A stretch of 64,000 bases of DNA, taken from NCBI RefSeq assembly GCF_002866025.1, contig NZ_LNDE01000001.1, forward strand, positions 558,001 through 622,000, read 5' to 3'. Position numbers and translations under genes: made by a program. Source of the stretch: Thermotoga sp. KOL6 (GTDB taxonomy: Bacteria; Thermotogota; Thermotogae; Thermotogales; Thermotogaceae). Below, in pieces: positions 1 through 64,000 of the stretch; positions within the stretch are counted from its first letter, which is position 1, and the number at the start of each line of letters is the position of its first letter. A model generated the notes under the pieces. It ran no database searches, had not been told where the DNA came from, and saw nothing but the letters and a program-made list of their open reading frames with translations.

Positions 1-539
1 AGAACCCCTTATGTTCTATGGCAATATTCCTGATCAACTCCATAACGAGAACAGTTTTTCCAACACCGGCACCACCAAAAAACCCTATCTTACCACCTTT
101 TGGGAATGGTGCTAGCAGATCGATTACCTTTATTCCTGTTTCCAAAATTTCTATTTCAGTCGATTGCTCCACAAGTTCCGGAGCCGGCCTATGAATTGGC
201 CATCTCTCCTCAGCCTTTATCTCTCCCGCTTCATCCACAGGTTCTCCAATCACATTCAAAATTCTTCCAAGCACTTCTTTCCCTACGGGAACTGTTATCG
301 CTTCACCTGTATCGACCACTTCCAACCCTTTTGTGAGACCATCCGTAGAATCCATTGCGACAGTCCTCACAACTCCATCTCCTATGAGTTGTTCCACTTC
401 GAGAACAACCTTTTGACCCGTTTGAGGGTTCACAACTTCTAAAGCGTTGAATATATCAGGCAGATCTTCTTCCATGAATTTCACATCTACAACGGGACCC
501 ATAACACCCACTATGTAACCTTTCGAACCTTTAGCCATA
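1..539 (-). CDS. atpD: ATP synthase F1 subunit beta, N-terminal part
   Basis: This is the catalytic beta subunit of the F1 sector, which makes or hydrolyses ATP at the membrane. Only about the first 180 residues lie in the window; the gene runs off the left edge. The protein begins [21 protein letters not shown], the usual N-terminal beta barrel. The P-loop [10 protein letters not shown] falls close to the window edge. The ATG at 539 follows a GAGG Shine-Dalgarno (SD) sequence at 9 nt. It is the last atp gene visible in the series B-E-F-H-A-G-D; the epsilon subunit gene would lie outside the window. Confidence 0.97.
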
Positions 540-549
540 CAGTATCACC

Positions 550-1389
550 TCATTTTTCAATTTCCTTCAAAGCCTCTGCGCCTGTCACTATTTCCACAAG
601 TTCCTGCGTGATGGAGGCTTGACGTGCCTTGTTGTAGGCCAGTGTCAATTCTCTGATTACTTCCTGGGCGTTGTCTGTTGCATTCTTCATCGCATTCTGC
701 CTAGCGTAATATTCCCCGATCTTCGTTTGAAACATGAGGTCCATCAAGGTGGTTGATAAATAATAATGAAGTGCCACAGGAACGAGCCTTTCAGGTAAAG
801 GTTCGTACTCGAAGTCTTCCTTCAACTTCTTTTCCTCGCGCTTAAGTGGCAAGAGATCGAAAGTTTCTGGTTTCTGAACGAGAATGTTTTTAAAACGACT
901 GAACACCACCTTGACTTTTACAGGTTTGCCTTCCATGAAATCGAGTACATCCTCGACAATCGTTGAACCATTTCTGAAATCAGGTATCTCGTAAAACCTA
1001 TCGTACATCTTCAGTATATTTCCAGATTTGAAATGATTTATGGCTTTGAGGCCTATAAGGATGAGATGAGGGTTTTTCGACTCAGATATTACTCGCTCAG
1101 CCTCTCTTATGATTTCACTGTTGAACGCTCCACAAAGTCCCATGTCACTGGTTATAACCACAATTATCTCTCTCTCTCCTTCTTCGAAGAAGACCGAATC
1201 CAAACTCTCCACTGGTACCGAAGCCCACAGTTTTTGGACTTCTTCATAGAAAGGTTTAAATTTTTGGTACTCTGCTTCTATCTTTCTCGACTTCGCGCGT
1301 GCCACCATTTCCATAGCACGTGTGATTTTCATTAAAGATTGAGTAGCATTTATTTTCCTCTTTATCTGCAACATTCGTCCTCTGCTCAT
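550..1389 (-). CDS. atpG: ATP synthase F1 subunit gamma
   Basis: This is the central-stalk subunit that turns inside the alpha/beta hexamer. The protein is 279 residues, a normal length. It has the two conserved terminal helices: an N-terminal one (RMLQIKRKINATQSLMKITRAM) and a C-terminal one with NAMKNATDNAQEVIRELTLAYNKARQASITQELVEIVTGAEAL. The middle carries the conserved SDMGLCGAFN motif. It sits 6 nt downstream of atpA and 10 nt upstream of atpD. The start used is the ATG at 1389; a second in-frame ATG five codons later has its own weak SD, so the first few residues are uncertain. Confidence 0.97.
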   Translation of the reverse strand: MSRGRMLQIKRKINATQSLMKITRAMEMVARAKSRKIEAEYQKFKPFYEEVQKLWASVPVESLDSVFFEEGEREIIVVITSDMGLCGAFNSEIIREAERVISESKNPHLILIGLKAINHFKSGNILKMYDRFYEIPDFRNGSTIVEDVLDFMEGKPVKVKVVFSRFKNILVQKPETFDLLPLKREEKKLKEDFEYEPLPERLVPVALHYYLSTTLMDLMFQTKIGEYYARQNAMKNATDNAQEVIRELTLAYNKARQASITQELVEIVTGAEALKEIEK

Positions 1390-1395
1390 CGTTCA

Positions 1396-2907
1396 TCACA
1401 CCCTGAAAGACGATTTGAACTCTTCAAGGGCTTTTTTGAGTTTTTCCTCCGTTTCTGGAGTGAGTTCTTTTCTCTCTTTAATGTCGTTGAGTACGTCTTG
1501 ATATTTCTCGTGCATGAATCTCAAGAATTCCTTTTCAAATCTTCTGACCTCTTCTACCGGTAAATCGTCAAGATAACCTCTGACTCCAGCAAAAATAACC
1601 ACAACTTGTTCCTCGACCGGCATGGGATTGTATTGTTCTTGTTTTAGAAGTTCCATGAGTCTCTGACCTCTTATAATTTGAGCGCGTGTTGTAGGATCTA
1701 GTTCAGTTGCAAATTGCGCAAAAGTTTCGAGTTCCCTGTATTGGGCCAGTTCTATCCTCAACATTCCAGCAACTTGTTTCATAGCCTTTATTTGAGCAGC
1801 ACCACCAACCCTGGACACGGACAAACCTACGTTGATAGCAGGTCTCTGCCCAGCGTAGAACAAACCAGGTTCAAGATATATCTGTCCATCGGTAATAGAT
1901 ATCACGTTCGTAGGGATGTATGCAGAAATATCGTTTGCCTGTGTTTCAACAATAGGAAGCGCTGTCAAAGAACCCCCACCAAGTTTGTCGTTCAAACGAA
2001 CGGCTCTCTCGAGAAGTCTAGAGTGCAGATAAAAGATATCTCCGGGATAAGCCTCCCTTCCTGGTGGTCTTCTCATGAGAAGAGAGAGTTGCCTGTAAGC
2101 AACCGCGTGCTTGGAAAGGTCATCGTATACCACGAGAGCATCTCTACCAGAATAGGCAAAGTATTCACCCATTGCACATCCTGCGTAAGGAGCTATGTAC
2201 TGAAGGGAAGCAGGATCGGAGGCAGATGCCACTACTACCGTGGTGTATTCCATTGCCCCATATTGTTTGAGTTTATCGATGATTCTGGCTATAGCGGACC
2301 TTTTCTGACCAATCGCTACATATATACAGTACACTCCTTGTCCTTTCTGATTGATGATGGTATCTATAGCGATTGCCGTCTTCCCGGTTTGCCTGTCTCC
2401 TATGATCAACTCTCTTTGCCCTCTTCCAATAGGAATCATGGAATCTATAGCTTTTATACCTGTTTGAAGGGGTGTATCAACAGGTTTTCTGTAGATGACA
2501 CCCGGTGCTTTAATTTCTATTGGCCTGAACTCCTTGGCATTTATGGGGCCCTTACCGTCGAGTGGTTCCCCCAAAGGATTGACAACTCTACCCAAAAGTT
2601 CTTCACCAACAGGTACCTCTATTATCCTTTTTAATCTTCTGACGGTATGACCTTCCTTTATATCCTTGTACTCACCAAGTATGATTATTCCCACGTTATC
2701 TTCTTCCAAATTGAAAGCCACACCTTTGACACCTGTTTCCACGAACTCTACAAGCTCACTCACCATCACCTTGTTCAATCCATATACCCGAGCGATACCA
2801 TCTCCAACTTGTATAACTTTTCCAGTGTCTTCGAAATCTATTCTCTCTTCGAAACTCCTTATTTTTTCCTCGAGTACTTTCGTAATTTCTCCTGGATTTA
2901 TTCTCAA
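1396..2907 (-). CDS. atpA: ATP synthase F1 subunit alpha
   Basis: This is the non-catalytic nucleotide-binding subunit of F1. It has 503 residues, with the P-loop [13 protein letters not shown] near residue 170 and the family segment ending in [15 protein letters not shown]. The start is TTG at 2907, nine bases after GGGG. It overlaps the atpH stop as TTGA, so translation of the two is probably coupled. No substitution in the nucleotide-binding motifs was noticed. Confidence 0.98.
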
Positions 2908-3455
2908 CTTATCTCACCCCTTCTGAGGGCTTCTCGAGAAATTTTTCTTAACCTTCCTCGCACAGTGGTATCCAACCTGAATCCTTCGAATTCTACGAGC
3001 GCCCCTGCTATCAAACTTTCATCCACAGAGATCCTGAACACGGGATCTCTGAGAGCGAATTTTCTAACAAGTTTTCTAAGAAGAGAGAGCTCCTTGTCAT
3101 TTGGTTCGTGCGCCACTTGGAGATCCGCAGGTACTTTCTGCTCCGAGAGAATTTTCTCGTGCTCAAACAAATTTCGTATATTTCTAATGAGTTTCTGTCT
3201 CTTTTTCTCGAATAGAAGAATCAAGAATCTCTCTTGGAACTCATCCATTTTCCTTCCAAAATCCGCAAGTACGTTTCTTATCAAGGATACTTTCTTTTCT
3301 GGTTTTAAAATAGGATCGTCGAACAACTCATAGTTCGACTCGTAGATATTGCAGACAATTTCTAAAAAATCCAAATATTCATCTTCTTTCCCTTGTTCAA
3401 TCGCCACGTTTAAAAGCGCTCTTGCATACCTCCCTGCCACTGCAGAAAGTCTCAT
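2904..3455 (-). CDS. atpH: ATP synthase F1 subunit delta (OSCP)
   Basis: The delta subunit joins the top of F1 to the peripheral stalk. The protein has 183 residues: a helical N-terminal domain ([18 protein letters not shown], the typical opening) and a C-terminal domain ending in a short beta region ([22 protein letters not shown]), matching the family signature. The ATG at 3455 overlaps the atpF stop as ATGA. The 3' end overlaps the TTG start of atpA. Confidence 0.95.
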
Positions 3456-3946
3456 GACTTCTCTATCTCCTCTTCGAGGATTTTGATTAGATACTCTCTT
3501 TTCAATCTCTCATCTTGGAACACCTTCTGCAAAAGCTTGGTAGCTAATACCACAGAGAGTTCCGCAGCACGCTTTTGAATCTCTTCCGTTGCCTTTTTGT
3601 ACTCGATCTCTATCTGCGCTTTGGCGGAATCTACTATGTTCTGCGCTTCTTTTCTGGCTCTCTCTCTTGCTTCCTCCAAAATCGTCTCTGCCTCTTTCCG
3701 AGCACTTTCTACTATTTCATCTGCTCGTTGTCTAGACTCAGTCAAAAACTTTTCTGCTTCTTTCTTCATTCTCTCTGCTTCCTTTTTGAGTTCTTCAGCA
3801 CTTTTCAAGTCGTTTTCTACTTTTCTTCTCCGTTTTTCTGCCATCTCGATGAACGGATTGTAAAGAAACTTGTTCAGAAAATATACCATCAGGATGAACA
3901 ACATCAGCATAGCTGCTGAAGTCCAGTTTATCTCCAAAAAACCCAA
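3452..3946 (-). CDS. atpF: ATP synthase F0 subunit b
   Basis: Subunit b forms the membrane-anchored peripheral stalk. It has 164 residues: one N-terminal membrane helix (about residues 8-27), then a long, highly charged coiled coil rich in Glu, Lys, Ala and Arg. The start is TTG at 3946, seven bases after GGAGG. Only one b-type gene is present, so the stalk is probably a b2 homodimer, as is usual outside phototrophs. Confidence 0.95.
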
Positions 3947-3958
3947 CGCTATCCCTCC

Positions 3959-5068
<1,110 letters not shown>

Positions 5069-5072
<4 letters not shown>

Positions 5073-5419
5073 TCCAGCCACCTCCAAGCGATGAAAGAGA
5101 CGATTTTCAAATTCATCAACCCGACGAAAACCCCGATTAGAGTCTCAAATGAAACTAGACCACCTATCAAAAGCAAAGAAGCACTAAACAAATATCTTCC
5201 AAAGAATCCAACCATCCAACCTTTTGTTGTCTTTTTGTGAGCCATCTTTTCTATATCGTTTTTCAAAGAAAGAAGGTTCAACACCGCTCCTGTGCTTCCC
5301 AAGATCGGACCCCAGCTTTTTCCGATATCACATACAATCCCAAAAATAAGCGCTTCAATTGCTCCCATTATTATTATCGCCATTGTCATCTTTCTTGTTA
5401 ACCTTTTCACTTTTATCAT
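5069..5419 (-). CDS. atpI: AtpI-like membrane protein of the ATP synthase operon
   Basis: This is a small hydrophobic protein (116 residues, about four predicted membrane helices) directly before atpB. Its position and hydrophobicity match the AtpI (subunit I) group, which helps assemble the c ring and has been linked to Mg2+ or Ca2+ handling. I recognise it mainly by position. The coding region overlaps the 3' end of atpZ by about 65 nt. The start at 5419 is uncertain because its GAGG is too close; a GTG three codons later is also possible. The stop overlaps the TTG start of atpB. Confidence 0.7.
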
Positions 5420-5642
5420 ACCTCTCAGATTCTTTCAAAAGGATTTTAAAACCGTTATATAAACCCGAAAAAATTCCTAAAATTGTGAAAATGAAGAGTA
5501 AAACTCCGTTTTTGAAGGTCCATTTATCAATGTAATACCCCAAGAGAACACCTACAACAATGTTCGAGATCAAAGTAGTTGTGAACATGACGACCATATT
5601 GTACTTTCCAAAATCGCGAAAAATATTTTTTGAAATGCTCAT
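5355..5642 (-). CDS. atpZ: AtpZ/AtpI-family small membrane protein
   Basis: The protein has 95 residues and two membrane helices (about 20-40 and 47-67). It contains GVLLGYYIDKW, which matches the G-x-x-x-G-x-x-x-D pattern of the AtpZ (F0F1-ATPase subunit, DUF2315-like) family. The C-terminal tail is very acidic and polar (KKDDNGDNNNGSN). The ATG at 5642 overlaps the cheX stop as TGATG, with GGAGG just upstream. The AtpZ-AtpI pair before atpB is the usual order in many anaerobes. The exact role is not certain. Confidence 0.75.
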   Translation of the reverse strand: MSISKNIFRDFGKYNMVVMFTTTLISNIVVGVLLGYYIDKWTFKNGVLLFIFTILGIFSGLYNGFKILLKESERYDKSEKVNKKDDNGDNNNGSN

Positions 5643-6106
5643 CACCCTCCGTTTTTTACGGATAAATGAAGGTCGAAATCCTCCGCTGAGAACACAGAAA
5701 TCGGCAATTTCAAAACAGCCCCGAAACTCTTTATCTTGAGATCCCTACCACTCACCACAGTGGGTGGTGTGATGTCAACGTGTTTCCCTAAACCTTCGAG
5801 TTTCATCGCTAACTTCCCAGCAGTCATGTTTCCGAGTTCTCCTATCGCGCTCATAGCGAGATCATCGAGTTGGTTGTACTCCATGCTCATCATAGCGGAG
5901 ACGACTTTCAAGGCGGTTTCGGATGAAAAAGAATAAATCAGACTACCATCCAATCCTCCCGTTATTCCAATGACTGTTACCACCGAATGGGGAATACTTA
6001 TGTGTGTAACAGCGCTTGGTCTTCCAAGTTTTGGCTCTACTCTTAAGACATCTCTTATGGTCTCGTACACCGACCCAATAAGAGCGTTCACAACTTTCGC
6101 ATCCAT
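5642..6106 (-). CDS. cheX: CheX, CheY-P phosphatase
   Basis: CheX dephosphorylates the chemotaxis response regulator CheY-P. The protein has 154 residues and the catalytic E-x-x-N motif as Glu90 and Asn93 in GELGNMTAGKLA. The length and sequence match the structurally known T. maritima CheX. It lies between polA and the atp genes, with no other chemotaxis gene nearby. The ATG at 6106 follows AGGAGG at about 10 nt, and the stop overlaps the atpZ start. Confidence 0.95.
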   Translation of the reverse strand: MDAKVVNALIGSVYETIRDVLRVEPKLGRPSAVTHISIPHSVVTVIGITGGLDGSLIYSFSSETALKVVSAMMSMEYNQLDDLAMSAIGELGNMTAGKLAMKLEGLGKHVDITPPTVVSGRDLKIKSFGAVLKLPISVFSAEDFDLHLSVKNGG

Positions 6107-6121
6107 GATGCTATAACCTCC

Positions 6122-8803
6122 TCAGGACCAAGTTTTATCTATGTTCACATCGACTTCTAAGGGAACAGAAAGTTTTACGACATTCGTCATTTTCTCTTTG
6201 ACCAATTCCACGAGTATATCTTTTTCTTCGTGTGGTACTTCAAAGACGAGTTCATCATGAACCTGTATTATCATCTTAGATCGCATATTCCTCTTTCGTA
6301 ATTCTCTGTCTATCTCTATCATCGCCAGTTTTATAATGTCTGCTGCTGTCCCTTGAATTGGGGTATTTATCGCTATTCGCTCACCTTCTGACTGAGTGTT
6401 TTTGTCTCTTGCCATGAGCTGAGGTATGTCCCTTTTTCTACCAAAAAGAGTTCGCACATAGCCCTTTTCTTTTGCTTCTGCAACAACACGTTGGATGTAT
6501 TCTCTTACTTTAGGATACAAGACGAAATAGTTAACGATCATTTTCTCAGCTTCTTTTACGGGCACACCGAGCCTCACAGAAAGTCCATACGGAGTCACGC
6601 CATAAATTATGGAGAAATTCACCATTTTTCCTACTCGGCGCATCTCTTCTGTCACTTCTTCCGGTTTCACACCGTATATCCTAGAAGCAGTTAAGGCGTG
6701 TACATCCACCTTGTCTTCGAAAGCTTTGATTAAGTTTTCATCCCCACTCAAATGGGCTAATATCCTTAACTCTATCTGGGAATAATCCGCACTGATTATC
6801 CACCAATCGGGATTTTGTGGCACAATGGCTTTTCTTATCTCTTTACCTTCCTCACTCTTTGTTGGTAAGTTTTGAAGATTTGGATCGCTGCTGCTCAACC
6901 TTCCAGTTGCAGTTCCTGTTTGATGAAACGAAGCATGTATCCTGCCAGTTTTGGGATTCACCAGTTTCGGAAGAGTATCTATATAAGTCGATTTCAATTT
7001 TTGAATCTTTCTGTACTCCAAAATGAGAGGAATTATCTCGTGCTCGCTGGCTATCTCTTCCAAGATCTCTATTCTAGTAGAATAATCTCCTGTCTTTGTC
7101 GTTTTACCACGGGGTTTTATTCCCAACTTCTCAAAAAGAATTTTCGAAACTTGTTTTGGCGAATTGATGTTGAAAGGTTCTCCGGCCACTTTGTAGATAT
7201 TTTCGGTGAGTTTTTCTAGCTTTTTTCCATATTCTTCAGAGAGCCTCTTCAAATATTCTGTATCCACGTACACTCCGTTCAGCTCCATTCTGGCAAGCAC
7301 ATTCACCAAAGGCATTTCTATCTTGTAAAAGACGTTCTCCAGATCTGCCTCGTGAAGTTTCACACTGAAGACCTTGTACAATCTGTAAGCTATGTCCGCA
7401 TCTTCACATGAATAGTTTGCCGCCTTCTCTAAGGGAACATCCGCAAAGCTGAATCCGAACAAAGGAGAAGAAAAGGACATCAGTTCCTGGTAAGAGGTCA
7501 TTCTGTATCCAAGAAACTTGAGAGCCAGATCTTCGAGGTTGAACTTCTTCTCATTGGGTTCCAAAAGGTGAGCAGCCACCATTGTGTCAAAGTGAGGTGG
7601 AACAGGATCTATTCCTTTTACCATGAGCACTTTGTAATCAAATTTCAAGTTTTGACCTACAATTTTCGAAGAAGGATCTTCAAGAATCTCCTTCAATACA
7701 TTCAAAACCTTCTTTTCATCGAGATTTGTTGCATTTTTGTGATGCAGGGGTATGTAGTACCCCGTTTTGACTTTGAAAGAAAGGGAAATCCCTACAATTT
7801 CACAATTGAAAGGATCAAGCGAGGAAGTTTCCAGATCCAATGCGAACGAAGGAGCTTCCTTCAACTTTTTAACCAAATTCTCGAACATTCCAGAATCCTT
7901 TACAATTTCGTATCCCTTGGGCTCAGACTCTTCGTACAGATTCAATTCTCTCATTATAGAAGCAAATTCCAATTCTTTTAATACGGAGAGGAGTTTTTCT
8001 CTGTTGAACCCCTTGTACCGTAATTCTTCCCAATCCAGGTCTATGGGTACGTTGGTTTCCAAAGTAGTGAGTTTCTTGCTGAGAACAGCCGTTTCTCTAT
8101 TTCTTAAAATGGCCTTTGCTACCTTATTTGGAAGCTCTCGGATGTGTTCGAAGATATCTTCGAGATTTTTGTATTTCTCCAGCAGTTGAGTAGCAGTTTT
8201 CTCCCCAACTCCGGGTACACCTGGAATGTTGTCAATATCGTCTCCCACTAAAGCAAGAAAGTCCGGTATTTGTCGAGGCTCAACACCATATTTTTCTTTC
8301 ACTCTTTTTGCATCGTAAAGCTCCAAGTCAGATATGCCCTTCACAATTCGCCAAACCTTGATTTTCTCGTTTACAAGCTGCAACATATCCTTATCTCCCG
8401 TGATTATGAATATCTCGTCGAAAAACGAGAGCCCTTTCACAGCCAGAGTTGCAATGATATCATCAGCTTCATAACCTTCCATTTCAAGTACTTTGAATCC
8501 GAAAGCTTCGATCAACTTTTTGATGTACGGAAGTTGCTGAACTAGAAGATCCGGAGTTTTTGGCCTCTGAGCTTTGTAAGTTTCGAGAAGTTTGTGTCTG
8601 AAAGTCGCTGCCCTCTTGTCGAAGGCAACAGCTGCATAATCCTTGTCGATGATAATATGATCTTTTATGAATTTGACGATCATGCGTGCCACACCGTAAG
8701 TGGCATTCGTGGGAATACCGGTTGATGTGGAAAGAGATTTATCTAAGGCATAGTAAGCTCTATAAGCCAAGGCGGTACCATCAAAGAGAAATAGTCTCGC
8801 CAT
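6122..8803 (-). CDS. polA: DNA polymerase I
   Basis: This is a family A polymerase of 893 residues for Okazaki fragment processing and repair. It has a 5' nuclease domain (about 1-290), a 3'-5' exonuclease domain (about 291-470) and a polymerase domain (to the C-terminus). The exonuclease residues appear intact: FALDLETSSLDP carries the first Asp/Glu pair and YSCEDADIAY a later acidic residue. Proofreading should therefore be active, unlike Taq. Polymerase motif A is SADYSQIELRILAHL and motif C is VHDELVFE. The gene overlaps the 3' end of the AhpD-like gene and ends 15 nt before cheX. Confidence 0.98.
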   Translation of the reverse strand: MARLFLFDGTALAYRAYYALDKSLSTSTGIPTNATYGVARMIVKFIKDHIIIDKDYAAVAFDKRAATFRHKLLETYKAQRPKTPDLLVQQLPYIKKLIEAFGFKVLEMEGYEADDIIATLAVKGLSFFDEIFIITGDKDMLQLVNEKIKVWRIVKGISDLELYDAKRVKEKYGVEPRQIPDFLALVGDDIDNIPGVPGVGEKTATQLLEKYKNLEDIFEHIRELPNKVAKAILRNRETAVLSKKLTTLETNVPIDLDWEELRYKGFNREKLLSVLKELEFASIMRELNLYEESEPKGYEIVKDSGMFENLVKKLKEAPSFALDLETSSLDPFNCEIVGISLSFKVKTGYYIPLHHKNATNLDEKKVLNVLKEILEDPSSKIVGQNLKFDYKVLMVKGIDPVPPHFDTMVAAHLLEPNEKKFNLEDLALKFLGYRMTSYQELMSFSSPLFGFSFADVPLEKAANYSCEDADIAYRLYKVFSVKLHEADLENVFYKIEMPLVNVLARMELNGVYVDTEYLKRLSEEYGKKLEKLTENIYKVAGEPFNINSPKQVSKILFEKLGIKPRGKTTKTGDYSTRIEILEEIASEHEIIPLILEYRKIQKLKSTYIDTLPKLVNPKTGRIHASFHQTGTATGRLSSSDPNLQNLPTKSEEGKEIRKAIVPQNPDWWIISADYSQIELRILAHLSGDENLIKAFEDKVDVHALTASRIYGVKPEEVTEEMRRVGKMVNFSIIYGVTPYGLSVRLGVPVKEAEKMIVNYFVLYPKVREYIQRVVAEAKEKGYVRTLFGRKRDIPQLMARDKNTQSEGERIAINTPIQGTAADIIKLAMIEIDRELRKRNMRSKMIIQVHDELVFEVPHEEKDILVELVKEKMTNVVKLSVPLEVDVNIDKTWS

Positions 8804-9146
8804 TTTTTTCCATCTCCCTTAACTCCTCTAGAAACTTCACCGCCCTTCTCAAATGAGGAATAACAATCGATCCCCCTACTACGAGAGCGACGTCAAAAGC
8901 TTCAAAAAACTCCTCGTCGCTGACACCTTCTTGAACGCATCTCACGAGATGATACTTTATACAATCATCACATCGAAGTACGAGAGACGCTACAAGTCCT
9001 ATCAATTCTTTGGTCTTTACATCAAGCTTTCCTTCCCTGTATACAGCTCCATCCAAATTGAAAAAACGTTTTGTGTTCAATGTTCCCTTTGAAATCACCT
9101 TTTCGTTCAACTCGCGTCTGGTTTCGACAAATTCTTTATATTCCAT
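8781..9146 (-). CDS. AhpD/carboxymuconolactone decarboxylase-like protein
   Basis: This is a small (121-residue) all-helical protein of the AhpD-like superfamily. The CxxCxxxH redox motif is visible as C-D-D-C-I-K-Y-H near residues 59-66, so a peroxidase or disulfide-exchange function is more likely than a decarboxylase; no substrate can be named. The ATG at 9146 sits eight bases after GAGG. A GTG three codons upstream overlaps the SD and is less likely. It overlaps the start of polA by 23 nt and follows the GDPD gene. Confidence 0.85.
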   Translation of the reverse strand: MEYKEFVETRRELNEKVISKGTLNTKRFFNLDGAVYREGKLDVKTKELIGLVASLVLRCDDCIKYHLVRCVQEGVSDEEFFEAFDVALVVGGSIVIPHLRRAVKFLEELREMEKNGETISL

Positions 9147-9151
9147 AGATT

Positions 9152-9820
9152 TCACCTCAATTTCACAAAGATTTCCACCTCATCGGTAATCACACCATCT
9201 ATATGATCTTTTATTTCTTGAAAGAATACTGGATCGTTCAAAGTCCAAACGAAAACTTTGATCCCCATATCTCTGAATTTTTTCACCAGCTCCACTGCTT
9301 CGTTCATTTCGAACAATTGGTAAGGAAGGTGTAAGGAATAAGGCCTTTCTCTTTCGACACGTTCTAGGAAGAACTCAACAGTGCCGTAGTTTTTATCATC
9401 CACAAGGTAACCATACTTCGTTCCTTTGAACTGTTCGTCCAGAAGGTCTAAATCGAAAGAAGAGAAAATAACATTCTTTCTATCTTTTGACAACTCAAGA
9501 ACAGATCTTGCTACGCTTCTTTCTTTTATTTCAACATTGATGATCTTATCGTCCGAAATATGTGAATACACCTCATCAAGAGTGATTACTTTACCTCCTG
9601 TCAATCTTTTCAAATCTTCAACTGTGGCGTCCCTTATTTTCACATCTATATTGAAAAGCCTTCTCAGATCTTCGTCATGAAATACCACAATTTTTCCATC
9701 CTTTGAACTCCTCACATCCAATTCAATGCCGTCCGCTCCCGCTTCAATTGCTTTTAAAAACGCTTCCAACGTGTTCTCTAGATACTTCGCTGAGTACCCA
9801 CGATGCCCTAACACTATCAT
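9152..9820 (-). CDS. Glycerophosphodiester phosphodiesterase
   Basis: It hydrolyses glycerophosphodiesters to glycerol 3-phosphate and an alcohol. The protein has 222 residues in a TIM barrel. Catalytic motifs are visible: GHRGY at the N-terminus, NTLEAFLKAIEAGADGIELDV with the metal-binding Glu-x-Asp, and VVFHDEDL with the second His. There is no signal peptide, so it should act in the cytoplasm. The ATG at 9820 overlaps the upstream stop as ATGA. Confidence 0.93.
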   Translation of the reverse strand: MIVLGHRGYSAKYLENTLEAFLKAIEAGADGIELDVRSSKDGKIVVFHDEDLRRLFNIDVKIRDATVEDLKRLTGGKVITLDEVYSHISDDKIINVEIKERSVARSVLELSKDRKNVIFSSFDLDLLDEQFKGTKYGYLVDDKNYGTVEFFLERVERERPYSLHLPYQLFEMNEAVELVKKFRDMGIKVFVWTLNDPVFFQEIKDHIDGVITDEVEIFVKLR

Positions 9821-10278
9821 CCTCTCAACACCTCGTAAACTTCATGAATATGCTTTACAAAATCTTCTACCCCATCTTTACCTTCAACGATGAACAACCA
9901 ACTCTTTTTCCACCAAGCGACAATCTTTTTTCCTTCCAATATTGTAGAAAATTTTCCCATGTTCGGCAAATCTAGAATGCTTCTCACGGAGAAAAATCCC
10001 GTTTTTTTTCTTATCGTTTTCCAGATCTTCTTGGCGTCCTCCCCTTTATAAGCATAGAAGAAAATCACTCCATCTTTGGTTTCAAATACCGCCACCTTTC
10101 CAGGCATTGTGACCTCAGCGTATTGATCCACGTTCTTCAAATCCATGAGCGTGTATTCACGATTTTCGAGTATACGTATAGCCGTTTCCAAGGAATAAGA
10201 TTCTGGTGGAACTTCTATTTTAAATAAAGCACAAGAGGATAAGAGAAACAAGAGTCCCATTAGGAAGACCCGTTTCAT
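9817..10278 (-). CDS. Small lipoprotein of unknown function
   Basis: The protein has 153 residues. The N-terminus is a lipoprotein signal (hydrophobic stretch [13 protein letters not shown], with a lipobox Cys at about residue 16), so the mature part should be anchored in the membrane on the outer side. The rest is mixed alpha/beta with no motif I recognise. Its ATG overlaps the lepA stop as ATGA, and its own stop overlaps the GDPD start, so it is translated as part of that operon. It may have an envelope role, but no function is assigned. Confidence 0.8.
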
Positions 10279-12092
10279 CTTTCATCACTCTCCCCTATCT
10301 TGAGAAGTGCAAGAAATGCTTCTTGAGGAATGGTAACACGTCCGATTTCTCTGAGTTTCTTTTTTCCTTCTTTTTGTTTTTCCAAAAGTTTCATCTTTCT
10401 CGTCACATCACCACCGTAACACTTCGCCAAAACATCCTTTCTGAGAGCTTTTATGTCAGCTCTTGCTATTATTCTACCGCCAGCCTTTGCCTGAATCGGA
10501 ATCTGAAACTGATGCCTTGGTATCAACTCTTTCAATTTTTCCACCATCCTACGTGCCACTTGATATGCTTTCGACCTATGAACTATGAAAGAGAGGGCAT
10601 CAACTGGTTCCTTGTTAACCAATATTGTTACCTTCACCAGATCACTCTTCCTGTATTCCTTAAATTCGTAATCCATCGACGCATAACCTCTACTTACTGC
10701 CTTCATTTTGTCAAAGAAATCGTATATTATTTCAGCTAAGGGAGCATCGAATCTTAGAATAACACGATTCCTTCCAGCGTTTTCGGTGGCTTTCAATTCA
10801 CCTCTTTTCTCGTTCTGAACGAGATTAATCAATGCCCCAATATAATCGGTTGGAGTTATTATAGAAAGATCAACGTAAGGTTCATAAACCTCCAATATTT
10901 CTCCCTCATCAGGAAATTTCGAAGGATCAGTGATCTCAACCTCCTGGCCGTTTCTCAAGACAACCTTGTATCTAACATTCGGGGCTGTAAGAATGACCGC
11001 AAGATCAAATTCTCTTTCTATTCTCTCCCTCACCACATCCATATGGAGAGGCCCTAAAAATCCGCACCTGAAACCAAATCCCAAAGCAGGAGACATAGTA
11101 GGTTCAAAGGACAAAGCCGAATCGTTAAGCTTCAACTTTTCAAGTGCTTTTCTCAATTCCTCGTAGTACTCCGGAAGCCCTGGAAACATACCAGCAAACA
11201 CCATGGGTTTTATCTCTCTGTAACCTGGAAGAGGTTCATCTACGGGATCGTCCGCCGAAGTTATGGTATCTCCCACTCGCGCGTCCACCACTTCTTTTAT
11301 TCCTGCGATGATGTAACCTACCTCACCTGCACTCAAAGAATCTGAAGACACCATTTCTGGTGAGAAAACCCCAACTTCTTGGACTTCATAAATCTTCCCG
11401 TTGGAAAACGTCATTATACGATCTCCCGGCTTTACCTGTCCACCAAAAAGTCTAACGTGTACGATCACACCTTTGTAATTGTCATATTTGGCATCAAAAA
11501 TCAACGCTTTCAACTTTTCATTGACATTTCCTCTTGGTGGAGGAACTCTCTCAACAATCGTTTCAAGAAGTTCTTTAACCCCAGTTCCTTCTTTTGCGCT
11601 CACAAGTAGAATCTCTTTTTCGTCAACCCCGAGGAGATCCTTTATTTCAAGCATCGTTTCCTCTATATTGGCATTGGGAAGATCTATTTTGTTGACCACT
11701 GGTATTATCTCTAAATCGTACTCTATAGCGAGATAAGTGTGTGCAACTGTTTGAGCCTCAACTCCCTGTGTCGCATCGACCAGTAGGATTGCACCCTCAC
11801 AAGCGGCCATACTTCTTCCCACTTCGTACGAGAAATCTACGTGTCCCGGTGTATCGATTATGTTTATCTCATATACGTTCCCATCTTTTGCTTTGTACAT
11901 AACCTTTACAGGTTGAGCTTTTATTGTGATACCTCTTTCTCTCTCTATGTCCATCATGTCAAGGTATTGCTCTCTCATTTTTCTCTTGTCGACGGTGTTT
12001 GTAATCTCGAGGATTCTATCTACAAGAGTTGTCTTCCCGTGATCTATATGGGCTATTATACAAATGTTTCTTATCAAGTCAGGTCTGTACAC
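10275..12092 (-). CDS. lepA: Elongation factor 4 (LepA GTPase)
   Basis: LepA is a ribosome-associated GTPase that acts on stalled or pre-initiation ribosomes. The protein has 605 residues, the usual size. GTPase motifs: [18 protein letters not shown] and NKIDLP. The LepA-specific C-terminal domain ends in a basic stretch ([19 protein letters not shown]). It is the first gene of the long minus-strand run that continues to atpD. The start at 12092 follows GGAGGTGG by several bases. The divergent beta-mannosidase lies 111 nt upstream. Confidence 0.97.
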
Positions 12093-12141
12093 CTTTCAAC
12101 CACCTCCGAAAAAATTAACCTCTCTTTTGAATTTTATCATT

Positions 12142-12170
12142 TTGTTTTTTCAAGGATTTTGTGTTATATA
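12142..12170 (+). promoter_or_regulatory. Candidate promoter of the beta-mannosidase gene
   Basis: There is a -35 box TTGTTT at 12142-12147 and a -10 box TATATA at 12165-12170, separated by 17 nt, in the divergent gap between lepA and the mannosidase. Transcription would begin about 25 nt before the GTG start. The -35 is imperfect, so this is a moderate call. Confidence 0.45.
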
Positions 12171-12203
12171 TATGCAAGAGCATGTAAAAAAGGGGGCGAT
12201 GTT

Positions 12204-14564
12204 GTGAAAAGAATAGGTCTCAACGGTGTGTGGAGAGTTAGAGACAGCGAAGGGGAACACACACTTTCTGGTACCGTACCGGGGGTCGTTCAAGCAGATC
12301 TGGTGAGAGAAAAAATTCTTCCTCATCCTTACATCGGAACGAACGAAGATCTTTTTGTAAAAATTGAAGACAAAGAATGGATTTATGAAAGAGAATTCAA
12401 GTTCGAGGAAGAACTTTCGGAGAAAGAACGTGTAGAACTTGTTTTTGAAGGGATAGACACCCTTTCCGATGTGTATTTGAACGGAGTTTACATAGGAAGT
12501 ACCGAGAACATGTTTCTCGAGTATCGATTCGACATAAAGAGACTTTTGAAAAAAGAAAATCACCTGAGAGTCGTCATAAAGTCACCTGTGAGGATTCCCA
12601 AAACACTTGAACAAAATTATGGAGTTCTTGGTGGTCCAGAAGATAGCATAAGAGGGTACATCAGAAAGGCACAATATTCTTATGGCTGGGACTGGGGTGC
12701 CAGGATCGTCACGAGTGGTATATGGAAACCTGTTTACCTAGAAATCTACGAAGACGCTCGTCTTCAAGACTCAACCGCCTACATCCTTTCTATAGATGGA
12801 AAAGATGCTATCGTCAAAGTGAATGGTTTTGTTTATGGCGAAGGGAATTTGAGTGTGGAAGTTATTGTAAACAATGAAAAATTGGGAAATTTTCAAGTTT
12901 TCGAAAGGAACGGCGAAAAGCACTTTGAAGGGACGATAAAACTTAAAAATGTTAAACTTTGGTATCCATGGAATGTTGGAGAGCCTCATCTGTACAACTT
13001 CATTTTCGTATTGAAGAATTCGGGGAAGGAGATCTACAGGGAAGAAAAAAGGATTGGTCTGAGAAGGGTGAGAATTTTACAAGAACCCGATGAAGAAGGG
13101 AAAACCTTCATATTTGAAATAAACGGCGAAAAAGTTTTCGCGAAAGGTGCAAATTGGATACCTTCGGATAACATTCTAACGTGGCTGAAGGATGAAGATT
13201 ACGAGAAACTGATAAAAATGGCTAGAGATGCGAATATGAACATGTTAAGGGTATGGGGAGGCGGTATATACGAGAACGAAACCTTCTACAGACTTTGCGA
13301 CGAGCTTGGTATAATGGTTTGGCAAGATTTCATGTACGCGTGTTTGGAATACCCCGATCATTTACCGTGGTTCAGAAAAATCGCAAATGATGAAGCAAGA
13401 AAGATTGTAAGGAAACTGAGATACCATCCATCAATTGTGCTGTGGTGTGGTAACAACGAAAACAATTGGGGTTTCGACGAATGGGGAAATATGGCTAGAA
13501 AAGTAGATGGTATCAATCTTGGCAACAGATTGTACCTTTTCGACTTCCCGAAAATATGTGCTCAAGAAGATCCGGCGACCCCTTACTGGCCGTCCAGTCC
13601 TTACGGTGGGGAGAAAGCCAACAGCGAAAAAGAAGGAGACAGACACGTGTGGAATGTGTGGAGCGGTTGGATCAATTACGATCATTACGAAAAGGACACC
13701 GGAAGATTCATAAGTGAGTTTGGATTCCAAGGAGCTCCACACATGAAAACCATAGAATTTTTCTCAAAGCCGGAAGAAAGAGATGTTTTTCATCCTGTAA
13801 TGTTGAAACACAACAAGCAAATAGAAGGACAAGAACGCTTGATCAGGTTCATATTTGGAAACTTTGGAAAATGCAGAAACTTCGAAGACTTTGTTTACTT
13901 GTCGCAAATAAATCAAGCAGAAGCCATAAAATTCGGTGTTGAACATTGGAGAAGTAGAAAATACAAAACTGCTGGCACCCTCTTTTGGCAATTGAACGAC
14001 AGTTGGCCTGTTTTCAGTTGGTCTGCCGTTGATTATTTCAAAAGGCCAAAAGCTCTTTACTACTATGCAAAAAGATTCTTTACGGATGTTTTACCCGTTG
14101 TGAAAAAGAACGATGATAGGGTGGTTTTACTCGTTGTGAGCGATCTGAGAAAATCGAAAAAGGCTAAGGTCAGATTTTCAGCGTACGACTTTTTTGGAAA
14201 ACAAATGTTCGAGAATTTTTACGAAATTAATCTACCGCCAGATAGTGTTACCATTGTGGACAAAGTTTCTTCTCCTATCGATTTTGTTTTCTTTGCTGAA
14301 GTAGAAATTGAAGGAAGTGTCTTCAGAAATTATAAACTTTTCAAAAAATGGAGAGAAGTGAATCTTACGGATCCAAAACTTTCTGTCAGAGATCATGACG
14401 AAACATTGGAAATAGTTGCTGAAAATCCTGCTTTCGGAATCAAAATTCTGTCTGAAGAGATTCCAGAAGATGACTTTATTTTCTTGGAACCGGGTAAGAG
14501 TTTCATCATGAGAAAACCGGAAGGCTTCTTTGGTGTGAGATCACTTTACGACTACTTGAAATGA
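12204..14564 (+). CDS. Beta-mannosidase, glycoside hydrolase family 2
   Basis: The enzyme removes terminal beta-linked mannose from manno-oligosaccharides. It has 786 residues with the GH2 layout: sugar-binding beta-sandwich, immunoglobulin-like domain, then a TIM barrel. The acid/base is Glu419 in CGNNENNW and the nucleophile is Glu505 in FISEFGFQGAPHMK. There is no signal peptide, so it should act inside the cell on imported oligosaccharides. The GTG at 12204 follows GGGGG at 7 nt. The reading frame is open further upstream, but that part overlaps lepA and has no SD. It is a single-gene unit that ends at a clear terminator. Confidence 0.95.
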   Translation: MKRIGLNGVWRVRDSEGEHTLSGTVPGVVQADLVREKILPHPYIGTNEDLFVKIEDKEWIYEREFKFEEELSEKERVELVFEGIDTLSDVYLNGVYIGSTENMFLEYRFDIKRLLKKENHLRVVIKSPVRIPKTLEQNYGVLGGPEDSIRGYIRKAQYSYGWDWGARIVTSGIWKPVYLEIYEDARLQDSTAYILSIDGKDAIVKVNGFVYGEGNLSVEVIVNNEKLGNFQVFERNGEKHFEGTIKLKNVKLWYPWNVGEPHLYNFIFVLKNSGKEIYREEKRIGLRRVRILQEPDEEGKTFIFEINGEKVFAKGANWIPSDNILTWLKDEDYEKLIKMARDANMNMLRVWGGGIYENETFYRLCDELGIMVWQDFMYACLEYPDHLPWFRKIANDEARKIVRKLRYHPSIVLWCGNNENNWGFDEWGNMARKVDGINLGNRLYLFDFPKICAQEDPATPYWPSSPYGGEKANSEKEGDRHVWNVWSGWINYDHYEKDTGRFISEFGFQGAPHMKTIEFFSKPEERDVFHPVMLKHNKQIEGQERLIRFIFGNFGKCRNFEDFVYLSQINQAEAIKFGVEHWRSRKYKTAGTLFWQLNDSWPVFSWSAVDYFKRPKALYYYAKRFFTDVLPVVKKNDDRVVLLVVSDLRKSKKAKVRFSAYDFFGKQMFENFYEINLPPDSVTIVDKVSSPIDFVFFAEVEIEGSVFRNYKLFKKWREVNLTDPKLSVRDHDETLEIVAENPAFGIKILSEEIPEDDFIFLEPGKSFIMRKPEGFFGVRSLYDYLK

Positions 14565-14589
14565 AACCCTGAAAGATCACTCTAAAAGA

Positions 14590-14608
14590 AAAGCCCCCTT
14601 GGGGCTTT
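14590..14608. terminator. Bidirectional terminator between convergent genes
   Basis: The hairpin has an 8-bp stem AAAGCCCC / GGGGCTTT and a 3-nt loop, followed by TATTTC on the plus strand and preceded by A-rich sequence that gives U's on the minus strand. It can end the beta-mannosidase transcript and also the minus-strand operon, whose last gene stops at 14607. Confidence 0.85.
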
Positions 14609-15011
14609 ATTTCACATCCGTTTTTTTCTTTATTTGTGTTATCAGCTGTTTCAAGCGGCTCGCTTTTCTATAATCTTCGTTTTTTATTGCTTCAGTTAAT
14701 TTTCGCTCCAGAAAGACGAGTTTTCTCCTGTTCAGTATGTTTTCTTTCTCGTGTGGAGACCAGATCTCCCCGAACATTTTTTCCAAAAGTTGTATAGGAA
14801 CTTCTACGAACACTTTCATTTCTCCATCGAAAGAAAACTTGGTTATTCGCTTGAGTGAGTCCATCGATTCATCTGGTATACGTCTCGGTGAGAGACCATT
14901 TTTTAGAACTTCGACAAGACACTCATTACAATATGCTATCTCTCTTTCTACACCGTCTAGATTCACTTTATAAATCCTTGAAGTCTCACGGTTACATTTG
15001 AAACATTTCAC
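14607..15011 (-). CDS. McsA-like zinc protein with UVR motif
   Basis: The protein has 134 residues. An N-terminal zinc-binding module is clear: Cys3/Cys6 (CFKC) and Cys28/Cys31 (CNEC). The C-terminal part (about 95-130) is a helical hairpin resembling the UvrB/UvrC (UVR) interaction motif. This arrangement is that of McsA/CtsR-associated proteins in Firmicutes, but no mcsB or clpC gene is adjacent, so a role in proteolysis control is only a possibility. It overlaps the pth stop as ATGA. Confidence 0.75.
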
Positions 15012-15568
15012 GGTCTCACCTCTAAGGAATTGTAAATGGACATAGCTTTCTCGATTCCCTCGGTAATGATCACACCCAATGCTTCTTTGATCAATTTGAA
15101 CACCTTCTGAAGAATCTCGAACTCTGTGTCCGTGAATTCACTCAATACAAAATCTACCAAGCTTACTCCTTTAGGCTTTTCACCTATACCTACCCTTATA
15201 CGCTTTACTTCTTCCGTTCCGAGTACCTCTATGATGGATTTCATCCCATTGTGACCACCGTTTGATCCTTTTTTTCTGATGCGAATTTTCCCGAGCTTCA
15301 AACTCACGTCATCGTACACTATTATTATATCATCCACATTCACACCGAAAAAACTCATAACACTCGGCATGGCTATACCACTAAGGTTCATGTACGTCGT
15401 GGGTTTCACGAGAAGAACATCATGGTTCGCTATCCTTGTTTTATTCCATTCGAAGAGTTTTTCAGTTCGCCATCTCTTGGCTTCCAAATAGTCTAAAAAC
15501 AAGAAACCCACGTTATGCCGTGTAAAGGCATAACGTGGGCCAGGATTTCCCAACCCTACGATAACCAT
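15008..15568 (-). CDS. pth: Peptidyl-tRNA hydrolase
   Basis: It releases peptides from peptidyl-tRNA that has dropped off ribosomes. The protein has 186 residues. It opens with the family signature [18 protein letters not shown], which contains the catalytic His. Further conserved pieces are [10 protein letters not shown] and [28 protein letters not shown]. It starts immediately after the rplY stop (ATG at 15568), so the two are almost certainly cotranscribed. Confidence 0.97.
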
Positions 15569-16222
15569 TTATTCCTCTTCCTCTTCTTCCTTTCTCTTTA
15601 TAACCTCTGGTTCTGCAGTTTCTTCCTCTTCTGCAGGAACTTCTTCTTCCACCGATATCTCTTTTGGAACAAGTACAGCCACAACCGCTTCTTCATCCTC
15701 AAAAAGGCACTTCACACCTTCGGGTAGCTTCAGATCTTTAGCGTAGACCACATCTCCCAGATCCAACGAAGAGACATCTATCTCTATCTCCTTAGGAATG
15801 TTATCGGGATCTGTTTCAACTGGGATCTCTTCATGGTAGATTTCAAGAAATCCTCCCTTTTCCACGCCAACAGGTTTTCCAACTGTTTTAACTGGCACGT
15901 TGATCCTCATTCTGTGACCTTTGCTCGGTTCGTAGAAGTCAACATGTACGACTTCTTCAGTGACTTTATCTCTTTGGATCATTTTCAAGAAGACCGTTTT
16001 CTCATCAATCACGTTCCCCGAGTCATCTTTGATAACGAGTTGGATAGGCGTGGTCTCCGTTACGGTATGAAACACCTTCTCAAAAGAGGATCTTTTGATG
16101 CTCACAGGGACAGGTTGCGTTGCGGGACCATAAACTATACCTGGTATCTCTCCCGCCTTTCTAAGACGTCTGGCAGTTCTTTTACCTTTCGGTTCTCTTA
16201 CCTTGACCTCCAAACTTGCCAT
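15569..16222 (-). CDS. rplY: Ribosomal protein bL25, long (Ctc/TL5) form
   Basis: It binds 5S rRNA in the large subunit. The protein has 217 residues, so it is the two-domain CTC/TL5 type rather than the short E. coli form. The N-terminal domain (about 1-90) includes KRTARRLRKAGEIPGIVYG; the C-terminal beta domain follows. The tail is an almost pure run of glutamates (positions about 190-217), which is common in this family. It is followed directly by pth, a frequent pairing. Confidence 0.95.
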   Translation of the reverse strand: MASLEVKVREPKGKRTARRLRKAGEIPGIVYGPATQPVPVSIKRSSFEKVFHTVTETTPIQLVIKDDSGNVIDEKTVFLKMIQRDKVTEEVVHVDFYEPSKGHRMRINVPVKTVGKPVGVEKGGFLEIYHEEIPVETDPDNIPKEIEIDVSSLDLGDVVYAKDLKLPEGVKCLFEDEEAVVAVLVPKEISVEEEVPAEEEETAEPEVIKRKEEEEEE

Positions 16223-16252
16223 CTTTTCTCCCTCCTGTAGATCCTCACATTG

Positions 16253-17200
16253 TCATCTGAAGAGTATACTCACTGACAAGTGTTTTCTAATTCTCATAAT
16301 AGCTTCGCCTATCAAATTCGCTACTGAAATAACCTTCACTTTACCTGGTAACCTCTCGTGATTTATCGTGTCGGTTATGTACACAGTATCAATTGGAGAA
16401 TTTTCTATTCTTTCAAGAGCATTTTCAGAGAACACTCCGTGCGTTGCACAAGCTATGATCTTTTTTGCTCCAGCTCTTTTCAGAGCTTCTGCTCCCTTCA
16501 CTATGGAGTGAGCAGTATCTATTATATCATCGAAGAGAATGACGAGTTTATTTTTCACTTCTCCAATGATGTTAACGACTTCTGCAACGTTGTCACTCGG
16601 TCTTCGCTTGTCAAGAATGGCAAGAGAAGTTTTCAATCTCTCGGCCATTCTTCTGGCCCTTCGTACACCACCAACGTCCGGAGATACAACAACAGTCTCT
16701 TCTGGAACGATATTTTCCCTTTTCTGAAGCTCTTCAGCAAAGACAGGATAGCTCCAAAGATTGTCAACAGGAATGTCGAAAAACCCTTGAATTTGCTCCG
16801 CGTGTAGGTCCACTGTCAAAACCCGTGTGGCTCCTGCAACGGTGAGCAAGTTCGCTACCAATTTGGCACTTATCGGATCTCTTCCTTTCGCTTTTCTGTC
16901 CTGTCGAGCGTATCCATAGTAAGGAATAACCACTGCTATCGTGTTCGCTGAAGCCCTCTTGAAAGCGTCGATCATTATGAGGAGTTCCATAAGATTTTCG
17001 TTAACGGGTGGTGAAGTAGATTGGATGAGGAATATATCATGACCTCTCACGGTTTCGTTTATTCGTACGTTTATTTCCCCATCCGCAAACCTCCCAACCT
17101 CACAGTCTCCAAGCTGAAGATTCAAATACTTGGCGATTCTCTCTGCAAGAGGTCTGTTGGAATTTCCAGCGAAAACCTTCATTTCGTTTGAAAAAGACAT
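16253..17200 (-). CDS. prs: Ribose-phosphate pyrophosphokinase (PRPP synthetase)
   Basis: It makes PRPP from ribose 5-phosphate and ATP for nucleotide, His, Trp and NAD synthesis. The protein has 315 residues, the class I length. It shows the flexible loop region GYARQDRKAKGRDPISAKLVANLL, the metal-binding DLHAEQIQGFFDIPVDNL and the PRPP-binding loop LFDDIIDTAHSIVKGAEAL. The last of these reads DTAHS where many enzymes have DTAGT, a minor change. It lies 1 nt downstream of glmU. Confidence 0.97.
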   Translation of the reverse strand: MSFSNEMKVFAGNSNRPLAERIAKYLNLQLGDCEVGRFADGEINVRINETVRGHDIFLIQSTSPPVNENLMELLIMIDAFKRASANTIAVVIPYYGYARQDRKAKGRDPISAKLVANLLTVAGATRVLTVDLHAEQIQGFFDIPVDNLWSYPVFAEELQKRENIVPEETVVVSPDVGGVRRARRMAERLKTSLAILDKRRPSDNVAEVVNIIGEVKNKLVILFDDIIDTAHSIVKGAEALKRAGAKKIIACATHGVFSENALERIENSPIDTVYITDTINHERLPGKVKVISVANLIGEAIMRIRKHLSVSILFR

Positions 17201-17201
17201 A

Positions 17202-18536
17202 TCATTCCTCCTTTCTCTTCAACACCCATCCCTCTTTAACAATCTGACGAGCTCTTCCCAAACCCAAAGAATAAGGTGGAACATCTCGATTTATAACGGA
17301 TCCAGCTCCCACGAGAGCTCCTTTCCCGATGCGGACGGGAGCTACCAGAGAAGTATTGCTCCCTATGAAAGCTTCATCTTCGATAAATGTGGGATTTTTC
17401 TTCTTTCCATCGTAATTACATGTGATGGTGCCAGCCCCTATGTTCACGTTACTTCCTACATAAGCATCTCCTATATAACTGAGATGTTGAGCTTTCGTTC
17501 CTTCTCCAATTGTACTTTTTTTGATTTCAACAAAGTTGCCAATCTTTGAAGATTTTTTCAAGATCGTTCCTTCCCGTAATCTAGCAAACGGTCCCACAGA
17601 AACACCATTCTCTATGAAACTTTTCACACATTCCGATCTTGTTATCTTCACATTGTTTCCTATCTTACAGTCAACTATGCGGGTCATCGGACCAATTTCA
17701 CATCCTTCTCCGATTTCTGTCTCACCCTCTACAAAGGTCATTGGATAGATAATCGTATCCATTCCTATTTTCACAGAGTAGTGTATGTAGGTGGTGTTGG
17801 GATCGAGTATTGTAACACCTTCTTCCAAAAGTTCCTCTATCTTCCTCTTTCTCAGCTGTTCTTCAAGCCAAATCAGGGTTTTTCTCGTGTTCACTCCTGT
17901 TATTTCCAAAATGTCGTTGGTCTCAACAACCCTGACACTTTCCGCAAGGTTTATAGCATCGGTTAAATAGTACTCTCTCTTTGCATTGTTGTTCTTTATC
18001 TTTGGAAGTATGTTCAAAAGAAAATCTCCTGAGAAAACATAAAACCCAGTGTTCACGGTTTTAAGATCCTTCATATCTTCCGGCAGGTCCGCTTCTTCGA
18101 TGATTCGATACTTCCCCCTCTCAAAAACAACCCGGCCGTATCCGTCAGGTGTATCCACATCTGCCACTAAAATTGTGACGTCAGCACCTTTCTTGTGTTC
18201 TTCTATCATCCTTCTCAATGTATCAACGCTTATCAACGGAACATCTCCATAGAGAATGATAACATCATCGTTTGGATCCAAGAAATCTCTTGCACACATG
18301 ACAGCATGTGCTGTTCCCAATTGTTCCTCTTGAATGAAAACTTTCACCCATTCTGGAAGTACTCTTTTCACCTGATCCGCCCCGAACCCAAGAACAACAC
18401 CTACTTCTCGGGAAAGTTTTCCAGCTGTTTCGACAACCCACTTTATCATAGGTTTCCCAGAAAGTTTGTGTAGTACCTTCGGTATATTAGATTTCATCCG
18501 CGTTCCTTTTCCGGCTGCAAGGATGAGGGTCTTCAC
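17202..18536 (-). CDS. glmU: Bifunctional GlmU (UDP-GlcNAc synthesis)
   Basis: It catalyses acetylation of GlcN-1-P and then uridylylation to UDP-GlcNAc, the peptidoglycan precursor. The protein has 444 residues. The N-terminal pyrophosphorylase domain carries LAAGKGTRMKSNIPKVLHKL; the C-terminal half is a left-handed beta helix with hexapeptide repeats (for example VGSNVNIGAGTITCNYDGKKK) that holds the acetyltransferase. The glmU-prs order is widespread in bacteria. Confidence 0.97.
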   Translation of the reverse strand: MKTLILAAGKGTRMKSNIPKVLHKLSGKPMIKWVVETAGKLSREVGVVLGFGADQVKRVLPEWVKVFIQEEQLGTAHAVMCARDFLDPNDDVIILYGDVPLISVDTLRRMIEEHKKGADVTILVADVDTPDGYGRVVFERGKYRIIEEADLPEDMKDLKTVNTGFYVFSGDFLLNILPKIKNNNAKREYYLTDAINLAESVRVVETNDILEITGVNTRKTLIWLEEQLRKRKIEELLEEGVTILDPNTTYIHYSVKIGMDTIIYPMTFVEGETEIGEGCEIGPMTRIVDCKIGNNVKITRSECVKSFIENGVSVGPFARLREGTILKKSSKIGNFVEIKKSTIGEGTKAQHLSYIGDAYVGSNVNIGAGTITCNYDGKKKNPTFIEDEAFIGSNTSLVAPVRIGKGALVGAGSVINRDVPPYSLGLGRARQIVKEGWVLKRKEE

Positions 18537-18565
18537 ATTCTTACCTCCTTCTCAACGAAAAGACA

Positions 18566-18868
18566 TCATACCCAGTTTTTCTTTTCGATATCGAATTCAT
18601 CTATTTCTCCATTCAAGAACAATTCGATTTCTTTTTGTGTTATATCATCTTCCACAAAAACTCTCTTGCTCCTAGGATAATCTTCGAAAATATGTTGAAC
18701 AATGGGTTTCTGCAAAATTTCCATAGCAAACAAAATCATTTGAATTGCATCGTTTATTTCTTCATCAGAGTATCTCTTTCTGAAATGGTGTATATATTTT
18801 CCCATGGTATCTAAGATGTCTTCTTGACTTTCTTCGAGAACTCTCAAAATCTCGTCCAAAATGTTCAC
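18566..18868 (-). CDS. Small acidic helical protein, unknown function
   Basis: The protein has 100 residues and is acidic and largely helical. No catalytic motif is seen. The start is GTG at 18868, five bases after GGAGGGG. It overlaps the stop of the DUF72 gene as GTGA; a longer reading upstream would overlap DUF72 heavily and lacks an SD. It lies between the DUF72 gene and glmU in one minus-strand run. I do not recognise the family. Confidence 0.75.
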   Translation of the reverse strand: MNILDEILRVLEESQEDILDTMGKYIHHFRKRYSDEEINDAIQMILFAMEILQKPIVQHIFEDYPRSKRVFVEDDITQKEIELFLNGEIDEFDIEKKNWV

Positions 18869-19650
18869 ATTTTCCCCTCCAACATTTCTTTGAATTGTAA
18901 GGCATTTATAGCTGCTTGTCCTTTGTAACAATTGTTGAAAAAAACGTATGTTTCCTCAACTTTCTGTGAAATATCTTTAACATCCTTCAAAAGTAGATTC
19001 AACTCCTCTCTGCTGTAAAGATAATCGTAGCGCTCCTCCCCCTCGACTTCGAACCATCTGGGATTCCTCCCATGGAACCTGAAATAAGCCCGAGACGAAG
19101 TCACTAAGAGTTTATACGGGAAAAGACCAGAAAGCTTTGGTTCATCAACAATCACAAAAGTTATTCGATTTTCACTTAAAAAACTGTACACTTCTTCTCT
19201 ATCCCATGAATAATGCCTGAATTCGACGGCAATCTCATGAGGGTAACCATCCCTTATCTTCTTCAAATATTCCATATTCCTAGCCGAGAACTTGAACGAA
19301 AACGGAAATTGTGCGAGAGAAGATTTCAACCTTCCTTCTTCAAGAAGTGGCCTTATCTCCTCAGAAAATTTTTCTATTTCACCTCTCGGATCAACACCTT
19401 CTTTCCAAAGAACATGTGTCACACTTCCTGGAAATTTTAAGGTAAAATAGAAATCAGGAGGGGTCTTTCTCAACATTTGAACGAAAGAACGCCAAGTTGG
19501 TTGTGTGTAATAAGTGAAATTCAGCTCGACGATTCTGAAACCGAGTACTGCCCAATAATATTTCAAGAATTGAGAGGGTTGCAAATATTCGGGATAAACC
19601 ACTCCTCTCCAATCTTTGAAGGAAAAGCCACTTGTTCCCACGTACACCAT
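18865..19650 (-). CDS. DUF72 family TIM-barrel protein
   Basis: The protein has 261 residues of the DUF72 family (YecE-like), a TIM-barrel fold of unknown reaction. Typical segments are YVGTSGFSFKDWRGVVYP at the N-terminus, VEFRHYSWDREEV in the middle, YFRFHGRN towards the end, and VYVFFNN-like FFNNCYKGQAAINA near the C-terminus. The ATG at 19650 follows GGAGGG at 8 nt. It is the first gene of the minus-strand run down to 14607 and diverges from tsaE. Confidence 0.92.
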   Translation of the reverse strand: MVYVGTSGFSFKDWRGVVYPEYLQPSQFLKYYWAVLGFRIVELNFTYYTQPTWRSFVQMLRKTPPDFYFTLKFPGSVTHVLWKEGVDPRGEIEKFSEEIRPLLEEGRLKSSLAQFPFSFKFSARNMEYLKKIRDGYPHEIAVEFRHYSWDREEVYSFLSENRITFVIVDEPKLSGLFPYKLLVTSSRAYFRFHGRNPRWFEVEGEERYDYLYSREELNLLLKDVKDISQKVEETYVFFNNCYKGQAAINALQFKEMLEGKM

Positions 19651-19713
19651 CCGATTTTCCCTCCACGGGGATCTTCAACAATATGTATTGTACAACAAAC
19701 GGAGGAGCATAAA

Positions 19714-20199
19714 ATGAAAAGGTTGAGGTTTGAGCATCTGACAGAGGAACAATTGAAAAGATTGGCTGAAAAGATAGCAAGAAACTTGAGAGGAAGAGAA
19801 ATTTTAATCCTCGCAGGAGGACTTGGTGTAGGAAAAACAACGTTCGTGAAAGGATTAGTGAAAGGACTGGGATTGAAGGAAAGTGTGGTGAAAAGTCCTA
19901 CTTTCACCCTCATGAACGTTTACCCCGGTGTGAAAATGGTTTATCACCTCGATCTCTACCGCCTCCACGACCCGGATTTTCTTTTCCTAGATGTTGAAGA
20001 CGTGTTAGAAGACGAAGATGGGATCCTGGTTGTGGAATGGGGAGATCTGTTTGAAAGTTTTTGGCCAGAGGATGCGATAAAAATAAAACTCGAAATGGTA
20101 GACGAAGTCCACAGAAATGTGGAGGTTCTGATACCTGAGGAGGTGAACTACCTTGCCGAAGCGCTCGAAGGATACAGGAAAGAGTTTCAAAATTCTTGA
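19714..20199 (+). CDS. tsaE: TsaE, tRNA t6A modification ATPase
   Basis: TsaE is the ATPase of the TsaB-TsaD-TsaE complex that puts threonylcarbamoyl on A37 of ANN-decoding tRNAs. The protein has 161 residues. The P-loop is [13 protein letters not shown], followed by [10 protein letters not shown] and the conserved YHLDLYRL and VVEWGD pieces. The ATG at 19714 follows GGAGGA at 8 nt; an upstream in-frame extension overlaps DUF72 and has no SD. It starts a plus-strand operon with lon and overlaps it by 47 nt. Confidence 0.95.
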
Positions 20200-22516
20200 A
20201 AGATATGCCAGACAACAGGAAAAAGATCAAGAGATACCGAATTCCTTGCCATGTATACCGTTGAGAAACGGCGTTGGAGTCTTTCCGAACACAGTTGTCC
20301 CTTTTTATGTTGGAAGGATGAAGTCTCTAATGGCTTTGGAAGAAGCTATGGAAAAGTATAACAGGTTTCTTTTTGTAACCAACCAGATCGATCCATCGAT
20401 TGAAGACCCAAAGCCTGAAGATCTTTATAGAGTGGGAACGATTGTGAAAGTGCTTCAAATAATGAAGCTTCCTGATGACACTTTCAAAGTTCTTGTGGAA
20501 GGATTGGAAAGAGCCCGTATAGAGGAATTTATGACCGTAGACCCTTTCTTTCTTACGAGGATCAATATATTGAAAGTCAAGTTCAGAAAAACAAAGAAAT
20601 TGGAAGCCCTCATGAGAAGTGTAAAAGACAAAGCAATAAGATACTTTAACTTAACCCGTAGATTTCCCCAAGAAACTCTGGTTACATTGAAAGAAATGCA
20701 AGATCCAGATAAACTAGCTGATTTCATAGCATCTATACTTCCCGTTCCACTTGAGACAAAACAGGAACTTCTGGAAACTGTTCATCCTCTCCACAGGCTT
20801 GAAAAGATTCTATCTATTTTGGTGAAAGAGATAGAAATTTTGGAAATAGAAGAAGAAATAGAAAAGAAAGTCAAAGATAGGATAGAAAAAACACAAAGAG
20901 AATACGTCCTCAGAGAAAAGTTGAGAGCCATAAAGGAAGAGCTTGGCGCTGAAGAGGAATTAGAAATAAAAGAGTTCTACGAGAGAGTAGAAAAAGGGAA
21001 TTACCCGGAATACGTCAAAGAAAAGGCCGTAAAAGAGATACAAAGACTCGAAAAGATGTCACCTTACAGTGCTGAAGCAACCGTTGTCAGAACGTACTTA
21101 GACTGGCTTTTAAATCTCCCATGGAACACGTTCACAGAAGACAGATTGGACATCAAGGAAGCCAAAAAGATACTGAATAAGAATCATTATGGTCTTGAAG
21201 AAGTAAAGGAGAGGATTTTAGAATATTTGGTTGCGAGAAAATTTTCCAAAAACTTGAAAGCTCCTATCTTGTGTTTGGTCGGTCCTCCTGGTGTAGGAAA
21301 AACTTCCCTGGGGAGGACAATCGCCGAGGCCATGGGAAGAAAATTCGGCAGGATGTCTTTGGGAGGTCTCAGGGACGAAGCAGAGATAAAAGGTCATCGT
21401 CGCACTTACGTTGGTGCACTGCCTGGAAGGATAATACAAATCATCAGAAGATTGGGAACGAAGAATCCTGTTATACTTTTGGACGAAGTGGATAAGATGG
21501 GTATCAGTTTCCAAGGTGATCCAGCATCTGCTCTCCTCGAAGTACTTGATCCAGAACAAAACAAGGATTTTGTCGATCACTACCTCGAAGTACCTTTCGA
21601 TCTCTCGCAAGTCTTGTTCATCACCACAGCAAACGTTCTCCATACCATCCCCCCTGCACTTAGGGATAGGATGGAGATCATAGAAATACCTGGATATTCT
21701 GATCTAGAAAAGTATTACATTGCGAAAGACTACATTATTCCAAAGATAGCTAGTATGTACAATCTTTCCAAGGTAACTTTTACGCCGGGGGCTATCAAGA
21801 AGATGATCAGTGAATATACCAAAGAGGCGGGTGTAAGAAATCTAGAAAGAATAATAGAGAAAGTCATAAGGAAAAAACTTGTGAAGCATGAGTCAAAGTC
21901 TTTGAAAATTTCCTCAAGAGACATAAAAGAGTTGCTCGGTCCTTCCATGTTCAAAGAAGAAGAAACTCTCAGAGAAAATACCGTCGGAGCGGTTACAGGC
22001 CTTGCCTGGACACCATACGGCGGAAGTGTCCTCATCGTAGAAAGTCTTTTACTTCCCGGAAAAGGAAACCTCATATTGACTGGTAATATGGGCGATGTGA
22101 TGAAAGAGTCCGCGCAGATTGCACTGAGTGTGGTAAGAAATATGTGTGGTGAAAAACACAGAGAAGTTTTCGAGAAAAGTGACATACATATTCATGTACC
22201 TGAAGGAGCCGTTCCAAAAGATGGACCTTCAGCAGGAATTACCATAACTACTGCTCTTTACTCGGCTGTTACCAAAAAGAAAGTGAGAAAAGATGTGGCG
22301 ATGACGGGTGAGATTACTTTGAGAGGAAAAATTCTGCCAGTCGGTGGTGTTAGGGAAAAGCTCCTCGCCGCAAAAAGAGCTGGAGTGAAAAGGGTAATCT
22401 TGCCCGAGCGAAACAGATCAGACGTGGAGAAGATACCTAAGGAATACTTAAACGGTCTAGAGATCGTTTTTTGCGATGAAATAAAAGACGTTTTGAAGGA
22501 GGCAATCCTTGAATGA
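20153..22516 (+). CDS. lon: Lon ATP-dependent protease
   Basis: Lon is a cytoplasmic hexameric protease that removes damaged and regulatory proteins. It has 787 residues: an N-terminal substrate-binding domain, a coiled-coil middle, an AAA+ domain with Walker [12 protein letters not shown], and a serine-lysine protease domain. The catalytic serine is Ser693 in KDGPSAGIT. The start is TTG at 20153, nine bases after GAGGAGG; the first 47 nt lie inside tsaE in another frame. The stop overlaps the next gene as ATGA. Confidence 0.97.
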
Positions 22517-22899
22517 AGAAAGATATATTTTACGTAGCAATTCTCACAATATTCGCCGTGTTGTTCATTTTTACGTACTTTTCCTACAGATCTTTGGAAA
22601 AGAAATACGAACACGCAAAGGAAATCCTCAAGGCTTACGAACTGTATATTTTTTCCGATTACGAAAGTTTTGCAAATTACGTTGAGAAAGAAGGATTGGA
22701 AATAGATGGGATAGATATGCTGAAAGACAAAAAAGCTCGTTCTCTTCTTGCACAAGCAAAAGATCTCTACAAACTCGCCAATTACGGAGAAGCATTAGTG
22801 TTGTTTGAAAAGGCTATGAATCTTTCATCGAACGAAGAAATAAGGAAAATAGCGAGTTTTTACATCGAAGAATGCAAGAAAAAGTTGGCAGGTGAGTGA
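22513..22899 (+). CDS. Membrane-anchored TPR-like small protein
   Basis: The protein has 128 residues. An N-terminal membrane helix (about 5-25) is followed by a short coiled stretch. A TPR-like helix pair at about 75-105 reads [27 protein letters not shown], which fits the tetratricopeptide pattern. It could be a membrane-tethered adaptor, perhaps for Lon, with which it overlaps by 4 nt, but no function is known to me. mre11 starts just after its stop. Confidence 0.75.
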
Positions 22900-22900
22900 T

Positions 22901-24043
22901 TTGAAAGATTTGAGATTGCTACATACTTCCGATTGGCACCTTGGAATAACTTCTTGGAATGGAACGAAACCTGTAGATCGCCGAAATGAGCTGAAAAAAG
23001 CCTTGGATAGAATAATAGAGGAAGCAGAGAAAAAAGATGTTGACCTGTTCTTGATAACCGGTGACCTCATTCACAACAGATCGAACCCTGGATTTCTTGC
23101 TATTCACGATGTAACCGAGTACCTGAAAAAGATGGTAAAAATTGCACCTGTTGTGGTTTTGTTGGGAAACCATGACTGGAGAGGACTGAAGGCTTTGGGG
23201 AACTTGATAAGCTCACTCTCCAGTGACCTTGTATTCTTGAGTTCCTATGAACCTGTAGACGTTGTCGCAAAACGGGGGCAAAAAGTGCGACTTCTTCCAT
23301 TTCCTTATCCGGAGGAATCAGATTATCTCGAAGCGAAAGTGTTGAAAGGGAAAAGTCTCGACTCGTATCTCGAAACGAGGTTAGCTAAATTAAGAGAGGT
23401 GGGGAAAGAGGAGTTCGCCGTATTTTTAGGTCATTTCACCATCGAAGGTTTGGAACCTTACACAAGTAACGAGTTGGGAAGGGAGATCACCATAAAGAGA
23501 ACTCTCCTTCCCTCTTTCTCGGATTACATCGCTCTGGGACACCTGCACAGTTTTCGAATAGTTCAGGAACAACCCCTCACCATTTATCCTGGTTCGTTGA
23601 TAAGATTGGATTTTGGGGAAGAAAAAGACGAGAAAGGAGCCGTTTTCGTAACTGTGAGAAAGGGAGGAGAACCCATATGTAATCGAATTGATACACAACC
23701 TCTTCCATTGAAAACGTTGTTTTTCAAAACATTGGATACTCTAGCAAGAAAAGAGATAAGAGAATTTTGTGAAGACTTCCCTGGGTACGTACGAATCGTT
23801 TACGAAGAGGATCCTTTAAAACTCGCACATGAACTGTTGAGCACGGTAGAAAATGTGGTTAAAGTGGAGAAAAAAGCAGAAAGAATTCTACAAACCGACA
23901 CGAGTGAAATCAGGGAGGAAATATCGAAGCTGGACTATTTTGAGCTTTTCAAAGAATATGTAAAGAACGAACATAAGGGAGGGGAAGATATTATAAGAAT
24001 CCTTGACGATCTCCTCGAAGAGGTGAAAAAAGATGAAACCTGA
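22901..24043 (+). CDS. mre11: Mre11 (SbcD) nuclease
   Basis: This is the Mn-dependent nuclease of the Mre11-Rad50 double-strand-break repair complex. The protein has 380 residues. Phosphoesterase motifs are present: HTSDWHLG, TGDLIHNR, LGNHDW, LGHFTIEG and LGHLHSF. The C-terminal part (about 325-380) carries the Rad50-binding helices. The preferred start is TTG at 22901, six bases after AGGTG; it gives MKDLRLLHTSDWHLG, matching the T. maritima protein as I recall it. A GTG at 22892 lacks an SD. It overlaps rad50 by 11 nt. Confidence 0.95.
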   Translation: MKDLRLLHTSDWHLGITSWNGTKPVDRRNELKKALDRIIEEAEKKDVDLFLITGDLIHNRSNPGFLAIHDVTEYLKKMVKIAPVVVLLGNHDWRGLKALGNLISSLSSDLVFLSSYEPVDVVAKRGQKVRLLPFPYPEESDYLEAKVLKGKSLDSYLETRLAKLREVGKEEFAVFLGHFTIEGLEPYTSNELGREITIKRTLLPSFSDYIALGHLHSFRIVQEQPLTIYPGSLIRLDFGEEKDEKGAVFVTVRKGGEPICNRIDTQPLPLKTLFFKTLDTLARKEIREFCEDFPGYVRIVYEEDPLKLAHELLSTVENVVKVEKKAERILQTDTSEIREEISKLDYFELFKEYVKNEHKGGEDIIRILDDLLEEVKKDET

Positions 24044-26594
24044 AAAGCTGATCGCAAAGAATTTTTTAGGATTGAAGGAAGTGAACATAGATTTTGAAGA
24101 AGGTATCACCGTTATAGAGGGTCCAAACGGTGCCGGTAAATCTTCGATATTTGAAGCTATTACTTTTGCATTGTTTGGAGTGGGTATAAGGTACGGGAGT
24201 AATGTATATGATTATGTAAACACCACTTCAGGTAACGGGAAAGCTTACTTGGTTTTTCAATTTGAGCGCGGTGGGAAAAAGTATGAAATCGTCAGGGAAA
24301 TAGATGCAGGAAGAAACAAACATTCTGCCGTCCTCATAGAAATATTAGAAAACGGAAAAAAAGCGAAGCATTCTGGCAGAGTGAGCGAGGTGAAAAAGAA
24401 AATCGAAGAAATATTAGGAGTAAGCCATCGTACTTTCATCAAGACGATATTCCTTCCCCAGGGAAGAATCGATGAACTCCTAAAATCAACTCCCGGGGAA
24501 ATCTCTGAAATAGTTTCCGATGTATTCCAGGACAAAGAAGTTCTGGAAAAACTCAAAAAACTCCTCGATAGGAAAATGAAGGACTTAAACCAAGAGATAG
24601 CCGGGCAAGAAAGTCTTTATCGTCGTTTCTCCGATTTCCTCGATGAAAACAAATTGGATGTTCTGAAAGAGAAATTAACAACCATTTTGCAAAAGAGGGA
24701 AAAACTCCGCAAGGAAGAGAGAGAGCTACGCGAAAAAGAAAAGAACCTCTCCTTTCTCGTAGAGATATATCAAGAGCTGATGAACAAGAAAGAAAAGTTG
24801 AAAAAACTTCTTGAACGAAAAAAAACACTGGAGAAAGAGCTAGAAATTGAAAAGAGGATAAAAAAGGCGAAGGAAATAGAACCGTTGTTCAGAGAACTCT
24901 CAATCGAGGAGGAAAGAATAAAGAAGTTATCTGAAGACATCGAAAAGTACAAAAAACGTCTTGAGCATTTGGTACGGGAAAAAGTGGAAACCGAAAAGAA
25001 AGTAAAGGAAAGCACCCACATTCTATCAATTTTGACAGAACAGATCAACGAACTCAATAAAGAAGTGAAAACATGCGAAGAAGTGTTGGAAGCGTCGCAA
25101 CCGCTCCTCGAAAAGAAAATAAGAATTTCTGAGAACTTAAAGCAAAATGAACAAGCTCTGGAAAGACTACAAAAAGAAAAAGAAATGAAAGAAAAAAATC
25201 TCATTTCCCTGGAAAGCGATATGAGAAAAACGAAAGAGAAATTACAGATTGTGGAGGAAAAGCTCTCCGAGTTGAGAAAAGATCGCCTTTCATGGCTCGC
25301 ATATCAAGTGGCGTCTCAGCTAGAAGACGGTGACATTTGTCCGGTATGTGGTGGAGAGTTTCACGGAGAAGTAAAAGTGATAGAATTCGATAACGACCTG
25401 TTTGAGAAATTGGAGGAAAAGAAAAAAGTCATAGAAAATGAATTGTTGAGCCTTGAGGAAAAAGTACGAAATCAAAACGAAATTCTCGAGAATTTACAAA
25501 GAGAAATCAACGAAAAGAAACACATCCTGCAAACCTTGAAAGAAGAAAAAATGAAGATAGAAGAAAAACTCGAATCCATAGGCTACAAGGATGGTATCGA
25601 AAGAGATCTTAGAGAAAAAAGAAAACAACTTGAAAATCTGGAAAGGAAGAAACAGGGTATCTCTGAGATCATTGTCTCGGAAAAATCCAAGCTCTCTCAA
25701 CTCGAAAGGCAAATCGACGATACGAAAAACGAAATAGAAACGAAGACAAAAGATCTCGAAGGCTTGAAATCAAATTTTGAAAACATACAAAGAGCCTTTT
25801 TAAAGGAACTGGAAAGTGCAAAAATATCTCCAAATGAATTCGAAACTCTCGTAAAAGAAAAACCCAGAGAAGTAGAAAAGGAACTTACAAAGATAGAGAC
25901 GGAGATTCAATTGCTCAGCGAAAGTGTCGCAACTCTTGAGAGAGAAGAAGTGAAGGATGTGAGAGAGGAATACGAGGAAACAAAGAAACAATTGGATAAC
26001 ATCGCGTCAGAACTTTCCAAACTCGGTGTTGAAGAAGGAAGGTTGAGAAAAATCATCGAAGAAGTTTTGGAAAAAGAAAAAGAAATAGAAAGAATAGAAA
26101 AGAATATTCGAGAGTTAAGGAAAAAATACGAAAATCTGGAACTCTTGAAAGAACTCCTGTTCGACAAAAGGAAATTTCCCGCGTTTTTCACGGAAAGAGT
26201 TTTAGACACCGTCCTCAAAAGGGCAAACTCCTATCTTGAAATCCTCACTGAAGGAAGATTTGGAGTAGATTTTGTTTCTGGGAAAGGATTTGTTATATAT
26301 GATAGAGGGGTAGAGAGACCCGCGAGTGGTCTCTCAGGAGGGGAGAGTTCTTTGATTGCCATATCACTCGCTATGTCTCTGGCGGAGGTGGCATCCGGTA
26401 GATTGGATGCCTTTTTCATAGATGAAGGTTTTTCAAGCTTGGATACAGGAAACAAAGCAAAAGTTGCTTCCGTACTGAAAGAATTGGAAAAATTGAATAA
26501 GGTCATCGTTTTCATAACACACGACAAGGAATTCTCTGAATCTTTTGATAGAAAACTGAAGATATCGGAAGGAGTTGTGATCTCGAATGGATGA
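24033..26594 (+). CDS. rad50: Rad50 (SbcC) ATPase
   Basis: This is the SMC-like partner of Mre11 that clamps DNA ends. The protein has 853 residues. Walker A is GPNGAGKSSIFEAITFALFG at the N-terminus. Two long coiled coils flank the zinc hook Cys436-x-x-Cys439 (CPVC). The C-terminal half has the ABC signature SGLSGGESSLIAISLA and Walker B DAFFIDEGFSSLD. The arm length (about 250 residues each) is short, as in other Thermotoga Rad50 proteins. The stop overlaps the HEAT-like gene by 8 nt. Confidence 0.97.
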   Translation: MKPEKLIAKNFLGLKEVNIDFEEGITVIEGPNGAGKSSIFEAITFALFGVGIRYGSNVYDYVNTTSGNGKAYLVFQFERGGKKYEIVREIDAGRNKHSAVLIEILENGKKAKHSGRVSEVKKKIEEILGVSHRTFIKTIFLPQGRIDELLKSTPGEISEIVSDVFQDKEVLEKLKKLLDRKMKDLNQEIAGQESLYRRFSDFLDENKLDVLKEKLTTILQKREKLRKEERELREKEKNLSFLVEIYQELMNKKEKLKKLLERKKTLEKELEIEKRIKKAKEIEPLFRELSIEEERIKKLSEDIEKYKKRLEHLVREKVETEKKVKESTHILSILTEQINELNKEVKTCEEVLEASQPLLEKKIRISENLKQNEQALERLQKEKEMKEKNLISLESDMRKTKEKLQIVEEKLSELRKDRLSWLAYQVASQLEDGDICPVCGGEFHGEVKVIEFDNDLFEKLEEKKKVIENELLSLEEKVRNQNEILENLQREINEKKHILQTLKEEKMKIEEKLESIGYKDGIERDLREKRKQLENLERKKQGISEIIVSEKSKLSQLERQIDDTKNEIETKTKDLEGLKSNFENIQRAFLKELESAKISPNEFETLVKEKPREVEKELTKIETEIQLLSESVATLEREEVKDVREEYEETKKQLDNIASELSKLGVEEGRLRKIIEEVLEKEKEIERIEKNIRELRKKYENLELLKELLFDKRKFPAFFTERVLDTVLKRANSYLEILTEGRFGVDFVSGKGFVIYDRGVERPASGLSGGESSLIAISLAMSLAEVASGRLDAFFIDEGFSSLDTGNKAKVASVLKELEKLNKVIVFITHDKEFSESFDRKLKISEGVVISNG

Positions 26595-27207
26595 AAGCAG
26601 GAAAAAGAAGGAAGAATTGGTCGAAAGAATTGTAAAAGAGAAAGGAGAAGAGGCCTTTCCGAAGCTGTTGAAACTTTTAGAGGATGATGATCCAGAGGTG
26701 AAAGAAATAGTTTCAGAAGTGTTCTACAGGCTCGGTGACAAGGCAAGGGAATTTCTTTTTGAAGAGATCCGAAAAAGGAGAGAAAAGGGGTTTGAAAAAA
26801 ACAATATCACGAATCTCTACATAATAGATATTCTGGGAGATCTCGGAGAAAACAGAATGAAAAAAATTCTTTACGAGCTTATGGAAAAATACGATTCAGA
26901 AGAGGCTTTGCTTGTGATATACGAGGCACTCGCGAAGATCGGCGAAGGAGAAGTCTTCCTTCCAGAGTTGGAATACTTGATGTTTGAAGACAGCTATAGG
27001 AAAGAGATATGTGAACAAGTTGCAATGGTGCTGGCACACATCCCAAACGAGAGATCTTTGAAAATCCTTTTAAAAGCTCTCAAAAGCGAAGAATTTTCCG
27101 AAGAACAGAAAGAATTTTTCAGAAGGGCTATCGAAATGATTCTCTTCAAGAATCCTTCCCTTCACAAATTCTTAGGAGAGGAAGACAGGAAGGAGTTGGG
27201 ACTATAG
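26587..27207 (+). CDS. HEAT-repeat-like helical protein
   Basis: The protein has 206 residues, all helical and highly charged. Several repeats of about 30-35 residues resemble HEAT repeats, for example AFPKLLKLLEDDDPEVKEIVSEVFYRLGDKAREFL near the start and RSLKILLKALKSEEF later. Such proteins are usually scaffolds. Its tight coupling to rad50 (8-nt overlap) suggests a link with the Mre11-Rad50 complex, but this is a guess from position. Confidence 0.75.
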   Translation: MDESRKKKEELVERIVKEKGEEAFPKLLKLLEDDDPEVKEIVSEVFYRLGDKAREFLFEEIRKRREKGFEKNNITNLYIIDILGDLGENRMKKILYELMEKYDSEEALLVIYEALAKIGEGEVFLPELEYLMFEDSYRKEICEQVAMVLAHIPNERSLKILLKALKSEEFSEEQKEFFRRAIEMILFKNPSLHKFLGEEDRKELGL

Positions 27208-27212
27208 TCATT

Positions 27213-27827
27213 GTGGCGGAGAATTTGAAAAAATCCTATGGCAAAAAAGTCGTGTTAGATAGCCTTTCTTTCTCTTTAGAGGAAGGAAAAGCACTAGGTA
27301 TAGTTGGACAAAATTCGTCTGGAAAGACCACTCTTTTGAAAATCCTGGCGACTATTATAAAACCAGACTCAGGAAAACTATTCCTTTTTGGGAAAAACGC
27401 CCTCAAAGATTTCAGAGACGTCCGCCGTGAGGTAGCTTTTGTTCCGGAATTCCCGTCTCTTGTCGAAGAGATATCCATTTACGAAAACCTTCTCTTTTTT
27501 TCACACCTTAAAAGAACACACCTTAAAGAAGATATAATAGTAGATCTTATGTTGGAACCATTCCTGGACACGATCGTTCAGAATGCCTCCAAAGGAGTGA
27601 AACAACGAACAGCAATAGCAGTTGCTTTGCTGGGAGAACCGAAATTGTTGATTTTGGATGAACCCACCAGTGGATTGGATTCGAAATCAACTGAAATTGT
27701 GAGAAATCTTTTGAAAAAGCTGAAGAAGAAAGGGGTTACAATGGTTGTTTCCTCTCACATAAAAGAGGACATAGAAGGTTTATGTGATGTAGTGTTGTCC
27801 ATAAACAACGAGCACAAGGGGGATTGA
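27213..27827 (+). CDS. Orphan ABC-type ATPase
   Basis: The protein has 204 residues, a short ABC ATPase. Walker A is [12 protein letters not shown], the signature is NASKGVKQRTAIAVALLGEP (a variant of LSGGQ common in ABC-2 type exporters), and Walker B plus D-loop is LLILDEPTSGLDS. No permease gene is adjacent, so either its partner is elsewhere or it works without one. The start is uncertain: the GTG at 27213 is 17 nt from GGAG, while non-standard ATA (27204) or ATT (27210) codons are closer. Confidence 0.85.
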   Translation: MAENLKKSYGKKVVLDSLSFSLEEGKALGIVGQNSSGKTTLLKILATIIKPDSGKLFLFGKNALKDFRDVRREVAFVPEFPSLVEEISIYENLLFFSHLKRTHLKEDIIVDLMLEPFLDTIVQNASKGVKQRTAIAVALLGEPKLLILDEPTSGLDSKSTEIVRNLLKKLKKKGVTMVVSSHIKEDIEGLCDVVLSINNEHKGD

Positions 27828-27829
27828 AG

Positions 27830-30553
<2,724 letters not shown>

Positions 30554-30566
<13 letters not shown>

Positions 30567-30582
30567 GTGCGATACTTTTTTT
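30554..30582 (+). terminator. Hairpin terminator or attenuator between DHFR and pyrBI
   Basis: The hairpin has a perfect 8-bp stem ATCGCACC / GGTGCGAT and loop GTTA (30554-30573), followed by ACTTTTTTT. It overlaps the DHFR stop codon and ends only 16 nt before the pyrBI start. It either ends the long upstream operon or limits read-through into pyrBI. No separate promoter for pyrBI was found in the short gap. Confidence 0.75.
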
Positions 30583-30597
30583 CAGGAGGTGACGATT

Positions 30598-32181
30598 TTG
30601 AGAAATGATTTTCTTGGAAGAACTCTGGCTGTCATAGAAGATTTGAGTGTAGAAGAACAGATGTTTCTATACGAAAAAACTCGAGAATTGAAACAAAAAT
30701 GGCACAATGGTGAGGATGTGTCCAGTTTCAAAATAAAAAAGAGAAACGTGGGGATATATATTGTGTTCGTTGAACCGAGTACCAGAACGAAGGAATCTTT
30801 CGTAAACGCAGCTAAGTTTCACTCTGGGCCAAATGTGAAAGTGAATGTCTTCAGTTCTGAACATTCTTCTTTCAACAAACAAGAGAGCTATGTGGATACC
30901 TTTTCCATGCTAACAAGCTACAGTGATTACTCCATATTCGTGGTTAGAACGAAGTTGGAAGGCGTTTGTAGGTTATTAGAAAGAAAGGTTTCTGAATTCG
31001 CTGCTAGAAACAAGATAGAAGTACCATCTTTCATAAATGCAGGAGATGGGAAACACGAACATCCTACTCAGGAACTTCTCGACGAATACACCTTCCTCGA
31101 GCAAAACAATTTCGACACCTCGTTCATTCACTTAGCCTTGGTAGGGGATCTACTCCACGGCAGGACAGTTCATTCGAAGGTGAACGGCCTCAAAATATTC
31201 AAAAGCGTGAAGGTAGATCTTGTTGCACCTGAGGAACTAGCCATGCCAGATCATTACGTAGAAAAAATGAAAGAAAATGGATTCGAAGTGAGAACATTCT
31301 CTTCAATAGAAGAATATTTGAAACAAGAAGATGTCGCCAAAATATGGTATTTCACAAGACTTCAGCTTGAGAGGATGGGAGAAGATATTCTGGAAAAGGT
31401 ACACAAATTGAGAGAAGCGGTTACTTTCAAAAAAGAATTTTTGGAAAGACTTCCAGAAGGCGTTAAATTTTATCACCCTCTGCCCCGTCACAAACTCTAC
31501 CCCACCATCCCAAATTTTCTGGATCATCTCTCCTTAAACGGATGGGAAACTCAAGCAAGAAACGGATATTGGGTGAGGATAGTCTTACTTTCCATGTTCG
31601 GTGGATCTATCACCGCTCCTTTCGATACTTCGAAAAGAAATGTAGAACCAGAAGACGACTTCATCATACCCGTCCCAGTTGTCCATGGAAACAAAGGTGT
31701 TCAAAAGGATGGTAAGAGAGGTATAAAGCCAATAGACAATGGAACGGTTATCGATCACATAGCAAAAGGGAAATCTCCAGAGGAAATATATGCCACAATA
31801 TTGAAGATAAGGAAGATACTTCATCTGTACGATGTGGACAGCGCCGATGGGATCTTCAGATCAAGCGATGGGAACTTCAAAGGATATATAAGTTTACCCA
31901 GCAGGTATCTCTCAAAAAGGGAAATAAAAAAACTCGCCGCCATATCTCCGAACACCACAGTGAACATTATCAAGAACTGCTCTGTTGCAGAAAAGTATAG
32001 AATAAAGCTTCCACCGACGATTTACGGATTTGAAGAGCTCAGATGTAAGAACGAATACTGCATAACGAATCCCGTACATGGTGAAAATGTTTCTCCTTCT
32101 TTCGTGAGGAACAAGAAAGGGCAATTTATTTGCGAATACTGCGAAACTCCTCATTCATTCGAAGAAATCTGGAGTATTTGA
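30598..32181 (+). CDS. pyrBI: Aspartate carbamoyltransferase, fused catalytic-regulatory chain
   Basis: It catalyses the first committed step of pyrimidine synthesis. The protein has 527 residues and is a fusion. The N-terminal PyrB part (about 1-335) has the carbamoyl-phosphate site FVEPSTRTKESF, HEHPTQELLDEY, GDLLHGRTVHS and HPLPRHK. The PyrI part (about 350-527) ends in a zinc site CKNEYC...CEYC. The start is TTG at 30598, eight bases after AGGAGG; the GTG at 30589 overlaps the SD. Fused PyrBI is a known Thermotoga trait. Confidence 0.96.
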   Translation: MRNDFLGRTLAVIEDLSVEEQMFLYEKTRELKQKWHNGEDVSSFKIKKRNVGIYIVFVEPSTRTKESFVNAAKFHSGPNVKVNVFSSEHSSFNKQESYVDTFSMLTSYSDYSIFVVRTKLEGVCRLLERKVSEFAARNKIEVPSFINAGDGKHEHPTQELLDEYTFLEQNNFDTSFIHLALVGDLLHGRTVHSKVNGLKIFKSVKVDLVAPEELAMPDHYVEKMKENGFEVRTFSSIEEYLKQEDVAKIWYFTRLQLERMGEDILEKVHKLREAVTFKKEFLERLPEGVKFYHPLPRHKLYPTIPNFLDHLSLNGWETQARNGYWVRIVLLSMFGGSITAPFDTSKRNVEPEDDFIIPVPVVHGNKGVQKDGKRGIKPIDNGTVIDHIAKGKSPEEIYATILKIRKILHLYDVDSADGIFRSSDGNFKGYISLPSRYLSKREIKKLAAISPNTTVNIIKNCSVAEKYRIKLPPTIYGFEELRCKNEYCITNPVHGENVSPSFVRNKKGQFICEYCETPHSFEEIWSI

Positions 32182-32184
32182 TTT

Positions 32185-33828
32185 TCAAATCAGTTTCAGC
32201 TTTTCCAGTGTTAACATCGTTTCAGGTGGTACGATTCTTTCAAGATCTTCTCTTTTTTCGAACGGTCTGTTCAGAATGATTTCTCTTGCGATCGCATTTC
32301 CAATACCTGGTATCGAAACGAGTTCTTCAAACGTTAAGGTATTTATAGATGTAGGATAACGAATACCCGTTACAGAACGCTCTCCGTGGGAGACCACAAC
32401 AACGTCTATGATTTCATCATACTTTCCAGGAGCACCCACAAGAATGGGATAACTTCCCAGTTGTCTTCCGAAAGTGTATTTACCTTCTGAATATTCCGGT
32501 ATCACTTTTTTCAAAACAGTTCCCACAGGAAAGACTCGTTTCAACATTTCGTGGTCTATCTCCTCTCTTATCTTCCTTTTCCACTTTTGATGGAGATGAT
32601 TCTTGATTTTATGTTTCCTATTCCGAAAATACTCGTACACCGGTGTTAAGGGATGTACCAAGAGTTTCCTAATGTTGATCCTCCTAAGCAGATATCCAGC
32701 GTCCAGGATCTTTTTGAGATAGAGGTAATTTTTTCTCAGAGTGTCTTCCGTTTCTCCAGGAAGACCCAATATCAGATTCACACCAGGGAGAAGTTTGGGA
32801 ACACCTTCCACACGAACACCACCTATCTCATTTACTATGGCAATCGCTTTCAAAAATTCCTCAGGCGAACCTTGGATATTGTTCTTCTTCAAAACAATTT
32901 CGTCAAAAGATTCAATACCGAAAGAAAAAACGTCACCTGGAGTGTTGTATTTCACAATGGTTTCAACGATCTTTTTACACTCCTTCTCGTAGGAAACAAG
33001 ATAGGAAGGATTCGCATTGTCCGTGTGAAGAACCTCAAGTGAGGGAGCCACTTCTCTTGTACCAGAATAGAGTTCTTCTATCAACTTCGGAGATGGTTTT
33101 CCGCCGTTTCTGTCAGAACCATAAGCTAAAATGTTCGCTGTTCTTCCAAAGCGAAACGCTCTACACCCTGCCTTATAGAGAGATTTTATTTCCATTAGAA
33201 TAGAATCCACACTGCGCGATCGCAATCTTCCGTGGAGGAGGGGTTCGGTGCAAAAAGTACAGAACGTTCTTCTCTCACATCCTTTTGACAATTCTATCTC
33301 GCATATCACATGTGGAAAATTCGGGTGTTTTTCAAGAATCACGGAACCGTAAGGAGCCACCATGTTTATAATCTCGTAATTACTCCTCGCGTTGGGATTT
33401 GGTTCGCCCTTGAAATATGAAAGGGCGAATGCTTCTATATCTCCAGAGACAACAAAATCCGCGTGAATTCCAAACTTCTTCGCAACCGTTCCACCTTTGA
33501 GTGAATATCCTTCAACGATCGGCCCTCCCACGATTTTCAACGGTTTTTTGGCGATACTCAGTATCCTCTCCAATTCAGAGAGACTCAAAGGAGTTCCACC
33601 TTTGTATCTTCCGGGTACGGTAAGACCTGCAACCACGAATAGATAATCGTAATCATTCACCCTTTCCCAAAGGTTTTCTTTTCTCAATTCGTCTATTGTT
33701 ATGTAATCAACTTCCAGGTTGCAGAGAACCAGTGCTCCTGCGAGATATCTGACATAAGGACTCACATAAGGAGGAACACCAAAGACGGCCGGTTCGTCAA
33801 CATAACCATCGAGAATCAATGCCTTCAT
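32185..33828 (-). CDS. Radical SAM protein with C-terminal helix-hairpin-helix
   Basis: The protein has 547 residues. A Rossmann-like N-terminal domain (about 1-130) is followed by a radical SAM core and a C-terminal helix-hairpin-helix (SIPGIGNAIAREIILNRPF, about 505-525). This layout fits the COG1031 group, mainly archaeal and uncharacterised. The cluster motif is Cys-ERRTF-Cys-TF-Cys, that is CX5CX2C, not the common CX3CX2C. It is the last gene of the sigma-factor operon, overlapping its upstream neighbour by 4 nt. The product and substrate are unknown; HhH suggests contact with nucleic acid. Confidence 0.85.
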   Translation of the reverse strand: MKALILDGYVDEPAVFGVPPYVSPYVRYLAGALVLCNLEVDYITIDELRKENLWERVNDYDYLFVVAGLTVPGRYKGGTPLSLSELERILSIAKKPLKIVGGPIVEGYSLKGGTVAKKFGIHADFVVSGDIEAFALSYFKGEPNPNARSNYEIINMVAPYGSVILEKHPNFPHVICEIELSKGCERRTFCTFCTEPLLHGRLRSRSVDSILMEIKSLYKAGCRAFRFGRTANILAYGSDRNGGKPSPKLIEELYSGTREVAPSLEVLHTDNANPSYLVSYEKECKKIVETIVKYNTPGDVFSFGIESFDEIVLKKNNIQGSPEEFLKAIAIVNEIGGVRVEGVPKLLPGVNLILGLPGETEDTLRKNYLYLKKILDAGYLLRRINIRKLLVHPLTPVYEYFRNRKHKIKNHLHQKWKRKIREEIDHEMLKRVFPVGTVLKKVIPEYSEGKYTFGRQLGSYPILVGAPGKYDEIIDVVVVSHGERSVTGIRYPTSINTLTFEELVSIPGIGNAIAREIILNRPFEKREDLERIVPPETMLTLEKLKLI

Positions 33829-34607
33829 TTTTCCAAAATCACCTTTATTTCGTTGAGAGTGTCTTTATCAGCAACTATAACTATTTCTAAACCATTTACA
33901 GTGATTTTGAATCCTTTCTTAGGAAGATCATTCCCTATGAAAATTTCCACCTTTTGTCCATTCTTGTAGATTCCTTCTATCTCAAGCCCAGAAGTTCCTT
34001 CTCTGATGATAATGAATTTGAAATTCTCAAGCACTTTTGCCAATTCTTTTGGAAATTCTATCTCAGATTCCAAAAACGAATATTCTTTCAACACCTCTTC
34101 TTTTGAAAGAGAAAGAGGCCTTATTTCATCGTAAATCAATTTACTCTTGGTGTTCATGTAGTTTCTCTCTATCTCCTTAGGAAGACCATCTTGGGTCAAG
34201 AAAACTCGGTATTCACCGGAATCATGAATGTCAATCTCGTACCCTTCCGAGGTCTCTTTTATTGAGAAATCCCTTCCTTGCAGTATTTCCTTGAAAGCCA
34301 AATCTTCGAGATCGAGTATCAACATAGGAGACTTTCTCAATTCCTTGGTTGAACCCATATAGCAGTTTGGGCCCAATCTAACCCACGTTACTTCAACAGG
34401 TTCGTACACATGGACCATCTTATCGGCGCCCCATTTGTAAACTTCCTCATATCTGAAACGTGTCTTAAGCCCTATTTCGATCATCACTCTTTTGGCGTAA
34501 TAATTCGAATACATCCAACTTTCTACAACTTTGGGCAGCGCCAACCCAATCGAAGTAAGAAGAACTAGGATGATCAAAGAACATTTCCGCACACTATCAC
34601 CATCCAT
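33825..34607 (-). CDS. Exported RseB/MucB-like protein
   Basis: The protein has 260 residues. The N-terminus is a signal peptide or anchor (LIILVLLTSIGLALPKVVESW), and the rest is beta-rich, with long strands such as VTWVRLGPNCYMGST and SGEYRVFLTQDGLPKEIERNYMNTKSK. This resembles the LolA/RseB fold that senses envelope damage and acts on anti-sigma factors. The similarity is by pattern and operon position only. The start is ATG 34607 or, with a better-placed GGTG, GTG 34592. It overlaps the anti-sigma gene by 11 nt. Confidence 0.65.
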   Translation of the reverse strand: MDGDSVRKCSLIILVLLTSIGLALPKVVESWMYSNYYAKRVMIEIGLKTRFRYEEVYKWGADKMVHVYEPVEVTWVRLGPNCYMGSTKELRKSPMLILDLEDLAFKEILQGRDFSIKETSEGYEIDIHDSGEYRVFLTQDGLPKEIERNYMNTKSKLIYDEIRPLSLSKEEVLKEYSFLESEIEFPKELAKVLENFKFIIIREGTSGLEIEGIYKNGQKVEIFIGNDLPKKGFKITVNGLEIVIVADKDTLNEIKVILEK

Positions 34608-34962
34608 CGTTTACCACTTCTACCGTCCTTATGTAATCGATGACTTCGTTAACACTCGGTTTCTGAGATTGAACCACTTCATGAGATGAAGGTGTGGGAA
34701 AGATATCGAGAACAAACGAAAGGAGGAGAACCGAAAAAATCGCCCCTGCGAGAATCGCCGACAACACCAATCTACTACGTTTTCGCGCTTTCAATATTTT
34801 TTTCATCAACCTGTCGCTCGGAATGTACTCACACCGAATCTTGTAGAGAGAAATGGCTGCCTTGTACATCCTGTACTCTTTCAAAATGTATTCCGGCAGA
34901 TTCTCCAAAGGTTCCTCACCATCCAAAATTCTGTTCAACCTATCGTCCCTCAACACCTTCAC
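34597..34962 (-). CDS. Probable anti-sigma factor
   Basis: The protein has 121 residues. The N-terminal 60 residues are charged and helical and would be cytoplasmic; one membrane helix follows (about 66-88, SAILAGAIFSVLLLSFVLDIF); about 30 residues lie outside. There is no His-Cys-Cys zinc motif, so it is not a classic ZAS anti-sigma. The assignment rests on topology and on its position directly after the ECF sigma gene with a 23-nt overlap. The start could be GTG 34962 or a GTG two codons later. Confidence 0.7.
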   Translation of the reverse strand: MKVLRDDRLNRILDGEEPLENLPEYILKEYRMYKAAISLYKIRCEYIPSDRLMKKILKARKRSRLVLSAILAGAIFSVLLLSFVLDIFPTPSSHEVVQSQKPSVNEVIDYIRTVEVVNDGW

Positions 34963-35512
34963 CTTCTTTCAGCAACTCTCCCAGCCTTTTTCTTGCATAG
35001 TGAAGCCTACTCTTGACTGTTCCAAGTGGTTTTCGGAGAACGGAAGCTATTTCTTCGTAGCTCATGCCGTCTATGTCTCTGAGTTTTATAAGCAATCTAT
35101 CTTCAGGTGATAATTTCTCCAAAGCCTTTTGGACTTTCTCCGCAGAAAGCGAACGCCATACCTCTTTTAGAACATCCTCATTAGCTTGCGGTTGTATGTA
35201 AACTTCATCTTCGTTGTCCGTTTCCTGAAAGTCTGTCAAGAATTCGTTCCTCTTTTTGTATTTTTGAAGATAATCCTTACAAACGTTCACCGCTATTCTG
35301 TAAATCCAAGTGGAAAGTTTTGAGTCTCCCCTGAACTTTTTAATTCCTTTGAATATCCTCATAAAGACATCCTGAACAACGTCATCCACATCATCCGTGT
35401 TCAAATAACTCTTCGCTATGCTTCCTATCTTTGGAGCAAATTCCCTGTACAAGACCTCGTAAGCCCAATTTTCCTTTCTTTTCAAGGCTTCTACGAGTCT
35501 TCTTTCATTCAA
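34940..35512 (-). CDS. rpoE: ECF-type RNA polymerase sigma factor (RpoE-like)
   Basis: The protein has 190 residues with region 2 (DVDDVVQDVFMRIFKGIKKFRGDSKLSTWIYRIAVN, about 40-80) and region 4 (SYEEIASVLRKPLGTVKSRLHYARKRL, about 150-180), and lacks regions 1.1 and 3. This is the extracytoplasmic-function group that usually responds to envelope stress. The start is TTG at 35512, eight bases after GGAGG. It begins a chain of four overlapping genes with the anti-sigma, RseB-like and radical SAM genes. It probably autoregulates, but I could not pick out an ECF promoter. Confidence 0.93.
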   Translation of the reverse strand: MNERRLVEALKRKENWAYEVLYREFAPKIGSIAKSYLNTDDVDDVVQDVFMRIFKGIKKFRGDSKLSTWIYRIAVNVCKDYLQKYKKRNEFLTDFQETDNEDEVYIQPQANEDVLKEVWRSLSAEKVQKALEKLSPEDRLLIKLRDIDGMSYEEIASVLRKPLGTVKSRLHYARKRLGELLKEGEGVEGR

Positions 35513-35544
35513 AGCGCTTTCCTCCTTGTATTAGGACTCAGCCG

Positions 35545-36606
35545 TCAAGGTGACGGTTCATAGATTTTCTCAACGAAGGGAGATGTCATTGCTTTTAAAA
35601 GGCAAGAGTAAGTCATTCTGAATCTGAACACGTCCCCTATTTTCACATCACCAATCTCTGTAACATCCAGAACAATATGGTCACTGGATGCATGTAGAAC
35701 TTCTATACCTTCGTTCATCGGTATGAGACCTCTGCTATCTATATCTTGCTCTCCCAAAGCGCAAATAGCCCTTTTTCTTATACCCTTGTCAACGAACTCT
35801 ACTCTTCTTCCGAAAACATCCAATCCTCTCTTTCCAACAGGAACAGAAGGTTTCTCTTTAACTTCTATAACTTCTGCTTCGATTATGAACGTATCTTGAG
35901 AAAGCCACTCTATAACACGATCGTTGGTAATATCTCTTCCGAGAACGATTGCTTCTCCTATCCTCAATTGATTTATACCTTCTGGAATCTCGTTTCTTTC
36001 AAGTGCATACAGAGTAGGGGTATTCCCCCCTGAAACTATTTCTATGTTGAATCCATACTCTTTTTCGAGCTTTTCTTTTACATCGAGAAGGACCTCAAAC
36101 TTTTCCCTGGTGGGAATTATTCCGCCGTAACATCCAAAGTTCGTTCCTACTCCCGCAATATTTAAACCCTTGCATTGAGCAATTTCCTCAACAGCTCTTT
36201 CAAACCATACACCCTCTCTTAAGTCTCCTACATCTATCATGTATATGAGTTTTACGTCCCTTTTCATCTCTTTGGCTATTTCGTCTACCTTCTTAGCTAC
36301 CTGGGGATCGGAAACCATTATGTAATCGAAGTGTTTGACATCTTCAACCAACTCGCTCATCATTGGAAGCCTCAACAACATGAAGGGTCCATCGATCCCC
36401 GCCTTCTTCATTCTTAAGACATTCTTTATCCGAGACTCTCCAAGTATTTTTATGCCGGCCTTCCGTAAAGTTTCTGCAAAACGGGGATCCCCCAACGTCA
36501 CTTTGGTAACTCCTACCACTTCTATACCTTTAGCACCAGCCATTTCAACAACTTTTCTTGCGTTCTTCTCTATCTCCTTTAAATTTATCAAAACCCTTGG
36601 ATACAT
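35545..36606 (-). CDS. PLP-dependent amino-acid racemase (ornithine/lysine racemase type)
   Basis: The protein has 353 residues of the alanine racemase fold type III, Orr/YhfX group. The PLP lysine is in VVGVTKVTLGDPR near residue 40. VGTNFGCYGGIIPTREKF and IVSGGNTPTL are typical of this group. Thermotoga peptidoglycan contains D-lysine, so a broad racemase supplying D-amino acids for the wall is likely (inference). The ATG at 36606 is eight bases after GAGG; a GTG three codons upstream overlaps the SD. It lies 32 nt before the sigma gene in the same direction. Confidence 0.85.
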   Translation of the reverse strand: MYPRVLINLKEIEKNARKVVEMAGAKGIEVVGVTKVTLGDPRFAETLRKAGIKILGESRIKNVLRMKKAGIDGPFMLLRLPMMSELVEDVKHFDYIMVSDPQVAKKVDEIAKEMKRDVKLIYMIDVGDLREGVWFERAVEEIAQCKGLNIAGVGTNFGCYGGIIPTREKFEVLLDVKEKLEKEYGFNIEIVSGGNTPTLYALERNEIPEGINQLRIGEAIVLGRDITNDRVIEWLSQDTFIIEAEVIEVKEKPSVPVGKRGLDVFGRRVEFVDKGIRKRAICALGEQDIDSRGLIPMNEGIEVLHASSDHIVLDVTEIGDVKIGDVFRFRMTYSCLLKAMTSPFVEKIYEPSP

Positions 36607-36658
36607 GTTCAACACCTCTTTTGTAGTAGAATAGTTAAAAGGAGGTGATCGTTAAACC

Positions 36659-37474
36659 ATGATAGAAAAAATCGAAATGATGAAAAAAATCGAAGAAGCA
36701 AGTTCCTATATAAGAGAGAAAATAGAGATTCCACCAGATATTCTTATTATTCTGGGATCTGGTTTTAGTTCTTTCGTAGATAGCATGTCAGATCCTATTA
36801 CTATAGATTATAAAGAGATTCCCCACTTTCCACAACCCACAGTGGAAGGGCACAGGGGAAAACTGGTTTTTGGAAAGATTAAAGATCGCTCCGTTATGGT
36901 GATGGCTGGAAGATATCATCTCTACGAAGGTCACGAGCCACAAACTGTTGTCTTCCCGGTTTACGTCTCAAAGCAACTGGGAGCAAGAGGAGCGATAATA
37001 ACAAATGCGGCCGGAGCGATAAATCCCACGTATAAACCGGGTGAAGTGATTTTAGTAAGAGACGTGATAAACTTTATGTTCAGAAATCCTTTGAGGGGAC
37101 CGAACGATGAGCGGATTGGTCCAAGGTTTCCCGACATGTCTTCTATTGCTGATCCAGAATGGGTGAAGAAACTCAAAGGGAAAATAGATTTCAAGGAGGG
37201 AGTTTACATAGGAGTTCTTGGTCCGAGTTATGAAACCCCTGCAGAGATAAAAGCTTTCAAGAAATTCGGTGCGGATCTTGTTGGAATGTCAACCGTTCCT
37301 GAAGTGATAGCAGCAAAACATTGCGGATTGAAGTTGATCGTATTCTCTTGTGTAACGAACATGGCTGCCGGTATCACACATGGACGGCTTTCACATGAAG
37401 AAGTGGTCAGGACAACCAAGATGGTTCAAGGAAAGATCGAAAAAATTCTGAAAACGGCCGTGGAGGTGTTTTGA
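36659..37474 (+). CDS. Purine nucleoside phosphorylase
   Basis: It cleaves purine nucleosides to base and (deoxy)ribose 1-phosphate. The protein has 271 residues of the trimeric type. Conserved pieces: ILGSGFSSFVD, EGHRGKLVFG, GRYHLYEGH, NAAGAINP, GPSYETPAEI and the base-binding VTNMAAGITHGRLSHEEV. The ATG at 36659 lies about 13 nt after GGAGG, longer than usual; an ATG at codon 7 would be even further away. It begins an operon with the DHH phosphodiesterase gene, which starts right after its stop. Confidence 0.95.
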   Translation: MIEKIEMMKKIEEASSYIREKIEIPPDILIILGSGFSSFVDSMSDPITIDYKEIPHFPQPTVEGHRGKLVFGKIKDRSVMVMAGRYHLYEGHEPQTVVFPVYVSKQLGARGAIITNAAGAINPTYKPGEVILVRDVINFMFRNPLRGPNDERIGPRFPDMSSIADPEWVKKLKGKIDFKEGVYIGVLGPSYETPAEIKAFKKFGADLVGMSTVPEVIAAKHCGLKLIVFSCVTNMAAGITHGRLSHEEVVRTTKMVQGKIEKILKTAVEVF

Positions 37475-38476
37475 ATGAACGAAATCATCGATGTAATATC
37501 CGGTCACAACAGAATACTCGTTGTGGGACATATAATGCCAGATGGAGATTGCATAAGCTCCGTCCTTAGTTTAACTATCGGATTGGAAAAAATCGGGAAG
37601 GAAGTAAAAGCAACTATCGATTACAAGGTTCCATATGTATTCGAAAACTTTCCCCACATAGAAAAAATAGAGGAGAATCCTACTATTGAACCAGATCTTA
37701 TTCTCGTGGTTGACGCTTCATCACCGGATCGGATAGGGAGGTATCAGTATCTTTTGAAAGATATTCCGTCCGCTGTCATAGATCATCACTCAACGAACAC
37801 ACTTTTTGGAAAATGGAACTGGGTTGATCCATCATTTGCTGCCACTGCTCAAATGATTTTCAGATTGAACAGAGCAATGGGTGTGAAATACGATCCAAAT
37901 CTGGCTACCTTGAACTATTTGGGAATAGCAACGGATACGGGCTTTTTTAGACATTCGAATGCAGACATCAGAGTGTTCGGTGATGCGTACGAACTTGTAA
38001 AAATGGGAGCAGATGCTCACTTTGTTGCAAAAGAGATCCTGGAAAATAAACGATTCGAGCAATTCAAACTTTTCGCAGAAGTCTTAGAAAGGTTGGAGCT
38101 CCTTGAAAACGGGAAAATCGCTTATTCTTACATTGATTATGATACTTATTTGAAACACAACTGCACAGACGAAGACAGTTCGGGTTTCGTAGGTGAGCTG
38201 AGATCGATCAGAGGAGTGGAAGTCGCTATCTTGTTCATGGAATTCCCAAGGGGAAAGATACATGTCAGTATGAGATCGAAGGATTGGTTCAATGTAAACG
38301 AAGTCGCTTTCGAATTGGGAGGAGGAGGGCATCCAAGAGCAGCCGGTGTAACCTTCGAAAATCGACCGATATCGGATGTAATATCGGAAGTCATAGAACA
38401 TCTTTTGAGGAGATTCAAAGAAGGTGTGAGTCATGAAAGTGAAAAAACTTCTCAGAGAAACCTACTGGGGGGATGA
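37475..38476 (+). CDS. DHH/DHHA1 phosphodiesterase (NrnA/pApA or c-di-AMP type)
   Basis: The protein has 333 residues and matches the stand-alone DHH-DHHA1 family. Metal-binding motifs: Asp23-x-Asp25 in MPDGDCISS, Asp80 in VVDASS, Asp103-His104-His105 in VIDHHS. The DHHA1 part has [13 protein letters not shown]. The T. maritima member (TmPDE, as I recall) degrades c-di-AMP and pApA, so this should act in cyclic-dinucleotide or nanoRNA turnover. The ATG at 37475 is eight bases after GGAGG inside the end of the phosphorylase gene. The last 44 nt overlap the next gene. Confidence 0.9.
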
Positions 38477-41400
38477 GTTTCTCGTAGAGGAAGACGGTGA
38501 GGAAAAGATTCTAAAAATTGTGAACGCTTCAGTAGACAGATCCTTTCTTTTCAACGAGTATGCAAAGCTCAAAAGGCTTGGAATACCGAATGTTCTTATA
38601 CCGGAAAAACTGAAGATATCAGAAGGGAAGTATTTGTTCTTTTATCCTTATTACGATTTGAGACCCGTTGAGACTCTTAGTGAAAACTTGGCAAAACAGC
38701 TCGTTGCTCTCTTTTCGTTTCTGGCAAAAGCGGGAATCATTGTTCCCTCATTGGGCATGGATGATCTGTTGTTGGGGGATCGCTTGTTTTTCGTTCCCGC
38801 CTTTGTTGATGATCTATCTAGAAAACCAGATAAAATTGTCTTTTTTAAAGAAAAAGACCCAGAAATAACTCAAAGGGTACTCTTTCGTTTTCTGAAAATT
38901 CATGGTTTGGAATACGTTGCACTGAAGGATGAAATTTTCGATTTTGAGGCAAATGTGTTTAAATTTCCATACTTGCACAGGGAAGAGGAAGAAAGAATAA
39001 AAGAAGATATAAAATCTTCTCCGCACTTCCCGTTGCTGATATTGGTATTCGGTGAACAAAGAGTAGGTAAAACAAAGATGGTCACCGTTCTGTCAGACAA
39101 ATTGAGAGAAGATGGGTATTTGGTTCATCACATCACAACCCTTGAAGATCTGAAGATGTGGTACGGGGTCTCCAACGAAATAGATTTGATATCTCAATTG
39201 GATGATGGTCAAAGGAAAATATTGATACTTGACGACTTCTCAGAAGGGTCTGATTTGTTTTTGTTTGTAAAAGAGCTATCGCTTATAAAAACAAAAACAG
39301 ATATAGCTGTCCTGGCCACGTCCACCAAAGAATACGACTTCTTTCATATAAAATACAGACTCTCTCCATTCTCCCTAGAAAAAACTCGCGTGCTCCTAGA
39401 AAAAGCCGTTGGCAATATCACGGACGATCAGGTGAAATTGCTTTACAATCTCAGTAGAGGGCTTCCTGGTTACATCGCAGAGATAGTGCGAGCCTTATAC
39501 AAAACAGATGTAAAGAAATGTAGTATGCTCGAAGTCTTTGAACCCATTCTCAGAGAATGTGACTCCTCGGAAATCAGAGAACTGAGTGTTCTTGGACAAA
39601 AATTCTCAGGTTTGGAGGTTCAAGTTCTTGGAAAGATAACAGGGCGAGACTATCTGAGAGCCTTAGCGAAAGCTCAAAACAAAGGCGTTGTTCTCGTGGA
39701 GGATGGACTTTACAGATTCTCGCTTAAGGAATTTTGGAAATACTACTACGAAAAGATCGGAAAGAATGAAAGGATTCTTCTCCACAGAAAACTGATCGAG
39801 AACCTACCCGAACATCTCATAATAAAACACGTGTTCGCCATTGAAGACAAAGTCACCAGATCTCTTCAGATCTTAAGATACGTGAGAAAACATTTCTGGG
39901 ATTATGAGAAAACTCGTTCAATGATCGAACATTTGAAAAAATTGGAGGAATTTCTTGAAAAACCCTATTATTTCATCGAAAGTTTAAAGACAAAGCTCCT
40001 TCTCAGAATAGATTATAGAAGTCTCGAAAAAGAAGAATTTCACTTTTCAAGGTTCAAAGAACTCAAAAAGAAGATGGTTACGGGTTCAGAAAATCTTTTG
40101 AAAAAGAAAGAATTTTCATTCGCCGATCTTTACAAACTCATAGTTGTTTTTCATCAGTACACAAGATTGGGTAAAAAAGTGCCGGAAGAATTAATCGAAT
40201 CTGTGGAAAAATTGCTTAGGGAGAAAATATTCTCTACAAAAGAGAGGTTGTACCTGAAAGCACGTCTCCTCTGTGAAATGTTCCACATCACAGAAAAGCG
40301 AGAAAATCTTAAAGAAGCCATGCGAATCGCCTCCGAAGAGGGGTTTGTAGATGTGCAAATTCTCGGCTATAGAGCTCTTGGGATCGTTTCAAGGACCAGG
40401 GCCATGAGCAATTACTACTTCAATCTCTCCCTTGATCTGTCCAGAAAATTGGATCCAAATCTTGCCATTGTTGACGAAAGCAACTTGGTTTGGAGCCTCT
40501 TATACGAAGGAAAAATTTCGGAATTTTTGACCCAGCTTCAGCTTCTCAGAAAACAATCCGAACTCTTTGAAAACGCTTCCATTCTTTCATACACGTACTT
40601 TTTGGAGGGACTTTACCATCTCCACAGAAAAGATTACAAAAATGCGGAGAAAATTTTCAAGAAGGAACTTGAAATAGAAGAAAAACATCGTATCGAGAGG
40701 CGAGCACTTCGTGGTCTTGTGATAAACTACCTTTTCAGTGAGAATTTCAAGACTGCGGAGTCGTTATTGAAAAAAGATGAACCAGAATTCAACAGATTCG
40801 GTTTCAACTTTTTGAGGGATATGGTTCTCGCCAAAGATGACGCAGAATTTTTGAACGTTTGGAACAAAAGGAAGGAAAATCCTCATAAATTTTTCAACGA
40901 AGAAATCGCCTATATTTTCGCTGAAAGATTGGCAGGACTCGATCCGGAGGGTTTCGAAGAATTCATTCAAGAATTAGAAAGAGAAAACATAGAAAACTCT
41001 TCGAATCTTATGCTAGCATTAGTTTACGAAACCATGTACAAGTTCTATAGGTCCCTAAACCAAAATTTCAAAGCAAAACGATTCCTACGCAAGGCAATTC
41101 TGATTTACGATTTGATGGGGATGAGAGAAGTTGCAAGGAAGTTGGGAGAAATGGAAAACTCCCATCCTGCGAGAGATAAAAGCTATTTCCACGCATTTCT
41201 TTCATCTTTAGAACCCAACAGAGAATTCTCAGAAATCATGGAATTCGCCGCAGGAAAACTTTCGGAATCGATACCGTTCAAAAACTTTTCGATAAAACTA
41301 ATAGAACGCTCTACGAACAAAGTTCTGGAAGAATTTTCCACATCTTTTTTGGAAACTCCCATCAAATCAGATTTCCTCGAAATTGCGCCTTTTAGAACAA

Positions 41401-42056
41401 GCATGTCGTTCAATTTGGATATGAAACATAACATGATGATGTATGTCGAGACAGACCTAGAGTGTGACGAGAAAGTAGCATGGGAAATGATAGAAATACT
41501 CGAACAGTTTGGGAACATGTTGTCCATCGCTCTCAGAGAACGTCTGTACAGAAGCAGAAGTATAAGAGATCAACTCACCAACGTCTTATCCAGATGGTAT
41601 TTCATGGAGCGCTTTGAAGAAGAGGTTTACAAGTCAAACAGATACAGAATTCCTGTCTCTCTTATCATGTGTGACATCGATGATTTCAAAAAAATAAACG
41701 ATCAATTCGGTCACACAATTGGTGACAAAGTGTTGAATTGGGTGGGTAAGAAATTATCTTCCATTCTGAGAAAGAGTGATCTGATCGGAAGGTATGGAGG
41801 AGAAGAGTTCATAATAGCGCTTCCCGGAACTCCTTTGGACGAGGCAAAAGTAGCAGCAGAGAAGGTGAGAAAACTCGTTAAAGAAGATGAAGGAAATCTC
41901 TACCACATCACCATGAGTTTCGGAGTAGCGGAGTATCTTCCTCCAGAAGATCCTTCTGAAACTATAAAGAGGGCCGATATGGCCCTCTATCTGGCGAAAC
42001 AGCGTGGGAAGGACAGAGTAGTCACAGAGAAAGAATTTTCTCAACGATTTTCCTGA
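38433..42056 (+). CDS. Giant STAND-ATPase/TPR protein with GGDEF domain
   Basis: The protein has 1207 residues. About 1-190 look like a degenerate protein-kinase fold: a Gly-poor N-lobe with [14 protein letters not shown] and no HRD catalytic loop. A STAND/AAA-type ATPase follows (about 195-450) with Walker [10 protein letters not shown] at 207-215. Then come helical TPR-like repeats (about 480-930), a GAF-like segment (about 930-1040) and a GGDEF domain with GGEEF at 1122-1126. An inhibitory RxxD site (RKSD, 1113-1116) sits five residues upstream, so it should make c-di-GMP and be feedback-inhibited. It overlaps the phosphodiesterase gene and, tail to tail, mrp. Confidence 0.85.
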
Positions 42057-42768
42057 ATTCTTCTTCTATGCTTGTTCCTCTTTTATAGACAACGATGGGT
42101 TTCCCCTCATCGGAAAGGGAAACAATATCTGGATCCATTGGTATTCTGGCAAGAAGGGATACATTGAACTCTTGCGCTATTTTCTCGGTTTCACCTTTTC
42201 CGAAGACGAATATCTTCTCTCCACAATTCGGGCAGACCAAATAAGACATATTCTCTACTATTCCTATCACCTTACCACCCAGCCTTTTTACAAAATTCAT
42301 AGCTCTTCTCACATCGTCTCCTGCGACCTTTTGAGGTGTTGAAACAATGACAACACCGTCTGGTTTGATCACCTGAAAGGTTGAGAGCGCTTCGTCTCCA
42401 GTTCCTGGTGGAAGATCACAAACCAGATAATCAATCTCACCCCATTCAACGTCGTTTGCAAGCTGCTCTATGGCTTTGTGTTTCAACGGACCCCTCCAAA
42501 TCACCGGAGCTCCTTCTTGCAAAATCATTGCGAGAGAGAATACTTTCAAAGAACTTCCATACTTTGCCGGTACTATCTTCTCACCTTCGGAGGGTGGAAG
42601 GGAAACTCCTAACATCCTTTGAACGTTGGGGCCATGGAGATCGAGATCGAGGAGTCCAACTTTGTAACCCTCTGCAGACAAAGAAACGGCCAAATTCACT
42701 GCAATTGTTGTCTTTCCAACCCCACCTTTTCCACTCATCACAGCAATTTTTTTTGTATTTTCCAACAT
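42022..42768 (-). CDS. mrp: Mrp/ApbC/Nbp35-type iron-sulfur carrier ATPase
   Basis: It helps transfer Fe-S clusters to apo-proteins. The protein has 248 residues with the deviant Walker A MSGKGGVGKTTIAVNLA, VCDLPPGTGDE, and a Cys-x-x-Cys pair (LVCPNCGE) near residue 185 for cluster binding at the dimer interface. The ATG at 42768 is eight bases after GAGG within the rplT stop region, so it is the last gene of the infC operon. The 3' end overlaps the convergent GGDEF gene by 35 nt. Confidence 0.93.
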   Translation of the reverse strand: MLENTKKIAVMSGKGGVGKTTIAVNLAVSLSAEGYKVGLLDLDLHGPNVQRMLGVSLPPSEGEKIVPAKYGSSLKVFSLAMILQEGAPVIWRGPLKHKAIEQLANDVEWGEIDYLVCDLPPGTGDEALSTFQVIKPDGVVIVSTPQKVAGDDVRRAMNFVKRLGGKVIGIVENMSYLVCPNCGEKIFVFGKGETEKIAQEFNVSLLARIPMDPDIVSLSDEGKPIVVYKRGTSIEEEFRKIVEKILSL

Positions 42769-42778
42769 CCAAAACACC

Positions 42779-43135
42779 TCACGATGCCAGCGCTTCTTTG
42801 GCTATCTTCACGTACTCTCTGAAAGCTTCCGGATCGTTAACAGCAAGTTCAGAAAGCATCTTTCGGTTTATAGATACTCCCGCTAATTTCAAACCATGAA
42901 TGAATTCGCTATATTTCAAGCCTTCGTTTCGAGCAGCTATATTGATTCTTGCGATCCAAAGCTTCCGCATATCTCTCTTTTTCAACTTCCTTCCAACGTA
43001 GGAGTACCACTTTGACCTCACATACATCTGTTTTGCAAGTTTATATCTTCTACTGAGGGCACCTCTGTAACCCTTGGCTTCCTTTAAGAATTTTCTTCTT
43101 TTCTTTTTGGCATGTACGGATCTTTTCACTCGCAT
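42779..43135 (-). CDS. rplT: Ribosomal protein bL20
   Basis: This is a 23S rRNA-binding assembly protein of the large subunit (118 residues). It opens MRVKRSVHAKKKRRKFLKEAKG with the very basic N-terminal extension and continues with RDMRKLWIARINIAARNEGLKYSEFIHGL, all typical. It follows rpmI by 13 nt. In several bacteria L20 represses this operon by binding its mRNA, which is relevant to the leader described upstream of infC. Confidence 0.98.
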   Translation of the reverse strand: MRVKRSVHAKKKRRKFLKEAKGYRGALSRRYKLAKQMYVRSKWYSYVGRKLKKRDMRKLWIARINIAARNEGLKYSEFIHGLKLAGVSINRKMLSELAVNDPEAFREYVKIAKEALAS

Positions 43136-43148
43136 CGTTCATCCCTCC

Positions 43149-43346
43149 TCACTTTTTTCCAAGAAGTCTGAGAACCCTGTCTTTGTCTGCATTGGATACA
43201 ACATCTTTTTTCCTTAAAGCTCTTAAAACGTTCCTTCTCTTTTTTCGTGTTTTATGACTTTTGTAAGCATGGTTCCTGATGATCTTTCCCTTTCTTGTAA
43301 CTCTAAATCTTTTCGCTGCGCTTCTGTTTGTTTTCATCTTGGGCAT
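43149..43346 (-). CDS. rpmI: Ribosomal protein bL35
   Basis: This small basic large-subunit protein has 65 residues, the normal length. It begins MPKMKTNRSAAKRFRVTRKGK and carries KSHKTRKKRRNVLR. The ATG at 43346 follows GGGAGG at about 8 nt; the frame is open 15 codons further upstream, but that part overlaps the infC end and is not supported. The order infC-rpmI-rplT is nearly universal. Confidence 0.97.
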   Translation of the reverse strand: MPKMKTNRSAAKRFRVTRKGKIIRNHAYKSHKTRKKRRNVLRALRKKDVVSNADKDRVLRLLGKK

Positions 43347-43360
43347 TTCCAAGACCTCCC

Positions 43361-43873
43361 TTATGGATTTTTCGGTTTTAGCACCATCCACATGTCTCTT
43401 CCTTCAACCTTTGGAGGTTGTTCAACAATCGCAAGATCTTCTGTGTCCTTTATGACTCTCTCGAGGATCTCTTTTCCCTTGTCGGTAAACATCATCTCTC
43501 TTCCAATGAACATCACAACAACTCTGACTTTATGACCATCTTCTAAAAATCTTCTTATATGCTTCACCTTCGTTTGATAATCGTGCTCATCGATTTTCAG
43601 ACGAAACTTCATCTGCTTCATTTGAACTGTCTTTTTCTTGTTTTCCTTCTGTTTTTTGGTAAGTTGATACTTGTACTTCCCATAATCCATTATCTTTGCA
43701 ACCGGTGGATTCGCATTAGGAGCGACAAGAACCAAGTCCAATCCCCTATCTCTTGCCAGTTCCAAAGCTTTTCTCGTTGGCATGATACCGATTTGCTTCC
43801 CATTCTCGTCTACCACCCTGACTTTTGGGAACCTTATCTGTTCATTTCTTGGAAGATCCACGTTCGAACCGAT
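43361..43873 (-). CDS. infC: Translation initiation factor IF-3
   Basis: IF-3 checks the start codon and splits ribosomes. The protein has 170 residues: N domain with NEQIRFPKVRVVDENGKQIGI, lysine-rich linker (TKKQKENKKKTVQMKQMKFR), and C domain. The only canonical nearby start, GTG at 43861, has no SD (GGAGG is 20 nt away). An AUC codon at 43873 lies eight bases after AAGGAGG in the same frame, giving five or so extra residues before NEQIR. Non-AUG starts such as AUU or AUC are the hallmark of infC autoregulation, so I place the start at 43873. Confidence 0.92.
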   Translation of the reverse strand: MGSNVDLPRNEQIRFPKVRVVDENGKQIGIMPTRKALELARDRGLDLVLVAPNANPPVAKIMDYGKYKYQLTKKQKENKKKTVQMKQMKFRLKIDEHDYQTKVKHIRRFLEDGHKVRVVVMFIGREMMFTDKGKEILERVIKDTEDLAIVEQPPKVEGRDMWMVLKPKNP

Positions 43874-43894
43874 ACTGATCGCCTCCTTTACTTA

Positions 43895-43919
43895 TAAAAA
43901 ATAACGGGCAAAAAGCCCG
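43895..43919 (-). terminator. Terminator hairpin in the infC leader
   Basis: On the minus strand, CGGGC-TTTTT-GCCCG (43905-43919) is followed by TTATTTTTTATAAG, a U-rich tract ending about 10 nt before the infC SD. It should end transcription before infC unless its 5' arm is captured by the upstream antiterminator strand. Confidence 0.7.
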
Positions 43920-44012
43920 CTTCCCTTAGAAGCTGTATCCTCGAGGGATATTTACCCTGGAAGCTCTTTGGCTCCAGGGTGGGAAGCCGGGCTGGCCTCC
44001 ACTTGCTTTCCC
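43905..44012 (-). promoter_or_regulatory. Structured leader RNA with mutually exclusive helices upstream of infC
   Basis: Read on the minus strand: element a, GGGAAAGC (44005-44012); element b, CCCGGCTTCCC (43981-43991); hairpin A, 8-10 bp with ACCCTGGA / TCCAGGGT (43954-43980); hairpin B, TATCC / GGATA (43936-43950); element c, GGGAAGCGGG (43916-43925); element d, GCCCG (43905-43909). b pairs with c to form an antiterminator enclosing both hairpins. a can instead pair with b, which frees c to form the terminator with d. The shape is that of a ribosomal-protein or ligand leader. The effector is unknown; L20 or IF-3 is the first guess. Confidence 0.65.
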
Positions 44013-44021
44013 AAAAAAATC

Positions 44022-44097
44022 TGGTGGGCCGTGCAGGACTCGAACCTGCAACCCCCTGATTAAGAATCAGGTGCTCTACCTGTTGAGCTAACGGCCC
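44022..44097 (-). tRNA. tRNA-Lys (anticodon CUU)
   Basis: This is a 76-nt cloverleaf with encoded CCA. The acceptor stem is GGGCCGT / ACGGCCC, the anticodon loop is TTCTTAA between CCTGA and TCAGG, and the T arm is GCAGG-TTCGAGT-CCTGC. It reads AAG codons. It is third in the three-tRNA cluster and lies 9 nt before the infC leader. Confidence 0.97.
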
Positions 44098-44117
44098 ACC
44101 TCAATAACCCTTCCTCG

Positions 44118-44192
44118 TGGTGCCCCCGGGAGGAATCGAACCTCCATCTGCGGATTAGGAATCCGCCGTTCTATCCGTTGAACTACGGGGGC
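44118..44192 (-). tRNA. tRNA-Arg (anticodon CCU)
   Basis: This is a 75-nt cloverleaf with encoded CCA. The acceptor stem is GCCCCCG / CGGGGGC, the anticodon loop is TTCCTAA between GCGGA and TCCGC, and the T arm is GGAGG-TTCGATT-CCTCC. It reads AGG. It is the second gene of the cluster, 20 nt before tRNA-Lys. Confidence 0.97.
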
Positions 44193-44198
44193 CCCCGC

Positions 44199-44274
44199 TG
44201 GTGGAGCCGATGGGACTTGAACCCACGACCTCTACCGTGCCATGGTAGCGCTCTCCCAACTGAGCTACGGCCCC
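44199..44274 (-). tRNA. tRNA-Ala (anticodon GGC)
   Basis: This is a 76-nt cloverleaf with encoded CCA. The acceptor stem GGGGCCG / CGGCTCC includes the G3-U70 wobble pair that defines tRNA-Ala. The anticodon loop is ATGGCAC between CTACC and GGTAG; the anticodon GGC reads GCC/GCU. It is the first gene of the cluster, only about 7 nt after the expected transcription start of the proximal promoter. Confidence 0.97.
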
Positions 44275-44287
44275 ACCTCATTCACAT

Positions 44288-44316
44288 ATTATAACATAGT
44301 CAATTTCTCTTGAAAA
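44288..44316 (-). promoter_or_regulatory. Proximal promoter of the tRNA/infC unit
   Basis: On the minus strand there is a -35 box TTTTCA (44311-44316), a 17-nt spacer and a consensus -10 box TATAAT (44288-44293). The start would fall near 44281, just before tRNA-Ala, giving a very short leader as usual for tRNA genes. Confidence 0.65.
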
Positions 44317-44345
44317 GACCCTTCTATCCAAACATGCCGGAAAAG

Positions 44346-44374
44346 ATTATAACATGAAGAAATGTTTCGTTCAA
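44346..44374 (-). promoter_or_regulatory. Distal promoter of the tRNA/infC unit
   Basis: On the minus strand there is TTGAAC (44369-44374), 17 nt, then TATAAT (44346-44351). This is closer to the sigma-A consensus than the proximal site. The transcript would start near 44339 and cover the tRNA cluster. It lies back to back with the nadX promoter. Confidence 0.6.
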
Positions 44375-44385
44375 CCCTCAAACAC

Positions 44386-44414
44386 TTGTCAATAATTTAC
44401 AGCAGATGTAAAAT
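44386..44414 (+). promoter_or_regulatory. Promoter of the nadX-nadA-nadC operon
   Basis: There is a -35 box TTGTCA (44386-44391), a 17-nt spacer and a -10 box TAAAAT (44409-44414). The start would be about 12-15 nt before the ATG of nadX. The spacer and -10 box coincide with an inverted repeat, which fits a repressor-controlled promoter. Confidence 0.65.
44396..44412 (+). promoter_or_regulatory. Inverted repeat over the nadX promoter, candidate NiaR operator
   Basis: The perfect half-sites TTTACA and TGTAAA are separated by GCAGA, with A/T-rich flanks that extend the symmetry (ATAATTTACA...TGTAAAATTAT). It covers the end of the spacer and most of the -10 box. Thermotoga NAD genes are known to be controlled by the niacin-responsive repressor NiaR; assigning this site to NiaR is an inference. 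Confidence 0.5.
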
Positions 44415-44433
44415 TATCTTGGGGGTGTAAAGG

Positions 44434-45162
44434 ATGAAACTCTTGATCATTGGTATGGGTAATATAGGAAAACAAATTTTTAGGATGGCCAGTTTCGAGA
44501 AAGCATACATCTTCGACAAGTATCAAAGGTTAACACTTCCGAACGCTTATCAACTTGAAACTTTCCATATCCCACCCGATGTTGATACCGTAATCGAATG
44601 TGCCTCACCTGAGGCGGTCAAAGAACTTTCCTTTCAAATTCTAGAAAGTAAAGTAAATTATCTCATCATCAGTACCAGTGCCTTTGCCGACAAAGTCTTC
44701 AGAGAAAAATTTTTCGAAACATTGAAACACTCACCAACAAAGGTTTTCTTTCCGTCAGGGGCAATAGGTGGAATCGATCTCATCTCTGCCATAAAGGATT
44801 CCGTAAAGCAGGTACACATCGAAACAAAGAAACATCCCAAGAATTTGGAATTGAATATCAAAGGCCAAACGGTTGTTTTTGATGGATCCGTGGAAGAAGC
44901 AGCCAAACGGTTCCCAAGGAATATAAACATTGCCTCGACCGTGGGCCTCGTGGTTGGTTTCGAAAAAGTGAAAGTGAGGATGATAGCAGACTCCTCCATT
45001 TCACACAACATCCACACTATCGAAGTCGACTCAGATGTGGGAAGATACGAATTCAAAATAGAGAATCTACCTTCTCCTGAAAATCCCAAAACTAGCATAA
45101 TAACAGTTTATTCTATTCTGAGAACACTGAAAAATCTGGAGTCGAAAATCATCTTTGGCTAA
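44434..45162 (+). CDS. nadX: L-aspartate dehydrogenase (NAD synthesis)
   Basis: It oxidises aspartate to iminoaspartate with NAD(P)+ for quinolinate synthesis, replacing the oxygen-dependent oxidase NadB. The protein has 242 residues. The Rossmann motif is [28 protein letters not shown] and the C-terminal [21 protein letters not shown] are family segments, with the catalytic His likely in the latter. The ATG at 44434 follows GGGGGTG. It is the first of three genes and overlaps the open frame upstream of nadA. Confidence 0.95.
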
Positions 45163-45175
45163 GGAGGAAAAAACA

Positions 45176-46072
45176 ATGGTGAACAAAATTCTTAAATTGA
45201 AAAAAGAAAAAGGCTACATCATCCTCGCACACAACTATCAGATACCAGAAATTCAAGATATAGCAGACTTTGTAGGAGATTCACTTCAACTTGCAAAGCT
45301 GGCTATCGAATTGGAGGAGAAAAGAATTCTTTTTCTCGGAGTGGATTTCATGGCAGAACTCGTAAAAATCTTGAATCCTGAAAAGAAGGTAATAATACCA
45401 GATAGAAATGCAACTTGTCCAATGGCAAATAGACTTACTCCAACAATTATAGAAGAATACAAAGAAAAATATCCTGAGGCATCTGTGGTACTCTATGTGA
45501 ATAGTACTGCTGAATGTAAAGCCATGGCCGACGTTATTTGTACCTCTGCAAACGCAATAGATGTGATCGAGAAAGTAGATTCAGAAGTGATTCTTTTTGG
45601 CCCAGATAAGAATCTTGCAGAGTATGTAGCTGAAAAGACAGGAAAGAGAATAATTCCAATGCCAGCGAATGGGTATTGTCCTGTTCATCAATTTGACCCA
45701 ACCTCTGTCGAAAAAGCAAGAAAAAAATTTCCGAACGCCAGAGTGGTGGTTCACCCAGAATGTCCAAAGGAAGTGAGAGATAATGCAGATTACGTAGGAA
45801 GTACAGGTCAGATGGAACAAATTCCAGAAATCGATCTTTCACAGACCTTTGTGGTAGGAACGGAAATTGGAATGGTACACAAATTGAGAAAGAAGTTTCC
45901 ACATAAAAATTTTGTGCCGTTGGAAAATACGGTGTGTGTGAACATGAAGAAAAACACCCTAGAAAACTCTCTCTTGGCTTTGGAGACGGAGTCGTTTGAA
46001 GTAGTACTCCCAGATGACGTCCTTGAAAAAGCAAAAGCGCCAATTCTCAAGATGTTCGAAATTATGGGGTGA
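45176..46072 (+). CDS. nadA: Quinolinate synthase
   Basis: It condenses iminoaspartate with dihydroxyacetone phosphate to quinolinate using a [4Fe-4S] cluster. The protein has 298 residues. The three cluster cysteines are Cys81 (NATCPMAN), Cys168 (NGYCPVHQ) and Cys254 (NTVCVNMK), which are the positions known in the T. maritima enzyme and confirm the ATG at 45176, eight bases after AAGGAGG. A TTG seven codons upstream overlaps nadX and is not needed. Confidence 0.97.
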
Positions 46073-46076
46073 GGAC

Positions 46077-46898
46077 ATGGATAGGCTAATTCGTATTCTG
46101 ATGAAACAAGTGGAAGAAGATGAAGGAAGTATAGACCTTGCCTCCTTTTCTTTGCGAGGCATCAAAACTGAAGCTTCCATAATCTTGAAAACCGAAAACG
46201 TAGTTGCCTCCGGAATCGAAATTATTCAACAGTTCACCGAAAGACAGGGCATTGCTACCATTTTTTTTGTAAAGGATGGAGATTTTATCACGAGAAAAGG
46301 TGAAATAGGGAAACTTTCAGGAGACGCGTACAAAATTCTTCTGACTGAAAGAACTCTGCTGAACACTTTGGCTTTGATGTTCTCGACCGCAACCGTTACC
46401 CGGAGATTTGCTCAGAAATTGAAACATGCAAAGATCGCAGCAACAAGAAAAGTGATTTTAGGTAGTAGTCTCTTTCAAAAACTCTCTGTGATCCACGGTG
46501 GAGGAGATTCCCATCGTTTCAACCTTAGCGAATGCGTTATGTTGAAAGACAACCATCTCAAAATTTACGGGAGTGTAGAGAAGGCTATTCGTGCAATCAG
46601 AAAGATGGTATCCTTTACCAAAAAAATAGAGGTTGAGGTTGAAAACTTGGAAAATGCTTTAGAAGCTGTTGAAGCTGGAGCCGACATTGTCATGTTGGAT
46701 AATCTTACTCCAGAAGAAGTGAGAAAAATATCTGGAGAAGTTAAAAGAAAGAATCCAAATGTGATAATTGAAGTTTCCGGGGGCATCACGGAAGAGAATT
46801 TGACAGAATATGACCTAGAAACGGTGGATCTCATATCCACGAGCCGATTGACTTTTGGAGGCGTATTCGTAGATTTGTCACTCGAAATTCAACGGTAG
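46077..46898 (+). CDS. nadC: Nicotinate-nucleotide pyrophosphorylase (carboxylating)
   Basis: It converts quinolinate and PRPP to nicotinate mononucleotide. The protein has 273 residues, as in T. maritima. Characteristic pieces are ERTLLNTLALMFSTATVTRRF, AATRKVILG, HGGGDSHRFNLSECVMLKDNHL and the C-terminal VSGGITEENL / DLISTSRLT barrel strands. The ATG at 46077 is 4 nt after the nadA stop. The 3' end overlaps the convergent YaaR gene by 10 nt. No terminator is visible there. Confidence 0.96.
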   Translation: MDRLIRILMKQVEEDEGSIDLASFSLRGIKTEASIILKTENVVASGIEIIQQFTERQGIATIFFVKDGDFITRKGEIGKLSGDAYKILLTERTLLNTLALMFSTATVTRRFAQKLKHAKIAATRKVILGSSLFQKLSVIHGGGDSHRFNLSECVMLKDNHLKIYGSVEKAIRAIRKMVSFTKKIEVEVENLENALEAVEAGADIVMLDNLTPEEVRKISGEVKRKNPNVIIEVSGGITEENLTEYDLETVDLISTSRLTFGGVFVDLSLEIQR

Positions 46899-47347
46899 AG
46901 GTTTAAAATCAGACCGTTGATTTCCTCTATTCTGGCGGCAAGATTTATAGTATGCCATTCGTTGCTCATAATTTTTTCGGTGAGTTCTATCAATCTTTCA
47001 TTCACTTCTTCCACTACAAGATGAAGCTTCACTCTACCGGTGTTTATGTCAAAACTTCCAGAAAGCTTGTAAATCTTCTTTTCGACGATTCTCAAAAATT
47101 CTTTTATGGCATCTTTGTATCTCTTCAGGTTCATGGGGGTGGGAGATCTCACCAATTCATTTCCAGCACTTACGACCTCTTCTACCGCTTTTTCGAGAAG
47201 CTTTTCGAACTGGGCTTCTTTGAGATCTTCCATTACCTCAAAAAATTCCTTCTTCTTGGAATCCCCCACTCCCGCTGTCCTTTTGGACTTTTTTCCTTTT
47301 ATTCTTTGATTCTTCAGAGGCTCTCCTCCGAGAGGATCAATTCTCAA
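46889..47347 (-). CDS. YaaR family protein (DUF327)
   Basis: The protein has 152 residues, of the DUF327 family. It has a basic, flexible N-terminus (KGKKSKRTAG) and a helical body with YKDAIKEFLRIVEKKIYKLS and HTINLAARIEEINGLILNLY, both typical. In Bacillus the family is linked to biofilm/sporulation regulation, but the molecular role is unclear. It is the last gene of the minus-strand run and overlaps its upstream neighbour as ATGA. Confidence 0.85.
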   Translation of the reverse strand: MRIDPLGGEPLKNQRIKGKKSKRTAGVGDSKKKEFFEVMEDLKEAQFEKLLEKAVEEVVSAGNELVRSPTPMNLKRYKDAIKEFLRIVEKKIYKLSGSFDINTGRVKLHLVVEEVNERLIELTEKIMSNEWHTINLAARIEEINGLILNLYR

Positions 47348-48000
47348 TTTTTCATCTCCCCGGAAATGACCTTCAATTTTTCTTGGTCAATATACAATCT
47401 TTTGTATTCTCTGCCCTTGACTTCAATCGTAACAGGTTTCTTAGTAATCGAGGGGGGGCCAAATATGTCAATAGCGTAGCTTGACACCTTTTCCAGGAGT
47501 TTGTACAAAGCGAATCTGTTCAAGTTATTGAATCCAAACTTCTTCACCCAACTTCCAACGAAGATAAAATCAAAGAATCTCATCTTTCTTTTAGAAAGCT
47601 CTTTAACAAAATCGGGAAAATCTTCGCAATTCGTATTAAGAATATTTCGGCAGAGATTTTGAAATTCTTCCTTCGACATAACCGAGTAAAACACCCTTTC
47701 TGCCTTGACTCCAAGGAGGTTTTCCATTTTTTCCAAATCGCTCAAAGGTCTTTCAGAGAAGAGAGTTTCCTTTCTCACGGGATCGTAGGACTCTTTTGGA
47801 AAAGAGACAACGAAAACCATTCTTTTTTCATCATCAATTCTAACAAAGTAACTCTCATCATCAACCCTGAACAAGTAATGAACTGCACTTGCCCTGTAAT
47901 CGGGGGAAGTAAGAAACGAACGATAGTAAAGAAACGCGACCGAAACAATGGCCACAAATATCAAAACAATCGTCAAGATGATTTTACTCGACTTCTTCAT
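47344..48000 (-). CDS. Single-span exported protein, unknown function
   Basis: The protein has 218 residues with one N-terminal membrane helix (IILTIVLIFVAIVSVAFLYY, about 7-26). The rest is outside the membrane and mixed alpha/beta, and includes two Cys (about 118 and 125). It sits between yqeK and yaaR. In many bacteria yqeK is followed by a LytR-type gene at this place; this protein is shorter and I cannot confirm LytR motifs. It overlaps the yqeK end by 17 nt. Confidence 0.75.
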   Translation of the reverse strand: MKKSSKIILTIVLIFVAIVSVAFLYYRSFLTSPDYRASAVHYLFRVDDESYFVRIDDEKRMVFVVSFPKESYDPVRKETLFSERPLSDLEKMENLLGVKAERVFYSVMSKEEFQNLCRNILNTNCEDFPDFVKELSKRKMRFFDFIFVGSWVKKFGFNNLNRFALYKLLEKVSSYAIDIFGPPSITKKPVTIEVKGREYKRLYIDQEKLKVISGEMKN

Positions 48001-48580
48001 CGACGTGCCCTCCTCTTTTCATGAGAATACTGTTCCAAAGTTCTACGGTCTCTGGTATCAAAAGAAGGTCTCTTCCCACTGCGTAGAAAATTTTGTTCTT
48101 CAAAACTTGGAAAAATCCTTCTTCTAAACTTCTGAAAGCGATTTTCCTCAGTACGTCGACTCCTGGAAAATCGCGTGTGTATTCGAGAGAATCAGCTATA
48201 AAAAGAATTTTCCCTATTTCTTTGAAACTAACGTGCCCCGAAGTATGATAGGCTACTGCCAGAAGTACTTCTTCATCGTTTACGTTGAATCGTCTTTTGA
48301 GGTATTCCGCTGCCACCTTTCCATGAAGCAACACAGGATGTATTCTCTCCAACTCGGAAATTTCCAAACCATACACTTGAGCTATTTTCAAAAGTTTTCG
48401 GGGTGGGATATCTCTGAACATGTCGTGCGAAAGAGCCGCCAATTCCAATCTATCTAAATCAACACCGTATATCTCTCCGAGTTTTTTTGAAAAGTCTATC
48501 ACCGATCTCACGTGAGTTATCCTCCGTTTTGATAGAATCCTGCTTACTATCGTTTCTAATTCACTCACAACTGTGGTCAT
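47984..48580 (-). CDS. yqeK: YqeK-type HD hydrolase
   Basis: The protein has 198 residues. HD-domain motifs are clear: ITHVRSVIDFSKKLGE, LAALSHDMFRD (the HD pair), HPVLLHGKVAAEYL, and IGKILFIADSLEYTRDFPGV. The family hydrolyses diadenosine tetraphosphate symmetrically. The start is ATG 48580, about 10 nt after GAGG and just after the DUF503 stop; an upstream frame extension overlaps DUF503 and is unlikely. Confidence 0.9.
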   Translation of the reverse strand: MTTVVSELETIVSRILSKRRITHVRSVIDFSKKLGEIYGVDLDRLELAALSHDMFRDIPPRKLLKIAQVYGLEISELERIHPVLLHGKVAAEYLKRRFNVNDEEVLLAVAYHTSGHVSFKEIGKILFIADSLEYTRDFPGVDVLRKIAFRSLEEGFFQVLKNKIFYAVGRDLLLIPETVELWNSILMKRGGHVDEEVE

Positions 48581-48582
48581 CG

Positions 48583-48864
48583 TTACCACACCTCTCTTTC
48601 CATCCACTCCACTTCCATGCCAGGGAGAAAGTCCAAATAATCCTCAATGGAATCAAAAACTCTCTCAATCAAAGCCTTGTTCGTGTTTACCATGGCGATT
48701 CCTATTTCGAAGAAACTTTTCGAATCATGGGCACCAATTTCGGAAATGGAGATGTTGTACTTTTTTCGCAAATCGTTCATCAACTTTTTCAAAATACTCC
48801 TCTTCTCTTTCAAAGACCTCACACCGAAAACCCTGACCCGAAGATTCGCAACACCAACGTTCAT
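48583..48864 (-). CDS. DUF503 (YlxP-like) protein
   Basis: The protein has 93 residues of the small alpha/beta DUF503 family. It begins MNVGVANLRVRVFGVRSLKEKRSIL, followed by SISEIGAHDSKSFFEIGIAMV, both standard. Members often lie near rbfA/nusA; here it lies before yqeK. The ATG at 48864 follows GGGTGATAGA; an ATG six codons upstream is not better placed. The function is unknown. Confidence 0.88.
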   Translation of the reverse strand: MNVGVANLRVRVFGVRSLKEKRSILKKLMNDLRKKYNISISEIGAHDSKSFFEIGIAMVNTNKALIERVFDSIEDYLDFLPGMEVEWMEREVW

Positions 48865-48878
48865 TCTATCACCCGCTC

Positions 48879-50147
48879 TCAATAGAGAACGAAGGAAAGA
48901 ACCAGAGGTTCTTTTCTAATCTCCAATTTGGCATGAGAATTTCTCACAGATACTCTAAAAAGATCGTTGTTAAAAATGTTTTTGGAATGTATACACACAT
49001 CACTCCATATTCCTGAAAAATCGAGCGTAACACACAAGTTTTCCAATGAAGGATTCAACACACACAGCAAAAATTTGTTTTCGTGTTTCCAAAGATAGGA
49101 TATCACTTTTTCAGGTTGATCGTTTTTCAAAAAAATCATTTCTCCCTGCGAAAACACACTCGTTCTGAGCCGATAATTGGCAAATTGCTTGTGGAGGAGA
49201 AATATATCATTTTCCTCTGAAGGAATGGGAAGTGTGTACTCGTTGAAGATGTCCAAATCCTCTTCGAGACCGTACTCTTGACCATTATGGATCAACGGAA
49301 CTCCTTTCATTGTGAAAAGAAAAGCAATCCAATGCAACAGTGCTTCACGGGATAAAAGTTTTGCTATTCGCGGTTGATCGTGATTCTCAAGGAATCTCAT
49401 TTTCAGATACCCTCGTGGATATATATGATCTTGCATCCTCAAAAAGTCGATGTATTCCCTCAAGCTTCCTTTTCCTTCGATAAAATCTCTGAAACGGTAA
49501 TAACCATCGTAATCGTAGGTTATATCGAACGCCTGATACATATGAGGGTCGTGGGTTTCTGAAATCCAAATGAGTTTCTTAATTCTATCCAGCTTCGACC
49601 TAGCTTGTAGCCAAAAATCGAGAGGCACAAGACCAGCTACATCACATCGGAAACCGTCCACATCGAACTCCTTTACCCAATACTCCATCATCCCTATCAT
49701 ATACTCACGAAGTTCTCCATTGGAGTAATCGAAATCGACGACGTCCGACCAATCCGGGACCTTTCGCGCGAAATTGCCTTTTTCATCTCTGAGAAACCAC
49801 TCTGGGTGTTTCTTGATCAATACATTGTCAACGGCTGCGTGATTCAAAACCATATCCATTAGAACAAACATGTTCAGCTCGTGTGCTCTTTCAATGAATC
49901 TTTTGAAATCTTCTTTGGTTCCTATGTAAGGATCTATCTCATAGTAGTCACGAATCGCGTATGGTGAGCCGAGCGTTCCTTTCCTTCCCTCCACACCAGG
50001 AGGATGAATGGGCATCAACCACACAGTGTTGATGCCCATCCCCTTGATTCTTTCCAAATCTTTTGCAAGCGAGTCAAATTTCTTACCTTTATCTCCAGGA
50101 TAAGCTCTTGCAAACGCTTCGTATATTACCAATTTCTTTATGTCCAT
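48879..50147 (-). CDS. Cytoplasmic alpha-amylase family (GH13) enzyme
   Basis: The protein has 422 residues, a GH13 barrel without signal peptide. The catalytic triad is visible: nucleophile Asp169 (DGFRCDVAG), acid/base Glu197 (WISETHD) and Asp257 (FLENHDQPR). MDMVLNHAAVDN is conserved region I. It should act on maltodextrins inside the cell; T. maritima has a counterpart called AmyB (from memory). It follows the EF-G paralogue by 1 nt. Confidence 0.92.
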   Translation of the reverse strand: MDIKKLVIYEAFARAYPGDKGKKFDSLAKDLERIKGMGINTVWLMPIHPPGVEGRKGTLGSPYAIRDYYEIDPYIGTKEDFKRFIERAHELNMFVLMDMVLNHAAVDNVLIKKHPEWFLRDEKGNFARKVPDWSDVVDFDYSNGELREYMIGMMEYWVKEFDVDGFRCDVAGLVPLDFWLQARSKLDRIKKLIWISETHDPHMYQAFDITYDYDGYYRFRDFIEGKGSLREYIDFLRMQDHIYPRGYLKMRFLENHDQPRIAKLLSREALLHWIAFLFTMKGVPLIHNGQEYGLEEDLDIFNEYTLPIPSEENDIFLLHKQFANYRLRTSVFSQGEMIFLKNDQPEKVISYLWKHENKFLLCVLNPSLENLCVTLDFSGIWSDVCIHSKNIFNNDLFRVSVRNSHAKLEIRKEPLVLSFVLY

Positions 50148-50148
50148 C

Positions 50149-52200
50149 TCATTTCTCCTGTTCTTGCATTTCCCTTTTTCTTTCTTCGATGATCCTCTCT
50201 TGAATGTTTGGAGGAACTATTTCATACCTTTGAAATCTCATTGTGAAATATCCTCTTCCGCTGGTGATGGAAGAAAGTTTACTAGAAAAGTCGAGCATTT
50301 CTGCCAAGGGAACCTCTGCTTTTACTTTCACCATTCCTTTTCCAGATGGTTCCATACCAAGGGGCCTCCCTCTTCTACTGGAAATCTCTCCCATCACATC
50401 TCCAGCGTTCTCCTCGGGAACGAAGACTTCAACTTCCATTATTGGCTCGAGAATCACCGGTTTTGCTGCTTCCATCCCTTTCTTAAAGGCTTGTATCGCG
50501 GCTATTTGGAACGAAATATCCGAAGAATCCACTTCGTGGTAAGAACCATCGAAAAGAATTACTCTCACGTCCGTTACCGGATAACCTGCCAGTACTCCTT
50601 TTTTCATAGCCTCTCTGATTCCCTTGTCGACGGAAGGAATGAAGTTTCTTGGTATCACGCCGCCAACTATTTTATCGACGAATTCGTAACCCTGACCTCT
50701 TGGAAGAGGTTCAAGCTGGATCTTCACGTGCCCATACTGTCCATGACCGCCAGTTTGTTTCTTGTGCTTGTGCTCTGCCACGGCCGTTGTTGTAATAGTT
50801 TCTCTGTAAGCTATTTTGGGTTTTCCGACTTCTACATCGACACCGAAAATTTTCTTCAACCTTTCTACCATAACATCGAGATGCATAGCACCAAGACCAG
50901 AGATCACTGTTTCACCCGTTTCAGGATCGTATTCCCACACGAAAGTTGGATCAGAATCCGAAAGTCTCGAAAGCCCCCCACTGATTTTGTCTATATCTGA
51001 CTTAGATTTTGGGTGGACGGAACGAGAGAACATGGGTTCTGGGAAGTTCGGAGGAACAATTTTCACTCTTCTATCTTTGTGTGCGAGAGTCTCACCAACA
51101 GCTCCCTCTTTGAGTTTCAAGAGAACCAATATTTCTCCTGGACCGACAGCATCTACTTCTTTTTGTTGCTTGAGAACAGGTAGGTAAACGTGCCCTACTT
51201 TTTCCGATACATCTTTCTGAACGTTGATGATTGTATCCCCACCTTTTAAAGTACCCGCAATAACCTTGGCAAAGGTGATTCTTCCAACGAACTGATCGAC
51301 AACCGATTTGAAGATGTAAGCACAGAACGGCTCCTCTTCAGAAAAAGCAATTTCCGTTTCTGTTCCATCCTCCATCTCCGCTTTGTAAGGAGACGCATCT
51401 GCGGGAGAGATCCCAATATCTCCCAAATAGTCAATAAGTATTTCTATTCCTATCCCCTTGAGGGCAGATCCAGATATTACCGGTACAACCTCTCCTTTCC
51501 TGTAGCTTTCCCGAAGAACGTTCATCAATTCCTCATAGCTGATTTCTTCTCCATCCAGGTATCTCATCATGAGATCTTCATCTTGTTCAACAATATCTTC
51601 GAGTATTTCCGATCTGAGATCATTGAACTCATCCGGCATATCGCTTTCAACTACTTTTCCGCTCTCGTATCTGTAAGCCTTTCTCTTCAGAAGGTCCACT
51701 ACTCCCTCAAAACTCTCCGCTGCACCTATTGGAACAACGAGGGGAAGTATCTTCCTGGAGAATCTTTCCTTCAATTCGGCCACAACATTGTCGAAATTCG
51801 CTCTCTCTTTGTCCATCTGATTCACGAATACCATAATAGGCTTTTTCATTTCTTCAGCCAGATTCCAAGTTCGTTCAGTTTGGATCTCCACACCTGCCAC
51901 CGCGTTTACCACAGATATTATGTTCTCCGAAACGAAGATGCCATTTATGACCTCAGATATAAAATCACCAAACCCAGGCGTATCTATCAAAAATATCTCC
52001 CGTCCTTTCCACTCAAAGGACGCTACATGTGAAGAAAAACTGGCACCTTTTTCTCCTTCCACGGGGTCGTAATCCACATGTTTGGTGTCAGGTTTATCGA
52101 TGATTCCCAATTTGTAGAGAATCTGTGCCAAAAGCAAAGATTTTCCAGATCCGTTATGGCCAATCAGAGCTGCCGAGCGCACATCCTGCAATTTCCCCAT
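50149..52200 (-). CDS. EF-G paralogue (EF-G-like translational GTPase)
   Basis: The protein has 683 residues. GTPase motifs: GHNGSGKSLLLAQIL (G1, different from the AHIDAGKTT of canonical EF-G), DTPGFGDF (G3, Gly-Phe where His normally follows Gly) and VNQMDKE (G4, N-Q-M-D for NKxD). It keeps domain IV GGHGQYGHVKIQLEP and the domain V fold. The G3 His to Phe change concerns the residue that activates water, so GTP hydrolysis may be slow. This is the EF-G2-like group of uncertain role. The start is ATG 52200, TGATG-coupled to the gene before; GTG 52203 is also possible. Confidence 0.88.
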   Translation of the reverse strand: MGKLQDVRSAALIGHNGSGKSLLLAQILYKLGIIDKPDTKHVDYDPVEGEKGASFSSHVASFEWKGREIFLIDTPGFGDFISEVINGIFVSENIISVVNAVAGVEIQTERTWNLAEEMKKPIMVFVNQMDKERANFDNVVAELKERFSRKILPLVVPIGAAESFEGVVDLLKRKAYRYESGKVVESDMPDEFNDLRSEILEDIVEQDEDLMMRYLDGEEISYEELMNVLRESYRKGEVVPVISGSALKGIGIEILIDYLGDIGISPADASPYKAEMEDGTETEIAFSEEEPFCAYIFKSVVDQFVGRITFAKVIAGTLKGGDTIINVQKDVSEKVGHVYLPVLKQQKEVDAVGPGEILVLLKLKEGAVGETLAHKDRRVKIVPPNFPEPMFSRSVHPKSKSDIDKISGGLSRLSDSDPTFVWEYDPETGETVISGLGAMHLDVMVERLKKIFGVDVEVGKPKIAYRETITTTAVAEHKHKKQTGGHGQYGHVKIQLEPLPRGQGYEFVDKIVGGVIPRNFIPSVDKGIREAMKKGVLAGYPVTDVRVILFDGSYHEVDSSDISFQIAAIQAFKKGMEAAKPVILEPIMEVEVFVPEENAGDVMGEISSRRGRPLGMEPSGKGMVKVKAEVPLAEMLDFSSKLSSITSGRGYFTMRFQRYEIVPPNIQERIIEERKREMQEQEK

Positions 52201-53861
52201 CACTCACCCACCTCCGTCCTTTTTTTCTCCCAAACAACGATTCCCACAGGTATACTAGCTGTACTGCTCTCCGCCTTACCAAAAATACTTCCTCCCACCA
52301 CCATAACCGATGAGCTCCCTCCATCAACGCACATGGCGTCTTCGAATCCTCTGGCAAGGAGGAAATTAACGAGTTCATCATAATCCAATCCCCTCGTTAT
52401 ATGATTATAACCTTCAAAAACGATGAACCAAAGCTTTCCATCCTTTGTAGCGATAACCGTTCTTGGAGCTTTTGCATAGGCAATCCCACCACCGTATCGT
52501 GCTTTCTCTTCCTGAGCGTCGGGAATTGGTGCCCCATTTTTTATCAAAAGCGGACCACCTTCAACCGCATGTCTGATACGGAGGGGAATATTGGGTTGAA
52601 TGGAAAGGAAAACCTCGTCTCCTTCTTTCAAGTTTGAAAGGTATTTTTCGTATTTCTTGGAAATAGCAACCACGTATTCAGAACCCTCGGCTTTTTCTTT
52701 GTATCCTACTTGCTTCACAGCATTACCGTCTACTACGAAATACAGTTTATCTTCTTTCCTAGGAATTTCACGTGAAAATTCCTTTGTGTAAATTAAAACC
52801 TCGCCTTCACCGAGCGAATTTATTCCTTTTACAAGGAAAAGCACGTTGTTCACCATCAAAGTGATATCCACAAGTACCCTTCCTATAAAGACGTTCCCTT
52901 CTTCCGTGATTGCAAAAACGGGCCTGCCAGAGAACATGGTTGAATACGGTTTCCCATCTATCACTACGAGGCCAATGGGAAATTTCGTCACAGGATCGAA
53001 GTAATTCCCGTTTATACCCGCAATACCTCCAACTCTCTCCACCATTCTGTCGAGACGTTCAAGCGACCCAAAACCCTTTTCGGCTACGACAGGTTTGACC
53101 AAAACTCTTTTGAGATCCATACTCAGGTAATTGACAACTGTTTTTTCTCCCTCATCGAACTCTTCAATCTTCCGCTCGAAATCGATCCCATCAGCCAACT
53201 TCATTTTACCGAAGAAACCTTCTATTAGGGAAAGATTGAGCACCAGTTTTCCCTTTTCAAAAGAGATTTTCACGTCTGGATAAAAATCACCAAGTTCAAC
53301 AGTAAATGTGACTTCGTGCTTGCCGAGCTTCACTTTTACATACTCTGAAACAGATGGTATACTTTCCACAACAGGGGATATAGTTATTTCTACTTTACCG
53401 AAGGTTGTTTCCACGTTTACCATATCCGGCACCAATGTTCCAGTGTATAAAATCGTTATTTTGTTCATCTCCTTAGAGGCAGACAAAATTATCGGAAGCG
53501 AGTTGTAAACGAGAACAGTCTCCCCGTGTCTGTAGATTTGATAGTCACTCAACATTTTTTTTACAGAGTCTAGTGACAAAAGAAGGTTCCCATTGAGAAA
53601 CAAAGGAGAGGACAATTCTTCCACAAAATCTAGTATTACCTTCCCTTCCTTCACAAAAAGAACATGATCGTTGTAAACCACGTAATGATACCCGTTGGCA
53701 TGGATGTAACCAACACCTATTGGCTGTAAATCTTCCACGTACACATAAATTTCTCCATCTTTTGAAATGGTCCTAATGGGAAATGCCTTTTCGCCACTTA
53801 TCACATAAGAACCGAAAATTGATGCTGCAAAAAGTAAGAAGACGAGAACCAACTGCCTCAT
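52200..53861 (-). CDS. Exported phosphodiester glycosidase family protein (DUF2233/NAGPA)
   Basis: The protein has 553 residues. It begins with a signal peptide (LVLVFLLFAASIFGSYVIS), then a beta-rich region that may include a copper-amine-oxidase-like or AMIN-like wall-binding domain (about 30-230). The C-terminal domain (about 245-545) has the family motifs GINGNYFDPVTKFPIG and CVDGGSSSVMVVGG. The family includes the mannose-6-phosphate uncovering enzyme; in bacteria it is thought to act on cell-wall phosphodiester sugars. It overlaps pyrimidine phosphorylase by 4 nt. Confidence 0.85.
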   Translation of the reverse strand: MRQLVLVFLLFAASIFGSYVISGEKAFPIRTISKDGEIYVYVEDLQPIGVGYIHANGYHYVVYNDHVLFVKEGKVILDFVEELSSPLFLNGNLLLSLDSVKKMLSDYQIYRHGETVLVYNSLPIILSASKEMNKITILYTGTLVPDMVNVETTFGKVEITISPVVESIPSVSEYVKVKLGKHEVTFTVELGDFYPDVKISFEKGKLVLNLSLIEGFFGKMKLADGIDFERKIEEFDEGEKTVVNYLSMDLKRVLVKPVVAEKGFGSLERLDRMVERVGGIAGINGNYFDPVTKFPIGLVVIDGKPYSTMFSGRPVFAITEEGNVFIGRVLVDITLMVNNVLFLVKGINSLGEGEVLIYTKEFSREIPRKEDKLYFVVDGNAVKQVGYKEKAEGSEYVVAISKKYEKYLSNLKEGDEVFLSIQPNIPLRIRHAVEGGPLLIKNGAPIPDAQEEKARYGGGIAYAKAPRTVIATKDGKLWFIVFEGYNHITRGLDYDELVNFLLARGFEDAMCVDGGSSSVMVVGGSIFGKAESSTASIPVGIVVWEKKRTEVGE

Positions 53862-55165
53862 TTAATCACCTCTTCCACTACTTTGAAAGGTCCAGGAGAA
53901 GTATCAGATATGAAGTATGCTTCCCTCAAAAGATTCATAGCTGCTTCCAGGTCGCTTTTCTCTGAGAAGAAAACTTTGGCAACGGTTTCCCCTTTCCTTA
54001 CAAAGTCTCCCAGCTTCTTCTCAATCACGATCCCCACACTGTGATCTATTCTGTCCTCTTTTCTCTTTCTCCCCGCTCCAAGAAGCATCGAAGCGGTTCC
54101 GACTTTTTCAGTGTCAATCCAAGACACGTATCCCTCTTTGTCTGCTTTGAACTCTTCCACCCTTTCCGAAACCGGTAAAGTTTCCCAAGGTGCATCTACG
54201 ATCTTCTCATCTCCACCTTGTGCTTTCACGAGAATCCGAAATTTTTCCAAAGCTTCTCCGTTTTCTATCTTTTTCCTTAAGACCTCTTTCCCCTCTTCAA
54301 AAGAGAAAACACCCGCAAGATCTAACATCAAAGCTCCGAGCGTTATAGAAAGTTCTACCAAGTCTTTCGGGCCGTTACCTTTGAGTGTCTCTATTGCTTC
54401 TATGACTTCCAAAGAATTACCCACGTATTTTCCCAAAGGTTGATTCATGTTCGAAAGAACAGCGGCCGCTTTCTTGTCATGCTTCTTTGCTATTTCCAGC
54501 ATCAATTTCGCTAAGCGTCTTGACTCCTCTTTGTCCTTTACAAAAGCTCCCGTCCCGAACTTTACATCCAAAACAAAAGCATCACTTCCAGCCGCTAACT
54601 TCTTGCTCATTATGCTCGAGGCGATCAAAGACATCTCGTCGACGGTTGCCGTCGCATCTCGAAGAGCGTATATTTTCTTATCTGCGGGTACCAGATTCCC
54701 AGTCTGACTCACTATGGCTATCCCGTACTTCTTTACGTTTTCAATAAACTTGTCAAGTGGAAGTTCTGCCTTGAAACCGGGAATCGATTCCAACTTGTCT
54801 ATAGTTCCGCCTGTGTGTCCTAGAGCTCTACCAGACATCTTGGCAACAGGTATACCACAAGACGCAACGAGTGGTGCAACAACCAAAGTTGTCTTATCAC
54901 CAACCCCACCGGTGGAATGTTTATCTACCTTCACTCCTGGAATCTCGGAAAGGTCGAGAATTTCTCCCGAGCGCATCATACTTTCCGTGAGGTAGTAAGT
55001 CTCTTCTTCATCCATGTGACGGAAGAAGACCGCCATCAAAAACGCCGCCATTTGATAGTCCGCCACTTCACCTCTTACGTATCCGTGAACCATGAAATTT
55101 ATCTCTTCTTTAGAAAGTTTTCCACCATTTCTTTTCTTCAAAATGATGTCATAAGCCCTCACCAT
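53858..55165 (-). CDS. Pyrimidine-nucleoside / thymidine phosphorylase
   Basis: It splits thymidine or uridine with phosphate. The protein has 435 residues, a length typical of the bispecific PyNP type. Conserved: KHSTGGVGDKTTLVVAPLVAS (phosphate and substrate loop), SGRALGHTGGTIDKLESIPGF, and VLDVKFGTGAF. The ATG at 55165 overlaps the hpkA stop as TGATATG, with AAGG upstream; a longer frame upstream is inside hpkA. Its link with a sensor kinase is only positional. Confidence 0.94.
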   Translation of the reverse strand: MVRAYDIILKKRNGGKLSKEEINFMVHGYVRGEVADYQMAAFLMAVFFRHMDEEETYYLTESMMRSGEILDLSEIPGVKVDKHSTGGVGDKTTLVVAPLVASCGIPVAKMSGRALGHTGGTIDKLESIPGFKAELPLDKFIENVKKYGIAIVSQTGNLVPADKKIYALRDATATVDEMSLIASSIMSKKLAAGSDAFVLDVKFGTGAFVKDKEESRRLAKLMLEIAKKHDKKAAAVLSNMNQPLGKYVGNSLEVIEAIETLKGNGPKDLVELSITLGALMLDLAGVFSFEEGKEVLRKKIENGEALEKFRILVKAQGGDEKIVDAPWETLPVSERVEEFKADKEGYVSWIDTEKVGTASMLLGAGRKRKEDRIDHSVGIVIEKKLGDFVRKGETVAKVFFSEKSDLEAAMNLLREAYFISDTSPGPFKVVEEVIK

Positions 55166-55166
55166 A

Positions 55167-56405
55167 TCACCTTCCTTTTGGAAGAAAAACACGCATGAGG
55201 GTTCCGCGGTTGATTTCGCTGTCCACTTCTATTTTTCCACCATGCCTATCAACAATAGTTTTCACTATCGTGAGCCCAAGACCTGTTCCTCCCATCTTCC
55301 TCGATCTTGCTTTGTCCACTCTGAAGAACTTCTCAAAAATCCTATTTTGTGCTTCTTTGGGTATACCAGGGCCTGTATCTTCTACTTCCACAATAGCCCA
55401 ATCGGGAGTATCGTAAGCTCGAACCCATACTTTCTTTTCTCCTTTCTCCTTCAAGGAAGTGTATTTCACCGCATTGTCTACCAGATTCAATAACATTTGA
55501 ACGAGCCTTTCTTTGTTCCCTCTCACTATCACACTTTCACAATCGATGTTCAATTCCACATTGTTTTCTTCAGCGATAGGCTGAACGATTCTATAAACGT
55601 AATCAACCACTTCACACAAATCCACATCTTTCATTTCGAATTTACCGAAGTTCTCCTCCATTTTTTCTAAATCAAGCAGATCGTTTATAAGGCGCGTCAT
55701 ACGTGCTGATTCTTCCTCTATGATTCTCAAGAATTTTCTAACCAGCTCTTTGTTTTCAAGATCGTCTTCTAAAAGAGTCTCCGCATACCCATGAATAGAA
55801 GTCAAGGGGGTTCGAAGTTCATGAGACACCGTTGCTATGAACTCTCTTCTCATCTCATCAAGCTTTCTCTCTTTCGTCACATCGTGGAAAAGGATAACGA
55901 ATATCTTGTCTCCATTTTTCAGCTCGACAGGTATCACTTTAACATGAAAATATTTTTTGTCGTTTTCTACGTAAGTGATGAACGTACCTTCTTGGGGCTC
56001 TGAACTCTTCATCGTTTCTTCGACCATCTCGTTTATGTAGTAGTCTTCGAATATCTCATAGTAACGTCGCCCTTCAGGATTCATCCTATCTTGTAAAAAG
56101 TCCCAAGCAGCTTTGTTTAGAAAAGTGATCTTACCTTCTTTATCCAGGATGAAAATTGGCTCACTGAGACTGTTCAAGATAGTCAAAAAGTTGTCTCGGC
56201 TTACCTCTATACGCGCAATAGCATCTTTCAAACCGTCGATATACTTCTTCAAACGCTCGAAAAGATAAAGAGGGGGAACCTCCTCTTCCCCCAACAAATT
56301 CGCTACTTTTTTTATGAAGATCCTGTATTCGGCCATTTTCTTTCTGAAGAACGAAATCACCAAAATCAATAAAAGAGCTCCTGCTACGATCAGAAGAATT
56401 TCCAT
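55167..56405 (-). CDS. hpkA: HpkA sensor histidine kinase
   Basis: The protein has 412 residues: a single N-terminal membrane helix (about 2-20), a PAS domain (about 75-175), a DHp helix with His195 in TVSHELRTPL, and an ATPase domain with LLNLVDNAVKYT (N box), VEDTGPGIP (G1) and GGTGLGLTIVK (G2). There is almost no extracellular part, so it senses within the membrane or cytoplasm through PAS. It partners with DrrA, encoded 3 nt upstream; the pair is the first two-component system described in T. maritima, as I recall. Confidence 0.94.
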   Translation of the reverse strand: MEILLIVAGALLLILVISFFRKKMAEYRIFIKKVANLLGEEEVPPLYLFERLKKYIDGLKDAIARIEVSRDNFLTILNSLSEPIFILDKEGKITFLNKAAWDFLQDRMNPEGRRYYEIFEDYYINEMVEETMKSSEPQEGTFITYVENDKKYFHVKVIPVELKNGDKIFVILFHDVTKERKLDEMRREFIATVSHELRTPLTSIHGYAETLLEDDLENKELVRKFLRIIEEESARMTRLINDLLDLEKMEENFGKFEMKDVDLCEVVDYVYRIVQPIAEENNVELNIDCESVIVRGNKERLVQMLLNLVDNAVKYTSLKEKGEKKVWVRAYDTPDWAIVEVEDTGPGIPKEAQNRIFEKFFRVDKARSRKMGGTGLGLTIVKTIVDRHGGKIEVDSEINRGTLMRVFLPKGR

Positions 56406-56408
56406 CGA

Positions 56409-57128
56409 TTAATCTTCCTTTCCAGGGTCTCTGAACTTGTATCCCTTCCCTCGCACAGTGATTATGTACTTCGGATTGGAAGGATCTTCCTCTATCTTCG
56501 TTCTCAATCTTCTAATGTGCACATCTACTGTTCTTGTATCACCGTAATAGTCGTATCCCCATAGTTTGTCCAACAACACATCCCTACTAAACACCTTTCC
56601 CTCATTTTCTGCCAAGAATCGGAGGAGTTCAAATTCGAGTGGAGTAAGATTCACTTTCTTGCCTCTCACTTTCACCTCGTACTTTTCTACATCGATCTCT
56701 AGATCTTTTGCTGTGATCTTTTTCGGCCTCTCCTCTTTGCTTTGAGCGGCTGCAGATAATCTCCTGAAGATGGCTTTCACTCTTGCAAGAAGTTCTCTTA
56801 CACTAAAAGGTTTGGTTATGTAATCATCCGCTCCAAGCTCTAACCCGAGAACTTTGTCGAATTCCTCACCTTTAGCACTCAGAAAAATAACGGGTGTGTT
56901 TCTGTATTTCTCCATAGATCTAATCTTCCTGACGAGTTCGAAACCGTCCATTCCGGGTAACATGATATCCACTATAAACATGTCAACGTCTTCTTCGTTT
57001 GCAAGTTTAAGAGCTTCTTCACCATCGTAAGCTTTCAGAACGTCGTATCCCTCTTTGGAAAGGTTGTATCCTACCAACTCCAGTATCGCGGGGTCGTCAT
57101 CGACAACCAGAATCTTCTTCTTCGCCAT
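56409..57128 (-). CDS. drrA: DrrA response regulator (OmpR/PhoB type)
   Basis: The protein has 239 residues: a receiver domain with Asp10-12 acidic pocket, phospho-acceptor Asp54 (FIVDIMLPGMDG), Lys in ITKPFS, then a winged-helix domain with LTPLEFELLRFLAENEGKVFSRDVLL and RTVDVHIRRLRTKIE. It is PhoB-like; the regulated genes are not known from this window. Its own SD (AGGGG, seven bases from the ATG) lies inside a small hairpin. Confidence 0.95.
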   Translation of the reverse strand: MAKKKILVVDDDPAILELVGYNLSKEGYDVLKAYDGEEALKLANEEDVDMFIVDIMLPGMDGFELVRKIRSMEKYRNTPVIFLSAKGEEFDKVLGLELGADDYITKPFSVRELLARVKAIFRRLSAAAQSKEERPKKITAKDLEIDVEKYEVKVRGKKVNLTPLEFELLRFLAENEGKVFSRDVLLDKLWGYDYYGDTRTVDVHIRRLRTKIEEDPSNPKYIITVRGKGYKFRDPGKED

Positions 57129-57135
57129 CTCTAAT

Positions 57136-57148
57136 CCCCTTAGAGGGG
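57136..57148 (-). promoter_or_regulatory. Hairpin covering the drrA ribosome-binding site
   Basis: On the minus strand CCCCT-CTA-AGGGG forms a 5-bp hairpin whose 3' arm is the SD of drrA. A second GGAGG (57153-57157) lies 24 nt from the start; looping out the hairpin would bring it to about 11 nt. An alternative 6-bp stem CTCTAA / TTAGAG (57129-57145) uses overlapping bases. This may set the level of drrA translation. Confidence 0.4.
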
Positions 57149-57186
57149 TACACCTCCTTTCATGTGATTTCTATTCTATTTTAACA

Positions 57187-57849
57187 TTATCGTTCAGTTT
57201 TTGGAGAAGATACCTTCCTGAAGGTAAACCAGGCAGCAATAAACAAAAAGAGAAGAAAGAGGGATACATAGAAAAATACCATAGACTTGTTCTCAAAAAA
57301 ATTCTCCGGATTAAACTCCACGTTGAACAGTCCGGATAAGTACCAAAGAACTAGAGCGGAAAAAACAGCAGCTCCCACTAAAATCGAGAGTATCTTTGCA
57401 AAATCTCTTTCCCTTCTGTAGGCAGTTAATCCCGCTAGCATTCCTACAAAAGCAGACAAACCTAGTGTTATCCAGTTCATATACTGCACGTTCTGTATTC
57501 CAAAGGAATTTGTCATGAAATTTATCACGTAGTATGCTAGGAAAGATATCGTCACAAAAGCTGCTAGAAATACAAGATACTTGTACAGAACATAGATCAC
57601 AACTGCCGTTAAAACACCAACGGCCACCATGACCACCATCTTTACATTTTCATTGGAAAGATACTCTTTCAGTGCTTCAAGACTAGCGAGAAATGGGAAC
57701 ACGAAATTGATACCCAAGATGAACCCTAAAACAGCAAAAGCAATGTTCTCCACGTATCTGGATGCGAACATCAAAAAGAGTGCTGCGGGAAGAGAAAAAT
57801 ACCAGTTATCGATAACCACTTTCAGAAATCCCCCTATCACATTCTCCAT
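57187..57849 (-). CDS. Polytopic membrane protein (DUF4203-like)
   Basis: The protein has 220 residues with about seven membrane helices and short loops. It ends with a basic tail (FRKVSSPKTER). No transport motif is seen. The pattern of Gly-rich helices (FAVLGFILGINFVF, LGLSAFVGMLAGLTAYRRERDF) resembles DUF4203/TMEM198-like proteins. It lies between rpsT and drrA; the SD GGGGG precedes the ATG at 57849. No function is assigned. Confidence 0.75.
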   Translation of the reverse strand: MENVIGGFLKVVIDNWYFSLPAALFLMFASRYVENIAFAVLGFILGINFVFPFLASLEALKEYLSNENVKMVVMVAVGVLTAVVIYVLYKYLVFLAAFVTISFLAYYVINFMTNSFGIQNVQYMNWITLGLSAFVGMLAGLTAYRRERDFAKILSILVGAAVFSALVLWYLSGLFNVEFNPENFFENKSMVFFYVSLFLLFLFIAAWFTFRKVSSPKTER

Positions 57850-57881
57850 AGTGATTTCCCCCTTTCTTAAAAATCAGAAAT

Positions 57882-57896
57882 GCCCCACACGGGGGC
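57882..57896 (-). terminator. Terminator after rpsT
   Basis: On the minus strand GCCCC-CGTGT-GGGGC forms a 5-bp GC hairpin followed by ATTTCTGATTTTT. It lies 25 nt after the rpsT stop and 33 nt before the membrane protein gene. The U tract is interrupted, so termination may be partial. Confidence 0.6.
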
Positions 57897-57920
57897 TAAA
57901 AAATCGCGATCAAATAAACT

Positions 57921-58211
57921 TCACTCTTGTGAGGTTTCCAATGTTTTCAAATAATCGTTCACTTTCTTGAACAGCCTTTCCTTCCTTCTTGCACCCTGAT
58001 TTTTGTGAATGACTCCTTTGGAAACTGCCTTATCTATGGCAGCTTGCGCTTTCTTTGCCAGTTCTAAAACCACTTCTTTCGATTCTTTGTTCTCAATGGC
58101 CTTAAGCACTTCTTTTATTCTGTTCTTGAAAAACGTTTTGTACGCTCTGTTCCTAATTCGTCTTTTTTCAGAAACCCGGACTCTTTTCTTCGCAGACCTC
58201 GTGTTAGGCAC
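57921..58211 (-). CDS. rpsT: Ribosomal protein bS20
   Basis: This small basic 30S protein has 96 residues, mostly three long helices. It begins [35 protein letters not shown], typical of S20, and ends with [25 protein letters not shown]. It is encoded 15 nt downstream of metK and is followed by a hairpin terminator. Confidence 0.97.
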
Positions 58212-58226
58212 TCCTCAATCCCTCCC

Positions 58227-59414
58227 TCACATGTTGAAAACTCTTCTCAGTTCATCGACCATATCCAACTTTTCCCAGGTGAACTCTTCTTCGTTCCTAC
58301 CAAAATGACCGTAAACCGCTGTTTTTTTGTAAATCGGCCTCAGAAGATTGAGTTTCTTGATGATCGCACCCGGCCTGAAGTCGAACATTTCAATGATGAC
58401 TTTATGGAGTTTCTCCTCATCTACTTTCGCCGTTCCAAACGTATCTATGAGGATGGAAACCGGCTTAGCCACGCCGATTGCATAAGAAAGCTGTATCAAG
58501 AATTTGTCAGCGAGTCCGGCAGCCACAACGTTCTTCGCTACATATCTTGCCATATAATGAGCGGACCTGTCAACCTTGGTAGGATCTTTCCCGCTGAACG
58601 CTCCTCCACCGTGAGGAACCCATCCTCCGTACGTGTCAACTATGATTTTTCTTCCAGTAAGACCCGTATCTGCCATCGGACCTCCAAGAACGAATCTTCC
58701 AGTGGGATTGACAAGTATTCTCATTTTGTCGTCTCTGTACTCCTCAGGAATTACAGGATTTATAACATGTTCAATTATTGCTTCCCTGAGATCATCCTGA
58801 GAAATATCTGGATCGTGTTGCGTGGAAATGAGGACGGTATCAACTCGAACAGGCTTATCATCTTCGTATTCTACCGTCACTTGCGTTTTCCCATCTGGTC
58901 TCAAAAAAGGAAGAATACCGTTCTTTCTAACTTCAGCGAGTCTCATGGCCAATTTATGTGCCAAAGTTATTGGAAGGGGCATATATTCAGGTGTTTCATT
59001 TGTAGCATAACCAAACATAATACCTTGATCGCCGGCTCCAAGTGCTTCGAGCTCGTCAGCAACCTCTTCACCACTTTTTACCTCAAGAGCTTTGTCAACA
59101 CCGAGAGCTATATCAGGAGATTGACTATGAATGCTCGTGAGAACACCACAGGTTTCACCATCGAATCCATACTTTGCTCTTGTGTATCCTATTTCCAGTA
59201 TCGTTTTCCTAGCTATATCGGGTATCTCTACATACGCCCTCGTTGTAACCTCACCTGCTATTATGACCAATCCAGTTGTGACAAGAGTTTCAACGGCCAC
59301 TCTGCTTCTTGGATCCTGTTCGAGCATAGCATCGAGTATGGCGTCAGAAATCTGATCGGCGACTTTGTCGGGGTGACCTTCCGTAACACTTTCACTGGTG
59401 AAGAATCTCTTCAT
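58227..59414 (-). CDS. metK: S-adenosylmethionine synthetase
   Basis: It makes SAM from methionine and ATP. The protein has 395 residues. Motifs: [32 protein letters not shown], and the P-loop-like [22 protein letters not shown]. The ATG at 59414 follows AAAGGAGG. The 73-nt gap upstream shows no SAM riboswitch that I can recognise; it may contain a weak promoter (TTGTGA, 17 nt, CATACG on the minus strand), but this is not convincing. Confidence 0.97.
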
Positions 59415-59487
59415 TTCCCATCCTCCTTTCTCAGATCGTATGACAGCTTTGATAGTTTATCACAATTTTCCTTAAAAAAAGGTTACA

Positions 59488-59814
59488 TTACTGTTTTTGA
59501 GATTCTTCAAATTCCTCTTTAGTAATGAAGGTTCCTCCTTCGATCGAAACAGAAACGGGTTTGTAGGAGGAAGTGAAAGTTGCCGTGAGGCGGATTCTGT
59601 TAGGGCATTTCGATCCGACGTAAAGTTTGTCTATCTTATACGGCGTAGACGGGCTGTCATAATCAACTATGAAATCGTAGCCTCTTCGTAGATGGCTTCT
59701 GAAAACCTCGCCACAACGATCACATTTTATGTAAACAACAAGAGCCCCTTTCTCCCTATAGAAAGGATCTCGCTCCAAATTTTTCTTTTTTCTTCCAAAA
59801 AAGAGAAACAACAC
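59488..59814 (-). CDS. Small protein with Cys pair, unknown function
   Basis: The protein has 108 residues. The N-terminus is hydrophobic and basic (FLFFGRKKKNLERD). A CDRCGEVF pair at about 31-34 and a third Cys (SKCPNR) at about 70 suggest a metal site. It is mostly beta. The GTG at 59814 is seven bases after GGAGG. It lies just after the M23 peptidase gene. I do not recognise the family. Confidence 0.75.
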   Translation of the reverse strand: MLFLFFGRKKKNLERDPFYREKGALVVYIKCDRCGEVFRSHLRRGYDFIVDYDSPSTPYKIDKLYVGSKCPNRIRLTATFTSSYKPVSVSIEGGTFITKEEFEESQKQ

Positions 59815-59818
59815 TGTT

Positions 59819-60790
59819 TCACCTCCTCTGTAGATAGAAGGAATACTCTTTTTTCATCCCCCATATATCTTCAAGAACGATCTTGTACCTTGCGAAATCC
59901 GGGAATTCCCCTGTTTCTGGGAACTTGTTGACCTTTACAAGTGAGGAGAAGGTCTCTGGAAACAACTTGTACCAAAGCTCAAACCTATAGGCTTCAGAAA
60001 TGGATTTTCTATCGTAAACCGCCCAGGCGTTTGTAAATTCAGACCAAGGAATCTTATCGAAAGAGATCCGATAAATCTCTTCGTCTTCCAAAAATAGTGA
60101 GATACTTTTGAGGCCCAGAGTATTGTTAAATCCTTTAGAATAAGCTTTTATAGATAGAGCAGGAAAATTCCCCTTGAACGGATAAGTTCTTCCTTCAGCG
60201 AAGTCATAAACATCATCTCCAATTTTCAATTTTTCTAAACGAATGTCTTCATCTATAGGCTTGGGAAGGTTCAAGAAATTCGACGGATCGTAGGATATTT
60301 CCTCATCTTTATCCCTTATTTCAAAGTGTGCGTGTGGTATGGGAGCTTCTCCGGTGGTACCGGAATAGCCAATTACCTCTCCTTTTTCGAACCAGATCTC
60401 TTTCTCTGGGAATTTCACCACGATTCTCACGTTCCCAAACTCTTGCTTGAGCGAATCGACGATCAATTCAAGTCTCTTAGCGAACTTACTCAAATGGGCA
60501 TACAATGTTCTATATCCGTTTTCATGCTCCAAGACCACAGTGTAGCCGTATATGTCATCTTCATCGATCTCAATTCTGACGAGCCAACCTCTTTCCGCCG
60601 CGTAGATTGGTTCTCCTTCTTTCAATCCCGTGGAAAAATCTATACCCATGTGAAAATGAGGCCCTCTGTTACCACTTCCTCTGTACTCACCAAAAGTCGC
60701 TGAAACACGTGGTGAATCCACAGGAGGTGAAAAAGAAAAAAGTATGGAAACCATTAAAAATATTGAAAGAATGGTGAACAATCTTTTCAC
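59819..60790 (-). CDS. Exported M23 metallopeptidase
   Basis: The protein has 323 residues, with a signal peptide (LFTILSIFLMVSILFSFSPP) followed at once by an M23/LytM domain (about 25-180). Zinc ligands are visible in GPHFHMGIDFS (H-x-x-x-D) and IPHAHFEIRD (H-x-H). The C-terminal half (about 185-323) is a beta domain of unknown role. It should cut peptide cross-links in the cell wall. The start is GTG 60790, eight bases after GGAGG. It lies between def and the small Cys protein. Confidence 0.92.
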   Translation of the reverse strand: MKRLFTILSIFLMVSILFSFSPPVDSPRVSATFGEYRGSGNRGPHFHMGIDFSTGLKEGEPIYAAERGWLVRIEIDEDDIYGYTVVLEHENGYRTLYAHLSKFAKRLELIVDSLKQEFGNVRIVVKFPEKEIWFEKGEVIGYSGTTGEAPIPHAHFEIRDKDEEISYDPSNFLNLPKPIDEDIRLEKLKIGDDVYDFAEGRTYPFKGNFPALSIKAYSKGFNNTLGLKSISLFLEDEEIYRISFDKIPWSEFTNAWAVYDRKSISEAYRFELWYKLFPETFSSLVKVNKFPETGEFPDFARYKIVLEDIWGMKKEYSFYLQRR

Positions 60791-60803
60791 CGTTGTTCCC
60801 TCC

Positions 60804-61298
60804 TTATCTTCTAGCAGCTTTGGTTATATCCATCAGCTTCTTTCTGAGAAGCAACCTCTTTGCGGGACTTATTCTGTCTATGATGAGAACACCGTTCAAA
60901 TGATCGAATTCGTGTTGAAAGACTCTTGCAGGATACCCCTCCAACTCTTCTTCCACAAATTCTCCATGAACATTCTGATACTTCACCCTTATTCTCTTGC
61001 TCCTCTCAATCTCAACGAATATGTCTGGAAAACTTAAACATCCCTCTTCAGCAGTTTCCGTCTCATTACTGGTTTCAAGAATCTCGGGATTTATCACCGC
61101 AAGAGGGCCATCCCCAACATCCATAACAAAGAACTTTTGAGATATCCCAACTTGCGGAGCGGCAAGCCCTACTCCATCGTAATAGTACATCGTCTCTATC
61201 ATTCTCCCTATGATTCGCTTCAAATTCTCATCGAACTTTGTTACAAGTTTTGTCGGTCTTCTGAGAACGGGGTCACCAAAAACTCTTATCTTGTACAT
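60804..61298 (-). CDS. def: Peptide deformylase
   Basis: It removes formyl from the N-terminus of new proteins. The protein has 164 residues. All three family motifs are present: GVGLAAPQVG, EEGCLSFP and QHEFDHLNG (metal site HExxH). The ATG at 61298 overlaps the surE stop as TGATG and follows GGAGG at 10 nt; a TTG one codon earlier is also possible. An in-frame extension 11 codons upstream lies in surE and is not supported. Confidence 0.97.
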   Translation of the reverse strand: MYKIRVFGDPVLRRPTKLVTKFDENLKRIIGRMIETMYYYDGVGLAAPQVGISQKFFVMDVGDGPLAVINPEILETSNETETAEEGCLSFPDIFVEIERSKRIRVKYQNVHGEFVEEELEGYPARVFQHEFDHLNGVLIIDRISPAKRLLLRKKLMDITKAARR

Positions 61299-62041
61299 CA
61301 ACCGTACACCTCCTTCAATTTCTTTAGACAACCTTCGTTTGTGAGGAAAGGATGGATGGGTGTCACAGAAACGTATCCCTGCTCAACCACCTTGTAATCG
61401 ATATCGTCACGTTCATCATCCTCTATGACTTTTCCCATCATCCAATAGTACCTTTCTCCGAAAGGAGAGACGCGTTCTTCGAAATAATCGTTCCATCTTC
61501 TTTTACTCTGTCTTGTCAACTTCCAGCCCTTGATCTCTCCTACTGGAACGTTTATGTTCAGCATAGTAAAAGGATCGAGTAAAGACAAATCGAATTCTTT
61601 CAAAAAATCTATAAAAAACCGGGCTGCTCCTTCAAAATCTGGACTTTCATAATTGGCGCTGGAGATCGCAATCGAAGGAATATTCATCATAGCACCTTCC
61701 ATGGCACCAGATACAGTACCAGAATACAGAACATCCATACCCATATTAGGCCCCCTGTTTATCCCGCTCACTACAAGATCGACTTCTTTTCCCATAACCA
61801 CGTTATAACCCAATTTCACACAGTCAGCAGGGGTCCCCGTCGTCGAATACGCTGTGACCTTTTCACTCACAAACACTTTCTTCATCCACAGAGGAACATG
61901 AATGGTTATACTATGTCCCGTCGCACTTCTCTCTTTATCGGGAGCCACAACGAAAACTTCGTGTTCTTCGGACAAGTATTCAGCAAGCAGGATGATTCCT
62001 TTGGAATTTATTCCGTCATCGTTCGTCAAAAGAATTCTCAT
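61298..62041 (-). CDS. surE: SurE 5'-nucleotidase/phosphatase
   Basis: SurE dephosphorylates nucleoside monophosphates. The protein has 247 residues, as in the T. maritima protein of known structure. Motifs: [13 protein letters not shown] at the N-terminus, [14 protein letters not shown], and [25 protein letters not shown]. The ATG at 62041 follows GGGAGG at about 8 nt. The first 26 nt overlap the end of ecfA. Confidence 0.97.
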
Positions 62042-62780
62042 ATCGATCCTCCCACCTAACTTTCTCACCACATTTTTTCCAAAGCTTCCATTTGAAAGGT
62101 ATTTCCACGTCTTCGAAACCTTTCATCATGAAGTCTTCCCAACTTCCACAAAAATCAATTGTACCATCCGATATGTGTATAATCGAGTCGATATCCTCGA
62201 GATATTCCAACTCGTGCGTTACAAGTACTATTCCCTTTCCTTTCTTCTTCAAATTCTCCAATACCCTAAATATCTCTTTCTGCGACGGGGGATCGAGCAT
62301 AGAAACAGGTTCATCTAGTGCAAGAAAACGTGTGTTTCGAGCCAACATAGAAGCAATGGCAAGCCGCTGCTTCTGTCCACCCGAAAGGTTCAAAGGATCT
62401 TCTTTTTCCAATCCAGAGAGTCCAACTAAATTCAATACTTCCTTTATTCTCTTTTGCATTTCTTCCTTGTCTAGTCCCAATATTTCTAGGGAGAACGCTA
62501 TATCTTCTTCCACAGTGGCTCCAATTATTTGGGATGATGGATTCTGAAAAACATAACCTACGTTCTCTCTCAACAACAACGGATCCGCACAATCGTCATC
62601 TAAAAAAATGGTACCCTCAGGTTCCAAAAGTCCCGCCAGCACCTTGAGAAGGGTGGTCTTTCCGGAACCATTTCTCCCTACCACAACGTAGATCTTCCCG
62701 GTTTCGAACTCCACGTTTACTCTATTCAGCACGTACTTTCCATTGTATCTGAAGGATACATCATTGAAGACTATCTTCAT
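62016..62780 (-). CDS. ecfA: ECF transporter ATPase (EcfA)
   Basis: The protein has 254 residues, an ATPase of the energy-coupling factor module that powers vitamin or metal uptake. Walker A is [16 protein letters not shown], the Q-loop [11 protein letters not shown], signature [14 protein letters not shown], Walker [12 protein letters not shown], then [16 protein letters not shown] is typical of EcfA proteins. No EcfT or S-component gene is adjacent; in Thermotoga the parts are scattered. A C-terminal extension (about 215-254) fits the EcfA helical domain. Confidence 0.9.
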
Positions 62781-63405
62781 CTTCCTTCAATCCTTTTACA
62801 GATCTGTAGACTCTTATTCCTCCTGTTTTACACAATTCTTCCACGTTTCCAAATACTTTTTCCATGTACTCCTTTATACGCCTTCCACCTTTGTTGTGGT
62901 ACGCTACCATCTGAAGGCTTCCACCTTCTTCTAAAAACTCAGGAGCTCTTTTCACAATCTCCATCCATACCCTTTTACCAGCGACTATGGGAGGATTGCA
63001 CACGATCATGTCGAACTTCATACCTTCCCACGGTTCGTAGAGATTCCCCCAACGAATTTCCACTTCAACGTTGTGATTTTTTGCATTTATCTTAGCAAAT
63101 TCCACAGCACGCTTGTTTATATCGCTCATATAGACATCCAAATCTGGATATTCTTTCTTAAGAACCACACCTATCACACCGTAACCACACCCCAAGTCGA
63201 GGACTTTCTTCCCGTGGACCCTCACATTCTCTATCAAAACCTTCGTTGCCTTGTCTATCTTGCCGTAAGAGTAAACTCCCGATGGCGTTTTGAACACATA
63301 TTCGTGACCGTTTTTAAGAACCAATTTTGCCTCTCTTACTTTTAATTTCGAGGTGGGTTCAACTGTGTAATAATGCTCGAATTTCTTTTCACTCACTTTC
63401 TTCAC
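62761..63405 (-). CDS. Class I SAM methyltransferase (RsmC-like)
   Basis: The protein has 214 residues. SAM motif I is VLDLGCGYGVIGVVLKKEYP (about 70-90) and motif IV is MIVCNPPIVAGKR (N-P-P-x). The NPPI/NPPY motif points to N-methylation of a nucleic acid base, most like the 16S rRNA m2G enzyme RsmC but without its N-terminal half. The stop overlaps ecfA by 20 nt and the start overlaps the ATPase gene by 17 nt. Confidence 0.88.
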   Translation of the reverse strand: MKKVSEKKFEHYYTVEPTSKLKVREAKLVLKNGHEYVFKTPSGVYSYGKIDKATKVLIENVRVHGKKVLDLGCGYGVIGVVLKKEYPDLDVYMSDINKRAVEFAKINAKNHNVEVEIRWGNLYEPWEGMKFDMIVCNPPIVAGKRVWMEIVKRAPEFLEEGGSLQMVAYHNKGGRRIKEYMEKVFGNVEELCKTGGIRVYRSVKGLKEDEDSLQ

Positions 63406-63943
63406 CTCTCTTCAGCTCCTCCTCCAAACTTTCAAGAGTCTCGAACAAAAAAGATGCAAAAGCGGGATTGTCTGGACTCCAGAGCCCCGCCTCTTTCAGC
63501 TTCACCGTATCTATTTCGTAACCGCTTTTACCTCTTTTTCTCACAATGTACCAATTCACCTTCGGATCCGAGAGTATCAAGCTTGCCAAAGTTGTTGCCA
63601 CATTTCCTATAGGTTGACAATCCACACTCTTGAGATTGAACCTGGCTTCCACTTTCGTTCCCTTGCCCGGTTGAGTTTCCAACTTCACCCAACCTCCGGA
63701 TTGTTCAGCTGCCTGCTTCAGAAACGGAAGACCAAGCCCCACTTTCCTCAAACGAGGATTCCTCGTGGTGAAAAACGGATCAAAAACTCTCTCAGGATTC
63801 TCTATACCTGGACCATCATCTTCCACGATGAAGGTGAACCACTCATCCGTTTCATCTATCATTATCTTGATATTTTTTGCACCAGCTTTTACGGAGTTCT
63901 GAGCAATGTCCATAAGGTGATCTGCGATCGTTCTGAGTGCCAA
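63389..63943 (-). CDS. Histidine-kinase-like ATPase (GHKL) without DHp domain
   Basis: The protein has 184 residues. The GHKL ATP-binding fold is complete: LMDIAQNSVKAGAKNI (N box), VEDDGPGIENPERVFDPFFTTRN (G1/F box), VGLGLPFLKQAAEQSGG (G2). There is no phosphorylatable His domain, so it is either an anti-sigma-type or a stand-alone ATPase. The C-terminal 70 residues are specific to it. The start is TTG 63943, eight bases after GAGG; GTG 63952 overlaps the SD. Confidence 0.82.
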   Translation of the reverse strand: MALRTIADHLMDIAQNSVKAGAKNIKIMIDETDEWFTFIVEDDGPGIENPERVFDPFFTTRNPRLRKVGLGLPFLKQAAEQSGGWVKLETQPGKGTKVEARFNLKSVDCQPIGNVATTLASLILSDPKVNWYIVRKRGKSGYEIDTVKLKEAGLWSPDNPAFASFLFETLESLEEELKRGEESE

Positions 63944-63948
63944 CCCTT

Positions 63949-64000
63949 TCACCTCTCGACTCCAAGCAAAGCGAATACTTTCGCATCTTCTACCATATGA
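63949..64000 (-). CDS. C-terminal end of an unknown gene (partial)
   Basis: An open frame on the minus strand enters at the right edge and ends with MVEDAKVFALLGVER and TGA at 63949-63951. Its stop lies 5 nt before the TTG start of the ATPase gene, and the SD of that gene lies within its last codons. Too little is visible to name it. Confidence 0.6.
   Translation of the reverse strand, partial: HMVEDAKVFALLGVER

Follow-up and report, generated by a model that had tools for sequence, protein, structure and literature searches.

The closest described relatives of the locus presented here are the RpoE-RseA-RseB system of E. coli and the AlgU-MucA-MucB system of Pseudomonas, in which a sigma factor, a one-span anti-sigma factor and an exported protein of RseB fold are encoded in this order within one operon. 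Operons of ECF sigma factors are usually autoregulated, and the protease RseP is part of the sigma-E pathway in other organisms. An ECF sigma factor, a one-span anti-sigma candidate and an exported protein of RseB fold occur in the same order on the minus strand of the 64,000-nucleotide stretch of Thermotoga sp. KOL6 that was analysed as a whole (the window), and autoregulation is likely a further common trait. The differences are as follows: the anti-sigma and RseB parts of the Thermotogota system are not recognised by family models, zinc-finger relatives of the anti-sigma factor occur within the phylum, the predicted promoter (GAAC-N18-GTC) has another sequence, and in Thermotogales the operon carries a radical SAM gene as cargo. 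The genes running from 34940 to 32185 are probably best explained as an autoregulated envelope-stress operon of the RpoE-RseA-RseB type, with the radical SAM enzyme as co-expressed cargo. The features of the locus are, in the direction of transcription:

35545-36615 (or from an ATG at 36606, as in the earlier note on this DNA), minus strand: PLP-dependent amino-acid racemase, ornithine-racemase-like (NF040742, below cut-off)
35535-35559, minus strand: GAAC-N18-GTC, predicted autoregulatory promoter of the sigma/anti-sigma/RseB/radical SAM operon (motif count)
34940-35512, minus strand: ECF sigma factor, RpoE-like, with a TTG start (Pfam, phylum-wide conservation)
34597-34962, minus strand: one-span anti-sigma candidate without zinc ligands (sequence, operon-slot homologues)
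33825-34607, minus strand: exported RseB-like sensor/regulator (AlphaFold, Foldseek, N-terminal hydrophobic segment)
32185-33828, minus strand: radical SAM enzyme with a C-terminal HhH domain (Pfam, motif conservation, model, Foldseek)

According to the open reading frame calls, the sigma gene overlaps that of the anti-sigma candidate by 23 nt, the latter overlaps the gene of the exported protein by 11 nt, and this one shares the 4 nt ATGA with the radical SAM gene. The racemase gene lies upstream of the sigma gene on the same strand, at a distance of 32 nt. Both the serial overlap and the placing of the racemase had been described in the earlier note, and both were confirmed.

The sigma factor consists of regions 2 and 4 only (Sigma70_r2, 65 bits; Sigma70_r4_2, 61 bits; Pfam), region 3 being absent as in ECF sigma factors, and RpoE is among its best NCBIfam relatives. 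Its TTG start is preceded by AGGAGG, and genome searches found it conserved throughout Thermotogota. The protein encoded at 34597-34962 is a candidate RseA-like anti-sigma factor that would bind this sigma factor. It has no family match in Pfam or NCBIfam, one membrane span is predicted from its sequence, a hydrophobic stretch around residues 65-85 preceded by RKR, and it has only one cysteine, so that the HxxxCxxC zinc ligands were not found in it. It aligns with homologues from the same operon slot elsewhere in Thermotogota, of which two from outside Thermotogales (L043 and L044) have kept the zf-HC2 zinc finger intact (E 1e-8), and a third matches zf-HC2 at E 0.008. Given these same-slot relatives, the zinc-less form in the window looks most simply like a descendant of a zinc-binding anti-sigma factor.

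For the exported protein no Pfam or NCBIfam match was obtained, the RseB/MucB family signature included, and sequence comparison with the PDB gave chance-level matches only. An AlphaFold model built from 21 homologues (pLDDT 88.7) has a LolA-like domain and a second domain, as in RseB. In a Foldseek comparison with the PDB the eight matches ranked first are RseB or MucB without exception (E 8e-8 to 3e-7); after them come LolA-type chains interspersed with more chains of RseB/MucB. The whole-chain TM-scores against RseB are modest (0.36-0.47), and RseB is therefore a fold assignment and not proof of function. As sequence families do not identify them, the anti-sigma and RseB-like proteins owe their names to position, fold and relatives. 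The earlier note had proposed, from the layout, an envelope-stress system made of an ECF sigma factor, a one-span anti-sigma candidate lacking the zinc motif and an RseB-like exported protein; this reading is well supported by the results above, and the zinc-finger relatives, the RseB fold and the promoter-like motif described below all favour the envelope-stress reading of the three. In such a system the one-span protein would hold the sigma factor at the membrane, and the RseB-like protein would sense damaged envelope components and shield the anti-sigma factor from cleavage.

A bipartite motif, GAAC and GTC separated by 18 nt, was first noticed by eye across the regions upstream of the sigma genes (consensus tGAAC-N18-GTCaaA). 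With the 18-nt spacer it is present in 36/40 sigma loci, compared with a mean of 0.49 and a maximum of 3/40 in 200 mononucleotide shuffles; the effective number of loci is below 40, since close relatives are among them and in one or two the match counted is not the one nearest to the start. The motif looks like an ECF -35/-10 pair and would most simply be the operon's own sigma promoter; that the sigma factor reads it is suggested by the autoregulation usual in such operons. Once released, the sigma factor would then transcribe its own operon from 35559-35535, a copy of the motif whose -10 element is separated from the sigma start by 22 nt. We consider a sigma/anti-sigma/RseB-type cassette with an autoregulatory promoter very likely.

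Four other matches to the motif were found in the window, none of them upstream of any of the five genes, including the racemase. The strict motif showed no clear excess over a reversed control in the genome of Thermotoga sp. KOL6, and thus no wider regulon was found in the host; a wider scan gave an excess in some other genera, with mixed sites among those inspected. Some single sites may be mentioned. In Thermotoga sp. KOL6 one copy lies shortly upstream of the tmRNA gene (L207:506-922); it was not seen in other genomes of the genus and is perhaps due to chance. HtrA-type proteases are classic envelope-stress targets, and in one case (G021) a copy is located 40 nt upstream of a trypsin/PDZ protease of this type (L229:129-1560). 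In two genomes of one genus (G071, L213-L223) there is an apparent excess of TGAAC-N18-GTCTAA, perhaps a second sigma regulon; the sites lie upstream of a glycosyltransferase-like gene, a flagellin gene and genes for exported proteins.

Conservation of the neighbourhood was investigated in 103 Thermotogota genomes and in 45 genomes of the order Thermotogales. In the latter, the sigma and radical SAM genes adjoin in 42 of the 42 scorable genomes (those in which both genes were found; three were unscorable), which span three families. Such recurrence of the four-gene layout argues that the gene order is not due to chance, and co-transcription of the radical SAM gene with the cassette in Thermotogales is very probable; the dose of the enzyme would then rise with sigma activity. 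Outside the order, adjacency was found in 0/40 Thermotogota genomes, and in other families of the phylum the sigma/anti-sigma/RseB-like trio persists without the radical SAM gene. The earlier note had asked whether the five genes stay together across Thermotogales, and would have given up its proposal if the radical SAM gene lay apart from the sigma genes in most relatives. Four genes are co-linear throughout the order and the racemase is not, and separation of the radical SAM gene from the sigma gene is the rule beyond the order but was not seen in the scorable genomes within it.

The racemase matches NF040742 at 394 bits, below the cut-off of 480 (NCBIfam), and its N-terminal domain is matched by Pfam. 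Its inclusion in the stress system, as suggested in the earlier note, would make of the five genes one D-amino-acid/cell-wall stress pathway in which the racemase supplies D-lysine for peptidoglycan. The common strand and the short gap fit this proposal, as does the finding that MurE of T. maritima incorporates D-lysine into peptidoglycan precursors (PMC3829189), but we consider it improbable. The racemase gene adjoins the sigma gene in 8 genomes only (7 of the genus and G090) and is located elsewhere in the other 14 genomes tallied. The motif copy described above overlaps the 3' end of the racemase gene, which places this gene probably outside the sigma-driven transcript, and no motif match in the window precedes it. 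The racemase is thus probably not a member of the operon, which it adjoins upstream in a single genus and in one relative besides.

The last gene encodes a protein with a radical SAM core (PF04055, 58.7 bits), whose cluster cysteines C184, C190 and C193 are invariant and form a CX5CX2C motif. The spacing is CX5CX2C or CX6CX2C in Thermotogota, and X3, X5 or X7 for the first interval in 51 archaeal sequences (extracted by a procedure different from the neighbourhood gene picking mentioned below), and an N-terminal DGYxDEPAxxGVPPY is conserved in the enzymes of both groups. In the model (pLDDT 89.7) a Rossmann-like N domain is followed by the radical SAM core, a TRAM-like barrel (strands at 438-490) and the C-terminal HhH. 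TRAM was detected by sequence below threshold in the homologue L063 only (14 bits, cut-off 21) and not in the corresponding segment of the window's protein. The top Foldseek matches are MiaB, RimO, MtaB and MgmA, aligned along almost the entire chain, and hhalign against MiaB gives E 1e-12. By its modelled fold the enzyme falls into the structural class of the methylthiotransferases.

It is most improbable, however, that it is itself a methylthiotransferase of the MiaB/RimO/MtaB family. Top fold matches and the profile match favour this identity, and the likeness comprises the overall fold of N domain, core and barrel; the family has CX3CX2C and an N-terminal cysteine triad for an auxiliary cluster, whereas in the window enzyme this triad was not found and the sole cysteine of the N domain, C36, is not conserved. 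For lack of these cysteines the enzyme is not filed as a methylthiotransferase; it also carries the additional HhH and the DGYxDEPAxxGVPPY segment, and scores far under all family cut-offs. A likeness to the B12-type enzymes MgmA and TIGR04013 (MJ_1487) is seen in the structural match 9ccb (MgmA) and in the best NCBIfam score, that for TIGR04013, yet the latter is 78.7 bits against a cut-off of 251 and no conserved histidine for the cobalamin motif DxHxxG was found in the N domain. The enzyme may correspond to COG1031, described as having a radical SAM core and a C-terminal HhH; no mention of COG1031 was found in the literature searched.

A nucleic-acid target had been suggested in the earlier note from the HhH domain. 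HHH_3 scores marginally over its cut-off (27.5 against 27 bits) and the domain is absent from the homologues L063 and L064, indicating that it is not essential to the reaction everywhere; the target is plausible rather through the MiaB/RimO-like fold. The chances that the enzyme acts on RNA may be put at about one half; among enzymes of like fold, RimO and MgmA have protein substrates.

Full-length relatives with about 42-45% identity were found by an alignment-based contig search in Methanosarcina, Methanoculleus, Methanolobus, Haloferax and Natrinema, and the enzyme is present in 143/197 genomes sampled from the phylum to which one Haloferax genome belongs. Three Haloferax species other than H. 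volcanii were among those found to carry the gene. As archaea are not known to use ECF sigma factors, the enzyme has a task that does not depend on the sigma factor. Its archaeal gene neighbours point to no shared pathway and differ from clade to clade (ilvD-like, nucleotidyltransferase-like, thi4-like and Thg1-like genes, named by eye); five of these loci gave no radical SAM gene, probably because high-GC frames were mis-chosen. Several near-complete Thermotogota genomes (G035-G037, G047-G052) have no close relative of the enzyme, and most of them keep the sigma factor. Several in-frame stops interrupt the radical SAM gene of one genome (G041:C9:113943-115522).

These data leave even chances for the enzyme to have a function in envelope stress or to be a passenger, that is, a housekeeping gene which came to lie downstream of the sigma operon in the Thermotogales ancestor and was kept there by translational coupling. 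The many unrelated contexts of the gene in archaea and outside the order speak for a passenger, and so does the absence of the motif upstream of it in 20/20 genomes outside Thermotogales, where co-regulation is accordingly not indicated. Against it stands the linkage kept in all 42 genomes and three families while the genes upstream of the sigma gene vary. Another Thermotogota family has dxr and, next, the M50/PDZ protease gene rseP downstream of the radical SAM gene (L059-L062, L120, L122-L124, L127), an arrangement that would also tell against a passenger if it were not, as it may be, a housekeeping cluster. For the earlier suggestion that the output of the system includes a radical SAM reaction, the co-linearity holds in Thermotogales, but a general pathway of this kind is not supported, given the separation in all 40 genomes beyond the order and the archaeal occurrence. 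In the reading we prefer, the gene of a free-standing housekeeping enzyme that most likely modifies RNA would have been added to the end of the operon in Thermotogales.

One candidate substrate may be named. N-330 is a cytidine of Mr 330.117, and C1404 belongs to the decoding centre of 16S rRNA. By our own calculation this mass fits C12H18N4O7, i.e., cytidine plus C3H5NO2, which could be, for example, a carboxymethylaminomethyl or an amino-carboxyethyl group. N-330 was reported at 16S C1404 of H. volcanii, its gene being given as unknown in 2008, and was noted for T. maritima too (PMC2584109). At the equivalent site of Pyrococcus, hm5C has been tentatively modelled in a study that recalls an unexplained modification there (PMC7005279). 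No gene for N-330 is named in the literature searched. That the radical SAM enzyme makes N-330 in T. maritima and H. volcanii is speculative and unlikely: its distribution and its fold, resembling that of RNA enzymes, fit such a role, but many genes are common to Thermotoga and archaea.

Taken across the phylum, the results indicate an RpoE-RseA-RseB-like system in Thermotogota in which the usual sequence signatures of the anti-sigma factor and the sensor have been lost, and supply a predicted promoter for it. They also single out a conserved radical SAM enzyme common to Thermotogota and Euryarchaeota and, should this enzyme indeed make N-330, a ribosome modification of Thermotogales would be under the control of an envelope-stress sigma factor.
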